A stretch of DNA of 64,000 nt from Rhodopseudomonas sp. BR0M22. GTDB lineage: Bacteria > Pseudomonadota > Alphaproteobacteria > Rhizobiales > Xanthobacteraceae. The stretch's first letter is position 1. Each line of letters begins with the position of its first letter. This document shows, in pieces, positions 1-64,000 of this stretch. A model generated the notes under the pieces. The model ran no database searches. It saw nothing but the letters and a program-made list of their open reading frames with translations, and was not told the origin of the DNA. The translations under genes and the position numbers were made by a program. The stretch covers positions 1 through 64,000 of the forward strand of contig NZ_QUMK01000012.1 of the NCBI RefSeq assembly GCF_010907035.1, written 5' to 3'.

Positions 1-1041
1 GGAGAAGCGCGGGGCGGGGGCCGGCTGTGTGTGGCCCTCGTGATTGATGAACACCTCGCGCGCCACCATGTGCGGATGCTTGGTGGCTTCGGACATCGTC
101 AGGACGGGTGCGAAACAAACGTCGGTGCCTTCCATCAGCTTGCACCATTCGTCGCGGCTCTTGGTCTTGAACACCGCGGCGAGCTTCTGCTTCAGCGCCG
201 GCCACTGCCTAGCGTCCATCTGGGCGTCGTAGTCGGCATCGGTGAGCCCGGCGATCTGGCGCAGCAGCGCGTAGAACTGCGGTTCGATCGAGCCGATCGA
301 GATGAACTGGCCGTCGGCGCACGCATAGGTGCCGTAGAAATGCGCGCCGCCGTCGAGCATGTTGCTCTCGCGGCCTTCCTTCCAGCGGCCCGCCGCGGTC
401 ATGTCGAAGAACATCGTGATCAGCGAGGCGGCGCCGTCGCACATCGCTGCATCGACCACCTGGCCCTTGCCGGACTTCGAGGCCTCCAGCAAGGCCGCGA
501 GGATGCCGACGACGAGATACAGCGAGCCGCCGCCGAAATCGCCGACCAAATTGAGCGGCGGCACCGGCTTCTCGGCCGGGCCGATCGCCGCGAGCGCGCC
601 GGTGATCGAGATGTAGTTGATGTCGTGGCCGGCGGCCTGCGCCAACGGGCCGGTCTGGCCCCAGCCGGTCATCCGCGCGTACACTAGCTTCGGATTGCGC
701 GCCATCACGACGTCGGGGCCGAGGCCGAGACGCTCCATCACGCCGGGGCGATAGCCTTCGACCAGCGCATCGGCGCTATCCAGCAGCTTCAGCACGTCGG
801 CGACCGAAGCCTTGTCCTTCAGGTCGACGGTCACGACGGTGCGGCCGCGCGCGGCGGCGCCCTGTGGCTTCTGGCCGGCGCGCACCAGCGTGATCACCTC
901 GGCGCCCATGTCGGCGAGCAGCATCGAGCCGAACGGGCCGGGCCCGATGCCGGCGAATTCGACGATGCGGGTGCCGGAGAGCGGGCCGCTGGCGTTGGCT
1001 TTCGTGGTCGGCTTGGGGGAGGCGGTCACTGTGTCTTGCAC
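1..1041 (-). CDS. Alpha-methylacyl-CoA racemase-like CaiB/BaiF protein (partial, 3' end off window)
   Basis: The minus frame is open from position 1 to about 1041, giving roughly 345 residues. It begins with the class III CoA-transferase fold (GTRIVEFAGIGPGPF) and carries GQVVDAAM and NMLDGGAHFYGTYACADG, the latter typical of alpha-methylacyl-CoA racemases rather than formyl-CoA transferases. Members bind acyl-CoA through a conserved Asp; racemases epimerise 2-methylacyl-CoA esters. No ATG suits the N-terminus; GTG at 1041 or 1029 is the likely start. It lies downstream of the molybdenum hydroxylase genes on the same strand, 187 bp after coxM, so it may share their transcript and act on a related carboxylic substrate (inference). 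The C-terminus is beyond the window. Confidence 0.85.
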   Translation of the reverse strand, partial: MQDTVTASPKPTTKANASGPLSGTRIVEFAGIGPGPFGSMLLADMGAEVITLVRAGQKPQGAAARGRTVVTVDLKDKASVADVLKLLDSADALVEGYRPGVMERLGLGPDVVMARNPKLVYARMTGWGQTGPLAQAAGHDINYISITGALAAIGPAEKPVPPLNLVGDFGGGSLYLVVGILAALLEASKSGKGQVVDAAMCDGAASLITMFFDMTAAGRWKEGRESNMLDGGAHFYGTYACADGQFISIGSIEPQFYALLRQIAGLTDADYDAQMDARQWPALKQKLAAVFKTKSRDEWCKLMEGTDVCFAPVLTMSEATKHPHMVAREVFINHEGHTQPAPAPRFS

Positions 1042-1227
1042 CTTGGGTGTCCATTGTTGTTGTCCGCGCGCGGCGCGGAGCGGTTGTTGTCGGGATCAAT
1101 CATCATGCCCGGTGTGCTCCGGGCAAGTGACTTTTCGTCCCAGCGCCGCATGCCGCCATGCTGCGGCACCGCACAAAAAACAAAGCGGCGCGCCACCAGC
1201 GCGCCGCTTGCCGTGGAGTGGAATTAT

Positions 1228-2028
1228 TCAGCCTGCGGCCTGCACCGCGCGCTGTGCCATCACCTTGATCAGGTTGGCGCGGTAGTCGGAGGTGCCGTGG
1301 ATGTCCTCGATCAGGCCATCGTCGGAGACCTTGATGCCGTCCAGCGCCGACGCCGACCAGTTCGCCTTCAATGCGTCTTCGATCACCGGCACCCGCATCA
1401 CGCCGTCCTGAGAGGCGCCGGTGGCGGCGGCGCGGATCTCGCCGCTCTTCAGCTTGGCGACGAACACGCCGGTCAGCGCGAAGCGCGATGCCGGATTGCG
1501 CATCTTGGCGTAGCCGGCCTTCTCCGGCACCGGGAACGAGATCGCGGTGATCATCTCGTTGTCCTCGAGCGCCGTCATGAACAGCCCCTTGAAGAACTGA
1601 TCGGCCGGGATTTCGCGCTTGTTGGTCTTCACCGTCGCGTTCAGCGCCAGGATCGCGGCCGGATAGTCCGCCGCCGGATCGTTGGTGGCGACCGAACCGC
1701 CGATCGTGCCGCGATAGCGCACCGCCGGATCGCCCAGCACCGAGGTGAGATGCGCGATCGCCGGGATCATGCGCTTCACGTCGGCATTGTGCATGATGTC
1801 GTAATAGGTGGTTGCCGCCTTGATGGTCAGCGTGTCGCCGCTGGCTTCGATTCCGATCAGCGCCGGAATCTTGGCGATGTCGACGAGATCGCCCGGAGCT
1901 GCGAGTCGCTGCTTCATCACCGGCAGCAGCGTATGGCCGCCGGCAAGGAATTTGGCGTCGCTGCCCTTGGCGATCAGCGCCACGGCTTCGTCGACCGAGG
2001 AGGCACGGTGATAGTTGGTGGAATACAT
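1228..2028 (-). CDS. coxM: Molybdenum hydroxylase FAD-binding (medium) subunit, CoxM-like
   Basis: 266 residues, the usual length for the medium subunit of CO/xanthine dehydrogenase-type enzymes. FAD-binding motifs of the PCMH fold are visible: AGGHTLLP near residue 30 and TIGGSVATNDPAADYPA near residue 110. The subunit passes electrons from the [2Fe-2S] subunit through FAD to the acceptor. It is the last of three subunit genes transcribed S-L-M on the minus strand, separated from the large subunit gene by a palindromic repeat at 2076-2193. The symbol follows family naming only; the large subunit argues against genuine CO oxidation. Confidence 0.88.
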   Translation of the reverse strand: MYSTNYHRASSVDEAVALIAKGSDAKFLAGGHTLLPVMKQRLAAPGDLVDIAKIPALIGIEASGDTLTIKAATTYYDIMHNADVKRMIPAIAHLTSVLGDPAVRYRGTIGGSVATNDPAADYPAAILALNATVKTNKREIPADQFFKGLFMTALEDNEMITAISFPVPEKAGYAKMRNPASRFALTGVFVAKLKSGEIRAAATGASQDGVMRVPVIEDALKANWSASALDGIKVSDDGLIEDIHGTSDYRANLIKVMAQRAVQAAG

Positions 2029-2075
2029 GGGTATCTCCTGTCAGAGATCGATTGCTTGTTTGATCGCAGACCTCT

Positions 2076-2193
2076 CCGTCATTGCGAGGAGCGAAGCGAC
2101 GAAGCAATCCAGCTTAGTGCGTGGATCTGGATTGCTTCGCGGAGCCTGTGCCCGGACCGCGCGACGCGCGGATCCGGGTGCTCGCAATGACGG
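2076..2193. repeat. Nested palindromic intergenic repeat
   Basis: Two perfect nested inverted repeats: an outer 13-bp pair (2076-2088 CCGTCATTGCGAG with 2181-2193) and an inner 12-bp pair (2101-2112 GAAGCAATCCAG with 2127-2138). The word 'cattgcgaggagcgaagcg' is, from memory, a very common dispersed repeat in Bradyrhizobium and Rhodopseudomonas. Lying in the coxL-coxM spacer, the transcribed form would fold into a long stem, which could act as an mRNA stability or polarity element. A degenerate relative occurs at 45061-45125. Confidence 0.85.
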
Positions 2194-2195
2194 TC

Positions 2196-4550
2196 TTATT
2201 CGGCCGCCTGTTGCAGTTGCATCGCGTGCCAGACCCGGTCCGGCGTCGCCGGCATTTCCAGCCGGTTGTTGCCGATCGCGTCGGTGATGGCGTTGATCAC
2301 CGCCGCGGATGCGCCGATCGCGCCGGCCTCGCCGCAGCCCTTGACGCCGAGCGGATTGCCCGGACACAGCGTCGTGGTGTGCGAGATCTGGAACGACGGC
2401 ACGTCGTCGGCGCGCGGCATCGCGTAGTCCATGAATGACGCGGTCACGAGCTGGCCGCTGTCGTCGTAGATCGCGTTCTCCAGGATCGCCTGACCGATGC
2501 CCTGCACCAGACCGCCATGCACCTGGCCCTCGACGATCATCGGGTTGATCAGCCGCCCGAAGTCGTCGACCGCGACGAAGTTGACGAACGAGGTCTTGCC
2601 GGTGCCCGGATCGACCTCGACTTCGCAGATGTAGGAGCCGGCCGGGAAGGTGAAGTTGGTCGGATCGTAGAACGCACTTTCCTTCAGGCCCGGCTCCATG
2701 CCGTCCGGCAGGTTGTGCGCCGTGTAGGCGGCGAGCGCGACCATTGGCAGCGCGATCGCCTTGTCGGTGCCGGTGACTTTGAACTCGCCGTTCTCGATGA
2801 CGATGTCGTTCTCGGATGCTTCGAGCTGATGCGCCGCGATCTTCTTGGCCTTGGCTTCGACCTTCTCCATCGCCTTGAAGATCGCCGACATGCCGACCGC
2901 CGCCGAGCGCGACCCGTAGGTGCCCATGCCGAACTGCACCTTGTCGGTGTCGCCGTGCACGATCGACACCTGGTTGATCGGGATGCCGAGCCGGTCCGCG
3001 ACCAACTGGGCAAACGTGGTCTCGTGGCCCTGGCCGTGGCTGTGCGAGCCGGTCAGGATCTCGATGGTGCCGACCGGGTTGACGCGGACTTCGGCCGACT
3101 CCCACAGGCCGACACCGGCGCCGAGCGAGCCGACCGCCTTGGACGGCGCGATGCCGCAGGCCTCGATGTAGCAGGACAGGCCGATGCCGCGCAGCTTGCC
3201 TTCGCTCTTGGCCTTGGCCTTGCGCGCGGGGAAGCCGGCGTAGTCGATCGCCTTCAGCGCAGCGTCGAGCGACGCGTTGAAGTCGCCGGTGTCGTAGGCC
3301 ATGATCACCGGGGTCTGATGCGGGAACTGGGTGATGAAGTTCTTGCGCCGCAGTTCGGCCGGATCGACCTTGAGTTGCCGCGCCGCGGTCTCGACCAGCC
3401 GCTCCAGCAGATAGCAGGCCTCGGGCCGCCCGGCGCCGCGATAGGCGTCGACCGGCGTGGTGTTGGTGTAGACACCCACCACCTCGGTGTAGATCGCCGG
3501 GATGTTGTACTGGCCGCTCAGCAGCGTCGCGTACAGATAGGTCGGCACCGACGACGAGAACAGCGACATATAGGCGCCGAAATTGGCGTAGGTCTTCACC
3601 CGCAGGCCCAGCATCTTGTTGTCGGCGTCGAACGCCATCTCGGCTTTCGACAGATGATCGCGGCCGTGCGCGTCGGTGACGAAGGCTTCGTTGCGGTCAC
3701 CGGTCCACTTCACCGGGCGGCCGGTTTTCTTCGAGGCCCACAGCGCCACCATCTCTTCCGGATAGATGAAGATCTTGGAGCCGAAGCCGCCGCCGACATC
3801 GGGCGCCACCACCCGCAGCTTGTGCTCGGGGGCGATGTTGTAGAACGCCGACAGCACCAGGCGCGCGACATGCGGGTTTTGCGAGGTGGTGTAGAGCGTG
3901 AAGTGCTCTTCGGCCGGATTGTACTCGGCGACCGCCGCGCGCGGCTCCATCGCGTTCGGCACCAGCCTGTTGTTGGTGAGCTCGATCGTGACGACGTTGG
4001 CGGCCTTGCTGAACGCCTCGTCGGTCGCCTTCTGGTCGCCGATCTCCCAGTCGTAAACGATGTTGCCGGGCGCTTCGGGGTGAAGCTGGGCTGCTCCATC
4101 GGCAATCGCCGCCTTGATGTTGGCGACCGCGGGCAGCTCCTCGTAATGCACCACCACGGCCTCGGCGGCGTCGCGGGCGAGGTTCTTGCTCTCGGCGATC
4201 ACCACCGCGACCGCCTGGCCGACGAACCGCACCGTCTCCGGCGCCATCGCCGGCCACGCGCCCATCTTCATCGCCGAGCCATCCTTGGAGTGGATTGCCC
4301 AGCCGCAGATCAGGTTGCCGACCTTGTCGTCGACGATCTGCTGGCCGGTGAGCACGTCGATCACGCCCGGCATCGCCTTGGCGGCGTCGAGCTCGATGCC
4401 GGTGATCTTGGCGTGCGCGTGCGGGCTGCGCACGAAATGCGCGTAGGTCATGCCCTGCAGCTTGATGTCGTCGACATAGCGGCCGCGGCCGGTGATGAAG
4501 CGGCGGTCTTCCTTGCGCGCGACGCGCGCGCCGATACCCTCGATGCCCAT
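2196..4550 (-). CDS. coxL: Molybdenum hydroxylase large subunit, form II CoxL type
   Basis: 784 residues from ATG 4550; a GGGAGAG Shine-Dalgarno favours it over the TTG six bases upstream. It has the aldehyde oxidase/xanthine dehydrogenase a/b hammerhead domain, then molybdopterin-binding motifs GGGFGSK (253-259), GQGHETTF and the catalytic-Glu region [10 protein letters not shown] near the C-terminus. The active-site loop reads AYRGAGRPE (369-377). True CO dehydrogenases carry AYxCSFR; AYRGAGR marks the form II group, whose substrates are mostly unknown. The enzyme uses Mo-cytosine-dinucleotide cofactor with the S and M subunits. The neighbouring acyl-CoA racemase gene hints at an organic substrate (inference). 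Confidence 0.9.
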
Positions 4551-4660
4551 GTGCAATTCTCTCCCTTCGACTGCTTTGGCCGCGCGGATTCGGAACGTCG
4601 CGGGTCGCAGCCATCATTCGAACGTGTGGTCGGCGACGAAACGGCAGGCGGGCAGGCGGC

Positions 4661-5146
4661 CTATTCGGCGGCCTGCGCCACATTCATGCGGGAGGCGGCG
4701 TCCAGCACCGACTTGACGATGTTATGATAGCCGGTGCACCGGCAGATGTTGCCTTCGAGCTCGTGGCGCACGGTCTCTTCGTCGAGGTTGCCGCCATAGC
4801 GGTGCACGATGTCGATCGCCGACATGATCATGCCGGGCGTGCAGTAGCCGCACTGCAAACCGTGATTGTCGCGGAACGCCGCCTGCATCGGATGCAGTTC
4901 GTCGCCCTTGGAGATGCCTTCGATCGTGGTGATGTCGGCGCCGTCGACCTGGCCGACCAGCGTCGTGCACGACTTCACCGCGCGGCCGTCGATATGCACC
5001 ACGCAGCAGCCGCACTGGCTGGTATCGCAGCCGACATGGGTTCCGGTCAGGCCGAGATGATCGCGCAGCAGATGCACGAGGAGCGTTCGATCCTCGACAT
5101 CCGCCGTCACGAGCTTGCCGTTGACGGTCAGTGAGACTTTGGACAC
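4661..5146 (-). CDS. coxS: Molybdenum hydroxylase [2Fe-2S] (small) subunit, CoxS-like
   Basis: 161 residues. The N-terminal plant-type ferredoxin domain has CDTSQCGCC followed by a fourth Cys; the C-terminal helical domain holds the second cluster with CGYCTPGM and CRCTGYHNI. This is the standard two-cluster electron-transfer subunit of the xanthine dehydrogenase family. The start is GTG at 5146, preceded by GGGAGGA. It is the first gene of the minus-strand S-L-M operon; the 110-bp gap to coxL shows no separate gene. A 15-bp palindrome just upstream (5171-5185) may be an operator. Confidence 0.9.
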
Positions 5147-5170
5147 GCGTCAGTCCTCCCGATGAATTTT

Positions 5171-5185
5171 TAATTGTTCCAATTA
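5171..5185. promoter_or_regulatory. Palindrome upstream of coxS, possible operator
   Basis: TAATTG-TTC-CAATTA, perfect 6-bp arms, 25 bp upstream of the coxS start in an AT-rich patch that could include the -10 region. The size and symmetry suit a dimeric MarR/GntR-like repressor, but no regulator gene is adjacent on this side. Assignment is inferential. Confidence 0.4.
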
Positions 5186-5398
5186 GAAGCGCGGCGGCCG
5201 CACTTTGCAACTGGGATTTTTCGCTACTCGGACGACCGCGAGCTTCAAGCTTTGGTGACGGTTTAGTGACCGCCGCAAACTACGCGGCCATTCGCGCCGT
5301 CGGATCGATCTTGGGCGGGAAGGTTGCTCTGAACTTAAGCAGCGGCTGCCGATCGACGCGGTTTAGGTTGCGGTGCAGCGATGATTGGAACGGGGCAG

Positions 5399-5425
5399 AG
5401 CACCGGCTGGGACTCAGCCGGTGCT
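5399..5425 (-). terminator. Hairpin downstream of leuA
   Basis: Perfect 11-bp inverted repeat AGCACCGGCTG (5399-5409) / 5415-5425 with a 5-nt loop, 22 bp after the leuA stop. In the leuA direction no T-run follows; a T-run (CCTTTT) is present on the plus side. The rest of 5147-5447 holds the cox promoter region with the palindrome at 5171-5185 and no other gene that I can see. Confidence 0.6.
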
Positions 5426-5447
5426 CCTTTTACTCTGCCGCAAGTGA

Positions 5448-7109
5448 TCAGGCGTTGTTGGCGGCGTGCAAAAGCGCACGCACCGAAGCCGTGGCGACGT
5501 CCGGATCAATTCCTGTGCCGAACACGGTGCGGCCATCGGCCGTGCGACATTCGACATAGGCGGCGGCCTGCGCGGCGGCGCCGGAGCCGATCGCGTGCTC
5601 CTGATAGTCCGCAACGTCGAGCACCGGACCGCCGGCGTCTTGCAGCGCCGCCACCACGCCCGAGATCAGGCCATTGCCGCGGCCCGACAGCGAACGGACC
5701 TCGCCGTCGATCGCGATATGGCCGATGAAGGTCCGTCGTCCTACCGGTCCGGTCTCTTCGTAGTCCACCAGCACGAACCGGTCGGTCGGGCGCTGCAGAT
5801 AGCAGCCGGCAAAGCACTGCCAGATGTCCGAGGTATTCAGCTCGCGGCCGAGATCGTCCGCCAGTTTCTGGACGTGCGTGCTGAAGTCCGCCTGCATCCG
5901 CTTCGGCAGCTTCAATCCCTTGTCCTGCTCCAGCACCCAGGCGACGCCGCCTTTGCCGGACTGTGAGTTGACGCGGATGACGGCTTCGTAGGTCTCGCCG
6001 ATGTCGGCCGGATCGATCGGCAGATACGGCATCTCCCAAAAGCCGTCATTGCGCTGCGCATGCGCCGCGAAGCCCTTGCGGATGGCGTCCTGATGCGAGC
6101 CGGAGAAGGCCGTATGCACCAGCTCGCCCGCATAGGGATGCCGCGGATGAACCGACAGTTCGGTGCAATGCTCGACCGTGTTCACCACCTCGCGCAGAGC
6201 CGGGAACGACAGCCTGGGATCGATCCCCTGGGTGTAGAGGTTCAGCGCCAGGGTCACGAGATCGACGTTGCCGGTGCGCTCGCCATTGCCGAACAGGCAG
6301 CCCTCGACCCGGTCCGCGCCGGCCAGCAGGCCCAGTTCGGTCGCCGCCACCCCGGTCCCCCGATCATTGTGAGGGTGCAGGCTGATGACGACGGAATCCC
6401 GCCGCGAAATGTTGCGGCAGAACCACTCGATCTGATCGGCGTAGACGTTCGGCATCGCGACTTCGACGGTCGCCGGCAGATTCAGGATCGCCGGGCGCTC
6501 CGGGGTCGGCTGCCACACGTCGAGCACGCGCTCGCAGATCTCGAGTGCGAAGTCGGGTTCGGTGAAGCAGAAGGTTTCGGGCGAATACTCGAAGGTCCAG
6601 TCAGTGCCGGGACGCTTGAGGCTCTCGTCGAGCATCGCGGTGACCCCTGTGATCGCCAGATCGACGACGTCCCGCCGCTCCATGCCGAACACCACGCGCC
6701 GGAACAGCGGTGCTGTGGCATTGTACAGGTGCACGATCGCGCGTTGCGCACCCTCCAGCGACTCGAAGGTCCGGGCGATCAGGTCGGTGCGCGATTGGGT
6801 GAGAACCTGGATCGTGACGTCGTCGGGGATCCGGTCGTCGGTGATCAGGCTGCGGACGAAATCGAATTCGGTCTGCGAGGCCGACGGAAATGCCACCTCG
6901 ATTTCCTTGAAGCCGATCGCGATCAGCATGTCGTAGAAGCGCTGCTTGCGCTCGACCCCCATGGGATTGGCCAGCGACTGATTGCCATCGCGCAGGTCGG
7001 TGGACAGCCAGCGCGGCGCCGACGTCAGGCGACGGGACGGCCATTGCCGGTCCGGCAGCTCGACCGGCGTCACGAAGGGGCGGTATTTGGTTTCGGGATT
7101 CTTCAACAT
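5448..7109 (-). CDS. leuA: 2-isopropylmalate synthase
   Basis: 553 residues, the size of the large 'LeuA type 2' subfamily. It condenses acetyl-CoA with 2-oxoisovalerate in the first committed step of leucine synthesis. The N-terminus carries the type 2 signature with [12 protein letters not shown] (the Asp-Arg-Asp-Gly metal and substrate site), and HPHNDRGTG supplies the metal-binding His. The C-terminal regulatory domain (about residues 430-553) is complete. It is monocistronic, divergent from the AraC gene across 337 bp and followed by a hairpin. The other HMGL-family enzyme here, NifV (57655-58851), is much shorter and makes homocitrate. Confidence 0.93.
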
Positions 7110-7446
7110 GATCGATATCCGTTGCGCGCGGAGGAAAGGTCAAAGCGGGCACGGCTGGATACGGCCGCCAGGCTGCCGTCAGTCCCGGCGACCGCCAGTA
7201 AGTCGAAGCGCAACGGACAGAAGTCGGTCGTGGTGAGCCGCCAGGGCGCGGGTGGTCCGACCGCAGGTCTCGACAGCCGCCGGCACCGCGCAAAGCGGTC
7301 GGGCAGGGCTGGGGACGATATCGGCGATCGAGAACACGGGGGTATCCACGGACCTCTGTGGGACTGTCGCCCTACATAAACCAATGGCCTTGTGATAATC
7401 TCGCGCGGAAAGATCAGTTTTCGTCGCGAAAGGATCAGGTGAGGCG
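7110..7446. other. leuA / araC divergent intergenic region
   Basis: 337 bp between the divergent leuA and AraC-family starts. No gene is evident. It should hold both promoters, but I see no recognisable operator or a leucine-rich attenuator peptide. Confidence 0.5.
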
Positions 7447-8193
7447 ATGCGGACGCAGGCGGTTACCGATCATGTTGCCGTCGTCAGCGAGGATGCGCAG
7501 CACTTTGCCAGCCGCCGTCATTCCCACCCGCAGGCGCAACTGATCTACGCCATCACCGGCGTTGTCTCCGTCACCACGGCCAATGGGACCTGGGTCGTGC
7601 CGCCGAGCCGTGCCGTGTGGGTGCCGGCCGGTGTCGAACACGACACGCAAAGTCGTGCTGCGGTGCAGTTCCGTTCGCTGCTGATCGATTCGACGGAAGC
7701 GAAGGGGCTGCCGGATGTCTGCACTGCGATCGAGGTGACGCCCTTGCTTCGCGAACTGATCCTGCGGCTGGTTGCGGTCGCAGGTACGCCAGATCGCACC
7801 GAATTCAGCAGCGCCGTTACGCAGCTTCTGCTGCTGGAACTGGCGACACGTCCGATCGAGCCGCTCAGTCTGCCGACGCCCGGGCATGCTCAGCTCGCGC
7901 TGTTCTGCGACAAGATCCGCGGTCGACCTGCCGCTTCCGTCTCGCTCGAGCAAGCCGCGCGGGCGCTTCACATGAGCCGGGCGAGCTTCATGCGTTTGTT
8001 TCAGCGCGAAACCGGGATGAGCTTCCTGCGCTGGCGTCAGCAGGCGCGCCTGTTGCACGCCTTGGCGCTGCTGGCCGAAGGACAGTCGATCCTGAACGTG
8101 GCTCTGGCCTGCGGCTATGACAGCCCGAGTGCATTTTCGGCCATGTTCCGGCGAGTCCTCGGGAAATCACCAAGTGAGTACTTTGCGTCCTGA
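7447..8193 (+). CDS. AraC-family transcriptional regulator with N-terminal cupin sensor
   Basis: 248 residues. Residues 10-95 form an RmlC-like cupin (RRHSHPQAQLIYAITG, then VPPSRAVWVPAGVEHD), the class that senses small ligands. The C-terminal 100 residues hold two helix-turn-helix motifs ending in GYDSPSAFSAMFRRVLGKSPSEYF, the classic AraC signature. The start ATG lies at 7447. It is transcribed away from leuA and towards a chemoreceptor gene. The target is unknown; regulators of this cupin/AraC layout often control an adjacent exporter, but none is adjacent here. Confidence 0.87.
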   Translation: MRTQAVTDHVAVVSEDAQHFASRRHSHPQAQLIYAITGVVSVTTANGTWVVPPSRAVWVPAGVEHDTQSRAAVQFRSLLIDSTEAKGLPDVCTAIEVTPLLRELILRLVAVAGTPDRTEFSSAVTQLLLLELATRPIEPLSLPTPGHAQLALFCDKIRGRPAASVSLEQAARALHMSRASFMRLFQRETGMSFLRWRQQARLLHALALLAEGQSILNVALACGYDSPSAFSAMFRRVLGKSPSEYFAS

Positions 8194-8230
8194 ACTAAAG
8201 TCGAAGCCGCAATCCCGGACTACGCAATTT

Positions 8231-8254
8231 ACGCAGCCTTAGACAATGCTGCGT
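8231..8254 (+). terminator. Stem-loop after the AraC gene
   Basis: ACGCAGC (8231-8237), 10-nt loop, GCTGCGT (8248-8254), followed by AGTTTC. It lies 38 bp after the stop codon and 57 bp before the next start. A weak intrinsic terminator is the simplest reading. Confidence 0.45.
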
Positions 8255-8310
8255 AGTTTCGGATTGCCCGGCGCGGTTCCGGGGTGCGGCGTTTTCGACG
8301 AGGTAATCAA

Positions 8311-10356
8311 GTGAGTGGTACGACGGCCGCCGGAGCGCGGGATAAAACCTTTGCGCTGCCGGCTTTGCGCTTTCGTGGCAAGGTCACGCTGGGCTTTGCG
8401 GTGGTGCTCGGCATTACGGCCATCAGCATGGGGCTGGCCTACCTCGGGTTCGAGCGAGTTTCGGATGGAGTCGTTGCGTATCGCGACGGCGTTCGCCAGT
8501 CCGATCTCGCCCGTGACATCGACCGCGAAATGGTCAGCTACGAGGCACGCGCCCGCCATTATGTCCTGACCGGCAAGGAGGACGATGCCAAGGCGGCGCG
8601 CGCGGCCGAAACCGGGCTCAAGGATGCGATCGACCGCTCGCTCCAGGCCGCGACCAAGCCGGCGCAACGCGCAGCCCTGGCCGCGCTCTCGGGCGAGTTC
8701 GCGACCTTCACCAAGCTGTTCGCCGACATCGTTGCGCTGAAGACCGACAGCGCCTTGGTGATTCAGAACGGGCTGACGCGCGGCGGCCTGAACCTGCGCT
8801 ACAAGTTCGACGATCTGATGAGTTCGGCGAGCGACCGCGAAGATTCCAGCGCCGAGCTCGGCGCCAAGCGGGCCTCGGAGCAGTACGCAGCCGCCATGGC
8901 GCTGGTGAATACGTTCGCCATCAACTCCAGCATCCCGGTCGCCGACAATGCGTTGGCGCGGCTCAAATTCGTCGAGAATTCGCTGAACATCATCAAGTCC
9001 GGTGACGCAGAGCTTTCCGCAGCGGTGAAGGAGATCTTCACCATGCTGGGCGAGTACCGCCAGTCACTGGTCAAGCTCAGCGACAACGTCAAGGCGATCG
9101 ACGCCAAGGTCGCCACCATGGTCGGCTCGGCCTCGGCGATCGTGCGCAGTGCCGAAGCCATCAAGGCCGACCTGCTCGCCGATCAGCAGCGGCTCGAGCG
9201 GGAGTCCGACGCCGCCGTCTCGGGTACCGAACGCATGGTGGCGATGCTCGGCATCGGCGGCTTCCTGCTCGGCGCGGTGCTGGCGGTGCTGCTTGGGCGC
9301 GGCATCTCGCGACCGATGCAGGCGATGTGCGCGGCGATGCGCCGGCTGGCCGGCGGCGACTTCAATGTGGTGCTGCCGGGACTCGGCCGCCGCGACGAAA
9401 TCGGCGAGATGGCGGCCGCAGTCGAGGAGTTCAAGGTCCAGGCGGCCCACAAGGCGGAGCAGGACGCAGTCGCCCGCGAGCGCGAGGCTGAGGCGGGCCG
9501 TGAAGCCCGCCGTGCCGAGCTGATTGGGTTTGCCAGCGAGTTCGAAAGCGCGGTCGGCGCGATCGTGGCGCATGTCTCGGACGCTGCGTCACAGCTCGAA
9601 AGCGCCGCCGCGACGCTGACCCGCACGGCGGAGACGACTCAATCGTTGTCGGGACAAGTCGCAGGCGACTCCCAACAGGCTTCATCCGGCATGCAGGCGG
9701 TCGCCTCGGCGACCGAACAACTGTCGGCCTCTGTCGGCGAGATCGGGCGCCGGGTCGGGCAGTCGCGGGACATTGCCGAGGCCGCGGTGGAGCAGGCGCG
9801 CGAGACCGACGACCGGATCGGCAAGCTGACCCAGGCCGCGCAGCAGATCGGCGAGGTCATGCAGCTGATCACCACGATCGCCGAGCAGACCAATCTGCTA
9901 GCGTTGAATGCGACCATCGAGGCCGCGCGCGCCGGCGAGGCCGGGCGAGGTTTCGCCGTGGTCGCCGCCGAGGTCAAGTCGCTGGCGACTCAGACCGCGA
10001 AAGCGACCGACGAAATCTCCTCTCAGGTGTCGGAGATGCAGGAAGCGACCCGTGACTCGGTGACCTCGATTCAGAGGATCGGCAGCACGATCGCCGAGAT
10101 CTCGACGATCTCCGCGTCGATCGCCGGCGCCGTCACTCAGCAGGACGCCGCGACGCGGGAGATCGCCAGCAGCGTTCAGGGCGTGGCGCAGGGAACCCAG
10201 CGGGTCGCCGGCAACATCGCCGAAGTCAATCGCGGCGCTGCCGAGACCGGGGCGGCCTCCGCCCAGGTGCTGCAATCCGCCCGCAGCCTGTCGTCCGAAA
10301 GTGCGCGGCTGCGCACCGAACTCGACCGTTTCATGGCGAATATCCGCGCTGCCTGA
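8311..10356 (+). CDS. Methyl-accepting chemotaxis protein
   Basis: About 681 residues from GTG 8311, chosen because GAGG (8300-8303) sits 7 nt upstream; an in-frame GTG at 8284 lacks a good site. Layout: cytoplasmic stub, TM1 (about 20-40), a long periplasmic helical region of about 270 residues, TM2 ([18 protein letters not shown]), HAMP ([11 protein letters not shown] onwards), then the signalling domain with the conserved hairpin tip [20 protein letters not shown]. No C-terminal CheR/CheB pentapeptide is visible. No che genes are nearby. The ligand cannot be predicted. The signalling region is close in sequence to that of the second receptor at 29857-31548. Confidence 0.93.
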
Positions 10357-10535
10357 TCGCTTCCATTCCGCGCGCAACCTCCTGAACTTGCGGCAGGCCG
10401 CCGCAGGTTTGGCGCGTGCATTGGAACCGTTCTGGTGCTCTCCCGTTGACCCGGCGCAAATCGGTCCATCGCTTGCCGGTGGATCGCCACGTTCGGCGCT
10501 GGCGGCGTGGCACACCGCAGCCGGAGTGGGAGGAG

Positions 10536-12026
10536 ATGGCCGACAGCAGCAGCGCCGCAATCGCCGAGCCGCCGCCAGAGCGGATGGCGCTTGCGGCCGA
10601 TGGCCGTGTCATCGCAACCGATGTTCCGGCCCGACTCGACGGCCTGCTGTGGAGCGGATTTCACACCCGCGTTGTGACGGCGCTGGGCGTCACCTGGATT
10701 CTGGATGGACTTGAGGTCACGCTCGCCGGCGCGCTGGCGGGGGCGCTGAAGAACAGTCCGAGCCTGCAATTCTCAAATCTCGATGTCGGCCTGGCCAGCA
10801 GTGCTTATCTGGCAGGCGCCGTACTTGGCGCACTCGGGTTCGGCTGGCTGACCGATCGGATCGGGCGCAAGAAGCTGTTCTTCATCACGTTGTCGCTTTA
10901 CCTCCTCGCCACGGCGGCGACGGCGATGTCGTGGAGCGTCGGTAGCTACGCGCTGTTCCGCTTCCTCACCGGCGCCGGCATCGGCGGCGAGTACACCGCG
11001 ATCAATTCGACCATTCAGGAACTGGTGCCGGCGCGCTATCGCGGCTGGACCGATCTGGTGATCAACGGCAGCTTCTGGATCGGCGCGGCGATCGGAGCCG
11101 TGGGCGCGATCGTGCTGCTCGATCCGGCGGTGATCGATCCCGACTACGGCTGGCGTCTTGCTTACCTGACCGGCGCGATCCTCGGTTTGATCGTGTTTGC
11201 GATGCGCTTGTGGATTCCGGAAAGCCCACGCTGGTTGATGATCCACGGCCGGCCCGAGCAGGCCGCGGCGATCGTCGCGGACATCGAGCGGAATGCTCGC
11301 CATGCGCCTTATCGGCCGCGTGTCCTGCCGACCATCAAACTGCGGATGCGGACCCACACGCCGCTGCTCGAAGTGGGGCGCACGCTGTTCGGCAGCTATC
11401 GCCAGCGCGCGCTGGTCGGGCTGACGCTGATGACCGCGCAGGCGTTCTTCTACAACGCGATCTTCTTCACCTACGCGTTGATCCTGACCGACTTCTTCGG
11501 CATTCCGGCCAATCATGTCGGCTGGTACATCCTGCCGTTCGCGGCCGGCAATTTCCTCGGGCCGCTGGTGCTCGGCCGGCTGTTCGACACGCTCGGCCGC
11601 CGTACCATGATCGGTTTCACCTATGGAGCGTCGGCGATCCTGCTCGCCGTGTCCGGCTATCTGTTTTCGATCGGCGTGCTCAGCGCGCAGAGCCAAACGA
11701 TCGCCTGGATGGTGATCTTCTTCTTCGCATCGCCGGCCGCGAGCGCTGCCTATCTCACCGTCAGCGAGACTTTTCCGCTCGAAGTCCGTGCGCTGGCGAT
11801 CGCAATCTTCTACGCGATCGGTACCGGCATCGGCGGCGTGGCTGGGCCCGCGCTGTTCGGTATGCTGATCGACACCGGCTCGCGCGACAGCGTGTTCGCG
11901 GGCTATCTATTCGGATCTGTCCTGATGATGGCCGCAGCCGTCATCGGTTGGCGCTATGGTGTCGGTGCCGAGCGCCGTTCGCTCGAACAGGTCGCACGGC
12001 CGCTGGCCGCAACAGAGGACAATTGA
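10536..12026 (+). CDS. MFS transporter (sugar/metabolite symporter type)
   Basis: 496 residues from ATG 10536, preceded by a GGAG-rich stretch. Twelve hydrophobic segments are expected from the sequence. The loop 2-3 signature GWLTDRIGRKK and the repeat signature in the second half (GRLFDTLGRRTMIG) mark the major facilitator superfamily; FLTGAGIGGEYTAINSTI after TM4 resembles the metabolite:H+ symporter group. The stop overlaps the otsB start by one base (TGATG), so it is translationally coupled to trehalose-phosphate phosphatase. That suggests a sugar, osmolyte or related solute as substrate (inference). Confidence 0.88.
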   Translation: MADSSSAAIAEPPPERMALAADGRVIATDVPARLDGLLWSGFHTRVVTALGVTWILDGLEVTLAGALAGALKNSPSLQFSNLDVGLASSAYLAGAVLGALGFGWLTDRIGRKKLFFITLSLYLLATAATAMSWSVGSYALFRFLTGAGIGGEYTAINSTIQELVPARYRGWTDLVINGSFWIGAAIGAVGAIVLLDPAVIDPDYGWRLAYLTGAILGLIVFAMRLWIPESPRWLMIHGRPEQAAAIVADIERNARHAPYRPRVLPTIKLRMRTHTPLLEVGRTLFGSYRQRALVGLTLMTAQAFFYNAIFFTYALILTDFFGIPANHVGWYILPFAAGNFLGPLVLGRLFDTLGRRTMIGFTYGASAILLAVSGYLFSIGVLSAQSQTIAWMVIFFFASPAASAAYLTVSETFPLEVRALAIAIFYAIGTGIGGVAGPALFGMLIDTGSRDSVFAGYLFGSVLMMAAAVIGWRYGVGAERRSLEQVARPLAATEDN

Positions 12027-12820
12027 TGACAACTAAGCTCGTTCAACCGCTGCATGCTGCGTCGGAGCCGGTTCCCATGCCCGGCGCGCTGGTGCCGCAG
12101 CTCGATCAATGTGCGCTGCTGCTCGATATCGATGGTACGTTGCTGGACATGGCGCCGACGCCGCGCGAAGTCTGGGTGCCGCCGGAGCTGGAACAAACGC
12201 TGAGGAGCCTGCTGGTCAGGACCTCCGGCGCGCTCGCGCTGGTCAGCGGCCGTTCGATCAACGACATCGATCTGATTTTTGCGCCGATGCGATTGCCGGC
12301 GGTCGGCGGTCACGGCGCCGAGATGCGCCTGTCAGGCGGCGGCGAAGCCGTTGCTACCCATGCGCCGCCGCTCGATCCGGAACTCAAAAGCCGGCTGGCC
12401 GCGATCGCCCGCATCAGCCCTGGTATCCTGCTCGAGGACAAAGGCTATTCGCTGGCGCTGCATTATCGTCTGGCACCGCACACTGAAAAAGCGATCTACG
12501 AATCGGTTGCGGCAATTCGCGCCGAGAATCCGGATGCGCCGCTGGAAGTGCTGCCCGGAAAATCGGTGTGCGAGATCAAGCAGTCGGGTTTCACCAAAGC
12601 GACCGGCGTGGTGGAACTGATGAAGCACGCGCCGTTCGAGGGACGACGTCCTGTCTTCATCGGCGACGACGTGACCGACGAGACCGTATTTGCGATCATG
12701 CCGGAGCTCAACGGTGTCGCATTCTCGGTCGGCCGTCACAGCGACCTCACCGCCGGCCGTTTCGATCAGCCGAGCGATGTTCGCGATTGGCTCGCAAGGC
12801 TGCTGACAACGACTGCGTAG
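12026..12820 (+). CDS. otsB: Trehalose-6-phosphate phosphatase
   Basis: 264 residues, HAD superfamily. The nucleophile motif DIDGTLL starts at residue 34; the second and third motifs VSGRS and IGDDVTDE are present, the last being typical of OtsB. It removes phosphate from trehalose 6-phosphate. The start codon overlaps the upstream MFS stop, and otsA follows 159 bp later, so both halves of the OtsAB trehalose pathway are together. Trehalose here would serve osmotic and desiccation protection. Confidence 0.92.
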   Translation: MTTKLVQPLHAASEPVPMPGALVPQLDQCALLLDIDGTLLDMAPTPREVWVPPELEQTLRSLLVRTSGALALVSGRSINDIDLIFAPMRLPAVGGHGAEMRLSGGGEAVATHAPPLDPELKSRLAAIARISPGILLEDKGYSLALHYRLAPHTEKAIYESVAAIRAENPDAPLEVLPGKSVCEIKQSGFTKATGVVELMKHAPFEGRRPVFIGDDVTDETVFAIMPELNGVAFSVGRHSDLTAGRFDQPSDVRDWLARLLTTTA

Positions 12821-12979
12821 TTGTTGATGCGTTGAGTACGGTTCCGGACAGAAAAACTCGACCCAACGCTCAGTTCTTGGAAAAGTTCCGCGATTGCGAT
12901 GGAACGATCCGGATGAATGGATGTTAATCTCCCGCAGCGTCACACAGACGCACCAGCCAATGGGGAGCCGGAGGGAGAC

Positions 12980-14473
12980 GTGAACCTGATCGTGGTGTCG
13001 AACCGAGTTGCCCGCGCGTCGGGCAACGAACCGATGACGGGTGGATTAGCGGCGGCGCTGCTGCCGGTGGTCGAAAAGTCTGGTGCGATATGGGTCGGGT
13101 CGAGCGGGCGGGTGCGTGACGGCTTTCACCGCGAGCCTTTCGCCGAAATCGAACCGCTCGGCGCCGGTGCGCTGGCGATGCTGGATCTGCCGGCAGCGCA
13201 TTACGGCGGATACTACGAAGGCTTCGCCAATTCGGCGCTGTGGCCGGCGCTGCACTCCCGTCCGGATCTGATCCGGGTTTCCCACGACGATTATCATTCG
13301 TATCGCGAGGTCAACGGCTTCATGGCGCGGGCGCTCCTGCGTTTCCGCAAGCCGGGTGCCGCGTTCTGGGTGCAGGATTATCACTTCCTGGCGCTCGGCG
13401 CCGAACTTCGCCGGCTCGGCGTCGACCATCCGATCGGATTTTTCCTGCACACGCCGTGGCCGTCGCGTGCCACGATCGGCTGCGTGCCGCATCATCGCGA
13501 ACTGATCGAGGCGATGCTGGCCTACGATCTGATCGGTTTCCAGACCGAGGAGGATCGCGGCAATTTTCTCGGCTATGTCGAAACCGAACTCGGCCTCAAG
13601 GTCAGCGACGGGGTGGTTTCGACCGCGCACGGGTCGGTCCGCTGCGAGGTATTCGCGATCAGCATCGACGCCGGCGCATTCGCCCAACAAGCACAGAAGG
13701 CGATGACCCACCCCGAAGTCTCCCGCCTGCGGAAGAGTCTCAATGGCGAGAAGCTGGTGATCGGCGTCGACCGGCTGGACTACTCGAAAGGTCTGGTGAA
13801 CCGGGTCAAAGCCTTCGACAAGATGCTGTCCGACCGGCCTGCATTACTGCGGACGGTGTCGCTGTTGCAGATCGCGACGCCGTCGCGCGGTACCATCGAG
13901 GCTTACGGCAATCTGCAGAGCGACCTCGCCAAGCTGGTCAGCGATGTCAACGGCCGACTCGGCGAGGTCGATTGGACACCGATCCGCTACCTCAACAAGG
14001 GCTATCGCCAGAGCGTGCTGGCCGGGCTCTACCGCTCTGCCCATGTCGGCTTGGTCACGCCGCTACAGGACGGCATGAATCTGGTGGCGAAAGAATATGT
14101 CGCGGCCCAGAACCCGGTCGACCCCGGCGTGCTGGTGCTGTCGAAGTTCGCCGGCGCTGCCAACGAGCTCGACACCGCGCTGCACGTCAATCCGCACGAC
14201 ATCGACGGCATGGCGCGCGTGATCGCCGCCGCTCTGGCGATGCCGCTCACCGAGCGCCGGCTGCGCTGGGAGGCGATGATGGAAAAGCTGCGCGCCAACA
14301 GCATTCAGCGCTGGTTCGCCGACTTCGTCGCGGCCCTCGAGCAGGCCCATGAGAGCAATCACAGCTCGGGGCCAATCGCCCTGCCTCCCTCGCCGCAGCC
14401 GTCGGCCATCAGGTTGACGGGCGGCTGGTCACGCCGGACGCCTCACGCCGTCGGCGGGGCTGTGTTGCAGTAG
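12980..14473 (+). CDS. otsA: Trehalose-6-phosphate synthase
   Basis: 497 residues from GTG 12980. GGAGGGAG immediately upstream and the family-typical beginning [11 protein letters not shown] favour this over ATG 12917, which would add 21 residues. GT-B glycosyltransferase family 20: it joins UDP-glucose to glucose 6-phosphate. Visible landmarks are [11 protein letters not shown], the HTPWPS loop, [10 protein letters not shown] and [12 protein letters not shown] in the donor-binding half. The last 35 residues are proline/serine-rich and not conserved in the family. It is followed by tRNA-Ser. Confidence 0.93.
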
Positions 14474-14627
14474 TTCACCTGGGCTGGGGCAGAGCCCCCG
14501 GCAGGCCATCCGTTGGCCTGTCGGCCGGGAGGAATAGGCCAAAAGATAAGATTCCGGCACGAATTTCCCCATCCGGCAGCGCAATCCCTTGCCAAATCCG
14601 CCCGACGCGGTCATGAGAAGGGCGCCC

Positions 14628-14717
14628 GGAGAGGTGGCCGAGTGGTTGAAGGCGCACGCCTGGAACGCGTGTGTGCGGGAAACCGTACCGTGGGTTCGAA
14701 TCCCACTCTCTCCGCCA
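14628..14717 (+). tRNA. tRNA-Ser(GGA)
   Basis: 90-nt class II tRNA. The acceptor arm GGAGAGG pairs with the 3' CTCTCC, the discriminator is G and CCA is encoded (14715-14717). The anticodon arm CACGC-CTGGAAC-GCGTG gives anticodon GGA. It has a long variable arm and a T-arm with GGTTCGAATCC. The foreign-looking YobI segment follows it, though I found no copy of the tRNA 3' end on the far side. Confidence 0.95.
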
Positions 14718-15292
14718 GCACAGCCCGATTGCCCTATGGCGCGATGCTGCCGCCAATGACCACGCACGACCATGCGGCAGAGCCGCCGACGCACATCTGC
14801 CAACGTCTGCCTGCATCGGGGTCGCAAGCGGATTGATGCCTTTCAATCTGCGCAGTGTGAAAGGACATGCCGCACAATCGGGGCGACGACTTACGCCATC
14901 GCCTCGCGTAGCAGGTCCGCTCGCTCTCGACGGTCATCCCGCCTGCCTCGCTCCCGTTCCTTCGTTCAACCGCTGCCCGGAGTGGGGCATCATGTTGCTG
15001 CGACGGCTCAGCTCGATCCTGCAGCGGGCCTCGACCGGCTCCCGGACAAGTACTCCTCGGCCCGCTCGGCTTCTGCCAGCGTCACCCGGAAGGCTGACAT
15101 CGAGGTGCCGTCCTCCCCGCGTCCTCCCCGCAGATCTAGGCAGCACCTATTTCCATCGATTCACTAATCGCTTTAGCCGTGCCTACACGCATGCTAACCT
15201 TTAGACGGCCTATGCATCTCTTTACGGGACTCTAAAATAGCTTGCTGCAAATCATCGCTGGAATTGCGGACCGGCTTCGCCACTCGAACCAG
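14718..15292. other. Intergenic stretch between tRNA-Ser and the YobI-like gene
   Basis: 575 bp without a convincing gene. Several frames are open for up to about 130 codons, but they lack ribosome-binding sites and recognisable motifs and look like GC-rich noise or gene remnants. Composition turns distinctly AT-richer from about 15160 onward, which I take as the left edge of acquired DNA. Confidence 0.5.
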
Positions 15293-18200
15293 ATGGCCGA
15301 AGCACAATCAAAATTCATCGATCTTGCCCCAACCGACAAGGCGGACGAGGCGGGAGTATATTCCGATGCGCTTCTATATGCGATGGGCAATCCACGAGTA
15401 TCGAATATCGCCCTGACCGGCCCCTACGGCTCGGGAAAAAGCAGCATCATAAAGTCCTTCCTGAAGAAATACCGACGTCCTGTTCTGCAGATATCGCTCG
15501 CTGCGTTCCTTCCTGAGGCGACAGCCACGGGCGGCGCCGTAAGCAAACAGGAGATCGAGCGAAGTATCCTTCAACAGATGCTCTATGGCGCGGACGCGAA
15601 CCAGCTGCCGCTGTCGCGGTTCAAACGAATTAATTCGCCCAGCAGATGGTCTATCCTACTTTCCTTGTACGTGATCCTTGGAGTCGTGGCCTGCTGGCAT
15701 CTCTTTGGGGAGCGCGACAAAATTATCACGGGCGAATTCTTTCTGCCGTTAGCCTTAAGTAACTGGCCGAATTTCTTGTGGTTTGCGGTGGGGGCATCGT
15801 TTCTTTGGCTGACGGTATACCAAGTCTACAATGCGAGCTTCGGCGTGTCGCTCAAGAGCATCTCGCTCAAAGACATCGAAATTACGCCTGTGGCGGTCGA
15901 CCAAGAGTCTATACTGAACCGTCACCTAGACGAGATTATCTATTTTTTCCAGTCAACGAAATACGAGCTTGTCGTAATTGAAGATCTGGATAGGTTTAAC
16001 AACACGGAGATATTTGTCACACTCAGAGAGATAAATAGCCTTATCAATGAGAATGCCGGCGTAAATAGAGCGATACGATTCCTCTATGCGTTGCGCGATG
16101 ATATGTTCGTGAATACGGACAGGACGAAGTTCTTCGAATTCATTATTCCCGTCATACCTATCATCAACAGCTCGAACTCGATCGATAAAGTCCTGGAGCA
16201 GGGAAGGCGGCTTTCGCTCGACATCCGGCTTGACCGGCAGTTTCTGCGTGAGGTGTCGCGATACTTGAACGACCTGAGGCTCATACAAAATATTTTCAAT
16301 GAGTACGCGATCTACGTCGCCAATCTGGAGACTGATGGCGACAATGTGTTGGATGCCAACAAGCTGCTCGCAATTCTAATATATAAGAATGTCTTCCCGA
16401 GGGACTTCGAGGGCCTTCATCGTGGCAAGGGTAATCTTGCGCAGATCCTCTCCAGGCATGATGAATTTATCGCTCGCGATGAAGCAACCTATAAGGCCGC
16501 TATCGAGCGCATAGAGCACGATATCGATGTCTCCGAACAGCAGGTTCCGACTGATCTGCTCGATCTCCGCCGAATTTATGCGATGGCGTTGCTCGAAAAG
16601 CTGCCAGCCAATGCGACGCACATCTTCCAGAATGGGCAGAGTCAGATTGAAGTTGGTGTCCTTGCAAAGAAAGAAGGTTTCGATCAGATCATCAATAGCA
16701 ACACGATTAAGTACAGGGATGCCAACGGATATCAGCATAACATCAATATTTCAGGCTTGCAGGCCGAGGTCGACAGCCTGAAAACGTTCGAGCAACGCAA
16801 AGAAGAGGTTGAGCAGCGGGGTGCTGGGTTTAGGAGCTCTGCCTCTAAGAAGCTGCGAGAGTTGCGGGCGGCAAGCGCTGCCCTGCGCTCCACAAAATTC
16901 AATGAAGTTGTGCGACTCAACGCAAGAGAGCTGAACGACATCTTTGAAGCGTTCGGAGACAACAGCGAGCTTGCTCGTTTTCTGATACTCGAAGGCTATC
17001 TTGATGACACCTATTGCCATTATACTTCGCTTTTCCATTCTGGTCGGTTGTCGCCAAACGATAACAAGTATCTCATTCAGATACGCGGCTTCATAAATCC
17101 GGGTCCTGATTTTCAGATTGACAATGCGAAGGAGGTCGTGGCTGCGATGCGCGACGGGGATTTCCGTCAGCAGTACGTCCTCAACGTAAGGATCGTTGAT
17201 TGCCTGCTGGGTGACGAGGCTATCTATGCGGACCGCGTTGCCAAGATGTTCGAGTATTTTGCCTCTGACTTCGAAAATTGCCAAGCGTTCTTCGCTCGTT
17301 ACTACGCCGCAGGACGCGAGGTGCCTAAGTTGATAGCTGGCTTGCGAGCAACGTGGCCCGGCTTCATTCCGGCTGTTCTTGCCAATCTCAGGTATCTTTC
17401 TCATGTTGGTCAGGTCATCGCGCATTTGCCAGAACCGGCCCTCAAGGCGCTGCCGGTCGCATATCCCGAGATTTCGCCGTTTGTCTCCGAAAAACTGGCT
17501 CAGATTCTCGCGCTTGGGATCGACGTTGATCCACCTCGTCTAAAGGCCCTTGGGGTCGAGCTGGTAGACCTCAGCAGTATAGAGGGCTTCCCTGGAATTG
17601 CTCGCTTCCTCTTCGATGAGGGCCTCTATACGCTCTCTGTTGAGAACTTGGAGTTCATCTTCCGAGTAATTCTACGAGTTGATGATCTCGGACCCTTGCG
17701 TAGCCAGAACTACACGACGATCAAGGGAACCGGTAATGCGGCTCTGATCTCGAGGATCGAACGCGACTTCGTTGATTATCTTAAGAACGTACTCTTGCGT
17801 CTTGAAGACAATTCGCGCGAGAGTGTGGTGGCCGTTCTGTCTATTATCGGTCGAGAGGATGCCGATTTTGACGATCTGGGAGCGTTCCTCGAAAGGCAGT
17901 TGGCGACTATCGCTTCTCTCGACGATGTGCCAGTCCGTTTTCATTCACTCGTCTTCCAGCTGAGCAGGATCGAGGCTTCGTGGGTGAATTGTCTCGCCTT
18001 CATGGTTAGCGAGGCCTTCGATGCAGAGGTTCTCACCGGTTTTCTGGAGACGGAGGCGGCACTGGCGACGCTTCCACAGCAGGCTATTCCTGATGGCGAT
18101 AACGCGGATGTCCTGCGCCAGTTCCTGATCAACGACAATGCCCTGCAAGACGCGACGTATCGAATGTATGTTAAAGGGCTCCGAAGAACCTTCGTGAAGT

Positions 18201-18829
18201 TTCCAAGTGATCTTGATGTTAGTAAGTTGCGGGTACTGATCGAGGAAAGGAGAGTCAATTTTACGAAAGAGAACGTGGATGCGCTTCAGGGGAAAATCGA
18301 CCTCCAAGTCCTGTTCGTGGTCAAAAACATCAAGGCGTATTTGGCGGATGAGGCGACGTTCGCGCTCGATGACGATTTCCGTGAGATGCTCCTTGGCGAA
18401 GATATCGGTGACAATTGTAAACTATCGATCATTGGGTCAATGAATCTCTCTTTGCTCAGCGACTTGCCATCCCGGGCCGGCAAAGTAGGGTCGGTTTTGG
18501 ATAAGACGGGGGCGGACGTGAGTGCTCTGGATGCCGAGACCGCGCGAGCGGTCATCCTGAACTCGTCACCGACCCAGGTCCAGATTTCACTGTTCAACAA
18601 GTGCCAGAAAGTCCTGAGCGACGGCGATGTGCGCGAAATCCTCGCTGCTCTTCCCGCTCCGTTCTCCGACATCAAGGTTGGCTATCGTACCCCGCGGATC
18701 GAGAAAACGGATACCAACATCGAATTCGTGAAGTGGCTCGATATGCGTAACATCATTTCGTCGTGGGGCGAGACGTTGTTCGGTGATGAAATCCGTATAA
18801 ACCTCTACCGCCGTGACACCGGGGTTTAG
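15293..18829 (+). CDS. YobI-family membrane-associated P-loop NTPase
   Basis: 1178 residues from ATG 15293; an in-frame TTG at 15242 would add 17. The start DLAPTDKADEAGVYSDAL followed by IALTGPYGSGKSS (Walker A, residues 43-51) matches the YobI family. Two hydrophobic segments (about 119-138 and 158-178) lie between Walker A and Walker B (ELVVIEDLDRF, 225-235), so the NTPase is membrane-anchored, like KAP-type NTPases. The remaining 900 residues are helical and of unknown fold. Codon use (many ATA, TTA, AGG) and lower GC differ from all neighbours, indicating transfer. KAP/YobI proteins occur in mobile and defence contexts; an antiphage role is inference. Confidence 0.85.
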   Translation: MAEAQSKFIDLAPTDKADEAGVYSDALLYAMGNPRVSNIALTGPYGSGKSSIIKSFLKKYRRPVLQISLAAFLPEATATGGAVSKQEIERSILQQMLYGADANQLPLSRFKRINSPSRWSILLSLYVILGVVACWHLFGERDKIITGEFFLPLALSNWPNFLWFAVGASFLWLTVYQVYNASFGVSLKSISLKDIEITPVAVDQESILNRHLDEIIYFFQSTKYELVVIEDLDRFNNTEIFVTLREINSLINENAGVNRAIRFLYALRDDMFVNTDRTKFFEFIIPVIPIINSSNSIDKVLEQGRRLSLDIRLDRQFLREVSRYLNDLRLIQNIFNEYAIYVANLETDGDNVLDANKLLAILIYKNVFPRDFEGLHRGKGNLAQILSRHDEFIARDEATYKAAIERIEHDIDVSEQQVPTDLLDLRRIYAMALLEKLPANATHIFQNGQSQIEVGVLAKKEGFDQIINSNTIKYRDANGYQHNINISGLQAEVDSLKTFEQRKEEVEQRGAGFRSSASKKLRELRAASAALRSTKFNEVVRLNARELNDIFEAFGDNSELARFLILEGYLDDTYCHYTSLFHSGRLSPNDNKYLIQIRGFINPGPDFQIDNAKEVVAAMRDGDFRQQYVLNVRIVDCLLGDEAIYADRVAKMFEYFASDFENCQAFFARYYAAGREVPKLIAGLRATWPGFIPAVLANLRYLSHVGQVIAHLPEPALKALPVAYPEISPFVSEKLAQILALGIDVDPPRLKALGVELVDLSSIEGFPGIARFLFDEGLYTLSVENLEFIFRVILRVDDLGPLRSQNYTTIKGTGNAALISRIERDFVDYLKNVLLRLEDNSRESVVAVLSIIGREDADFDDLGAFLERQLATIASLDDVPVRFHSLVFQLSRIEASWVNCLAFMVSEAFDAEVLTGFLETEAALATLPQQAIPDGDNADVLRQFLINDNALQDATYRMYVKGLRRTFVKFPSDLDVSKLRVLIEERRVNFTKENVDALQGKIDLQVLFVVKNIKAYLADEATFALDDDFREMLLGEDIGDNCKLSIIGSMNLSLLSDLPSRAGKVGSVLDKTGADVSALDAETARAVILNSSPTQVQISLFNKCQKVLSDGDVREILAALPAPFSDIKVGYRTPRIEKTDTNIEFVKWLDMRNIISSWGETLFGDEIRINLYRRDTGV

Positions 18830-19284
18830 GTGTCGCGGATGAATATTGTCGAGGTGACGAGCTGCGAGGCAGTTCATGGTCGCCTAGGTCAGCGGTCGCT
18901 TTCGGTCGATCAAGACGTGGCCGCAGTGACTGCAATTGGGCGCAAGCCCGCAGCCAAATGCACGATATTGCCGTCGTGATATGCAAACGCCGCCGAGAAC
19001 CGCCGATCGCCGTGCAGCGTTGAATATCGGCATATCTGTTATAGGCGAACGACTTCGTAGGGCTCATTTTCGTCTGGCGCTACCCACCAGTCAGCTGATT
19101 GCGATGCTCGATTTGCGCCTATCTGTGACCGACATCTGGCGCGATGACGAGGGCAGCAAAGTCTGGCTCCATTAGCCGACGGAGCTCCGACCCGTTATTG
19201 AATGCGGCTTACCTCGGCGCCCCTATAATTTAAGGGGGGCGGCTGTTTAAACAACGCGCGAGTCCGCTTGCGCCTCGGCCCCGA
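18830..19284. other. Right flank of the YobI segment
   Basis: 455 bp with no supported gene. Short open frames on both strands have no motifs. A G-C hairpin around 19215-19242 (CCCCT ... AGGGG with flanking G/C) just beyond the tauE stop could terminate the minus-strand gene. No integrase, transposase or direct repeat of the tRNA end is visible. Confidence 0.5.
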
Positions 19285-20034
19285 TCACAGCAGCGACTTC
19301 ATCGCCATCTCGGTCCCCAGCAGCAACAGGCAGATCAGGAAGCCGCGACGAAAGGCGGCCGGACTGATCCGGCCACGAACGATCTGCCCGGCCCACATGC
19401 CGCCGAGTGCGGGCAGCGTAGCGAGCGCCGACACGGCCAGATGATCGGTCTGGAAAGCGCCGTGCGCACCCAGGCCGATTGCGAGCGCGATCGTCGAGAC
19501 GGTGAACGACAGGCCCAGCGCCTGCACGAGATCATCCTTGGCGAGGCCGAGTGACTGGATATACGGGACGGCCGGAATCACGAACACGCCGGTTGCGCCG
19601 GTGACGATGCCGGTTATTCCGCCGATCAGCGGCGACAGCCAGGGCTCGGCGTGCGGCGGAATGCTGAGGGGGCGGGCCAGCAGCGTGATGCTCGCGTAGA
19701 CGATCAGGGCGATACCAAGCATCGCGGTCGTCAGCCGCGTATCGCCGCTGGCGATCCAGGTCGAGCCCAGCAGCGTTCCGGCGACGACGGTCGCCATCAT
19801 CGGCCACAGCCTGCGCAGGAGCGTGCCGAGTCTGGGGCCGGCCAGAAGCTGCCAGACATTGGTGACGAACGACGGCACGAGCAAAAGGCCCGCGGCCGCG
19901 ATCGGCGAGATCAATGCGCCGAGCACGCCCATCGCCACCGTCGGCAGCCCCATGCCGGTGACGCCCTTGACCAGGCCGGCGACGAAGAAGGTGGCGAAGA
20001 CGGCAAGGAGCAGCGGTATCGACAGATCGGACAT
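19285..20034 (-). CDS. Sulfite exporter TauE/SafE (TSUP) family permease
   Basis: 249 residues, with about eight hydrophobic segments in two similar halves. The N-terminal repeat shows GLVKGVTGMGLPTVAMG and the second half GGITGIVTGATGVFVIPAVP, the glycine-rich signatures of this family. Members move sulfite, organosulfonates or small organic anions across the inner membrane. It is divergent from a LysR gene across 98 bp, the usual layout for a regulator and its target, so its substrate is probably related to the LysR inducer (inference). Confidence 0.88.
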   Translation of the reverse strand: MSDLSIPLLLAVFATFFVAGLVKGVTGMGLPTVAMGVLGALISPIAAAGLLLVPSFVTNVWQLLAGPRLGTLLRRLWPMMATVVAGTLLGSTWIASGDTRLTTAMLGIALIVYASITLLARPLSIPPHAEPWLSPLIGGITGIVTGATGVFVIPAVPYIQSLGLAKDDLVQALGLSFTVSTIALAIGLGAHGAFQTDHLAVSALATLPALGGMWAGQIVRGRISPAAFRRGFLICLLLLGTEMAMKSLL

Positions 20035-20132
20035 GACGTATCACCACCGCATCGCCAGACTTTCGACAATGCGGATGTGCCGATGCGTGCCTTCGGCTAT
20101 GCCGAAGGCAGATCGTCGGCTAGTCTTTGGTC

Positions 20133-21032
20133 ATGCGCTTCGACCTCACGGACCTCGGGCTGTTCCTCGCCGTCATCGACGCCGGCAGCATCACCCGCGG
20201 AGCGGCCGAGGCCGGTCTGTCGCTGGCGGCCGCCAGCGAAAGGCTGCGCCACATGGAGGCCGTCGGCGAAGTTCTTCTGCTGCATCGCGGCCGGCGCGGC
20301 GTGGTCCCGACCGAGGCGGGCGAGGCGCTCGCGCATCATGCGCGCACGATCCTGCACCAGATCGCCGAAATGCGCGGCGAACTCGGTCGCTACGCGAAAG
20401 GCATGCGTGCGAATGTCTGCATCTTGGCCAATACGGCGGCGGTCACCGAGTATCTGCCTGCACGGTTGGCGAGTTGGATGGCGCAGCACCCCCGGGTGGA
20501 TGTGGACCTCAAAGAACGTCAGAGCTCCGACATCGCCCGAAGCGTGGCTGCCGGGTTCGCCGAAATCGGCATCCTGTCCGGCGCCGCCGCGACTGCGGGG
20601 CTGACGCTGCGTCCTTTCGCCACCGACCGGCTGGTGGCGGTGCTGGCTTTGGACCACGCCTTGGCGGGAAAGCCGCAGCTTCGCTTTTCCGAATTGCTCG
20701 ACCACCACTTCGTTGGTCTGTCCGGCGGTGCCCTGCAGCAGCATCTCGAGATGCAGGCGGCGCGGCTCGGGACGAAGATCAAACTGCGGGTCGCGCTGCG
20801 CAGCTTCGACGGGATCTGCCGCCTGGCGGGCGAAGGCGTCGGAATCGGCGTTGTGCCGGAAGCGGCCGCGCGGCGTTCGAAGCGATCGGCCCGCATCGCC
20901 ATCGTCCGGCTGCAGGACGATTGGGCGACGCGGCGACTATCGGTCTGCGTCCGCAGCGAGCCGGAGCTGACGCCGCTCGCGCGAAGCCTCTTTCAGCATC
21001 TCGCATCCCGGTCGTCTTCGCCGCTGCGATGA
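20133..21032 (+). CDS. LysR-family transcriptional regulator
   Basis: 299 residues from ATG 20133 (TTG 20127 also possible). The N-terminal winged helix-turn-helix is clear (LTDLGLFLAVIDAGSITRGA through SLAAASERLRHME), followed by the linker helix and a two-lobed effector domain with GVGIGVVPEAAARR near the end. It is transcribed away from the TauE-type permease gene and probably controls it. It is not a CbbR by position: it is separated from the cbb operon by a convergent esterase gene. Confidence 0.88.
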   Translation: MRFDLTDLGLFLAVIDAGSITRGAAEAGLSLAAASERLRHMEAVGEVLLLHRGRRGVVPTEAGEALAHHARTILHQIAEMRGELGRYAKGMRANVCILANTAAVTEYLPARLASWMAQHPRVDVDLKERQSSDIARSVAAGFAEIGILSGAAATAGLTLRPFATDRLVAVLALDHALAGKPQLRFSELLDHHFVGLSGGALQQHLEMQAARLGTKIKLRVALRSFDGICRLAGEGVGIGVVPEAAARRSKRSARIAIVRLQDDWATRRLSVCVRSEPELTPLARSLFQHLASRSSSPLR

Positions 21033-21107
21033 GGCTTTTCAGGCAAAGAGGGCGTGCAGCAGCGCCGGTATGATCCCAATCACGTCCAGCGCTGCCTCCG
21101 CTGCGCG

Positions 21108-21857
21108 TCACAAATTCCGCTGCACGAAGCTGTCGATCGCGGTGGCGATCAGGTCCTTGTCGTTGTCGATCGTCGCGACATGGTAGGAGTTGTCGAGCCA
21201 CAGCGTCTCGATCCGGCTGGAGCCGACGTGGTTGGCGATGACTGTTGCGTTTGCCGGCGACAGCACATGATCGACCCGCGAATTGATCACCAAGGTCGGG
21301 CATTTGATTTTCGACAGCAGCGCGCGGGCGGTGGCGGCCAGCCCCATCACCTGCTTGACGCAGGTGACCGGCACCTGGTCGTAGGCCAGCTCCTTGGTGG
21401 TGGGGTCGACCATATCCGAGCCGATGCCGGGGACGAATTCGGGCAGACCACGCGCATAAGCGAGCCCGGCGAGGTCGGGTGAATCGATCTGCACCGCGGC
21501 GTTGATCGGGATCACGCCGGCGACTTTGTCGGGATGCGAAGCGGCCAGATACAGCGACAGCGTGCCGCCCATCGATAGCCCGGCCACGAAGGTCTTGTCG
21601 CATTTCGCCGAGAGCTCGAGCAGCGCGTCCTCGGCGCACGCGACCCAGTCGCTTGCGGTGGTCTTGGCCATCGCGGCCGGGGAGACGCCATGTCCGGGCA
21701 GTCGCGGGCCCAGAATGGAATAGCCGCGCTCGCCGAGCCGTTCGCCCAGATAGCGCATGCTCTGTGGGCTGCCGGTAAATCCGTGCACCAGCAGGACGCC
21801 CGTCTTGCTGCCATCGAACGCGAAGGCCTCCGCGCCGACCATCACTGCTTCACCCAT
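21108..21857 (-). CDS. Alpha/beta hydrolase, carboxylesterase/thermostable monoacylglycerol lipase-like
   Basis: 249 residues from ATG 21857, with GGGGGAG 5 nt upstream. It shows VLLVHGFTGSP (oxyanion-hole region), the nucleophile elbow GLSMGG, an Asp in SRVDHVLSP and a His in DNSYHVATID, i.e. a complete catalytic triad. The overall pattern resembles Est30-type carboxylesterases. It acts on short acyl esters; the physiological substrate is unknown. It stands alone between the LysR gene and the cbb operon, on the opposite strand from both. Confidence 0.85.
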   Translation of the reverse strand: MGEAVMVGAEAFAFDGSKTGVLLVHGFTGSPQSMRYLGERLGERGYSILGPRLPGHGVSPAAMAKTTASDWVACAEDALLELSAKCDKTFVAGLSMGGTLSLYLAASHPDKVAGVIPINAAVQIDSPDLAGLAYARGLPEFVPGIGSDMVDPTTKELAYDQVPVTCVKQVMGLAATARALLSKIKCPTLVINSRVDHVLSPANATVIANHVGSSRIETLWLDNSYHVATIDNDKDLIATAIDSFVQRNL

Positions 21858-22325
21858 GTCGTCTCCCCCGCATGCTCCGGTGGCTGCCGCGCGCATCGCC
21901 CGGCTCACTCAACCGACTGTTTTGGTTCATATTTCTTATGTCCCAGAAAATCCCCCGGACCGTCAAGCGAGGCGACGGCGCGAGTGCCGTCGCGGCGCCG
22001 AAGGGTCAAACGACCGCAGGTCCTGGAAGCCGTAGACTGCTAAAGTATGAGAGCTCGGCCGCAGAAGCGGTTTGGCGGCCAAATCGGGCCGATCTTCCGC
22101 TTCGGCTCTGATCTAAATCACAGCGGCCTTCGACTAATTGTGCAGAATGAGCGCCGCATCGCCGTTTTGAGGTAATTAAATACAGGGTGGCGGTGCTCCA
22201 TATAAACATTCCTTTGGCGGCACCAAGGAAAATGCAATTTCTCTTATGTGACCGATCGGCTCACAAGCTCCGCGCAACGGAGCCCGCGGAGCCAATTGGC
22301 CGCGCTGCGTTGTGGGGGAGTCATC
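21858..22325. promoter_or_regulatory. Upstream region of the cbbFPTAM operon
   Basis: 468 bp between the divergent esterase and cbbF starts, becoming AT-rich between about 22090 and 22250. It must contain the cbb promoter. LysR-type CbbR normally binds T-N11-A sites here, but that motif is too loose to assign by eye, and I do not identify a specific site. Confidence 0.5.
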
Positions 22326-23357
22326 ATGGGTCAGGGCCAAACGCTTTCAGCTTTTTTGGATTCACATGCGGTCGATCCGCAGCGGAAAGCGGTCGCCGCC
22401 GCAGTCGCCGCGATCGCGGCCGGGTCGATCGAGATCTCTGAATTGATCGGGCAGGGCGCGCTGGCCGGCATCACCGGCGCGGCGCATGGCGGCAGCAATG
22501 CCGACGGCGACGTTCAGAAGGATCTCGACGTCAAGGCCGACGAGATCATCGTCGCGGCGCTGAAGGATGTGCCCTACGCGGCGCTGGCGTCGGAAGAGTC
22601 CGATACCCTGCTCGACGGCGATCCCAGCGCGCCGATCTCGATCGCCTACGATCCGCTCGACGGCTCGTCCAACATCGACACGAATATGACGGTCGGGACC
22701 ATCTTCTCGATCATCCCGAACCAGCCGGGCGTGAAGCCGTTCACTGCGCCGGGCTCCTGCCAGATCGCGGCCGGCTTCGTGGTGTACGGGCCGCAGACGT
22801 CGCTGGTGCTGACGCTCGGCGACGGCGTCGATATCTTCACGCTCGATCGCAAGGCCAAGGTGTATCGGCTGATCCGCGAGCGCGTCACCGTGCCGGCCGA
22901 CACTGCCGAATATGCCATCAACGCCTCGAACCATCGCCATTGGGAGCAGCCGATCCGCGATTTCGTCGACGAATGTATCGCCGGCTCCGACGGACCGCGC
23001 GCCAAGGACTTCAACATGCGCTGGATCGGCTCGCTGGTGGCGGAGGTGTATCGGATCCTCACGCGCGGCGGCGTGTTCCTGTATCCGGGCGACAACCGCC
23101 CGGGCTACGGCAATGGCCGGCTGAGGCTCTTGTATGAAACCCATCCGATGTCGTTCGTGATGGAGCAGGCCGGCGGGGCCGCTTCGACCGGGCGCGAGCG
23201 GGTGCTCGATCTCACCGCCAAGACGATCCACCAGCGTTCGCCGCTGATCATGGGGTCGATCGACAAGGTCAAGCGCATCGAACTGCTGCACACCGATCCG
23301 AGTGCCGCCTCGCGCTCGGCGCCGCTGTTCGCCCGCCGCGGTCTGTTCCGCGTCTGA
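22326..23357 (+). CDS. cbbF: Fructose-1,6-bisphosphatase class I (Calvin cycle)
   Basis: 343 residues from ATG 22326, with GGGGGAG upstream. The metal and phosphate site reads [12 protein letters not shown], and SEESDT earlier is the usual second acidic cluster. It hydrolyses fructose 1,6-bisphosphate (and probably sedoheptulose 1,7-bisphosphate) during regeneration of ribulose bisphosphate. It is the first gene of cbbFPTAM, separated from cbbP by 39 bp. Confidence 0.95.
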
Positions 23358-23396
23358 CGTCGTCTCTCCCCCGGTTGGAATTGGAAGTACCTCCTC

Positions 23397-24272
23397 ATGT
23401 CCCGTAAGCATCCGATCATCTCCATCACCGGCTCCTCCGGCGCCGGCACCACGTCCGTGAAGAAGACGTTCGAGCAGATCTTCCGCCGCGAGAACGTCAA
23501 CGCCGCGTTCATCGAGGGCGATGCGTTCCACCGCTACAATCGCGTCGACATGCGCAACAAGATGGCGGAGGAAGCCGAACGCGGTAACCGCCACTTCAGC
23601 CATTTCAGCCCCGAAACTAACCTGTTCGAGGAGCTGGAGCAGACCTTCGCGAGCTACGCCGAGACCGGCACCGGCCGCACCCGTCACTACGTCCACGACG
23701 ACGAGGAAGCGGCGCTGCACGGAGTGCCGCCCGGCAACTTCACCCAGTGGCAGGATCTGCCGTCGAACTCGGACTTGCTGTTCTACGAAGGCCTCCACGG
23801 CGCGGTGATCACCGAAAAGGTCAACGTCGCTCAGCACGCCGACCTCAAGATCGGCGTCGTGCCGGTGATCAACCTCGAATGGATTCAGAAGCTGCATCGC
23901 GACCGCGCGGCGCGCGGCTATTCGACCGAGGCGGTGACCGACACCATCCTGCGCCGTATGCCGGACTACGTGCACTACATCGTGCCGCAGTTCGCCGAGA
24001 CCGACATCAATTTCCAGCGGGTGCCGACCGTCGACACCTCGAACCCGTTCATCGCGCGCTGGATTCCCACCGCTGACGAATCGATGGTGGTGATCCGCTT
24101 CAAGAATCCGCGCGGCATCGATTTCGCCTATCTGCTGTCGATGATCCAGGGCAGCTTCATGTCGCGCGCCAACTCGATCGTGATCCACGGCGCCAAGCTC
24201 GACCTGGCGATGCAGCTCATCCTGACGCCGCTGATCATGCAACTGATCGACCGCAAGCGAAGCATGAAGTAA
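23397..24272 (+). CDS. cbbP: Phosphoribulokinase
   Basis: 291 residues. The P-loop GSSGAGTTS lies at residues 12-20, and the rest matches the short bacterial class I enzyme (RRENVNAAFIEGDAFHRYNR, later PDYVHYIVPQFAETDINFQR). It phosphorylates ribulose 5-phosphate with ATP to make the RuBisCO substrate. Bacterial enzymes of this type are activated by NADH. It is the second gene of the cbb operon. Confidence 0.96.
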   Translation: MSRKHPIISITGSSGAGTTSVKKTFEQIFRRENVNAAFIEGDAFHRYNRVDMRNKMAEEAERGNRHFSHFSPETNLFEELEQTFASYAETGTGRTRHYVHDDEEAALHGVPPGNFTQWQDLPSNSDLLFYEGLHGAVITEKVNVAQHADLKIGVVPVINLEWIQKLHRDRAARGYSTEAVTDTILRRMPDYVHYIVPQFAETDINFQRVPTVDTSNPFIARWIPTADESMVVIRFKNPRGIDFAYLLSMIQGSFMSRANSIVIHGAKLDLAMQLILTPLIMQLIDRKRSMK

Positions 24273-24306
24273 TGCCCAACATCTGTAAGAAACTGGGGAG
24301 GCCGGT

Positions 24307-26319
24307 TTGAACGTTCCCGCACGCGACATCCACGACAAGGTCACGCATCGCGACATGGCGAATGCGATCCGCTTTCTCGCCATCGACGGTGTCGAGAAGG
24401 CGAAGTCCGGCCACCCGGGCATGCCGATGGGCATGGCCGACGTCGCCACCGTGCTGTTCACCCGCTTCCTGAAGTTCGATCCGGCTGCGCCGGATTGGGC
24501 GGACCGCGACCGCTTTGTGCTGTCGGCCGGCCACGGCTCGATGCTGCTGTATGCGCTGCTGCATCTGACCGGCTATCCGGAAATGACGATCGATCAGCTG
24601 AAGTCGTTCCGGCAGTGGGGCTCGAAGACTCCGGGCCATCCGGAATACGGCCACACCCAGGGCGTCGAAACCACCACCGGCCCGCTCGGCCAGGGTCTGG
24701 CGACCTCGGTCGGCATGGCGCTCGCCGAGCGCATGATGAACGCCCGCTACGGCGACGCGCTGGTCGATCACTATACGTATGTGATCGCCGGCGACGGCTG
24801 CCTGATGGAAGGCGTCAGCCACGAGGCGATCTCGCTGGCCGGCCACCTCAAGCTGAGCAAGCTGATCGTGTTGTGGGACGACAACCACATCTCGATCGAC
24901 GGCGACACCTCGCTGTCCTGCTCGGACGATCAGCTCGCGCGCTTCGCCGCGTCGGGCTGGGCCACCACTCGCGTCGACGGCCATGATCCGGAAGCCGTCG
25001 CGGCCGCTATCGAGCAGGCCAAGAAGAGCGACCGTCCGTCGCTGATCGCCTGCCGCACCACGATCGGTTTTGGCTCGCCGAAGGTCGCCGGCACCGAGAA
25101 GGCGCACGGCGCTCCGCTCGGCGCCGAGGAGGTCGAGAAGACCCGCGCTGCGCTGAACTGGCCGTATCCGCCGTTCGAGATTCCGGAAGGGATCCTGGCT
25201 CGCTGGCGCGAGGCTGGCGGTCGCGGCAAGGCCGCGCACGACGCCTGGGACCAGCGGCTGGCCGCGGCCGACGCTGCGACCCGCACCGGCCTCACCGATG
25301 CGCTCGCCGGCAAGCTGTCGGCGGATTACGAAGGCGCGCTGCAGGGCCTGATCGCCAAGTTCGATGCCGACAAGCCGACCATCGCCACTCGTCAGGCGTC
25401 GCAGCTCACCATCGACGCGATCGTGCCGGCGTCGCCGAACATTCTCGGCGGCTCGGCCGACCTGACGCACTCCAACCTGACGCACGCCAAGGGCGCCGCG
25501 TCGGTCAAGCCGGGTGCGTTCGGCGGCAGCTATCTGCACTACGGCATCCGCGAATTCGGCATGGCGGCGGCGATGAACGGCATCGCGTTGCACGGCGGCT
25601 TCGTGCCGTTCGGCGGCACCTTCCTGGTGTTCGCCGACTACAGCCGTCCGGCGATCCGCCTCGCGGCGCTGATGGGCGTGCGCGTCATCCACGTGATGAC
25701 CCACGACTCGATCGGCCTCGGAGAAGACGGCCCGACCCATCAGCCGGTCGAGCACGTTGCCTCGCTGCGCGCGATCCCGAATCTGCTGGTGTTCCGCCCG
25801 GCCGATGCGATCGAGACCGCGCAGGCCTGGGACTGCGCGCTGAAGCAGACCTCGCGTCCGTCGGTGCTGGCGCTGTCGCGCCAGGGTCTGCCGGCGTTGC
25901 CGCGCAGTGGGACCAATACCAACCCGGTGGCTCGTGGCGCTTATTTGGTCATCGATCCGCCCCAGCGGGATGTCACACTGATCGCGACCGGCTCGGAAGT
26001 CTCGCTGGCGCTCGAGGCAGCCAAGAAACTCGGCGAAACCGGCGTATCCGCCGCGGTGGTGTCGGCGCCGTGCTTCGAGCTGTTCGCCGAGCAGGACGAC
26101 GCCTACCGCGCCAATGTGCTCGGCACCGCGCCGCGGGTCGGCATCGAGGCGGCGCGCGATGTCGATTGGCGCCGCTGGATCGGCGATACCGGCGCGTTCG
26201 TCGGCATGGCCGGGTTCGGTGCCTCGGCGCCGGCGCCGGTGCTTTACCAGAAGTTCGGCATCACCGCGGACGCGGTGGTGGACGCCGCCAAGGGCGCGAT
26301 CGCCCGCGGCAAGCACTGA
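24307..26319 (+). CDS. cbbT: Transketolase
   Basis: 670 residues, starting at TTG 24307 with a strong GGGGAGG 6 nt upstream; the next ATG (24354) would cut conserved residues. The thiamine diphosphate motif [13 protein letters not shown], the HPGMPMGMA region and the C-terminal pyrimidine-binding domain are all present. It transfers two-carbon ketol units in the regenerative phase of the Calvin cycle. It sits 34 bp after cbbP and 59 bp before cbbA. Confidence 0.95.
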
Positions 26320-26378
26320 GCCCGATTTTCGAACATCACGACGACCCTGTCGTCACACAGTCAGTTTGAGGAGACATC

Positions 26379-27464
26379 ATGGCGCGTATCACTCTGAGGC
26401 AATTGTTGGATCACGCCGCCGAGCACGGCTACGGCGTGCCCGCGTTCAACATCAACAACATGGAGCAGGGACTCGCGATCATGGAAGCGGCGGCGATGGT
26501 CGACGCTCCGGTGATCATCCAGGCGTCGCGCGGCGCCCGCTCCTATGCCAACGACATCATGCTGGCGAAGATGATCGACGCGCTGGCCGAGATGTATCCG
26601 GACATCCCGCTGTGCATGCATCAGGATCACGGCAACGACGAGGCCACCTGCGCGACCGCGATCCGCTACGGCTTCACCTCGGTGATGATGGACGGCTCCC
26701 TCAAGGCCGACGCCAAGACCGCCGCCGACTATCAGTACAACGTCGACATCACCCGCCGCGTCGTCGACATGGCGCACTGGGTCGGCGCCTCGGTGGAAGG
26801 TGAGCTCGGCGTGCTCGGCTCGCTGGAGCACGGCGGCGGCGAGCAGGAAGACGGCCACGGCGTCGAAGGCAAGGTCAGCCGCGAACAGCTCCTGACCGAT
26901 CCGGACCAGGCGGTCGAGTTCGTGCGCGCCACCAAGGTCGACGCGTTGGCGATCGCGATGGGCACTTCGCACGGCGCCTACAAATTCAGCCGCAAGCCGG
27001 ACGGCGACGTGCTGGCCATGAAGGTGGTCGAAGAGATCCACCGCCGGCTGCCGAACACGCACCTCGTGATGCACGGCTCGTCGTCGGTGCCGCAGGATCT
27101 GCAGGACATCTTCAACGAGTTCGGCGGCGCGATGCCGCAGACCTTCGGCGTTCCGGTCGAGGAAATCGTCCGCGGCATCAAGCACGGCGTCCGCAAGGTC
27201 AACATCGACACCGACTGCCGTCTGGCGATGACCGGCGTGTTCCGCAAGGTCGCCACGCAGAACAAGGCGGAGTTCGATCCGCGCAAGTTCCTGAAGCCGG
27301 CGATGGATGCGATGCGCGACGTCTGCAAGCTGCGCTTCGAGCAGTTCGGCACCGCCGGCAACGCCGGCAAGATCAAGGTCGTGCCGATGTCGGAAATGGC
27401 CAAGCGCTACAAGGCCGGCGCGCTCGATCCGCAGATCGGTCAAGTCGCGCGTGCGGCCGAGTAA
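26379..27464 (+). CDS. cbbA: Fructose-bisphosphate aldolase, class II (Calvin cycle)
   Basis: 361 residues. The zinc-binding segment [12 protein letters not shown] and later [13 protein letters not shown] identify the class IIA enzyme of the Calvin-cycle subtype. It condenses dihydroxyacetone phosphate with glyceraldehyde 3-phosphate or erythrose 4-phosphate. The SD GAGGAG precedes the ATG. A perfect 10-bp hairpin lies between its stop and cbbM. Confidence 0.95.
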
Positions 27465-27476
27465 TTGAAATAGATC

Positions 27477-27500
27477 CGCGGCGGCCAGCGGGCCGCCGCG
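27477..27500 (+). other. Intercistronic hairpin between cbbA and cbbM
   Basis: CGCGGCGGCC (27477-27486), loop AGCG, GGCCGCCGCG (27491-27500): a perfect 10-bp all-G/C stem 12 bp after the cbbA stop and 23 bp before the cbbM start. No T-run follows, so it is better read as a processing or 3'-protection element, or as a 5' stabiliser of the cbbM message, than as a terminator. Confidence 0.6.
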
Positions 27501-27522
27501 CCTCGCATTGCAGGAGATCACC

Positions 27523-28908
27523 ATGGACCAGTCGAACCGCTACGCCAATCTCAACCTCAAAGAGAGCGAGCTGATCGCGGGCGGACGGCATGTGCTGTGC
27601 GCCTACATCATGAAGCCGAAGCCCGGCTTCGGCAATTTCATCCAGACCGCCGCGCACTTCGCCGCCGAATCCTCGACCGGCACCAACGTCGAAGTCTCGA
27701 CCACCGATGACTTCACTCGCGGCGTCGACGCGCTGGTGTACGAGGTCGACGAGGCCAACAGCCTGATGAAGATCGCGTATCCGATCGAATTGTTCGATCG
27801 CAACGTGATCGACGGCCGCGCCATGATCGCCTCGTTCCTGACCCTGACGATCGGCAACAACCAGGGCATGGGCGACGTCGAATACGCCAAGATGTACGAT
27901 TTCTACGTGCCGCCGGCTTACTTGAAGCTGTTCGACGGCCCGTCGACGACCATCAAGGATCTGTGGCGCGTGCTTGGCCGCCCCGTCGTCAACGGCGGCT
28001 TCATCGTCGGCACCATCATCAAGCCGAAGCTCGGCCTGCGTCCGCAGCCGTTCGCCAATGCCTGCTACGATTTCTGGCTGGGCGGCGACTTCATCAAGAA
28101 CGACGAGCCGCAGGGCAACCAGGTGTTCGCTCCGTTCAAGGACACGGTGCGGGCGGTCGCCGACGCGATGCGCCGGGCGCAGGACAAGACCGGCGAGGCC
28201 AAGCTGTTCTCGTTCAACATCACCGCCGACGATCACTACGAGATGCTGGCGCGCGGTGAGTTCATCCTCGAGACCTTCGCCGACAACGCCGACCATATCG
28301 CGTTCCTGGTCGACGGCTACGTCGCCGGCCCGGCTGCGGTGACCACCGCCCGCCGCGCGTTCCCGAAGCAGTACCTGCACTACCATCGCGCCGGTCATGG
28401 CGCTGTGACCTCGCCGCAGTCCAAGCGCGGCTACACCGCCTTCGTGCTGTCGAAGATGGCACGCCTGCAGGGCGCGTCGGGCATCCACACCGGCACCATG
28501 GGCTTCGGCAAGATGGAAGGTGAAGCCGCTGACCGCGCGATCGCCTACATGATCACCGAGGATTCGGCCGATGGTCCGTACTTCCACCAGGAGTGGCTCG
28601 GCCTCAACCCGACCACCCCGATCATCTCCGGCGGCATGAACGCGCTGCGGATGCCGGGCTTCTTCGACAACCTCGGCCACTCCAACCTGATCATGACGGC
28701 GGGTGGCGGTGCGTTCGGTCATATCGACGGCGGTGCGGCGGGTGCCAAGTCGCTGAGGCAGGCCGAGCAGTGCTGGAAGCAGGGCGCCGATCCGGTCGAA
28801 TTCGCCAAGGATCACCGCGAATTCGCCCGCGCGTTCGAGAGCTTCCCGCAGGATGCCGACAAGCTGTATCCGAACTGGCGCGCCAAGCTGAAGCCGCAGG
28901 CGGCCTGA
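27523..28908 (+). CDS. cbbM: Ribulose-bisphosphate carboxylase, form II
   Basis: 461 residues from ATG 27523, with AGGAG 7 nt upstream. Catalytic landmarks: Lys167 in [12 protein letters not shown], the carbamylated Lys192 in [14 protein letters not shown], and [16 protein letters not shown]. Only a large subunit is present, as expected for the form II L2-type enzyme, which has low CO2/O2 discrimination. In phototrophs it serves redox balancing as well as CO2 fixation. It is the last gene of cbbFPTAM and is followed by a terminator. Confidence 0.97.
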
Positions 28909-28928
28909 GTTCTCGATACCTAATTACA

Positions 28929-28957
28929 ACGGCCTGCGTCTCGCACGCAGGCCGTTT
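28929..28957 (+). terminator. Rho-independent terminator of the cbb operon
   Basis: ACGGCCTGCGT (28929-28939), loop CTCGC, ACGCAGGCCGT (28945-28955), then TT-GCG-TTTG. Perfect 11-bp stem 20 bp after the cbbM stop. Confidence 0.85.
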
Positions 28958-29099
28958 GCGTTTGAACGCCCTGGTAATGCTCCGTGGCTCGGGCGCCGTT
29001 GTTAGTTGATAGTCAACTGTCCGGCGTGGCCGTGCTTGCGTCCTGTCCGTCTTGCGGCAAGTTTGTCGCCGTGACGGACTGTGGCTGCGGGAGCGCTCG

Positions 29100-29399
29100 A
29101 TGTCCTACACTCATTCACAAAGCTATCCGTTTCAAATCGCGGTCGAAGGCGTCGTTTACGACTGCGTCTTCGTACTGACGGACGATCGCTTGATCACCGT
29201 AGTGGCGGCCGGTCGCAGGCGCAGCGAGCTATTGAGTGGCAGGCCGCCACGGGCGCTTGCCGCCACGATTGCGCTGGATCTGGTACATCCGCAGCCGAGC
29301 CAAGTGCCGCCGAGCGACATCGAGCCGCATTTGCATCAGTCCTGGTTTGATAGGCTGTTCGAACGGTTCCGCGGCGTTGCTGCCGTGCCGCGTCACTGA
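29100..29399 (+). CDS. Small hypothetical protein
   Basis: 99 residues from ATG 29100; GGGAG lies 6-7 nt upstream. The sequence alternates hydrophobic strands with charged turns (VEGVVYDCVFVLTDDRLITV) and ends in an arginine-rich tail. I do not recognise a family. It is not an obvious shadow of another gene, and its base composition fits genuine coding DNA. It follows the cbb terminator by about 140 bp and has its own transcript, if any. Confidence 0.55.
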   Translation: MSYTHSQSYPFQIAVEGVVYDCVFVLTDDRLITVVAAGRRRSELLSGRPPRALAATIALDLVHPQPSQVPPSDIEPHLHQSWFDRLFERFRGVAAVPRH

Positions 29400-29856
29400 C
29401 ATCCCTGGGCGCGCGTCACGGGCGGTCTGGGGATCGCCTGGACGCCAGCTCGACCTCTTCGCAGGGTCGGCGACGACAGCCGAGTCGTTGCTGCGGTTAC
29501 TTGTCATGTCATGTAATAGTAACAAAATACCGCAATCGTCGTGTTGCAGATGCGCGGTGTGCCGTAGTCGAACCCGTCGCGTGCGGCCATGCGGATGAAG
29601 CGTGTCCGACTGAAATCATTAGCAAGGTCAATCGGTTGATCAGTCAGAACGACGGACCTTGATCCGTGGAAGGGCGCGCGCCCATGACGCGTCGTCAGTA
29701 TTTTTACGTGGCGGAGGCTTAACTGCCCTGCAAGGTCGCTGACGCATCCTGCTTCAGAGAATCGTCCGCAACGTCCGGACGATTCGACTCGAGACCAACC
29801 GTAGGTGCGCCATGGGCGCACGATTCCTCACGCTGCTGCCGAACGAGTATAGATCA
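29400..29856. other. Intergenic region upstream of the second chemoreceptor gene
   Basis: 457 bp without a supported gene. It contains a perfect 10-bp inverted repeat at 29759-29785, listed separately. Two further weak G/C-rich dyads occur near 29670. The chemoreceptor promoter must lie here. Confidence 0.5.
29759..29785. promoter_or_regulatory. Inverted repeat upstream of the chemoreceptor gene
   Basis: GAATCGTCCG (29759-29768), 7-nt spacer, CGGACGATTC (29776-29785), about 70 bp before the ATG at 29857. It could be an operator or a 5'-UTR hairpin. No T-run follows, and the gene it could terminate ends 360 bp earlier. Confidence 0.45.
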
Positions 29857-31548
29857 ATGCTAGCCAGTCTCTCGATTCGTACCAAGATCATCGCGCTTGT
29901 TGCGTTGCTTCTCGTGGCCCTGTCGGGGATCGGAGGTCTCGGCCTGCTCAAGATGCGGACCCTCAACGGCTCCACTGTGGACATTGCCACGAACTGGCTG
30001 CCGAGCGTCCGCGTCCTCGGTGATATCCGCACCACTCTGGCGTTGTACCGGGTCACGCTGCGGGCGCATGCCATGGAGGTGACTGCGGAAGGCAAAGCGA
30101 CCGCAGCCAAGCGGATCGCTCGCGTCGAAGACACCATCAACAAGCAGCTCGACGCCTACCGTAAGATGATCACGTCGCCTGAAGAGAAGGCGCTCTACGA
30201 CGACTTCACCAAGGAACTCAACGTTTATCTCGATGGAGCCAGGAAGGCGGTCGAGATGTCGCAGCAGAGTCTCGGTCAGTCGACCGCGGAGCTCGGCGTG
30301 TACCTGACCAAGACACTCGGGCCGATTGGCAGCAGTGTCGACGCCATCCTGCAGAAGAGCGTCGATCTCAACAACAAGGGCTCCGACGAGTCCACTGCCA
30401 CGGCCGAGGCCGCCTACAGCTCGGCGATCATGATCGTGGTGTCGATTCTGGTGCTGGCGATCGCGTTCGGTGCGATCGCGAGCTATCTGGTGATCCGCGA
30501 CATCAGCCGCGGCATCGCCTCGATCATTGCGCCGATGCAGGCGCTCGGCCAGGGCGACCTGACCGCCGAGGTGCCGCATCGCGGCGAGGCGACCGAGATC
30601 GGCGCGATGGCGGATTCGCTGCAGATCTTCAAGGAAGCACTGATGGCCAAGCGCGATGCCGATCTGGCCGCGGCCCGCGAGGCCGAGGAAAAGATCGCGC
30701 GTGGCCAGCGGGTCGACGTCGCCACCCGTAAGTTCGAAGCCGCGATCAGTGAGATCGTCGATACGGTGTCGTCCGCATCGACAGAGCTCGAGGCGTCGGC
30801 CGGCACGCTGACTTCGACCGCCGACCGCTCGCAGGAACTGGCGACCTCGGTCGCCGCGGCGTCCGAAGAGGCGTCCACCAACGTGCAGTCGGTGGCTTCC
30901 GCGACCGAAGAAATGTCGTCATCGATCACCGAGATCAGCCGGCAGGTGCAAGAATCGTCGCGCATCGCTTCGGAAGCCGTGGATCAGGCGCGCAAGACCA
31001 ACGCCAGCGTCGGCGACTTGTCGGAAGCCGCGAATCGGATCGGTGATGTGGTCGAGCTGATCAACACCATCGCCGGCCAGACCAATCTGCTGGCGCTCAA
31101 CGCCACCATCGAGGCGGCGCGAGCCGGTGAAGCCGGGCGCGGTTTTGCGGTCGTGGCCGCCGAGGTGAAGGCGCTGGCGGAGCAGACCGCGAAAGCCACC
31201 GGAGAAATCAGTCAGCACATCTCCGGGATCCAGTCGGCGACCAACGAGTCGGTCCAGGCGATCCGGGAAATCGGTCTCACCATCGGACGGATGTCGGAGA
31301 TCTCTGCGGCGATCTCGGCTGCGATCGAAGAGCAGGGCGCAGCAACTCAGGAGATCTCGCGCAACGTGCAGCAAGCGGCGCACGGCACCCAGCAGGTGTC
31401 CGCGAATATTTCGGACGTGCAACGCGGGGCCACCGAGACCGGATCGGCCTCCGTGCAGGTGTTGTCCGCCGCGCAGTCGCTGTCGCAGGAGTCGAGCCGG
31501 CTGAAAATTGAGGTCACCCGGTTCCTCGAAACGGTCCGCGCGGCCTGA
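29857..31548 (+). CDS. Methyl-accepting chemotaxis protein, 4HB sensor type
   Basis: 563 residues from ATG 29857 ([11 protein letters not shown], a typical receptor start); an upstream ATG at 29812 would add 15 charged residues before TM1. TM1 is at about 10-30, followed by a roughly 150-residue four-helix-bundle periplasmic domain, TM2 near 190-212, HAMP, and a signalling domain with [20 protein letters not shown]. There is no C-terminal pentapeptide. The position between cbb and feoAB gives no ligand clue; 4HB receptors sense small organic acids, aromatics or energy state. Confidence 0.92.
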
Positions 31549-31605
31549 CCGGTCACGCGCATCACCGCTGTCGCCGGGCTTGCAGATGTCCGGATCGTGG
31601 TCGCC

Positions 31606-31767
31606 TCAGGCGAAACGCTTGGCGATCAGCAGGCAGAGCAGCACGGAGCCCGACGAGGCGAGGACGGTCGCCATGTTGGTCAGGTTCCGGGTCAGCATCG
31701 TGAACCACGAGCCGCCGACGGCTGCGGCCGGCTTGCGTCGTTTCGCTTTGGTCGTTTTGGCGGACAT
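31606..31767 (-). CDS. Small single-span membrane protein, hypothetical
   Basis: 53 residues: a basic N-terminus (SAKTTKAKRRK), then one hydrophobic segment at about 33-49 (ATVLASSGSVLLCLLIA) ending in KRFA. This positive-inside single-span layout is typical of real small proteins. Upstream GGAAAG is a modest ribosome-binding site. It converges with the chemoreceptor gene. I know no family for it. Confidence 0.5.
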   Translation of the reverse strand: MSAKTTKAKRRKPAAAVGGSWFTMLTRNLTNMATVLASSGSVLLCLLIAKRFA

Positions 31768-32155
31768 GGCGCTTTCCGGTCGAGGCTGCGATCACGGCTT
31801 GTGATACGGCCGTGGGCAGGTCGGAGGTCTTCCCGATCCTGCTTCGATTTTCGGGCGAGGCGTTGGCCAAAGCCTTAACGGCGGACGTGCCGCCTGTTCC
31901 GGTCATGCTCCATGGTTTACGGATCTCAGCGCCCTCTCGCGCTCGGCGTTGCACTCGGATCGGGCATGCGGATTGCTTTCTCGTCTCCAGATTGGATTCG
32001 GTCGAAGCAGCCCTTGATTTTGTGCCAAATCAAACCAATTTCCGGCGCCTTCTTGTTAGATGCGAATTGATAGCGCCTGTTACAATCGTTCTAAACTTCC
32101 GACGGCGCCGGCTCGAATCTCTTGACCTTAGCGGCCCCGATTGGAACAACGAGCA
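31768..32155. other. Region between the small membrane protein and feoA
   Basis: 388 bp with no gene I can support. It holds the upstream region of feoAB including a perfect 7-bp-arm palindrome at 32014-32033. No NifA/sigma-54 pair was found here. Confidence 0.5.
32014..32033. promoter_or_regulatory. Palindrome upstream of feoAB
   Basis: TTGATTT-TGTGCC-AAATCAA, perfect 7-bp arms with a 6-bp spacer, 122 bp before feoA. The half sites resemble FNR/FixK halves (TTGAT/ATCAA), but the spacing is 10 rather than 4 bp between the core pentamers, so it is not a standard FNR box. An iron or redox regulator is plausible. Confidence 0.45.
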
Positions 32156-32446
32156 ATGACCCAAAACCCCCATCACAACGGCCACAGCCTTCACCAGCCG
32201 ATCCTGCTGGGGAACGCGCGACGGGGCTATCGCGGCGTGGTTCAGGCGATCGATCCGCATCGCGGAACCTCGTCACTGCAGCCGGTCGAGTTGGAGAGCC
32301 GCCTGATCGAACTCGGGTTCGTCGAGGGGGCCAAGGTCGAAGTGCTGCACGAGGGGATCATCGGCCGGGACCCGATCGCGGTTCGAGTCGACAACATCAC
32401 CATCGCGGTTCGCCGTCGCGAGGCGATGGCCATCGTGCTGATGTGA
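32156..32446 (+). CDS. feoA: Ferrous iron transport protein A
   Basis: 96 residues from ATG 32156. A small SH3-like FeoA domain spans residues 20-96 (LIELGFVEGAKVEVLHEG, then DNITIAVRRREAMAIVL). FeoA is a cytoplasmic partner needed for full FeoB activity. It is directly followed by feoB after 37 bp. Placement next to nifA suggests provision of Fe(II) under the anoxic conditions in which nitrogenase is made. Confidence 0.9.
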   Translation: MTQNPHHNGHSLHQPILLGNARRGYRGVVQAIDPHRGTSSLQPVELESRLIELGFVEGAKVEVLHEGIIGRDPIAVRVDNITIAVRRREAMAIVLM

Positions 32447-32483
32447 CGCGCGGATTGCAGTTTCTTGATTTGGCGATTGCGCG

Positions 32484-34364
32484 ATGAGCTCGGTCGAATC
32501 CCATCCTTTCAACCTCGCTTTGGTTGGAACGCCCAATAGCGGCAAAACCTCGCTGTTCAACGCTCTGACGGGCAGTCGCCAAAAGGTGGCGAACTACCCG
32601 GGCGTGACGGTCGAACGCAAGACCGGCCTGTTCACCACGCCGGGCGGCCGCGTCGTCAGCCTGGTCGATCTGCCTGGGACCTATTCGTTGCGTGGCCGGA
32701 GCCCCGACGAGGAGATCACCCGCGATGTCGTGCTCGGCCGCAAATCGGGCGAGCCGGTGCCGGATCTGGTGCTGTGTGTCGCCGACTCCACCAATCTGCG
32801 GCTGACCTTCCGGCTGATGCTTGAATTGAAGGCCACCGGCCGGCCGCTGATGCTCGTGCTCAACATGTACGACATCGCGATGCGCCGCGGTGTCACTGTC
32901 GATGTCGAGAAGCTGTCGGCGCAGCTGGGTGTTCCGGTCGTTACGTCGATCGCCGTCCGCAAGGGCGGCACCGCCGAACTTTTGAAGCGGACCGATGAAT
33001 TCGCCGCCCAGGCGACGTCCCCCGCCGCCAGCGACCACTGGCGACCGCTCTCGACCAGCGAACTGCGCGCGCTGCAGCGCGAGGCCGATCGCATCATTGC
33101 CGATTGCGTCAGCCTGCCGGCGCGCCCCCACACCCTGACCGCTCAGGTCGACCGGGTGGTGCTGCATCCCGTGGCGGGCCTGGTGATCTTGGTCCTGCTC
33201 CTGTTCCTGATGTTCCAGGCCGTGTTCTCCTGGGCACAGCCGGTCATGGAACTGATCTCCGGAGCGTTCGAAGCGCTCGGCGCTTTCGTGCAGGCCAACA
33301 TGCCCGAAGGGCTGCTGCAGAGCTTTCTGCAGAACGGCGTGATCTCGGGCGTCGGCAGCGTCCTTGTGTTCCTGCCGCAGATCATCATCATCTTCCTGTT
33401 CATTCTGCTGCTGGAAGATCTCGGCTACATGGCGCGCGCTGCGTTCCTGATGGACCGCATTATGGGCGGGGCCGGGCTGCACGGCCGCGCCTTTATTCCG
33501 CTGCTGTCGAGCTTTGCCTGCGCCATCCCGGGCATCATGGCGACGCGGGTGATCGACAACAAACGCGATCGCCTCACCACCATCCTGATCGCGCCGCTGA
33601 TGACCTGTTCGGCGCGGATCCCGGTCTATACGCTGATCATCTCGGCCTTCGTGCCCGCGAAGGAAGTGTTTGGCTGGATCAATCTGCAGGGGCTGGTGAT
33701 GTTCGGCCTCTACACCGCGGGCATCGTCAGCGCGCTGACCGTGTCGGCGCTGGTCAAGTTCTTCATGTGGCGCGACTACGAGCCGGCGCCGTTCATGCTC
33801 GAACTGCCGGACTACAAGCTGCCGCGGCTGAAGAGCGTCGGGATCGGGATCTACATCCGCGCCACGATGTTCCTGCAGCGCGCCGGCACCACGATCTTCT
33901 CGATGATGGTGCTGATCTGGTTCCTGGCCTCGTTCCCGCGCCCGCCGGCCGGGGCGACCGAGCCGGCGATCGATTTCAGTCTGGCGTCGATCATTGGCCA
34001 CGCGATAGAGCCGGTGCTGGCGCCGCTCGGCTTCAACTGGCAGATCGGGGTGGCGTTGATCCCCGGCATGGCGGCGCGCGAAGTCGCAGTCGCGGCGCTC
34101 GGCACCGTCTATGCGATCGAAGGCGGCAAGGAAGCGGCCGAGCAGATCGGCCAGGTGCTGGCCTCGAAGTGGAGCCTGGCGACCGCGCTGTCGCTGTTGG
34201 CCTGGTTCGTGTTCGCCCCGCAATGCGCTTCGACGCTCGCGGTGATCAAGCGCGAGACAGGAAGCTGGGGCTGGATGGGCGTCACCTTCATCTACATGTT
34301 CGCGCTCGCCTACATCGCCAGCCTGATCACCTACAATGTCGCGGTGGCGTTCGGCGCCGGCTGA
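32484..34364 (+). CDS. feoB: Ferrous iron transporter B
   Basis: 626 residues. The N-terminal G domain has G1 GTPNSGKTSLFN, G3 DLPGTYSL and G4 NMYD, followed by a short helical spacer and a C-terminal membrane domain with two Gate motifs (for example MARAAFLMDRIMGGAGLHGR with SCAR-like MTCSARIP). It is shorter than E. coli FeoB (about 770) because the spacer and C-terminal cytoplasmic tail are reduced. It drives Fe2+ uptake across the inner membrane. No feoC follows; a repeat hairpin at 34512-34528 separates it from the convergent gene. Confidence 0.94.
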   Translation: MSSVESHPFNLALVGTPNSGKTSLFNALTGSRQKVANYPGVTVERKTGLFTTPGGRVVSLVDLPGTYSLRGRSPDEEITRDVVLGRKSGEPVPDLVLCVADSTNLRLTFRLMLELKATGRPLMLVLNMYDIAMRRGVTVDVEKLSAQLGVPVVTSIAVRKGGTAELLKRTDEFAAQATSPAASDHWRPLSTSELRALQREADRIIADCVSLPARPHTLTAQVDRVVLHPVAGLVILVLLLFLMFQAVFSWAQPVMELISGAFEALGAFVQANMPEGLLQSFLQNGVISGVGSVLVFLPQIIIIFLFILLLEDLGYMARAAFLMDRIMGGAGLHGRAFIPLLSSFACAIPGIMATRVIDNKRDRLTTILIAPLMTCSARIPVYTLIISAFVPAKEVFGWINLQGLVMFGLYTAGIVSALTVSALVKFFMWRDYEPAPFMLELPDYKLPRLKSVGIGIYIRATMFLQRAGTTIFSMMVLIWFLASFPRPPAGATEPAIDFSLASIIGHAIEPVLAPLGFNWQIGVALIPGMAAREVAVAALGTVYAIEGGKEAAEQIGQVLASKWSLATALSLLAWFVFAPQCASTLAVIKRETGSWGWMGVTFIYMFALAYIASLITYNVAVAFGAG

Positions 34365-34439
34365 TGCCGGTGTCGATCAGCGCAGTCCAATTCTGCGCTC
34401 AGGATCGCTCACAGTAAGCAGAGCCTGATGGTGACGAGA

Positions 34440-34545
34440 CGCGCAGTGCCGTCTCGGCCCACGATCTCGAGCGATGTCTCGCGAGGCTCGCATCCTATCA
34501 TCCTTCGAGGCGCCCGGCTTCGCCGGGCTGTTCAAGAAGGCCGCT
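34440..34545. repeat. Dispersed palindromic repeat between feoB and the YqeB-like gene
   Basis: Contains the hairpin GCCCGGC-TTC-GCCGGGC (34512-34528) flanked by CATCCTTCGAGG. Its reverse complement shares the words GCGAAGCCGGGCG and TCGAAGGATGA with the element at 44809-44925, so both are copies of one family. It lies between two convergent genes and probably doubles as their terminator. Confidence 0.65.
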
Positions 34546-34602
34546 TCAATCGATGTGGGGGAATGCCAGCTGCGCGATGGCGAGCGACCGGTCGCCGTCG
34601 TC

Positions 34603-35457
34603 TCAGAACGCCGCAAGCGGCTGGATCGCGTAGCTGGGCCGCTGCTCCGCCTGTGGCTGCACCGCCCGCAGCACCGCCTTGGCAATGCCCCGGCCGCGGT
34701 CGTCGATCCCGGTCCATTGCGCCTGCCGGCCCCGGGAGTCGACTTCCATCAGCTTGACGCCCTGCGGCACGTCCTGACCATCGCGAACCACGCCGCGCAG
34801 AACGCCGTCACAGGGCGCGCGCACCGGAACGCCGCCCAGGTGGCCGACAGGGAAGCCGCTGAACACCCGGCTGCCGATCTCGACCGCGGTTCTCCATTTG
34901 CCGCTGGCCTGCGAATACTGAAAGCGCTCGGCACCAATGCCGCCGAGCGGGCTGGCGACGCCGTCGGCCGCGTCGGTCCAGCCCGCACCGACGATCAGAC
35001 CGCTGCGGCCGGGCCGCGTCTCGATCGCGACATCGCAATTTGCCGACGTCGAAAACCCCGGGCCGAGTCCGACGCTGACGCGCGCCAGCCGCCGCAGGTC
35101 CGGGGTGACGCGATGCTTCTGCATCCGGGCGTCGACCAGAATGTCGATCGTGCCGACAGGCAGCAGATCGGGTAGTGCCAGCCATGTCACCAGCACGCTG
35201 TCGGACCGCCTCAGCGCCTTGAAAATCTCGGTGCCTTCGTCGACGCGGGTGCCGCGTACACCCTCGACCATCACCTCGTCGCCGTACAGAGCGTCGTGAA
35301 ACGCCATCTTGCGGCGGATCACCGGCGGGAACGGATCGTGGGACATCACCACACAGCAGCCGGCACCATGCAGATGAACGGCAACGGCCGAGGCGATCTC
35401 GTTGGTCCCGAGCACGACCGCGAAGCCGCCGGGGCTGAGTTGGTGAGGCTGAGTCAT
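34603..35457 (-). CDS. YqeB/EF2563-type molybdenum hydroxylase accessory protein (XdhC-related)
   Basis: 284 residues from ATG 35457. The N-terminus is Rossmann-like (VVLGTNEIASAVAVHL), followed by VIRRKMAFHDALYGDEV, then GLGPGFSTSANCDVAIETRPG and a C-terminal GVPVRAPCDGVLRGVVRDG, colinear with the EF2563/YqeB family placed in 'selenium-dependent molybdenum hydroxylase' maturation. The usual GGGDIATG is altered to LGTNEIAS. No Se-dependent hydroxylase is nearby; the molybdenum hydroxylase of this window is 30 kb away. A sigma-54-like promoter (35495-35510) and a NifA site (35596-35611) face it, so a role in nitrogenase-linked molybdenum or redox metabolism is likely (inference). The cargo is unknown. 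Confidence 0.82.
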   Translation of the reverse strand: MTQPHQLSPGGFAVVLGTNEIASAVAVHLHGAGCCVVMSHDPFPPVIRRKMAFHDALYGDEVMVEGVRGTRVDEGTEIFKALRRSDSVLVTWLALPDLLPVGTIDILVDARMQKHRVTPDLRRLARVSVGLGPGFSTSANCDVAIETRPGRSGLIVGAGWTDAADGVASPLGGIGAERFQYSQASGKWRTAVEIGSRVFSGFPVGHLGGVPVRAPCDGVLRGVVRDGQDVPQGVKLMEVDSRGRQAQWTGIDDRGRGIAKAVLRAVQPQAEQRPSYAIQPLAAF

Positions 35458-35494
35458 TATCACCACGCTGTGTTCAGTGTCTGAACTAGCCTTA

Positions 35495-35510
35495 AGCAAG
35501 AGCCGGACCA
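35495..35510 (-). promoter_or_regulatory. Sigma-54-like -24/-12 promoter facing the YqeB-like gene
   Basis: On the minus strand it reads TGGTCC-GGCTC-TTGCT: the invariant GG and GC are spaced 10 bp apart, and the -12 element is perfect. The -12 end is 38 bp upstream of the start codon. The NifA site at 35596-35611 is 86 bp upstream of it, a normal activator distance. Confidence 0.6.
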
Positions 35511-35595
35511 GACCTGCTGGTGATTGTTGGTGGTATCTTGATATCGCTTTTGATGTCGGAAAGCGGACGTTGTGTCGTGTGCGATGCTGCGCCGG

Positions 35596-35611
35596 TGTCG
35601 CTCTGATGACA
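35596..35611. promoter_or_regulatory. NifA upstream activator sequence (shared, divergent)
   Basis: TGT-CGCTCTGATG-ACA fits the NifA site TGT-N10-ACA. It lies between two oppositely facing -24/-12 elements: 86 bp from the minus one and 52 bp from the plus one. A near match TGT-N10-ACG occurs around 35552. The motif alone is not rare; the paired promoters give it weight. Confidence 0.65.
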
Positions 35612-35662
35612 TCCTTTGGCAACAACAGTCGGTTTGGCGGCCGGAATCCGACGAAAGTCGCT

Positions 35663-35678
35663 TGGCCCGGTTCATGCA
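35663..35678 (+). promoter_or_regulatory. Sigma-54-like -24/-12 promoter facing the SDR gene
   Basis: TGGCCC-GGTTC-ATGCA: GG and GC at the correct 10-bp spacing, with one mismatch in each element relative to TGGCAC-N5-TTGCA. It lies 36 bp before the chosen GTG start. Confidence 0.6.
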
Positions 35679-35713
35679 AGTTCGCTGGCAATGAAACCGA
35701 TGGAGACCGTGCC

Positions 35714-36613
35714 GTGCATTCTGAACCCCTGCACGCCGAGCGTCCCGACCCCGCACCGACATCGACACCGCAGCAAGCCCGTCCGGCCGACATGCCACCC
35801 GGCATGCCGGCAGGGATGCCGTCGGCCGCTGGCGGCGCCTGTCCGTTTCACAATGACCAGCGCGAGGCGCGCACCGGCAAGCAGAAAACGCTGGTGCTGA
35901 CCGGCGCGTCGCGTGGCATCGGGCATGCGACCGGCAAGCTGTTCTCCGACGCCGGCTGGCGGATCATTACCTGCTCCCGGCAGCCGTTCGCCGACGACCG
36001 CTGCCCGTGGGCAACGGGCCTCGAGAATCACGTCGCGGTCGAACTCGCAGACCATCGCGCGGTGCCCCGGGCCATCGACGAGTTGAAAGAGAAGCTTGGC
36101 GGTGGGCCGCTCAACGCCCTGATCAACAACGCGGCGATTTCGCCGAAGAGCGCGGAAGGCGAGCGTTTGACGTCGCTGAACACGCCGGTCGCAACCTGGA
36201 TGAGCGTGTTCCACGTCAATCTGCTGGCGCCGGTGATGCTGGCGCAGGGGCTGTTCGATGAGCTGCGAGCCGGCCAGGGTTCGATCGTCAACGTCACCTC
36301 GATCGTCGGTTCGCGGGTCCATCCGTTCGCAGGCAGCGCCTACGCCACCTCGAAGGCGGCACTGACCTGTCTCACTCGGGAGATGGCGCACGACTATGCG
36401 CCCTACGGTATCCGGGTGAATGCGATCGCGCCTGGCGAGATCAAGACCGATATCTTGTCTCCCGAGACTGAAGCGATGCTGGCGCCGACAATTCCGATGC
36501 GACGTATCGGGACACCGGACGAAGTCGCCAAAGTGATGTTCTTCTTGTGCTCCGAGGCAGCCAGTTACGTCACTGGCGAAGAAATACACATCAATGGCGG
36601 TCAGCACGTCTGA
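35714..36613 (+). CDS. SDR-family oxidoreductase with proline-rich N-terminal extension
   Basis: About 299 residues from GTG 35714 (GGAG upstream). The first 55 or so residues are a low-complexity extension rich in Pro, Ala and Met (PPGMPAGMPS) ending in ACPFHN. The classical SDR fold follows: TGASRGIG cofactor motif, NNAAIS, and catalytic YATSKAA, plus the Ser-containing strand NVTSIVGS and the C-terminal INGGQHV. A basic residue after TGAS suggests NADP(H). The substrate is unknown. It is driven by a probable NifA/sigma-54 promoter and precedes nifA on the same strand, so it belongs to the nitrogen-fixation regulon by context. Confidence 0.85.
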   Translation: MHSEPLHAERPDPAPTSTPQQARPADMPPGMPAGMPSAAGGACPFHNDQREARTGKQKTLVLTGASRGIGHATGKLFSDAGWRIITCSRQPFADDRCPWATGLENHVAVELADHRAVPRAIDELKEKLGGGPLNALINNAAISPKSAEGERLTSLNTPVATWMSVFHVNLLAPVMLAQGLFDELRAGQGSIVNVTSIVGSRVHPFAGSAYATSKAALTCLTREMAHDYAPYGIRVNAIAPGEIKTDILSPETEAMLAPTIPMRRIGTPDEVAKVMFFLCSEAASYVTGEEIHINGGQHV

Positions 36614-36923
36614 TGGAGGTGCGGTAAATAGTTCGGAATTAGTTCGCGACTGGTTGGCAATCGCGCCGTCCGCCTGCTTGTTGCCGATCTTTTGGTCGAT
36701 CAGTTTTGCGCTGCATCAATGCGATTCTGGTGTCAGGCTGGTGGTAGAGTAGTAATCGGTTGATTATCAGCGGTTTTGCTCGTGGTAACGAACTAAGCAG
36801 AGCTAGCCATAACTTCCGCAGCGATGCAGCCAAGATGAGCACGACATCTGGTTGGAATTCATCCACAATCTCGCAACGCTCCGGATCTGACGGGGGAAGG
36901 CTCGGGGGCGATGGAGACCAGCT
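36614..36923 (+). promoter_or_regulatory. nifA upstream region
   Basis: 310 bp with no gene. It is AT-richer than its surroundings, as expected for a promoter. An imperfect FNR/FixK-like site TTGCG-CTGC-ATCAA (36706-36719) has one good half. No NifA/sigma-54 pair is visible, so nifA is probably controlled by other regulators. Confidence 0.4.
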
Positions 36924-38678
<1,755 letters not shown>

Positions 38679-38695
38679 TCTGCCGACGAGCTATC

Positions 38696-38742
38696 GGCGC
38701 GGCGCGCGACGCAATTGAGCGGTCGCGCGCCGCGCCGTTTTT
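38696..38742 (+). terminator. Rho-independent terminator of nifA
   Basis: A 15-bp G/C stem (38696-38710 with 38722-38736), 11-nt loop, then G-TTTTT. It lies 18 bp after the nifA stop. Confidence 0.9.
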
Positions 38743-38801
38743 GCTTGCGCCGTCGCCGAGATGTGGAGCCCTCGGCCACGACCTACGTGCCCTCACCGGC
38801 C

Positions 38802-38817
38802 TGTCAGACTTGCGACA
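38802..38817. promoter_or_regulatory. NifA site 1 upstream of fdxN-nifB
   Basis: TGT-CAGACTTGCG-ACA, exact NifA consensus, 74 bp upstream of the -24 element. Confidence 0.85.
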
Positions 38818-38819
38818 AG

Positions 38820-38835
38820 TGTCGGGCCCCTTACA
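38820..38835. promoter_or_regulatory. NifA site 2 upstream of fdxN-nifB
   Basis: TGT-CGGGCCCCTT-ACA, exact consensus, beginning 18 bp after the start of site 1. The two sites are tandem and almost abutting. Confidence 0.8.
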
Positions 38836-38890
38836 CCTGCGACGTCCTGTGCGACGTCAAATAACCGTTGAAAATCAAGCATCAGGCAAC

Positions 38891-38906
38891 TGGCACGCGG
38901 CTTGAA
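38891..38906 (+). promoter_or_regulatory. Sigma-54 promoter of the fdxN-nifB operon
   Basis: TGGCAC-GCGGC-TTGAA: perfect -24 element, one mismatch in -12 (TTGCA to TTGAA). It lies 42 bp before the fdxN start. Confidence 0.85.
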
Positions 38907-38948
38907 AGACAGGTGGTCAGCAGCACCTCTGCGAACCAGGAGCCGACC

Positions 38949-39143
38949 ATGGCCTACAAGATTGTTACCTCTCAGTGCACCGTCTGCGGTGCGTGTGAAT
39001 TCGAATGCCCGAACGCCGCGATCAGCATGAAGCGCGGCACCTATGTGATCGACGCGACCAAGTGCACCGAGTGCGAAGGTCAGTTCGACAAGCCGCAGTG
39101 CGTCTCGGTCTGCCCGGTCGACAACACCTGCGTGCCGGCCTGA
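38949..39143 (+). CDS. fdxN: 2[4Fe-4S] ferredoxin
   Basis: 64 residues with two CxxCxxxC-type cluster motifs: [13 protein letters not shown] and [18 protein letters not shown]. The eight-residue insertion between Cys pairs in the second motif is typical of nif-associated FdxN ferredoxins. It transfers low-potential electrons for nitrogenase or for NifB radical chemistry. It is the first gene after the NifA/sigma-54 promoter; a hairpin at 39157-39192 separates it from nifB. A paralogue lies at 40883-41104. Confidence 0.93.
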
Positions 39144-39156
39144 CGCGTGATCTTGC

Positions 39157-39192
39157 AAGACGGCCGACGCCTTGACCGTCGGACGCCGTCTT
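39157..39192 (+). other. Intercistronic hairpin between fdxN and nifB
   Basis: Outer stem AAGACGGC (39157-39164) / GCCGTCTT (39185-39192), inner stem CGACG (39165-39169) / CGTCG (39177-39181) with a 3-nt bulge. No T-run follows. It probably attenuates or processes the transcript so that fdxN exceeds nifB (inference). Confidence 0.6.
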
Positions 39193-39301
39193 CAACGGAT
39201 CGCCGCGCCCGCGGATCGCCTTCGATCTTCGCCGGCTCGGTTGCAGCACCATCACCCACCGACAAGCCGCCTGTCGTGCGGCGATCGAACGAGGCCCGGA
39301 T

Positions 39302-40858
39302 ATGAGCAAGCTGCTGCAACTGCATGATTTCAGCGCCCTGGGAACGACGTCGTTCGAACAGATGCGTAACAGCGCGGCGCAATCGGGATGCAGCAGCAAG
39401 GGCGGCGCCGGCAAGACCGGCTGCGGCTCGGCCGCAGGCCCCAGCGATCTGCCGCCGGAAATCTGGGAGAAGGTGAAGAACCATCCCTGCTACAGCGAGC
39501 AGGCACATCATCACTTCGCCCGCATGCACGTCGCGGTCGCGCCCGCGTGCAACATCCAGTGCAATTACTGCAATCGCAAATACGATTGTGCCAACGAATC
39601 CCGTCCGGGCGTGGTCAGCGAGAAGCTGACCCCCGAGCAGGCCGCACGCAAGGTCGTCGCGGTGGCGTCGACCATCCCGCAGATGACGGTGCTCGGCATC
39701 GCCGGCCCCGGCGACGCGCTCGCCAATCCGGCCAAGACCTTCAAGACCTTCGAGCTGGTCACCGAGACCGCGCCGGACATCAAGCTGTGTCTGTCGACCA
39801 ACGGCCTGATGCTGCCCGACTATGTCGAGCAGATCGCCGCCATGAAGGTCGATCACGTCACCATCACCATCAACATGGTCGATCCGGAGGTCGGCGCGAA
39901 GATCTATCCGTGGATCTTCTACAATCACCGCCGCTACACCGGTGTCGAAGCCTCGAAGATCCTCAGCGAGCGGCAGTTGCTTGGCCTGGAGATGCTGGTC
40001 GCGCGCGGCATCCTGGTGAAGGTCAACTCGGTGATGATTCCCGGGATCAACGACGAGCACCTGATCGAGGTCAATAAAGCGGTGAAGTCGCGCGGCGCCT
40101 TCCTGCACAACATCATGCCGCTGATCTCCGAGGCCGAGCACGGCACCGCGTTCGGTCTGTCGGGCCAGCGCGGCCCGACCGCGCAGGAACTGAAGGCGCT
40201 GCAGGATGCCTGCGAAGGCGAGATGAACATGATGCGGCACTGCCGGCAGTGCCGTGCTGACGCGGTCGGGCTGCTTGGCGAGGACCGCAGCGCCGAGTTC
40301 ACCACCGAAAAGGTGATGGCGATGGATGTCGAGTACGACCTCGCCGCGCGGCAGGCCTACCAGGCCAAAGTCGAGGCCGAGCGCGATGCGATCGCGGTCG
40401 CCAAACAGCGCGAGCTGGACAAGCTCGAGGGCGAGACGGCGTCCATCAAGATTCAGGTCGCGATCGCCACCAAGGGCGGCGGCGTCATCAACGAGCATTT
40501 CGGCCACGCCCACGAGTTCCAGATCTACGAGGTCTCGACTGCCGGGGCCAAGTTCGTCGGCCACCGCCGCGTCGATCTGTATTGCGAAGGCGGCTACGCC
40601 AGCGAGACCGGCATCGAGCCGATCCTGAAGGCGCTGAACGACTGCACTGCGGTGCTGGTCGCCAAGATCGGGATGTGTCCGAAGGACTCGCTGGCCGGCG
40701 CCGGCATCGAAGCGGTCGAGACCTATGCGTTCGAATACATCGAGCAGTCGGTGATCGCGTACTTCAAGGAGTACCTGGAGCGCGTCGGCAAGTCGGAGAT
40801 CCGTCACGTCGCCCGTGGCGATGCCACGATCCGGCAGGGTGCGTTCACCGAGGCTTAG
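39302..40858 (+). CDS. nifB: Nitrogenase FeMo-cofactor biosynthesis protein NifB
   Basis: 518 residues. The radical SAM domain has the CNIQCNYC cluster motif (the CxxxCxxC type). The C-terminal 120 residues form a NifX-like domain ([22 protein letters not shown]). The N-terminus has an extra Cys/Gly-rich stretch ([17 protein letters not shown]), which in the family carries ligands for K clusters. NifB fuses Fe-S units and inserts carbide to make NifB-co, the precursor of FeMo-co. It lies in the fdxN operon, with a second ferredoxin 25 bp downstream. Confidence 0.97.
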
Positions 40859-40882
40859 GGTTCAGCGGAAAGACGAATCGCC

Positions 40883-41104
40883 ATGGCCTACAAGATCGTC
40901 GCATCGCAATGCACCGGATGTTCGGCCTGCGAGCCGCAGTGTCCGAACGTCGCGATCTTCGAAAAGGCCGGCACGTTCGTAATCGACCCGTCGAAATGTT
41001 CCGAGTGCGTCGGTCATTTCGATGAACCGCAATGCGTCGCAGTGTGCCCGGTCGACGGCACCTGCGTGATCGATCCGACCGTCCCGCGCTATCAGGCAGC
41101 TTGA
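40883..41104 (+). CDS. 2[4Fe-4S] ferredoxin, nif-associated (second copy)
   Basis: 73 residues, about 60% like the FdxN at 38949-39143, with [13 protein letters not shown] and [18 protein letters not shown]. It has a longer C-terminal tail ([10 protein letters not shown]). It is 25 bp after nifB and 11 bp before the iscA-like gene, in the same transcript. The pairing of two FdxN-type ferredoxins around nifB suggests one serves NifB and the other nitrogenase or Fe-S assembly (inference). Confidence 0.92.
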
Positions 41105-41114
41105 GGCGAATCCG

Positions 41115-41471
41115 ATGGACATGAGCTTCACCCCTTCGGCCGAAAAATTCATCCGCCGCATGCTGCGGTTCGGAGGCAGCACCGGCGGCTTCCGTCTGGT
41201 GGTCAGCGCCGCCGGTTGCTCCGGCCTGTCGGCCCAGTTCGACATCGCCGGCGCTCCGCACACCGGCGACGCGGTGATCGATCGCGGTGACTACAAGGTT
41301 TTCCTGCCGGAGCCGAGCCTGAAGCTGCTCGAAGGCGTGGTGATCGATTTCATGGAGACACCGACCTCGAGCGGATTCCTGTTTCACGATCCGAAGGCGT
41401 CGAATTGCCAGTGCGCGAGCGACAGCGCTCCCAAGTCGGCCGGCGGTCTGCACCAATTGCGGGAGCTGTGA
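41115..41471 (+). CDS. A-type iron-sulfur carrier, HesB/IscA family (nif)
   Basis: 118 residues with the three family cysteines: one in AAGCSGLS and two in NCQCAS near the end. A-type proteins receive and deliver Fe-S clusters. The C-terminal tail after the cysteines is longer than usual (DSAPKSAGGLHQLREL). It lies between a ferredoxin gene and the TPR gene in the nifB operon. A second family member, at 55092-55412, heads the nifU operon. Confidence 0.9.
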   Translation: MDMSFTPSAEKFIRRMLRFGGSTGGFRLVVSAAGCSGLSAQFDIAGAPHTGDAVIDRGDYKVFLPEPSLKLLEGVVIDFMETPTSSGFLFHDPKASNCQCASDSAPKSAGGLHQLREL

Positions 41472-41474
41472 GCC

Positions 41475-42014
41475 ATGCCCAAGCTGATGCACAGTGAACT
41501 GACGATGTCGGGCCCCGAACAATCGCTGCTGGCCGGAGCGCTGCTCGGTGCCGGCCTGCCGACGGAGGCGCATCGGCATCTCGAATTGGCGGGCCGCGAC
41601 TATCAGAGCGAGGCGATCGCCGAACAGCATTTGCGTGAGGCTCATCTCCTGGCGCCCGACCATGCGGCTGTCCTGATCGGATTGTATCGCTTCTATTTCT
41701 ACAAGGGCCGACTTGGAGAGGCGTTGGAGGTGGCGCAGGCCTGCCTGCACAAGGCCGCGCGCGACAACGGCCTCGCTTCCGACTGGCGCAAGGTGCGGCG
41801 TGGCGACGCCGAGTTTTCCAGCTATTCGGCAGTGCTGCCGCGGTTCTATCTGTTCACGCTGAAGGCCTACGCCTATTTGCGGATGCGGCTCGGCGATCTC
41901 GACGAGGGCCATGCCGCGACCCAGAAGCTGCTGCAGCTCGATCCCACCGACAAGGTTGGTGCCGCTGTGCTGCTCGATGTGTGGCGGCGGATAGGGCAGG
42001 ACGATGACGACTGA
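41475..42014 (+). CDS. TPR-like protein of nif cluster, function unknown
   Basis: 179 residues, mostly helical. Helix pairs such as AEQHLREAHLLAPDHAAVLIGLYRFYFYKGRLGEALEVAQACL and the later AYLRMRLGDLDEGHAATQKLLQLDP follow the tetratricopeptide pattern, so a protein-protein scaffold is likely. It starts 4 bp after the iscA stop and overlaps the next gene by 11 bp, so it is translationally coupled to the LRV protein. Similar TPR proteins occur in other rhizobial/phototroph nif clusters to my knowledge, without a defined role. Confidence 0.8.
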   Translation: MPKLMHSELTMSGPEQSLLAGALLGAGLPTEAHRHLELAGRDYQSEAIAEQHLREAHLLAPDHAAVLIGLYRFYFYKGRLGEALEVAQACLHKAARDNGLASDWRKVRRGDAEFSSYSAVLPRFYLFTLKAYAYLRMRLGDLDEGHAATQKLLQLDPTDKVGAAVLLDVWRRIGQDDDD

Positions 42015-42789
42015 CATTGACGAAGCCCGCGATTGGCAGGGCAACGAGGTCGATTGCGCGTCGTGTCCGCATCACGAGCTGCTGTCTGCCGGCCTGTGCG
42101 AGTTGAAGAGGGCCTGCGTCCAGGACCGCTATGCGCGGCGGCTGGAGCGATTTTTCCAGCAGAACCGTGCACTCGCCGATTCTTATCTCGACCATCCGTA
42201 TTTCGAGACACGCGCGGTGGCCGCCGGCTACGCCACGGTGTTCCTGCTGCCGAGGCTGCTGCAGGATCCCGACGAGACGGTGCGCTGGAGCGCGGCGCGG
42301 CGGCTGCCGAAGCGTTATCTGCTCGGCCTGCGCAGCGACCCGCATCGCGAGGTGCGGATCCGCGTCGCCTCGGTGCTCAGCGACGACGAGCTGCGCCCGA
42401 TGGCGAGCGACGAAGACTATTACGTTCGTCAGATCGTGGCGCGGCGGGCTTCGCCTGGCCTGTTGCCGCTCTTGGTGCTCGATCCCGATCCCGGCGTGCG
42501 CCGCGAAGTGGCGCGGCGGATCGGACCCGAATGGCTCGCGCAGATCGCGATGGATAAGGACGGCGAAGTGAGGCTCGAAGCGGCCAGGCGGATGACGCCG
42601 GGCCGGCTGCTGGCGATGCTCGGCGATGCCGATTGGCGGGTTCGCTACGAAGTCGCCAGCCGGGTCGATGCTTACGAACTGGCGCCGCTGCTCGACGATC
42701 CCGATCCGCTGGTGTGCGAACTCGCGCGCAGCCGCAGCGGCTTCACCGAACCTGCCCAGCTCAAACCCGCAACGGAGCCCTCGCCATGA
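42004..42789 (+). CDS. [4Fe-4S] leucine-rich-variant (LRV) repeat protein
   Basis: 261 residues. The N-terminal cysteines 18, 21, 32 and 38 (DCASCPHHE ... LCELKRAC) match the cluster-binding head of the LRV protein known from Azotobacter vinelandii. About eight helical LRV repeats of roughly 24 residues follow (for example DPHREVRIRVASVLSDDELR, DADWRVRYEVASRVDAYEL). The fold is an Fe-S domain on an alpha solenoid; the function is unknown. It overlaps the upstream TPR gene by 11 bp and nifZ by 4 bp (ATGA), indicating tight coupling. Confidence 0.88.
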   Translation: MTTDIDEARDWQGNEVDCASCPHHELLSAGLCELKRACVQDRYARRLERFFQQNRALADSYLDHPYFETRAVAAGYATVFLLPRLLQDPDETVRWSAARRLPKRYLLGLRSDPHREVRIRVASVLSDDELRPMASDEDYYVRQIVARRASPGLLPLLVLDPDPGVRREVARRIGPEWLAQIAMDKDGEVRLEAARRMTPGRLLAMLGDADWRVRYEVASRVDAYELAPLLDDPDPLVCELARSRSGFTEPAQLKPATEPSP

Positions 42790-43085
42790 ACATCGCGCGT
42801 GACAGCGACATCGTCGAGCTCGACGGCCCGCCGGAGTTCGAATACGGCCAGAAGGTTCGGTCGCGGCTCAACATCCGCAACGACGGCACCTTTCCCGGCA
42901 GGGAAATCGGCGAGGTATTGGTGAAGAAAGGCGACGAGGGTTACGTCGTCTCGATCGGCACCTTCCTGCAGCAATTCTACATCTACGGCGTCGACTTCGT
43001 GGCGCAGGGCCGCATCGTCGGCATGAAGCGCCGTGAGCTGGTGGCGGTCGAAGCCTTTCAGACAGAAGCGCAGGAGGCGATGTGA
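42786..43085 (+). CDS. nifZ: Nitrogenase maturation protein NifZ (copy 1)
   Basis: 99 residues. The NifZ core shows in FEYGQKVRSRLNIRNDGTFPG and LVKKGDEGYVVSIGTFLQQFYIYGVDF. NifZ helps form the second P-cluster of the MoFe protein. ATGA overlap with the LRV gene upstream; its stop overlaps the start region of the second nifZ. Confidence 0.92.
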   Translation: MNIARDSDIVELDGPPEFEYGQKVRSRLNIRNDGTFPGREIGEVLVKKGDEGYVVSIGTFLQQFYIYGVDFVAQGRIVGMKRRELVAVEAFQTEAQEAM

Positions 43086-43318
43086 TGACGCCGGAGCCGC
43101 GATACCAATGGGGCCAGCGCGTCCGCGCCGAAATCGACCTGTTCAACGACGGCAGCTTTCCGGATCAGCCGGAGGAGGCGCTGCTGGTGAAGAGCGGGGA
43201 TGCCGGCGAGATCGTCCGCATCGGTCTGCACACGGAAACCAACCGGCCAGTCTATCTGGTCGAATTCGCCGAACACCGGGTGATCGGCTGCCTCGAAGAC
43301 GAAATCTCCGCACTCTGA
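43085..43318 (+). CDS. NifZ-domain protein (copy 2, short)
   Basis: 77 residues from ATG 43085, coupled to the first nifZ (overlap TGATG). RYQWGQRVRAEIDLFNDGSFP and LLVKSGDAGEIVRIG align with the first copy, so this is a tandem duplication or an ancient split of a two-domain NifZ. It is shorter at both ends. The second copy ends in EFAEHRVIGCLEDEISAL, as in longer NifZ proteins. Confidence 0.88.
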   Translation: MTPEPRYQWGQRVRAEIDLFNDGSFPDQPEEALLVKSGDAGEIVRIGLHTETNRPVYLVEFAEHRVIGCLEDEISAL

Positions 43319-43355
43319 CCCGTCGCCGCGGCGGCCAAGCAAAGGACCACCCTCG

Positions 43356-43556
43356 ATGAAAGTGATGATCCGCAAGACCGCCGCCGGACACTCGGCCTAC
43401 GTCGCCAAGAAAGATCTCGAAGAGCCGATCGTCGAGATGGAGAACCCGGCGCTGTGGGGCGGCAAAGTCACACTCGCCAATGGCTGGCAGCTCGAACTGC
43501 CGGTGATGGCTGCGGACACGCCGCTGCCGATCACTGTCGAAGCCCGTAAGCTCTGA
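43356..43556 (+). CDS. nifT: Nitrogen fixation protein NifT/FixU
   Basis: 66 residues, the usual length. MKVMIRKTAAGHSAYVAKKDLEEPIVEME and GGKVTLANGW are the conserved features. A small beta protein, not essential where tested and of unknown biochemical role. It lies in the operon after nifZ, as in rhizobia. Confidence 0.93.
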   Translation: MKVMIRKTAAGHSAYVAKKDLEEPIVEMENPALWGGKVTLANGWQLELPVMAADTPLPITVEARKL

Positions 43557-43558
43557 TC

Positions 43559-43837
43559 ATGGCGCTGTCGCCCGACGATATCGCCCGGCTCGACACGCTG
43601 CTCGGAGGCGACGCGGCAGAGACCGGCGCGCTGAAGGCGGTGCGGCAGGAGCTTCCCGCTCTGTCGCTGACGCAATGTGACGCGTCCGACATCGATGCGG
43701 AGCAGCCGTTCCGCGACTATCCGCGATTCAGCGTCTATCTGGTCGACGGATCCAATCACTGCTGGACCATCACCACCGATGCGGCGTGCGCTACCGGTCT
43801 GGTGGTGGTGCATCACAAGGTTGCACGAACGTTCTGA
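43559..43837 (+). CDS. Small nif-cluster protein, DUF6129-like
   Basis: 92 residues starting 2 bp after nifT. No catalytic motif: an N-terminal helical part (LSPDDIARLDTLL) and a C-terminal part (NHCWTITTDAACATGLVVVHHKVARTF). I associate it with a small family found only in nif clusters (DUF6129 by memory, unchecked). Translational coupling to nifT and to the SIR2-like gene (15 bp further) puts it in the nifB operon. Confidence 0.7.
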   Translation: MALSPDDIARLDTLLGGDAAETGALKAVRQELPALSLTQCDASDIDAEQPFRDYPRFSVYLVDGSNHCWTITTDAACATGLVVVHHKVARTF

Positions 43838-43852
43838 CAGGGGAACTGGATC

Positions 43853-44755
43853 ATGCCGGCACGAGCAGTCGACGACATCGCCGCAGGCTTGATGCGCGGA
43901 CGGATCATTCCCTATTTGGGCGAGGCTTCGGTCGCGCTCGGCGAAACCAGCAGCGTGCCGACCACGCCAGCCGAGTTGGTGGCGCGGTTGACCGCGAAGA
44001 CCACGGTGCCGCATAAGGCCCGCAACAACCTCACCGCTGCGGCGCAGTACATCGAGAACTTCAAACACCGCAAGACGCTGACCACGATGATGGCCGAGGC
44101 GTTTCGGTCATCGCCGCAGCCGAACGAACTGCATCGGATGCTCGCAGCGTTGCCGGAGTTGCCGCTGCTGGTGCATGCCTGGTACGACGACCTGCCGCAG
44201 AAGGCGTTCGCCGGCCGTCAGAACTGGGGAATGGCGCAGGGCGTCAGCCAGAGCGAGCATCACGGCCATTGGGTGAATTACTACCGCCCCGACGGCAGCG
44301 AAATCGCCGAGCCGGCGCCCGGCATCGTTGCCGAGGGCGAGATGCCCCTGTATGCACCGGTGCCCGATGAAGCGCGGGATTGGGCGACCTTGCTGTATCA
44401 GCCGATCGGCTCGGTCTCGCCCGCCGCCAACTTCCTGGTGTCGGACAGTGACTTTGTCGAAGTCTTCACCGAGATCGACATCCAGACGCCGATCCCGCTC
44501 ACGGTTCAAGAGCTGCGCAAGGATCGCAACTTCCTGTTCCTCGGCTGCCGGTTCGACACTCAGCTCGACCGCGTGTTCGCCCGTCAGATCATGAAGCGCT
44601 CGTCGGCCCAGCATTGGGCCGTGTTGCCCGATACGCCCACCCGCAACGAGCAGCGTTTCCTCGACGAACAGGCCATCACCCGGATCGATTGGCCGCTGGA
44701 CAAGTTCGTCGCCGAACTGGCCGATGCGCTACAAGGCCAGGCGCTGACGGCGTAG
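43853..44755 (+). CDS. SIR2-like (SIR2_2) domain protein of the nif cluster
   Basis: 300 residues. RGRIIPYLGEASVAL at the N-terminus takes the place of the GAGxS nucleotide loop of sirtuins; ATLLYQPIGSVSPAANFLVSDSDFVEVF and NFLFLGCRFDTQLDRVF match the SIR2_2 family. Sirtuin zinc cysteines are absent. Such proteins bind or cleave NAD+ in some systems, including antiphage ones; others look catalytically degenerate. It is the last gene of the fdxN-nifB operon, 15 bp after the small ORF. An NAD-linked effect on nitrogenase or its regulation is speculation. Confidence 0.78.
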   Translation: MPARAVDDIAAGLMRGRIIPYLGEASVALGETSSVPTTPAELVARLTAKTTVPHKARNNLTAAAQYIENFKHRKTLTTMMAEAFRSSPQPNELHRMLAALPELPLLVHAWYDDLPQKAFAGRQNWGMAQGVSQSEHHGHWVNYYRPDGSEIAEPAPGIVAEGEMPLYAPVPDEARDWATLLYQPIGSVSPAANFLVSDSDFVEVFTEIDIQTPIPLTVQELRKDRNFLFLGCRFDTQLDRVFARQIMKRSSAQHWAVLPDTPTRNEQRFLDEQAITRIDWPLDKFVAELADALQGQALTA

Positions 44756-44808
44756 GTGCTTCTTCGTCGGTTGATGGAAGCGGATTTGGGCCTTGCCAAG
44801 GGGTCTAA

Positions 44809-44925
44809 AGTCCTCGTCCAGCGAAGCCGGGCGGTTCGAAGGATGAGGAGCCGCATCGGCTGCGGCGCATGGTTCGAGACGGCGCTTCGCGCTTCCTCAG
44901 CATGAGGTTCTGCCTGTGGTGAGCA
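44809..44925. repeat. Dispersed palindromic repeat (copy 2)
   Basis: Shares GCGAAGCCGGGCG and TTCGAAGGATGA with the reverse strand of 34440-34545 and has a second inverted part (GGTTCGAGACGGCGCTTCGCGCTTCCTCAGC, split here as GGTTCGAGACGGCGC and TTCGCGCTTCCTCAGC). It lies in the 732-bp spacer before nifH. Confidence 0.6.
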
Positions 44926-44999
44926 CCCCGAAGGGCGGTCGCGATTCTGCCAGAACAGAACTGATTTAGGCACTCCGTTCTCAATCACCAGCGATCTCG

Positions 45000-45125
45000 C
45001 TGCCCGTTATGACGGGCAGCATCCGGTTCGGTGCTTCGCGCCGTCTGAGCATGGGCTCCGCGACCAAGCAACCCAGCGGCCCCATGCACCCGCGCTGGAT
45101 TGCTTCGCTTCATTCGCAATAACGC
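45000..45125. repeat. Hairpin plus degenerate copy of the 2076-2193 repeat
   Basis: 45000-45019 is a perfect 8-bp hairpin (CTGCCCGT-TATG-ACGGGCAG). From 45061 follows a decayed version of the repeat seen at 2076-2193, with CTGGATTGCTTCG and CGCAATAACG recognisable. Together with 44809-44925 these fill most of the DNA between the SIR2-like gene and the nifH activator sites and probably insulate the nifH promoter from upstream transcription. Confidence 0.6.
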
Positions 45126-45185
45126 AGTCGAGGTGGTCGCGAGTTGCGACAGAGTCTCGCGTAGCTCCTTGGGCCGGTATCAGTT

Positions 45186-45201
45186 TGTTTTGTTTCTAAC
45201 A
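45186..45201. promoter_or_regulatory. NifA site 1 upstream of nifH
   Basis: TGT-TTTGTTTCTA-ACA, exact consensus, 136 bp before the -24 element and exactly 50 bp before site 2. Confidence 0.85.
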
Positions 45202-45235
45202 GCGGTCTCGCTCGATGTCGTCCGCTGACCGGCGA

Positions 45236-45251
45236 TGTCGGATTCTAAACA
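45236..45251. promoter_or_regulatory. NifA site 2 upstream of nifH
   Basis: TGT-CGGATTCTAA-ACA, exact consensus, 86 bp before the -24 element. The same distance (86 bp between site start and promoter) is usual for NifA looping. Confidence 0.88.
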
Positions 45252-45321
45252 TCTACGTACATTCTCCCCGGACATTCTACATCTCCGCGAAATCACACAA
45301 CTTTTCGTCTCCGCCGAGTCT

Positions 45322-45337
45322 TGGCACGGTCGTTGCA
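45322..45337 (+). promoter_or_regulatory. nifHp: Sigma-54 promoter of nifHDK
   Basis: TGGCAC-GGTCG-TTGCA, perfect -24/-12 consensus, followed by AAAA. It lies 150 bp before the nifH start, leaving a long 5'-UTR of roughly 140 nt. Confidence 0.93.
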
Positions 45338-45433
45338 AAACAGGGATCAGCAAGGCGAGGGATGGTTGGCCGAGCAGTTATTGCGAAGGGCAACGTCCGC
45401 ATCTGAGCCGTGCGACGGTTCTGAACGAAATGA

Positions 45434-46384
<951 letters not shown>

Positions 46385-46394
46385 TCCATCGCCA

Positions 46395-46419
46395 GGCCGG
46401 TCGCCCAGCGCGACCGGCC
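46395..46419 (+). other. Intercistronic hairpin between nifH and nifD
   Basis: GGCCGGTCGC (46395-46404), loop CCAGC, GCGACCGGCC (46410-46419), perfect 10-bp stem, 11 bp after the nifH stop. No T-run follows. The position suits a 3'-end stabiliser that leaves excess nifH mRNA over nifDK, a known expression pattern in diazotrophs. Confidence 0.7.
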
Positions 46420-46454
46420 GCCATCCCGGCGGCCCCAGACACGAGGAACATTCG

Positions 46455-47918
46455 ATGAGCACCGCAGTCGCAGAATCCCCCGCGGACATCAAGGAACGTA
46501 ACAAGAAGCTGATCGGCGAAGTCCTGGAGGCCTATCCGGACAAGTCGGCCAAGCGCCGCGCCAAGCATCTCAACACCTACGACGCCGAGAAGGCGGAGTG
46601 TTCGGTCAAGTCCAACATCAAGTCGATCCCGGGCGTGATGACGATCCGCGGTTGCGCCTACGCCGGCTCGAAGGGCGTGGTGTGGGGCCCGATCAAGGAC
46701 ATGGTCCACATCAGCCACGGCCCGGTCGGCTGCGGCCAGTATTCGTGGGGCTCGCGCCGCAACTATTACAAAGGCACCACCGGCGTCGACACCTTCGGCA
46801 CGATGCAGTTCACCTCCGACTTCCAGGAGAAGGACATCGTTTTCGGCGGCGACAAGAAGCTCGGTAAAATCATCGACGAGATTCAGGAGCTGTTCCCGCT
46901 CTCCAAGGGCATCTCGGTTCAGTCGGAATGCCCGATCGGTCTGATCGGCGACGACATCGAGGCGGTTTCCAAGGCCAAGTCGAAGCAGTATGACGGCAAG
47001 CCGATCATCCCAGTCCGCTGCGAAGGCTTCCGCGGCGTGTCGCAGTCGCTCGGTCACCACATCGCCAACGACGTGATCCGTGACTGGGTGTTCGACAAGG
47101 CTGGCGAAAAGAACGCCGGCTTCGAGTCGACCCCCTACGACGTCGCGATCATCGGCGACTACAACATCGGCGGCGACGCCTGGGCCTCGCGCATCCTGCT
47201 CGAGGAGATGGGCCTCCGTGTGATCGCGCAGTGGTCCGGCGACGGCACCATCGCCGAGCTGGAGAACACCCCGAAGGCGAAGCTGAACATCCTGCACTGC
47301 TACCGCTCGATGAACTACATCACGCGGCACATGGAAGAGAAGTTCGGGATTCCGTGGGTGGAGTACAACTTCTTCGGTCCGACCAAGATCGAGGCGAGCT
47401 TGCGTGAGATTGCGTCGAAGTTCGACGACAAGATCAAGGAAGGCGCCGAGCGCGTCATCGCCAAGTACAAGCCGCAGATGGAAGCGGTGATTGCCAAGTA
47501 TCGTCCGCGCCTCGAAGGCAAGAAGGTGATGCTGTATGTCGGCGGTCTGCGTCCGCGTCACGTTATCGGCGCTTACGAAGATCTCGGCATGGAAGTGGTC
47601 GGGACCGGTTACGAATTCGCCCACAACGACGACTATCAGCGCACCACCCATTACGTGAAGGACGGCACGCTGATCTATGACGACGTCACCGGCTACGAAT
47701 TCGAGAAGTTCGTCGAGAAGGTGCGGCCCGACCTGGTCGGCTCCGGCGTCAAGGAAAAGTACATCTTCCAGAAGATGGGCGTTCCGTTCCGCCAGATGCA
47801 CTCGTGGGACTATTCCGGCCCGTATCACGGCTACGACGGGTTCGGCATCTTCGCCCGCGACATGGACATCGCGATCAATGCCCCGGTCTGGAAGCTGACC
47901 AAGGCACCCTGGAGCTGA
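46455..47918 (+). CDS. nifD: Nitrogenase MoFe protein alpha chain
   Basis: 487 residues. P-cluster ligand regions are [24 protein letters not shown] and [12 protein letters not shown]; the FeMo-co ligand region includes [13 protein letters not shown], with the homocitrate-side histidine near the C-terminus in [13 protein letters not shown]. It carries the active-site FeMo cofactor. The ATG has GAGGAA upstream. nifK follows after 73 bp containing a hairpin. Confidence 0.99.
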
Positions 47919-47932
47919 AACCTCACATCCGG

Positions 47933-47957
47933 GCTTCCGGCGCATGCCGCCGGAAGC
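47933..47957 (+). other. Intercistronic hairpin between nifD and nifK
   Basis: GCTTCCGGCG (47933-47942), loop CATGC, CGCCGGAAGC (47948-47957), perfect 10-bp stem with a 5-nt loop, the same geometry as the nifH-nifD hairpin. It lies 14 bp after the nifD stop. Confidence 0.65.
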
Positions 47958-47991
47958 GCCGCGTCAACAAATTCTTGGGAAAGACACCATC

Positions 47992-49551
47992 ATGACCGAG
48001 ACCGCAGAGAAGATCCGCGATCACTTCGAACTCTTCCGTGAGCCGCAATACGAAGAGTTGATGGAGAACAAGCGGAAGAATTTCGAGAACTACGTTGGCG
48101 ATGCCGAGGTCGCGCGTGTCTCGGACTGGACCAAGACCAAGGAATATCAGGACAAGAACTTCGCCCGCGAAGCGCTCGTCATCAACCCGGCCAAGGCGTG
48201 CCAGCCGCTCGGCGCGGTGTTCGCCGCGGTCGGGTTCGAGAAGACGCTGCCGTTCGTTCACGGTTCGCAGGGCTGCGTCGCCTACTATCGCAGCCACTTC
48301 ACGCGCCACTTCAAGGAGCCGACTTCGTGCGTCTCCTCGTCGATGACCGAAGACGCCGCGGTGTTCGGCGGCCTCAACAACATGATCGACGGCCTGGCCA
48401 ACGCCTATGCGCTGTACAAGCCGAAGATGATCGCGGTCTCTACCACCTGCATGGCCGAGGTGATCGGTGACGACCTCAACGCGTTCATCAAGAACGCCAA
48501 GGAGAAGGGCTCGGTCCCGCAGGATTTCGACGTGACCTACGCCCACACACCGGCGTTCGTCGGCAGCCACATCACCGGCTACGACAACACCATGAAGGGC
48601 ATCGTCGAGCACTTCTGGGACGGCAAGTCCGGCACCGTGGAAAAGCTCCAGCGCAAGCCGAACGAATCGATCAACTTCCTCGGCGGCTTCGACGGTTACA
48701 CCGTCGGTAACCTGCGCGAGATCAAGCGGATCTTCGAGCTGATGGGCGTTGATTACACCATCTTCGGCGACAACAGCGACGTCTGGGACACCCCGGCCGA
48801 CGGCGAATTCCGGATGTACGACGGCGGCACCACGCTGGAGCAGGCCGCCAACGCCATCCACGCCAAGGCGACGATTTCGATGCAGGAATTCTGCACCGAA
48901 AAGACGCTGGCGACGATCGCCGATCATGGCCAGGAAGTCGTTGCGCTCAATCACCCGGTCGGCATCGCCGGCACCGACCGCTTCCTGCAGGCTGTGTCGC
49001 GGATCACCGGCAAGGCGATCCCGGAAGCGCTGACCAAGGAGCGCGGCCGTCTGGTCGACGCCATCGGCGACTCCTCGGCCCACATCCACGGCAAGAAGTT
49101 CGCGATCTACGGCGATCCGGACCTGTGCTACGGCCTCGCCGAATTCATCCTCGAACTCGGCGGCGAGCCGGTCCACATCCTGGCGACCAACGGCAACAAG
49201 ACGTGGGAAGCCAAGGTGCAGGCGCTGCTCGACAGCTCGCCGTTCGGCAAGGGCTGCAAGGTCTACGCCGGCAAGGATTTGTGGCACCTGCGGTCGCTGC
49301 TGTTCACCGAACCGGTCGATTTCATGATCGGCAACACCTACGGCAAGTATCTCGAGCGCGACACCGGCACGCCGCTGATCCGCCTCGGCTTCCCGGTGTT
49401 CGATCGCCACCACCATCATCGTTCGCCGGTGTGGGGCTATCAGGGTTCGATGAACGTCCTGGTCAAGATCCTCGACAAGATCTTCGACGAGATGGACAAG
49501 TCGACCAACGTCTCCGGCAAGACCGACATCAGTTTCGACATCATCCGCTGA
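47992..49551 (+). CDS. nifK: Nitrogenase MoFe protein beta chain
   Basis: 519 residues from ATG 47992; an upstream in-frame ATG (47944) lies inside the hairpin and is not favoured. P-cluster ligand regions are [27 protein letters not shown] and [12 protein letters not shown]. It forms the alpha2beta2 tetramer with NifD. It ends 39 bp before nifE; that spacer contains a small CCTGAC-T-GTCAGG dyad (49570-49582) overlapping the nifE ribosome-binding site. Confidence 0.98.
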
Positions 49552-49590
49552 TGCCGAGACTTCGGACCACCTGACTGTCAGGAGCGTCGC

Positions 49591-51054
49591 ATGACCAGAC
49601 TCGCAGACAAGATCCAAGACGTCTTCAACGAGCCCGGTTGTGCGGCCAATCAGGCCAAGTCCGACAAACAACGCAAGAAGGGCTGCAGCAAGCCGCTGCA
49701 GCCGGGGGGCGCAGCCGGTGGCTGCGCCTTCGACGGCGCCAAGATCGCGCTGCAGCCGATCGTCGACGTCGCCCACCTGGTGCACGGGCCGATCGCCTGC
49801 GAAGGCTCGTCCTGGGACAACCGCGGCACCAAGTCGTCGGGCTCGAAGCTGTATCGCACCGGCTTCACCACCGACATGGGCGAGAACGACGTCATTTTCG
49901 GCGGCGAGAAGCGGCTGTTCCGGTCGATCAAGGAAATCATCGAGAAGTACGATCCGCCCGCTGTGTTCGTGTATCAGACCTGCGTGCCGGCGATGATGGG
50001 CGACGACATTGTCGCCGTCTGCAAGGTGGCGGCCGAGAAGTTCGGCAAGCCCTGCATTCCGATCATATCGCCCGGCTTCGTCGGTCCGAAGAATCTCGGC
50101 AACAAGCTCGCCGGCGAGGCGATGCTGGATTACGTGATCGGCACCCAGGAGCCGGAATTCACGACCGCCTACGACATCAACATCATCGGCGAATACAACG
50201 TCGCGGGCGAGCTGTGGCAGGTCAAGCCGCTGCTCGACGAGCTCGGCATCCGCATCCTGTCGTGCCTGTCGGGAGATGCGCGCTATCACGAAGTCGCGCA
50301 ATCGCACCGTGCCCGCGCCGCCATGATGGTGTGCTCGACCGCGATGATAAACGTCGCGCGCAAGATGGAAGAGCGCTACGGCATCCCGTATTTCGAAGGC
50401 TCGTTCTACGGCATCAGCGACACCTCCGAGTCGCTGCGCCAGATCGCGCGGCTGCTGATTGCCCGCGGTGCCGATGCCGAACTGATGGACCGCGTCGAAG
50501 CCGTGATCGCCCGTGAAGAGGCTAAAGCCTGGGCGGCGATCAAGGCCTACACCCCGCGGCTCGAAGGCAAGAAGGTGCTTTTGATCACCGGCGGCGTGAA
50601 GTCGTGGTCGGTGGTGGCGGCGCTGCAGGAGGCCGGGCTGACCATTGTCGGCACCAGCGTCAAGAAGTCGACCAAGGAAGACAAGGCGCGGCTCAAGGAG
50701 ATGAGCCCCGACGTCCACCAGATCGACGATCTGCGCCCACGCGAAATGTACAAGATGCTCAAGGACGCGCAGGCCGACATCATGCTGTCGGGCGGCCGCT
50801 CGCAGTTCGTCGCCTTGAAGGCGCGAATGCCCTGGATGGATATCAACCAGGAGCGCACCTACGCGTATTGCGGCTATGTCGGCATCGTCGAGATGGTCCG
50901 GCAGATCGACAAGTCGCTGTCCAATCCGATCTGGGCTCAGGTGCGCAGCGCCCCGCCGTGGGACGAAGTGACCTGGGAACAGCGCGCCGATGCCGCGAAT
51001 GCCGCCGACGATCGCCAGCGCGCGATCTTCGGGCGCTCAGCCCGAGTGGCGTAG
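49591..51054 (+). CDS. nifE: FeMo-cofactor scaffold protein NifE
   Basis: 487 residues, homologous to NifD. The N-terminus is Cys-rich (EPGCAANQ, KKGCSKPLQPGGAAGGC) and the conserved GPIACEGSSWDNRGT and VYQTCVPAMMGDD provide cluster contacts. With NifN it forms the scaffold on which NifB-co is turned into FeMo-co by adding Mo and homocitrate. nifN begins 10 bp after its stop. Confidence 0.97.
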   Translation: MTRLADKIQDVFNEPGCAANQAKSDKQRKKGCSKPLQPGGAAGGCAFDGAKIALQPIVDVAHLVHGPIACEGSSWDNRGTKSSGSKLYRTGFTTDMGENDVIFGGEKRLFRSIKEIIEKYDPPAVFVYQTCVPAMMGDDIVAVCKVAAEKFGKPCIPIISPGFVGPKNLGNKLAGEAMLDYVIGTQEPEFTTAYDINIIGEYNVAGELWQVKPLLDELGIRILSCLSGDARYHEVAQSHRARAAMMVCSTAMINVARKMEERYGIPYFEGSFYGISDTSESLRQIARLLIARGADAELMDRVEAVIAREEAKAWAAIKAYTPRLEGKKVLLITGGVKSWSVVAALQEAGLTIVGTSVKKSTKEDKARLKEMSPDVHQIDDLRPREMYKMLKDAQADIMLSGGRSQFVALKARMPWMDINQERTYAYCGYVGIVEMVRQIDKSLSNPIWAQVRSAPPWDEVTWEQRADAANAADDRQRAIFGRSARVA

Positions 51055-51064
51055 GGAGGCTGCG

Positions 51065-52438
51065 ATGGCACAGATCGTCACTTCGACCAAATCCTGCACC
51101 GTCAATCCGCTGCGGATGAGTCAGCCGCTCGGCGCCGCGCTGGCCTTCATGGGCCTGCGCAACTGCATGCCGCTGCTGCACGGCTCGCAAGGGTGCACCT
51201 CGTTCGGCCTGGTGCTGTTCGTGCGGCACTTCCGCGAACAGATCCCGCTGCAGACCACGGCGATGAGCGAAGTCGCCACCGTGCTCGGCGGGTTTGAAAA
51301 TGTCGAGCAGGCGATCGTCAACATTGTCGGTCGCACCAAGCCCGACGTGATCGGGATCTGCACCACCGGCGTCACCGAGATCAAAGGCGACGATCTCGAC
51401 GGCTACATCAAGGATGTGCGCAAGAAGCATCCCGAGCTCGCGCACGTGGCGCTGGTGCCGGTCTCCGCGCCAGATTTCAAGGGAGCGTTCGAAGACGGCT
51501 TTGCCGCGACGGTGACGCGGATCGTCGAGACGCTGGTGGAGGCGCCGGCCGAAGGCGCCGCGCCGGATGCCGACAAGATCAATGTCTTGGCCGGCAGTCA
51601 TCTGACGCCGGGCGACATCGATGAGCTGCGCGACATCATCGAAGCCTTTGGCCTGGTGCCGACCTTCCTGCCAGATATCTCCGGCTCGCTCGACGGCCAT
51701 ATGCCGGACGACTTCACCCCGACGACCCACGGTGGAGTCTCTGTGGCGGAAGTCGCGGCAATGGGCGGCGCTGTGCATACCCTCGCAATCGGCGCTCAGA
51801 TGCGCAAAGCCGCGCTGGCACTCGAAGCCAAGGCCGGGGTGCCGTTCACGCTGCTGGCGCGGGTCACCGGGCTCGCAGCCGCCGATGAGCTGATGGCGAC
51901 GCTTGCCAGGATCAGCGGTCGTCCGGTGCCGCCGAAGTATCGCCGGCAGCGCAGCCAGCTCGTCGACGCCATGCTCGACGGCCACTTCTATTTCGGCGGA
52001 AAGAGCGTCGCGATCGGCGCCGAGCCGGACATGCTGCTGAATATCGGCGGTTGGCTCGCCGACATGGGCTGTACCGTCAGCGCCGCCGTCACCACCACCA
52101 CCTCGCCGATCCTGCCACAGGTGCCGAGCGACGAGGTGCTGATCGGCGACCTCGAAGATCTCGAACGCCGCGCCGAAGATTGCGATCTCTTGGTGACGCA
52201 TTCGCACGGCCGCCAAGCCGCGGAGCGCTTGGGCGTACCGCTGTTCCGGATGGGCCTGCCGATGTTCGACCGGCTCGGCGCCGCGCATCAGGTCGCGGTC
52301 GGCTATCGCGGCACCCGCGATCTGATCTTCGCAATCGGCAATGTGTTCATCGCCAACATCAAGGAGCCGGATGTGAACAGTTGGCGCTCCGCCGCCGCTC
52401 ACCCGGACGAGACCCATGCGCCGGCTACGGCTCATTAG
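51065..52438 (+). CDS. nifN: FeMo-cofactor scaffold protein NifN
   Basis: 457 residues from ATG 51065, homologous to NifK. KSCTVNPLRMSQPLGAALAF and PLLHGSQGCTSF give the conserved cysteines of the N-terminal domain. It is the partner of NifE. No NifB or NifX domain is fused to its end. nifX follows after 55 bp. Confidence 0.97.
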   Translation: MAQIVTSTKSCTVNPLRMSQPLGAALAFMGLRNCMPLLHGSQGCTSFGLVLFVRHFREQIPLQTTAMSEVATVLGGFENVEQAIVNIVGRTKPDVIGICTTGVTEIKGDDLDGYIKDVRKKHPELAHVALVPVSAPDFKGAFEDGFAATVTRIVETLVEAPAEGAAPDADKINVLAGSHLTPGDIDELRDIIEAFGLVPTFLPDISGSLDGHMPDDFTPTTHGGVSVAEVAAMGGAVHTLAIGAQMRKAALALEAKAGVPFTLLARVTGLAAADELMATLARISGRPVPPKYRRQRSQLVDAMLDGHFYFGGKSVAIGAEPDMLLNIGGWLADMGCTVSAAVTTTTSPILPQVPSDEVLIGDLEDLERRAEDCDLLVTHSHGRQAAERLGVPLFRMGLPMFDRLGAAHQVAVGYRGTRDLIFAIGNVFIANIKEPDVNSWRSAAAHPDETHAPATAH

Positions 52439-52493
52439 CAACGACGGCAGTCGAGCGGAGCACAGCGCCGATGCACAACTCAGGAGAACCGGC

Positions 52494-52892
52494 ATGAAAG
52501 TCGCTTTCGCCACCCAGGATCTTGCGCGCGTCGATGCGCATTTCGGCTGGGCACGGAACATCGCGATCTACGAAGTCACCGCCGACGACTATCGCTTCGT
52601 CGAAGCGGTGCAGTTCGCCGAGGAAAAGGAAGACGGCAACGAGGACAAGCTGGTCGCCAAGATCGATGCGATCCGTGACTGCGCCATCATGTACTGCACG
52701 GCGATCGGCGGTTCGGGCGCGGCGCGCGTCGTCGCCGCCCAGGTCCATCCGCTGAAGCTGGCGCAGCCGGAGCTGATCACCGACTTGATCACCAAGCTGC
52801 AGGGCGTGCTGCGCGGCGTGCCGCCGCCGTGGCTGCGCAAGGCGCTGATGAAGGGTGAAGAGCGCACGTTCGATTTTGCCGACGAGGCCTGA
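52494..52892 (+). CDS. nifX: Nitrogenase cofactor carrier protein NifX
   Basis: 132 residues. The NifX core starts [21 protein letters not shown], followed by FVEAVQF; the same fold forms the C-terminal domain of NifB. It stores and carries NifB-co or VK-cluster between NifB and NifEN. One base separates its stop from the next gene. Confidence 0.95.
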
Positions 52893-52893
52893 C

Positions 52894-53358
52894 ATGACCG
52901 ACGCCACCACTGCTCCCGACGCCGCGCTCGACTCGCTGTTCGTCAAGGAACTGGTCAAGCAGCTCCGCGCCCAGGACACCCATGGTGTCTGGGAGGGCAA
53001 GTCCGATCTGAAGCTGCTGGAGCCGTTCATCGTCGACAAGGCCAAGCGCCGCGAGATCCCGATCATGGGCGATCCGGATCCGGAGACGCTGTGGCGGCTG
53101 GAGCTGTTCTACAACGCTGTCGCCCTGTCGATCGAACGCGAGACCAGGATCATGGTGTCGCCGATGATGAAGATGCACCACGAAGGCTTCGGCCGGCTGA
53201 TCCTCAGCGCCGGGCGGCTGATCGTCATCAACAAACACATGCGCGACGTTCATCGCTTCGGCTTCGACAGCCTCGGCAAGCTGGCCGAGGAGGGCGACAA
53301 GCTGGTCGCAGCCGGCGTGCAGATGATCCTGAAATATCCCGACGTCGCCAACCTCTAA
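52894..53358 (+). CDS. NifX-associated nitrogen fixation protein (DUF269)
   Basis: 154 residues from ATG 52894, one base after the nifX stop. [20 protein letters not shown] and [18 protein letters not shown]-type sequence (here [19 protein letters not shown]) identify the DUF269 family, always found near nifX. The role is unknown. It is translationally coupled with nifX and followed by a DUF683 gene. Confidence 0.92.
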
Positions 53359-53376
53359 CGCGAGAGCGAGATCCGC

Positions 53377-53583
53377 ATGTCCGACATCGACACGCTGAAG
53401 GCCGAGATCAAGAAGCTGTCCGCTCGCGCGACGACGATGAAGATGAATCTGCACGACCTGTCGGAGGAGCTGCCGATCAATTGGCAGACCATCATGACGG
53501 TGGCGCAGGAAACCCAGGATGCCTACGCGGCCCTTGAAGCCGCGCGGAAGGCTTTGAAGGAGCTGGAAGCGAAGGCCGCCTGA
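53377..53583 (+). CDS. CCE_0567-family (DUF683) small nif protein
   Basis: 68 residues predicted to form a two-helix hairpin (DIDTLKAEIKKLSARATTMK, then WQTIMTVAQETQDAYAALEA). The family contains a metal-binding dimer described from Cyanothece and is restricted to nif clusters. It lies 18 bp after the DUF269 gene and precedes fdxB, the common order in alphaproteobacteria. Confidence 0.9.
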   Translation: MSDIDTLKAEIKKLSARATTMKMNLHDLSEELPINWQTIMTVAQETQDAYAALEAARKALKELEAKAA

Positions 53584-53610
53584 TCGCGGCCGGACGCCTC
53601 AGCCCAAACA

Positions 53611-53630
53611 GCGCGGCCGCGAGGCCGCGC
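53611..53630 (+). other. Hairpin upstream of fdxB
   Basis: GCGCGGCC (53611-53618), loop GCGA (a GNRA tetraloop), GGCCGCGC (53623-53630), ending next to the fdxB ribosome-binding site GAGGAG. It is probably an mRNA stability element. Confidence 0.55.
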
Positions 53631-53642
53631 GAGGAGCGAACA

Positions 53643-53954
53643 ATGGCGATCTTTTCCACCCGCGACGGCCAGCCGTGGGAACCGACCTATCTCACTGCGA
53701 TCGACGACAAGAAGTGCATCGGTTGCGGCCGTTGTCACAAGGTGTGCTCGCGCGACGTGATGCATCTGATGGGCGTCAACGAAGACGGCGAGCTGGTGTC
53801 CTGTTCGCTCGACGACGATGACGACGATGACGAATTCGTCCGCAAGGTGATGGTGCTCGACGCCGCCGGCAATTGCATCGGCTGCTCGGCCTGCGTCCGG
53901 GTCTGCCCGAAGGCATGCCAGACCCACGTCAAGGCTAGCGAACTCGGGCTCTAA
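53643..53954 (+). CDS. fdxB: Nif-specific ferredoxin III
   Basis: 103 residues with two [4Fe-4S] motifs: CIGCGRCHKVC and CIGCSACVRVCP. Between them lies an acidic insert with seven consecutive Asp (53812-53832), encoded by a GAC/GAT run. FdxB-type ferredoxins are thought to serve nitrogenase or FeMo-co synthesis. It sits between the DUF683 gene and nifQ. Confidence 0.93.
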   Translation: MAIFSTRDGQPWEPTYLTAIDDKKCIGCGRCHKVCSRDVMHLMGVNEDGELVSCSLDDDDDDDEFVRKVMVLDAAGNCIGCSACVRVCPKACQTHVKASELGL

Positions 53955-53971
53955 GCAAGGGAGCGACGCAC

Positions 53972-54682
53972 ATGCTCGGCGCAGCGGGAATCCAGGCGGG
54001 AAGCGCGACAGCGGCGACGCTGCCGCTGCGCGTGACGGCGTCGAGCTTTGCGTCCTCGCCGGCAGTCATGTACCGGGCGCTGACCGGATCCACGCCAGCC
54101 GAAGCCCAGATCGATGACGATCGGGCATTCGATCGTCACGTGCTGGCGTCGATCCTGTCGGTTGCGGTCACCGAACCCGGCTCGATCACGGAGTCCAGCG
54201 GTCTGACGCCCGACGATTTCGCGGCGCTGATCGTCGGCTGGTTCCCGCATGTCTCGGTCCTGTTGTCGGTGCTGGCGGTCGGCGAGCACGATGAGGACGA
54301 GGAAGCCGCGATGGTCCGCGATCTCTTGCTCAAGCATCGCTCGACCAGTGGTGACGTTGGGCGCTGGCTCGCCGCGATGGTGGCGCGACGGGCAATGCAG
54401 CCGGAGCACTTGTGGGAGGATCTCGGCCTGCGCAATCGCGCCGAGCTGAGCCGGTTGCTGATGCGGCATTTCGAGCCGCTGGCCCGCGACAACACCCGCA
54501 ACATGCGCTGGAAGCGGTTCTTCTACCGCAAGCTCTGCGAAGACGACGGTATGGTGATGTGTAGCACCCCGGTCTGCTCGCAGTGCGGCGACTTCGCCGA
54601 GTGCTTCGGCGAAGAGACCGGCGAAAGCCGGATGGCGATCCGCCGCCGCGAGGTGGAGCTTCGGACGGCGGGCGTGGCTTAA
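53972..54682 (+). CDS. nifQ: Molybdenum donor protein NifQ
   Basis: 236 residues. The C-terminal C-x4-C-x2-C-x5-C motif (CSTPVCSQCGDFAEC) binds the Mo-Fe-S cluster that delivers molybdenum to NifEN. The N-terminus is about 40 residues longer than in Klebsiella NifQ. It is the last gene of the nifHDKENX transcription unit; the repeat region 54723-54900 follows. Confidence 0.94.
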   Translation: MLGAAGIQAGSATAATLPLRVTASSFASSPAVMYRALTGSTPAEAQIDDDRAFDRHVLASILSVAVTEPGSITESSGLTPDDFAALIVGWFPHVSVLLSVLAVGEHDEDEEAAMVRDLLLKHRSTSGDVGRWLAAMVARRAMQPEHLWEDLGLRNRAELSRLLMRHFEPLARDNTRNMRWKRFFYRKLCEDDGMVMCSTPVCSQCGDFAECFGEETGESRMAIRRREVELRTAGVA

Positions 54683-54722
54683 GTCAGATTCAGAAAGCAT
54701 TGCCGCATGCACAGCGGGCTCT

Positions 54723-54900
54723 TTCTCCCGACGCGCGGGGAGAAGGGTGGGATGAGGGGGCCTCACCACACGGCCGAGTGCTGATAGTGACGTTGGTAGT
54801 CCGGCGAATACAGCTCGCATGCTGAGACGTCTGGGAGCGCCCCCTCACCCGGCCTGGCTTTGCCGGGCCGACCTCCCCCCGCGCGCGGGGAGAGGTTAGC
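54723..54900. repeat. Palindromic repeat pair in the nifQ-iscA spacer
   Basis: Two related G/C palindromic blocks in opposite orientation: 54726-54763 (CGACGCGCGGGGAGAAGG then GATGAGGGGG) and 54839-54897 (CGCCCCCTCACCCGGCC, then CCCGCGCGCGGGGAGAGG). The 'cccctcacccggcc...ggggagagg' type is, from memory, a frequent dispersed repeat in rhizobial genomes. Located after nifQ, it probably ends that transcript. The 409-bp spacer 54683-55091 holds only this, the NifA site and the promoter. Confidence 0.7.
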
Positions 54901-54967
54901 GCCGCGTAGCGGGGTAGCTCGCCTCTAACCTGCGATCCATTGTCGGGAACCGTCGGCTTCGCGACGA

Positions 54968-54983
54968 TGTCGGACCTCCGACA
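54968..54983. promoter_or_regulatory. NifA site upstream of iscA-nifU
   Basis: TGT-CGGACCTCCG-ACA, exact consensus, 72 bp before the -24 element. The core CGGA-CC-TCCG is itself palindromic. Confidence 0.88.
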
Positions 54984-55039
54984 TTGTCGGGTGCTGATAA
55001 TTTGGCGCGAAATCAGTAGCTTGTCGTTTGTGTCCAGGC

Positions 55040-55055
55040 TGGCACAGCGGTTGCA
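55040..55055 (+). promoter_or_regulatory. Sigma-54 promoter of the iscA-nifUSVW operon
   Basis: TGGCAC-AGCGG-TTGCA, perfect consensus, 36 bp before the iscA start. Confidence 0.92.
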
Positions 55056-55091
55056 CTTGTTCATGTCGGACCCAACAGATGGAGGCCGACC

Positions 55092-55412
55092 ATGATCATT
55101 CTCACCGAACAAGCCGGGACCGCCGTGAAGGCTGCGATGTCGCGCGCCGGCAAGCTCGATGCCGGGCTTCGCGTCATGGTCGAGGCCGGTGGCTGCGCCG
55201 GCTACAAGTACCTGATCGGGCTCGACGCCGAACCGCGGGTCGACGACGCCGTGGTCGAAGCCAGCGGCGTGAAGGTGTTCATCGATCCGGACTCGCAGCC
55301 GCTTCTGTCCGGCATGACGATCGACTTCGTCGAGAGCCTCGAGGGCTCGGGCTTCACCTTCGACAATCCCAATGCCGGCACCAAATGCGGCTGCGGCAAG
55401 TCGTTCGGTTAG
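55092..55412 (+). CDS. A-type iron-sulfur carrier IscA/HesB (nif operon)
   Basis: 106 residues, standard IscA length, with cysteines in GGCAGYKY and the pair KCGCGKSFG at the end. It is the first gene after the sigma-54 promoter and is followed 28 bp later by nifU. It corresponds to the 'nifIscA/hesB' of other diazotrophs and transfers Fe-S clusters to nitrogenase components. Confidence 0.93.
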   Translation: MIILTEQAGTAVKAAMSRAGKLDAGLRVMVEAGGCAGYKYLIGLDAEPRVDDAVVEASGVKVFIDPDSQPLLSGMTIDFVESLEGSGFTFDNPNAGTKCGCGKSFG

Positions 55413-55440
55413 GGCGCAATTCGACCCACGGAGGCGCGTC

Positions 55441-56430
55441 ATGCTCGGTTTCGGCAAATTCGACCACCACTTCTCCACCTCCGCCAATGCGGGCCCGCTG
55501 CCGCAGGCCAATGCGGTTGGGCGGTTCGGCAGCATCGGCTGGGGTGATGCCGTCAAGCTGATGCTGAAGGTCGAGCCCGAAGACGGGCGGATCGCCGAGG
55601 CCCGGTTTCAGGCGTTCGGCTGTAGCTCTGCAATTGCAGCTTCGGCGGCGGTCACCGACATGATCACCGGCAAGACGATCGACGAAGCCAGCGGCATCGG
55701 TGCCGGTGCGATCGCCGATTACCTCGGCGGTCTGCCGCGCGAACGGATGTACTGCGCGGTGATGAACTTCGAGGCCCTGCAGCAGGCGATCGGGTCGTAT
55801 CGCGGCAAGGCAGCGGTGGCCGAGGCGGATGCGCCGCCGGCCTGCAAGTGCCTCGGCGTCGGTCAGATGATGATCGAGCGCACCATCCGCTTCAACCGGC
55901 TGACCAGCCTCGACGACGTCACCGCCTATACCAAGGCCGCCGGCAGTTGCAGCACCTGCTTCAAGCAGATCGAATCCTTGCTGGCCCGGGTCAATGCCGA
56001 GATGGTCGAGGATGGGCTGATCGCGGCTGACGACGCTTACCGGATCGGTTCGGCGACGCCGCGCGCCGCCGAGCTGAAGCCGCACGGCGCTCCGCCGCCG
56101 GCCGCAAACATCTTTGCCGCCAAGGCGACGCCCGCGCATCTTCGCCCCGTCGCGAAGGCCGCGCCGCCGCGTCCGGCGCCGCCGACCGGTGGCGTGGTCG
56201 ATGCGCCGCCGCAGGAGGCGCTGATCGCGGAAGCGATCGAGGAGTTGCGCCCGCATCTGCAGCGTGATGGCGGCGATTGTGAATTCGTCAGCCTCGATGG
56301 CAACATTGTCTATGTTCGGCTGACCGGCAATTGCGTCGGATGCCAGCTTTCGTCGGTGACGTTGTCCGGCGTTCAGGCCAGGCTCGCCGAGAAGTTCGGC
56401 CGGCCGCTCCGCGTGGTGCCTGTGTCATGA
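55441..56430 (+). CDS. nifU: Fe-S cluster scaffold NifU (first scaffold Cys replaced by Trp)
   Basis: 329 residues from ATG 55441. Three domains: IscU-like N-terminal (1-125), central [2Fe-2S] ferredoxin-like (CKCLGVGQ and CSTC, about 137-180) and C-terminal Nfu (CVGCQLSS). In the IscU-like domain Cys61 and Cys105 are present, but the first ligand position, normally SxxCGD, reads SIGWGD with Trp34. The Asp beside it is kept. The Nfu and central domains look intact, so cluster assembly may rely on them. nifS overlaps the stop (ATGA). Confidence 0.95.
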   Translation: MLGFGKFDHHFSTSANAGPLPQANAVGRFGSIGWGDAVKLMLKVEPEDGRIAEARFQAFGCSSAIAASAAVTDMITGKTIDEASGIGAGAIADYLGGLPRERMYCAVMNFEALQQAIGSYRGKAAVAEADAPPACKCLGVGQMMIERTIRFNRLTSLDDVTAYTKAAGSCSTCFKQIESLLARVNAEMVEDGLIAADDAYRIGSATPRAAELKPHGAPPPAANIFAAKATPAHLRPVAKAAPPRPAPPTGGVVDAPPQEALIAEAIEELRPHLQRDGGDCEFVSLDGNIVYVRLTGNCVGCQLSSVTLSGVQARLAEKFGRPLRVVPVS

Positions 56431-57662
56431 ACGAGCCGGCAGACATCGTCTATCTCGACGCCAACGCAACGACGCGCACCGATCCCCGCGTCGTCGAGGC
56501 GATGCTGCCGTACTTCTCGCTGTATTACGGCAACCCGTCGTCGAAATATGCCCTCGGTGGTCACGCCGCGCTCGCCGTCAAGCGCGCCCGCGAGCAGGTG
56601 CAGGCGCTGGTCGGCGCCGCGCAGCCGCACGAACTGATCTTCACCTCGGGCGGCACCGAGAGCAACAACGCGGCGATCCTGTCGGCGCTCGAGGCGGCGC
56701 CGCGACGGCGCGAAGTGATCATCTCGGCGGTGGAGCATCCGGCGGTGCTGTCGCTGTGCGCCTGGCTGGAAAAGAACAAGGGCATTCGCGTCCACCTGAT
56801 TCCGGTCGATCGTCAGGGCCGGCTGGATATTCTGGCCTATCGCGAAGCGATGTCGGACCGTGTCGCAATCGCGTCGATCATGTGGGCCAATAACGAGACC
56901 GGCGTGATTCAGCCGGTGGCCGATCTCGCCGAGCTTGCCAAAGAAGTCGGCGCGCTGTTTCACACCGATGCGGTACAGGCGGTCGGCAAGTGCCCGATCG
57001 ATCTGCAGTCGACCATGATCGACATGCTGTCGTTATCCGGACACAAGCTGCACGGCCCCAAAGGCATCGGCGCGCTGTATGTCCGGAACGGCATCCGCTT
57101 CAAACCGCAGATCAAGGGCGGTCAGCAGGAGCGCGGCCGCCGCGCCGGCACCGAGAACGTGCCGGGCATCGTCGGCCTCGGCATCGCGGCCGAACTCGCC
57201 GCCGCTGCGATGGCCGACGAGGACATCCGGGTGCGCGGTCTCCGCGACCGTCTTGAACGCGAGATCCTGGCGCGGGTCGATCACTGCGTCGCCGTCGGCG
57301 CCCGTGCCGAGCGGCTGCCGAACACGTCGAACATTGCGTTCTCGTTCATCGACAGCGAGGCGATCATCACGCTGCTCGACCGTGCCGGCATTGCAGCATC
57401 GATGGGCTCGGCCTGCGCGACCGGGTCGTTCGAACCGTCACACGTCCTGATGGCGATGAAAGTCGCCGAAGACGCGATCCGCGGCGGCGTCCGGTTCTCG
57501 CTGTCGCGCGACAACACCGAGGCCGACATCGATCGAGCGCTCGAAGTGATTCCCCCCGTGATCACCAAGCTGCGGGCGATCTCGCCGTTCGGGGCCGACG
57601 AGGGGGCCCCGCAAGCGGTGGCGCGTTCGTCAGGCAGTGCGCAAGGAACAAGCCATGTCTGA
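56427..57662 (+). CDS. nifS: Cysteine desulfurase NifS
   Basis: 411 residues from ATG 56427 (ATGA overlap with nifU). PLP lysine lies in [12 protein letters not shown]; the substrate-persulfide cysteine is in the loop [10 protein letters not shown]. It supplies sulfur to NifU. The C-terminal 20 residues ([17 protein letters not shown]) are low-complexity and overlap the nifV start by 8 bp. Confidence 0.96.
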
Positions 57663-58851
57663 GATCAAGTCTGAGACCGTTCGGCCTGATCAGTCTCTCG
57701 GCAGCTTTCAGGCCGCGCCGATCGTGCTCAACGACACCACATTGCGCGATGGCGAGCAGGCGCCGGGGGTGGCTTTCTCCACCGCCGAGAAAGTGGCGAT
57801 TGCCCGCGCGCTGGCCTGGGCCGGAGTGCCGGAGATCGAAGCCGGAACCCCGGCGATGGGCGCCGACGAGATCGCCGCGATCCGCGCCATTGTCGAGGCC
57901 GAGCTGCCGCTGACCACCATCGCCTGGTGCCGGATGCGCACCGAGGACGTCGATGCCGCGCTCGAGGCCGGAGTTTCGATGGTCAATGTCTCGGTGCCGG
58001 TGTCGGACGTGCAGATCGCCGCCAAGCTCGGCGGGAAACGCGCGAATGCGATCGAGACCGTCAAACGGGTGGTCGGCTACGCCCGCGACCGCGGTCTCGA
58101 TGTCGCCGTCGGCGGCGAGGATTCGTCGCGCGCCGATCCAGAATTCCTCGCCGAGGTGATTGCCACCGCGAGGGCATCCGGCGCGCGCCGGTTTCGGATC
58201 GCCGATACACTCAGCGTGCTCGACCCGTTCTCCAGCCACGCGCTGCTCGCGACGCTCCGTGCTTCGACCGATCTCGAACTCGAATTCCACGGCCACGACG
58301 ATCTCGGCCTTGCCACCGCCAATACGCTGGCGGCGCTCCGGGCCGGCGCCACTCACGCCTCGGTCACGGTGATCGGCCTCGGCGAACGCGCCGGCAACGC
58401 GCCGCTGGAAGAAGTTGCGGTGGCGCTGAAGCAGCTCTATGGCCGCGACACCGGCATCGTGTTGTCGGAGCTCGGCAATGTTGCCGATCTGGTCGCCACC
58501 GCGGCGGCGCGCACCATTCCGCTCAACAAGGCGATCGTCGGCGAGCACGTCTTCACCCATGAATCAGGAATTCATGTCGACGGCCTGCTGAAGGATCAGC
58601 GCACCTACCAGTCGCTCGATCCGAACCTGTTCGGCCGCTCCAACCGCATCGTCATCGGCAAGCATTCCGGACTGTCGGCAATCACTTCGTCGCTCGCCAA
58701 GCTCGATCTGCCGGCAACCGCAGACGAGGCACAGGGGATCCTGGCCAAGGTTCGCCGCTATGCGGTCACCCACAAGGGCCCGGTCGGCAACGAAACACTG
58801 ATCGCGATCTGGCGCGAAGTTCGCGAGCGGACGCTCACCACTTGCGCCTGA
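57655..58851 (+). CDS. nifV: Homocitrate synthase
   Basis: 398 residues from ATG 57655, 8 bp inside the nifS end. HMGL-family TIM barrel with [17 protein letters not shown] (metal Asp and Arg) and [11 protein letters not shown], plus the downstream HESGIHVDG. It condenses acetyl-CoA with 2-oxoglutarate to give homocitrate, the organic ligand of FeMo-co. It lies 29 bp before nifW. Confidence 0.96.
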
Positions 58852-58879
58852 GCGGCGACAACAGACCAAGGAGACCGAG

Positions 58880-59230
58880 ATGAGCACATCCGCCGTCACC
58901 GAATCCGCCGACATCGTTGCCCGGCTGCAGCGCGCCGGCTCTGCCGAGGAGTTCTTCGAACTGCTCGGCGTCGACTACGATCCCAAGCTGCTCGCCGTCG
59001 CGAGGCTGCACATCCTCCGGCGCATGGGCCAGTATCTCGCCGGCGAAGATCTCGAGCATCTGTCGGGCGAGGAAGCTGCTGCCCGCTGCAAGGCCGTGCT
59101 GGAGCGGGCCTATGCCGATTTCGTCGCATCCTCGCCGCTCGATCAGCGGGTGTTCAAGGTGCTGAAGGACGCAGTGGCACCGAAGACGCCGAAGCGGCCG
59201 GCCTTCGTTCCGCTCGACGCATTGAAGTAA
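58880..59230 (+). CDS. nifW: Nitrogenase-stabilising protein NifW
   Basis: 116 residues; AGGAG before the ATG. It shows LQRAGSAEEFFELLGVDYDPKLLAVARLHILRRMGQYL (split in the family as two helices) and ends PKRPAFVPLDALK, characteristic of NifW. It protects or helps mature the MoFe protein. It is the last gene of the iscA-nifUSVW operon and is followed by a terminator. Confidence 0.93.
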   Translation: MSTSAVTESADIVARLQRAGSAEEFFELLGVDYDPKLLAVARLHILRRMGQYLAGEDLEHLSGEEAAARCKAVLERAYADFVASSPLDQRVFKVLKDAVAPKTPKRPAFVPLDALK

Positions 59231-59257
59231 CCATCCGCATCTTGCACCCTGCTATCG

Positions 59258-59289
59258 ACGGCCCGTCGCACTCGCGGCGGGCCGTTTTT
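59258..59289 (+). terminator. Rho-independent terminator of the nifUSVW operon
   Basis: ACGGCCCG (59258-59265), 12-nt loop, CGGGCCGT (59278-59285), then TTTTT to 59289. It lies 28 bp after nifW. Confidence 0.9.
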
Positions 59290-59340
59290 GCTGTGCCTGG
59301 CTGCGGCGCTTTCTCACATCGATGTTGTGTTTGTCGGGTG

Positions 59341-59360
59341 ATTTCACGCCGCCGTGAAAT
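59341..59360. promoter_or_regulatory. 20-bp palindrome upstream of the fixA NifA site
   Basis: ATTTCACG-CCGC-CGTGAAAT, perfect 8-bp arms, 20 bp before the NifA site at 59380. The arms are not a NifA, FNR or sigma-54 motif. It may bind an additional regulator of fixABCX. The 333-bp spacer 59231-59563 holds the terminator, this palindrome, the NifA site and the promoter, and no gene. Confidence 0.5.
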
Positions 59361-59379
59361 GTCTGGTCGGTCACGCCGC

Positions 59380-59395
59380 TGTCGCCTTCCCGACA
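59380..59395. promoter_or_regulatory. NifA site upstream of fixA
   Basis: TGT-CGCCTTCCCG-ACA, exact consensus, 105 bp upstream of the -24 element. Two further partial TGTCG/CGACA words follow immediately (to 59422). Confidence 0.82.
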
Positions 59396-59499
59396 AGTGT
59401 CGCAGTTGTCGGATTGCAACCCTCGGAAGCGCCGGTAACAATCCCAGCCGCTCGTCGCAAATGATTGGATTGGCGCGATATTTTCCTCGGCGGAAAAGT

Positions 59500-59515
59500 T
59501 GGTACGAGGCTTGCT
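59500..59515 (+). promoter_or_regulatory. Sigma-54 promoter of fixABCX
   Basis: TGGTAC-GAGGC-TTGCT: invariant GG and GC at 10-bp spacing, with C-to-T in the -24 element. It lies 49 bp before fixA. Confidence 0.82.
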
Positions 59516-59563
59516 CATAAGTCTCCGTCGTCAAGCTTCTGTCAGCAAGCGCGGAGCCACTCC

Positions 59564-60409
59564 ATGCATATCGTCGTCTGTATCAAGCAGGTTCCGGACT
59601 CGGCCCAGATCCGCGTGCATCCGGTCACCAATACGATCATGCGCCAGGGCGTGCCGACGATCATCAACCCCTACGATCTGTTCGCGCTCGAAGAAGCGCT
59701 GCGACTGCGCGACGAGTTCGGCGGCGAAGTCACGGTGCTGACGATGGGGCCGCCGACCGCCGAGGACTCCTTGCGCAAGGCGCTCACCATCGGCGCCAAC
59801 CGCGCCGTGCTGTTGACCGACCGCTTCTTTGCAGGCTCCGACACGCTGGCGACCAGCTACGCGCTCGCGGCCGCGATCCGCAAGATCGGCTCCACCTTCG
59901 GTGCCGTCGACGTGGTGTTCACCGGCAAGCAGACCATCGACGGCGACACCGCCCAGGTTGGTCCCGGCATCTGCAAGCGGCTCGACTTCCTGCAGCTCAC
60001 CTACGTGTCGAAGGTCTCTTCGCTCGACCTCGAGGCTCGCACCATCGAAGTCGAGCGCCGCTCCGAAGGCGGCGTGCAGGTGCTGCGTAGCAATCTGCCC
60101 TGCCTGATTACCATGCTGGAAGGCACCAATCAGGTGCGCCGCGGCTCGATGATCAATGCGCTCAACGCCGCCCGCGCCGAGGTGGTGAAGTGGAGCGCGC
60201 AGGACGCCGGCGTCGAGGACATCCAGAAGTGCGGCCTGCGCGGCTCGCCGACGGTGGTGAAGCGCGTGTTCGCGCCGACTCCGCGCGCCGAGAAGGCCAA
60301 GGTCGTCGAGGCCGCCGGCCAGCCCCCGGCGGAAGCGCTGATCGACGAAATCTTCAAGCTCCGGCCCAAGCTCGAGAACGAAATGTTCGAGCTGGCGCGC
60401 GGATTCTGA
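59564..60409 (+). CDS. fixA: Electron-transfer flavoprotein beta chain FixA
   Basis: 281 residues from ATG 59564 (MHIVVCIKQVPDSAQIRVHP, the typical ETF-beta start). It carries the bifurcating FAD/AMP-type region. With FixB, C and X it forms the complex that splits NADH electrons, sending low-potential electrons to ferredoxin or flavodoxin for nitrogenase and the others to quinone. fixB begins 24 bp later. Confidence 0.96.
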   Translation: MHIVVCIKQVPDSAQIRVHPVTNTIMRQGVPTIINPYDLFALEEALRLRDEFGGEVTVLTMGPPTAEDSLRKALTIGANRAVLLTDRFFAGSDTLATSYALAAAIRKIGSTFGAVDVVFTGKQTIDGDTAQVGPGICKRLDFLQLTYVSKVSSLDLEARTIEVERRSEGGVQVLRSNLPCLITMLEGTNQVRRGSMINALNAARAEVVKWSAQDAGVEDIQKCGLRGSPTVVKRVFAPTPRAEKAKVVEAAGQPPAEALIDEIFKLRPKLENEMFELARGF

Positions 60410-60433
60410 CAACCCGAACAGAGAGCCGCTTCG

Positions 60434-61540
60434 ATGAGCCAGCCCGCCAAGCCTGCCCCGCAGCCCGCCGGTCGCGCCGCCGCCAAGAAGGAGCTGCCCG
60501 AGCATTTCAAAGCCTATAAGCACGTCTGGGTGTTCATCGAGCAGGAGCGCGGTCACGTTCACCCCGTCTCCTGGGAACTGATGGGCTCCGGTCGCCGCCT
60601 CGCCGACAAGCTCGGCGTCGAACTCGCCGCGGTGGTGATCGGCCCGACCGGCGACGCCACCAAGGCCGCAGTCGCCGAGTCGTTTTGCTACGGCGCCGAC
60701 CTCGCTTACGTCGTCGCCGACGACGTGCTGACGGACTACCGCAACGAGTCCTACACCAAGGCGCTGACCGATCTGGTCAACACCCATAAGCCGGAGATCC
60801 TGCTGCTCGGCGCCACGACGCTCGGCCGCGACCTCGCTGGCGCGGTGGCAACCACGCTGCTCACCGGCCTGACCGCCGACTGCACCGAACTCGAGGTCGA
60901 TAGCGACAATTCGCTGGCCGCGACCCGTCCGACCTTCGGCGGCTCGCTGCTCTGCACGATCTACACGCTGAACTTCCGGCCGCAGATGGCGACCGTGCGT
61001 CCGCGCGTGATGGCGATGCCCGAGCGGGTCGAAAAGCCGGTCGGCCGCGTCATCGAATTTCCGCTCGGTCTGGTCGAAGCCGACATCGTCACCAAGATCC
61101 TGGCCTTCGTGCCGGATCGCGACAAGGCGACCTCGAATCTCGCTTATGCCGACATCGTCGTGGCCGGCGGTCTCGGGCTGGCTTCGCCAGAAAACTTCCA
61201 GCTGGTGCGCCAGCTCGCCGGTGTGCTCGGCGCCGAATACGGCTGTTCGCGGCCGCTGGTGCAGAAGGGCTGGGTGTCGGCCGACCGCCAGATCGGCCAG
61301 ACCGGCAAGACCATCCGGCCGAAGCTGTATATCGCTGCCGGCATCTCGGGGGCGATCCAGCACCGTGTCGGCGTCGACGGCTCCGACCTGATCGTCGCGA
61401 TCAACACCGACAAGAACGCGCCGATCTTCGACTTCGCCCATCTCGCTCTCGTCACCGATGCGATCCGGCTGCTGCCGGCGCTGACCGAAGCATTCCGCAA
61501 GCGGCTGTCTGCGCACACCCGCGACCGGATCGCGAGCTAA
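60434..61540 (+). CDS. fixB: Electron-transfer flavoprotein alpha chain FixB
   Basis: 368 residues. ETF-alpha FAD domain in the C-terminal half ([20 protein letters not shown], then [15 protein letters not shown]), as in the family. The first 25 residues are an Ala/Pro/Lys-rich extension ([18 protein letters not shown]). It partners FixA. The spacing of 12 bp to fixC indicates one operon. Confidence 0.96.
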
Positions 61541-61552
61541 CAGGAGGCTGCC

Positions 61553-62860
61553 ATGATCGAAGAACGTTTCGACGCCATCGTCGTCGGGGCCGGCATGGCC
61601 GGCAATGCCGCAGCGCTCACCATGGCCAAGCGCGGCATGAAGGTGCTGCAGATCGAGCGCGGTGAATATCCGGGCTCCAAGAATGTGCAGGGTGCCATTC
61701 TCTACGCCGATATGCTCGAGAAACTGGTCCCCGATTTCCGCGAGGATGCGCCGCTGGAGCGGCACCTCGTCGAGCAGCGGTTCTGGATGATGGACGCCAA
61801 GTCCCACACCGGCCTGCATCACCGTTCGGACGACTTCAACGAGGAAAAGCCGAACCGCTACACCATCATCCGTGCGCAGTTCGACAAGTGGCTGTCGAGC
61901 AGGGCGCAGGAGGCGGGCGCGATCGTGCTGTGCGAGACCACCGTCAAGGAGCTGGTGCAGGACGCCTACGGCAAGGTGATCGGCGTGATCACCGATCGCG
62001 ACGGCGGCCAGGTTCACGCCGATGTCGTGGTGCTGGCCGAAGGCGTCAACGGCCTGCTCGGCACCAAGGCCGAACTGCGCGAACGCCCGTCGCCGGAAAA
62101 CGTCGCGCTCGCCGTGAAGGAAATGCACTTCCTGCCGCGCGAGACCATCGAGGCGCGCTTCAACCTGAAGGGCGACGAGGGCGTGGTGATCGAGGCCGCG
62201 GGCACGATCTCGGCCGGCATGACGGGTATGGGCTTCATCTACACCAACAAGGAGTCGATCTCGCTCGGCATCGGCTGTCTGGTGGCCGATTTCCAGAAGA
62301 CCGGCGAGACGCCCTACGGCCTGCTCGAGCGCTTCAAGAAGCATCCGTCGGTGGCTCCGCTGATCGAAGGCTCCGAAGTGAAGGAGTACGCCGGCCATCT
62401 GATCCCGGAAGGCGGCTACAACGCGATCCCGCAACTCTACGGTGATGGCTGGGTCGTGGTCGGCGATGCCGCGCAGCTCAACAATGCGATGCACCGCGAG
62501 GGTTCGAACCTGGCGATGACCTCGGGCCGGATCGCCGGCGAAGCGATCTTCCAGGTGAAGTCGCGCAAGGATCCGATGACCAAGGAAAACCTCGCGCTCT
62601 ACAAGAAGATGCTCGACGACTCCTTCGTCATCAAGGATCTGAAGAAGTACAAGGACATGCCTGGTCTGCTGCACATCCAGTCGCAGAACTTCTTCTTGAC
62701 CTATCCGCAGCTCGTCAACAAGGCACTGCAGAATTTCGTGCGGGTCGACGGCACGCCGAAGCTGGAGAAGGAAAAGACCACGATCAAGTCGTTCGTGTCG
62801 GCCCGGTCGTGGGGCGGGTTGTTCGGCGATGCGTTCCGCTTCGCGCGGGCGTGGCGGTAA
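61553..62860 (+). CDS. fixC: ETF:quinone oxidoreductase-type flavoprotein FixC
   Basis: 435 residues. N-terminal FAD-binding [19 protein letters not shown], and later [18 protein letters not shown] for the second FAD motif. It passes the high-potential electrons of bifurcation to the quinone pool at the membrane. AGGAGG lies before the ATG. fixX follows after 32 bp. Confidence 0.96.
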
Positions 62861-62892
62861 TCAGCAGGATTCGAGAAAGCGGAGAACGGACG

Positions 62893-63189
62893 ATGACAAC
62901 GGAAGCACCGGTTCGCGTCGAAGACAAGCTGTACCAGAACCGCTATTTGGTCGATGTCGGTAACGCTCACATCAAGGTCAAGCCGCACACCAAACCATCG
63001 CCGCAATTGCTCGCGCTGCTGAACATCTGTCCGGCGCACTGCTACGAGCTCAACAGCAACGGGCAGGTCGAGGTGACGCCGGACGGCTGCGTCGAATGCG
63101 GCACCTGCCGGGTGCTCGCCGAAGGCGGCGGCGACATCGAGTGGAGCTATCCGCGCGGCGGCTACGGCGTGCTGTTCAAGTTCGGCTGA
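62893..63189 (+). CDS. fixX: Ferredoxin-like protein FixX
   Basis: 98 residues from ATG 62893. Cysteines in CPAHCYELN and [12 protein letters not shown] bind the cluster(s), as in FixX and the C-terminal domain of ETF-QO. It is the electron-exit subunit of FixABCX. It is the last gene of the operon; the 226 bp after it contain a hairpin. Confidence 0.95.
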
Positions 63190-63286
63190 GCCCGATTGTC
63201 GGCGTAGGATAGCGAGCGCGGCTCATCGCAGCCGCTGCCGCCAAGCTGATCGCTGCGGACAATGCTGCCTCACAGCAGAATGCGTG

Positions 63287-63309
63287 ATGCCCGGGCTGGT
63301 CCCGGGCAT
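63287..63309. terminator. Bidirectional hairpin between fixX and the convergent gene
   Basis: ATGCCCGGG (63287-63295), loop CTGGT, CCCGGGCAT (63301-63309), perfect 9-bp stem. No T-run on either side. It is placed to end fixX and the minus-strand gene. Confidence 0.55.
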
Positions 63310-63415
63310 TGGCGCGTTCGGAGGAGCGGCGTCAGCAAGACACGGACGAATTAGACGTGCGTAATGACGTCGGCGAGGGATTTCGCGACCGTTGTCGTCT
63401 CTACGTGTCGTCGTC

Positions 63416-64000
63416 TTAAGCTGCTGAATTGAGCGCGTGTTGCGCACTGAGCGGGCTTCGGCGGCTGCCGAAGCCGCGCCGCGCCAGCCATTGCTGGACG
63501 CGAGGCGAGTCCAGCGATGCCTCCTCGGCAAGGCCACTGGTGAAGCAGCGCCAGCTCGGCAGATGCCGCTCCGGAACGCCGACGATCACTGGGATTCCCT
63601 GATCCACGGCGTCGCTGATGACGTCGCTGAGACCGCCGCCGTCGGCTTCCAGTCTGCCGAATTTGTTGACGATCAGCAGCTCCGGTGCGTTGCGAAACGA
63701 GGCCGCGATCAACGCCGCGGCTTCCTGGATCGCTTCCGGATCGACGCGGCAGCCTTGAGGCTGTTTGTTGCGGTCTTCGGCGAGCTGAAGGATGAAACGG
63801 GACGAAAGTTCTTCGACTTCCATGTCGCAGCGTGGAGTGCTGTCTTCGTTTGCGGGCTGGTACGGCACCAAGCCTGCCACCATCACGCCGCCGTCACGTA
63901 GACGACGGCCGAGATCCGCCATCAGTCGGCAGGCGGCGATGCTGTCGGTGTACACGATCGCGAGTATCGAGGGTCGTCCCGACCTGCCGTGAGAACAATC
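63416..64000 (-). CDS. DUF2478-family nucleotide-binding-like protein (partial, 5' end off window)
   Basis: 195 codons are visible. The reading frame stays open to the window edge: upstream of the GTG at 63955 it continues with RPSILAIVYTDSIAA, which contains the first beta strand of the family, so the true start lies at or beyond 64000. It shows GGVMVAGLVPYQ, CDMEVEELSS and a LLIVNKFGRLEADGGG segment typical of DUF2478, a P-loop-like family often near molybdate transport genes. The C-terminal part ends ALNSAA. The neighbouring genes beyond the edge are unseen. A link to Mo supply is inference. Confidence 0.8.
   Translation of the reverse strand, partial: DCSHGRSGRPSILAIVYTDSIAACRLMADLGRRLRDGGVMVAGLVPYQPANEDSTPRCDMEVEELSSRFILQLAEDRNKQPQGCRVDPEAIQEAAALIAASFRNAPELLIVNKFGRLEADGGGLSDVISDAVDQGIPVIVGVPERHLPSWRCFTSGLAEEASLDSPRVQQWLARRGFGSRRSPLSAQHALNSAA

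Follow-up and report, generated by a model that had tools for sequence, protein, structure and literature searches.

The window, the whole stretch of DNA analysed here, comprises 64,000 nucleotides of Rhodopseudomonas sp. BR0M22 (contig NZ_QUMK01000012.1, positions 1 to 64,000). In it, the gene of a YqeB-like protein, hereafter X, is divergent from an SDR-family gene that is followed by nifA:

34603–35457, minus strand: X, YqeB-like protein of 284 aa, nif-linked subfamily (open reading frame with an inner ATG start at 35457; TIGR03309, 162.1 bits)
35714–36613, plus strand: fixR, SDR-family protein (adh_short_C2, 4.5e-50; start at GTG 35714 or ATG 35792)
36924–38678, plus strand: nifA, downstream of fixR (TIGR01817, 766 bits compared with a cut-off of 529)

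The SDR gene lies immediately 5' of nifA on the same strand, which is the fixR-nifA arrangement, and it is therefore the FixR gene of a fixR-nifA unit. An initial reading of this DNA from its letters (the sequence-only reading) had placed it correctly in the SDR family but had missed its identity as FixR, with nifA next to it. In relatives, fixR is likewise divergent from X, usually with nifA next. Beyond nifA, profile typing identified nifB, nifT, nifH, nifD, nifE, nifN, nifV and nifW, every one above cut-off, and feoB is the convergent neighbour of X on the side away from fixR. The nif island is flanked directly by a RubisCO large-subunit gene (27508–28908, assigned by eye) and by feoAB (32141–34364). 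The fixR-nifA operon has been known in Bradyrhizobium since 1987 (Thony 1987; Bauer 1998); a single transcript was reported for fixR and nifA in B. japonicum, and in strain DOA9 fixR was described as preceded by putative boxes for NifA and RpoN. The present locus shares with that operon the SDR gene followed by nifA and, as in DOA9, NifA/RpoN boxes 5' of fixR, but it differs by a divergent X promoter with a common upstream activating sequence (UAS), which is absent from the accessible parts of the operon's descriptions.

The region between X and fixR contains the following elements:

35495–35510, minus strand: –24/–12 sigma-54 promoter of X (TGGTCCGGCTCTTGCT), from a motif scan and conservation; its DOA9 counterpart appears in a 2026 paper
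35555–35569, no strand assigned: conserved element CGT-N4-TT-N5-C between the UAS and the X promoter (columns at least 95% conserved in 36 aligned regions)
35596–35611, no strand assigned: single NifA UAS, TGT-N10-ACA, between both promoters, from a motif search
35663–35678, plus strand: –24/–12 sigma-54 promoter of fixR (TGGCCCGGTTCATGCA), from a motif scan and conservation

The exact NifA site and the two GG-N10-GC elements of opposite orientation that the sequence-only reading had reported were thus all recovered, each GG-N10-GC element being one mismatch away from TGGC-N7-TTGCW. Both promoters had been said to end 36–38 bp from their start codons; this is correct for X (38 bp), and holds for fixR (36 bp) only if translation starts at GTG 35714, ATG 35792 being also possible.

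A UAS by itself carries little weight: 12 occur in the window, where 5.8 are expected and 1 of 100 shuffles reaches 12, and a UAS is present by chance in 3–9% of shuffled intergenic regions. The region was compared with 35 other fixR-X regions from Rhodopseudomonas and Bradyrhizobium contigs (36 in total), locus L127 being left out because its fixR is not divergent. Exactly one UAS was found in all 36 regions, and a UAS with both promoters at working spacing in 35 of them; the last one (L071) has all of these sites too, with a fixR promoter whose score of 8 falls one point short of the threshold. The UAS with both promoters was obtained in none of 3000 dinucleotide shuffles for each of four regions tested, including this one. 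Therefore, the whole layout is not the product of chance. Conservation across the 36 aligned regions forms islands at both promoters, at the UAS and at the element 35555–35569. By eye, this element contains no NifA, FNR or clear RegR site; it was considered as a RegR box, also by eye, and support for this failed across loci. NifA/sigma-54 regulation of X, as predicted from the control signals at both genes, is well supported.

TIGR03309, the YqeB equivalog model, is the sole NCBIfam match of X, and the only NCBIfam model matched by each of the 51 members of alignment A2, which comprises X of the window and 50 proteins from the best 80 of 172 relatives. Homology extends over profile positions 2–253 of 256, but the score of 162.1 bits is below the curated cut-off of 220. 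In the bacterial family of this strain, 42 genomes matched the model: 38 have X, two have a true YqeB (G038 and G049, the only genomes in which the cut-off was attained, by proteins other than X) and two weak matches were not counted (G021 and G105); G018, where X is present only in pieces, is included among the 38. In a midpoint-rooted tree of 58 proteins, a branch with support of 100/100 divided six YqeBs (annotated, or over the cut-off) from the remaining 52 proteins; those linked to nif grouped together as a set of 49 with 100/98. The selD gene was over its cut-off in none of seven genomes of the genus, including that of BR0M22; across the family it was present in 20 of 38 X genomes vs 52 of 111 others (p = 0.58), and absent from the remaining 18 X genomes. 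No match to the XdhC Pfam domains was found at E ≤ 1 in the 51 members, and the genome carries a separate XdhC_C gene. A selenium reading of X was rejected on the selD counts and the separate clade, and membership of XdhC on the Pfam result and the separate XdhC_C gene.

By its sequence, X is a relative of YqeB that lies outside the selenium-linked YqeB equivalog, to which it had initially been assigned: this assignment was not upheld by the score (162 vs 220 bits), by the clade of its own or by the seven selD-less genomes of the genus. Haft and Self (2008), in the accessible part of their study, described a sharp fall of scores below the YqeB family to homologues that come largely from selD-less species, and X, being such a sub-cut-off homologue, fits that description. 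Compared with the proteins of TIGR03309 (EF2563, E. coli YqeB), X shares homology over nearly the whole profile and a biotin-carrier-like part, which was noted in C. difficile YqeB too; it differs in its score below the cut-off, its own clade, the lack of a selD link, and its link to NifA and nif. Two YqeB records inspected for contrast adjoin yqeC and mocA in one case, and yqeC and selD in the other.

The AlphaFold model of X (pLDDT 84.5) has a Rossmann-type N-terminal part, which matches SDR proteins with Z of about 9 over about 130–160 residues (rmsd 3–6), and a C-terminal biotinyl-like barrel, which matches BCCP with Z of about 10, aligned over residues 168–245. The best Foldseek match, EutE/DoeB, reached TM-scores of only 0.21–0.26, EutE being aligned over 75–79 residues within 44–245. 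None of the Foldseek matches listed covers X well, the fold matches being partial, and a sequence search of solved structures returned nothing reliable (one match, E 0.057). Residues N140 and C141 are unchanged in all 51 rows of the alignment. No lysine is present in any of the 51 rows at 203–211, where the hairpin was placed by eye, and K235 is the one common lysine within 168–245; apparently, the modelled barrel is devoid of the biotin lysine. Family matches of the X members include no significant DNA-binding domain.

In the 149 genomes of the family, X and nifD (over cut-off) were found together in 36, X only in 2, nifD only in 4 and neither in 107 (p = 1.3e-27, a value that ignores shared ancestry). 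Of the two genomes with X only, G114 has a nifD fragment, and G048 has nifA and a nifH fragment beside X; among the four of 40 nifD genomes without X, G105 keeps broken pieces of X and G148 is 58% complete. Agreement within genera, a partial remedy for ancestry-blind p-values, was 14 of 14 in genera g7, g26 and g43 (G114 being taken as nif by its fragment) and 8 of 12 in g10 and g25. Named contigs with X relatives include members of the Azospirillaceae, Methylocystaceae, Beijerinckiaceae, Acidocellaceae and Hyphomicrobiaceae, and in 48 named genomes that have no nifHDK near X, nifD was over cut-off in 41, with some match in 45 (L075 left out). A sample of the class was surveyed with TIGR03309, at most seven candidates being scored per genome, and its nine nif genomes that belong to other families were examined again with profile A1, which detected X in none of them. 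X is therefore an optional accessory and not a core nif gene; it tracks nitrogenase and is not required for nitrogen fixation as such.

The loci of the best 80 of 172 X relatives were analysed over stretches of up to 10 kb per side. A typed nif gene was present within the stretch in 55 of these 80 loci; a looser count gave 57 with nif markers, and the stricter one is used here. A UAS and a –24/–12 promoter precede X in 68 of the 80, compared with 20 of 771 control genes, a set without homologues of the window's named genes and without genes lying less than 1.5 kb from X. By locus class, among the same best 80 of 172, the promoter was present in all 35 fixR-linked loci, 11 of 19 nifH/D-linked loci, all 11 of the group with other nif genes (which also takes in bolA-only loci), 10 of 14 molybdenum-cluster loci and the single locus without markers. 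Away from fixR, the count was thus 33 of 45. The promoter accompanies X beyond the fixR loci, and NifA-type control is therefore a property of X itself and not a by-product of the fixR site. Recruitment of a YqeB-like protein to nitrogen fixation, as proposed in the sequence-only reading, agrees with these figures (36 of 38 X genomes with nifD; promoter in 68 of the best 80 of 172). The YqeB-SDR pair, whose conservation in other nif-bearing genomes had been suggested as a check, occurs in 35 of the best 80 of 172 loci and is lineage-specific, whereas X itself is more widely linked to nif. No such promoter was seen at X in 12 of the 80 best of 172 loci, including Nitrospirillum, Azospirillum B4 and Niveispirillum copies; the promoter-less copies, these among them, may be transcribed from upstream genes. 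A single-domain response regulator (L101, 7170–7601; cluster c7, 19 members) often diverges from nifH next to nif islands that carry X.

Among the best 80 of 172 loci, 25 lack a typed nif gene; a molybdenum-linked gene (ModD, ModE-type repressor, Mop, ModC-like TOBE or DUF2478) was found in 21 of these and 4 have neither, two loci with both nif and molybdenum genes being counted as nif. In the family, modD co-occurs with X in 34 of 38 X genomes and is found without X in five; in at least 16 of the 38, no more than 1.3 kb separates X from modD, and in nine of these both genes are on the same strand. ModD (TIGR01334) resembles X in being linked to nif and molybdenum, and it often adjoins X, but it has quinolinate phosphoribosyltransferase domains and is a distinct protein. 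ModE-type HTH, TOBE and Mop genes adjoin X in molybdenum-cluster loci, a ModE-type gene being near X in 13 of the best 80 of 172 loci. Two deeper relatives of X, in Thermomicrobium (L146) and Paraburkholderia (L142), lie inside ABC operons, the former annotated for molybdate transport and the latter without a named substrate, which suggests that the YqeB family has a branch linked to transport. The nif-type plasmid copies of Methylocella tundrae and Methylovirgula have no clear molybdenum gene nearby, and in Xanthobacter and relatives the neighbours of X are BolA, Grx4 and SufT. On another contig of the BR0M22 genome (L157, G000 C87:4706-6797), modD, a DUF2478-like gene and a nitrogenase-associated ArsC-like gene are clustered. 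In genome G089 (L136, L139), a broken second X (C1:2478793-2479497) is divergent from fixR; a full-length copy occurs elsewhere in this genome, with modD about 1 kb away.

In six Bradyrhizobium loci (L059, L063, L066, L070, L072 and L077), modD, not nifA, follows fixR. All six keep fixR, X, the UAS and both promoters, and their genomes all have nifD over cut-off elsewhere. The fixR-modD adjacency probably arose through loss of the intervening nif island, since L078 retains a cut-down nifA between fixR and modD. The dN/dS of X ranged from 0.10 to 0.22 in six pairs of the nifA-less group, compared with 0.09 to 0.14 in four pairs of nifA-linked strains. Because X, fixR and the promoters persist and dN/dS is similar, X appears to be maintained by selection away from local nif genes.

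We know of no function for FixR. An SDR with 58–67% identity to FixR is present in 41 of 42 nif or X genomes, and 21 of them add a closer copy (70–100%); this widespread SDR and the closer copies make FixR look like a nif-linked paralogue. G105 has a partial FixR copy at 78% identity, and the BR0M22 genome has, on another contig (G000 C126:32021-32758), a FixR-like SDR at 63%. FixR and ModD both appear in the differential protein/gene expression table of a B. diazoefficiens microoxia study, in its accessible part.

X is mostly found in nitrogen fixers, carries nitrogenase-type control signals and is often near molybdenum genes, and we therefore regard it as a NifA-regulated, diazotroph-linked relative of YqeB that probably handles molybdenum for nitrogenase. 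A molybdenum role had been suggested in the sequence-only reading, and is made plausible by the 21 of 25 loci without typed nif among the best 80 of 172. Under nitrogen-fixing conditions, NifA bound at the single UAS would activate its own fixR-nifA operon together with X. X would bind a molybdenum species or its carrier and hand it on, from uptake by the Mod system towards the assembly of FeMo-cofactor, working together with ModD and, in some lineages, with FixR; we infer binding and hand-over from context, fold and kin. A more specific scheme is put forward tentatively, and is doubtful as a whole: X, ModD and FixR (in Rhodopseudomonas and Bradyrhizobium) could form an unrecognised delivery path of molybdenum to nitrogenase, in which the barrel and the Asn-Cys pair would hold a molybdenum species or small carrier and FixR would be a reductase.

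Other explanations were considered. X could serve another need of nitrogenase, such as iron-sulfur supply, redox or oxygen protection, and be near molybdenum genes only because these are co-regulated with nif too. The BolA, Grx4 and SufT neighbours in Xanthobacter and relatives would fit iron-sulfur or redox work equally well, and AhpC/AhpD-like proteins (named by eye) lie between nifA and X in several genomes; we nevertheless consider this unlikely, given the molybdenum-linked genes in 21 of the 25 loci without typed nif (best 80 of 172), the molybdoenzyme or selenium genes that accompany the YqeB kin and the position of the Thermomicrobium relative within a molybdate operon. That X senses molybdenum and, with ModE or Mop, tunes transcription or transport rather than delivering the metal would account for the ModE-type HTH, TOBE and Mop genes beside it in molybdenum-cluster loci, but is improbable with a ModE-type gene near X in only 13 of the best 80 of 172 loci and family matches that include no significant DNA-binding domain.

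An ordinary YqeB or XdhC protein that matures a molybdenum hydroxylase, possibly a selenium-dependent one, is what the single NCBIfam match of all 51 members and the names given to X in records (xanthine dehydrogenase, XdhC/CoxF) would suggest. It is very improbable in view of the score of X, below a cut-off attained in only two genomes of the family and by other proteins there, and of the separate clade, the lack of a selD link, the 51 members free of XdhC Pfam matches and the distinct XdhC_C gene. Least credible is an X that has no nif role and is co-regulated merely through the fixR-nifA control region, as the single UAS common to X and fixR could indicate: it is already contradicted by the promoter that X has in 33 of the 45 loci not linked to fixR (best 80 of 172) and by the way X follows nif across genomes.

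To our knowledge, the route of molybdenum from molybdate uptake to FeMo-cofactor is only partly known. X is a concrete candidate for this gap, being conserved, NifA-controlled, linked to diazotrophs and often in molybdenum clusters when away from nif; entries labelled 'xanthine dehydrogenase' conceal it. The transfer of nitrogen fixation to new hosts is another area in which X may be relevant, metal supply being one need. No description of the diazotroph-linked X subfamily with its molybdenum context was found in the open-access literature, and in the literature on RPA4631-RPA4635, which covers the ferredoxin RPA4631 and a nif range ending at RPA4633, X was not found. None of the terms looked for occurs in the mLife 2026 paper on FixLJ.

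The initial claim that the pair had not been described as a nif system was not supported, as fixR has been known since 1987, NifA sites were predicted at fixR and xdhC in 2016 and the DOA9 orthologue of X was listed in 2026. Tsoy 2016 (PMC4999443) predicted conserved NifA sites upstream of fixR and 'xdhC', as found here, and stated that the link of xdhC to nitrogen fixation was unknown; the accessible text differs from the present work in treating xdhC without subfamily, molybdenum context or co-occurrence. We infer that this xdhC is X because all three nif-type plasmid matches are named 'xanthine dehydrogenase'. In the accessible part of the 2026 DOA9 paper, the X orthologue BDOA9_RS30985 ('xdhC/coxF') is listed among the likely targets of RpoN, and its RpoNc site, TGGCCCGGCTCTTGC, is placed at –60; such sites are said to correspond closely to transcriptome-defined genes, and a strong drop of modABC and modD is reported in rpoN mutants. 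The promoter site of locus L076 and its distance are identical to those printed for BDOA9_RS30985.
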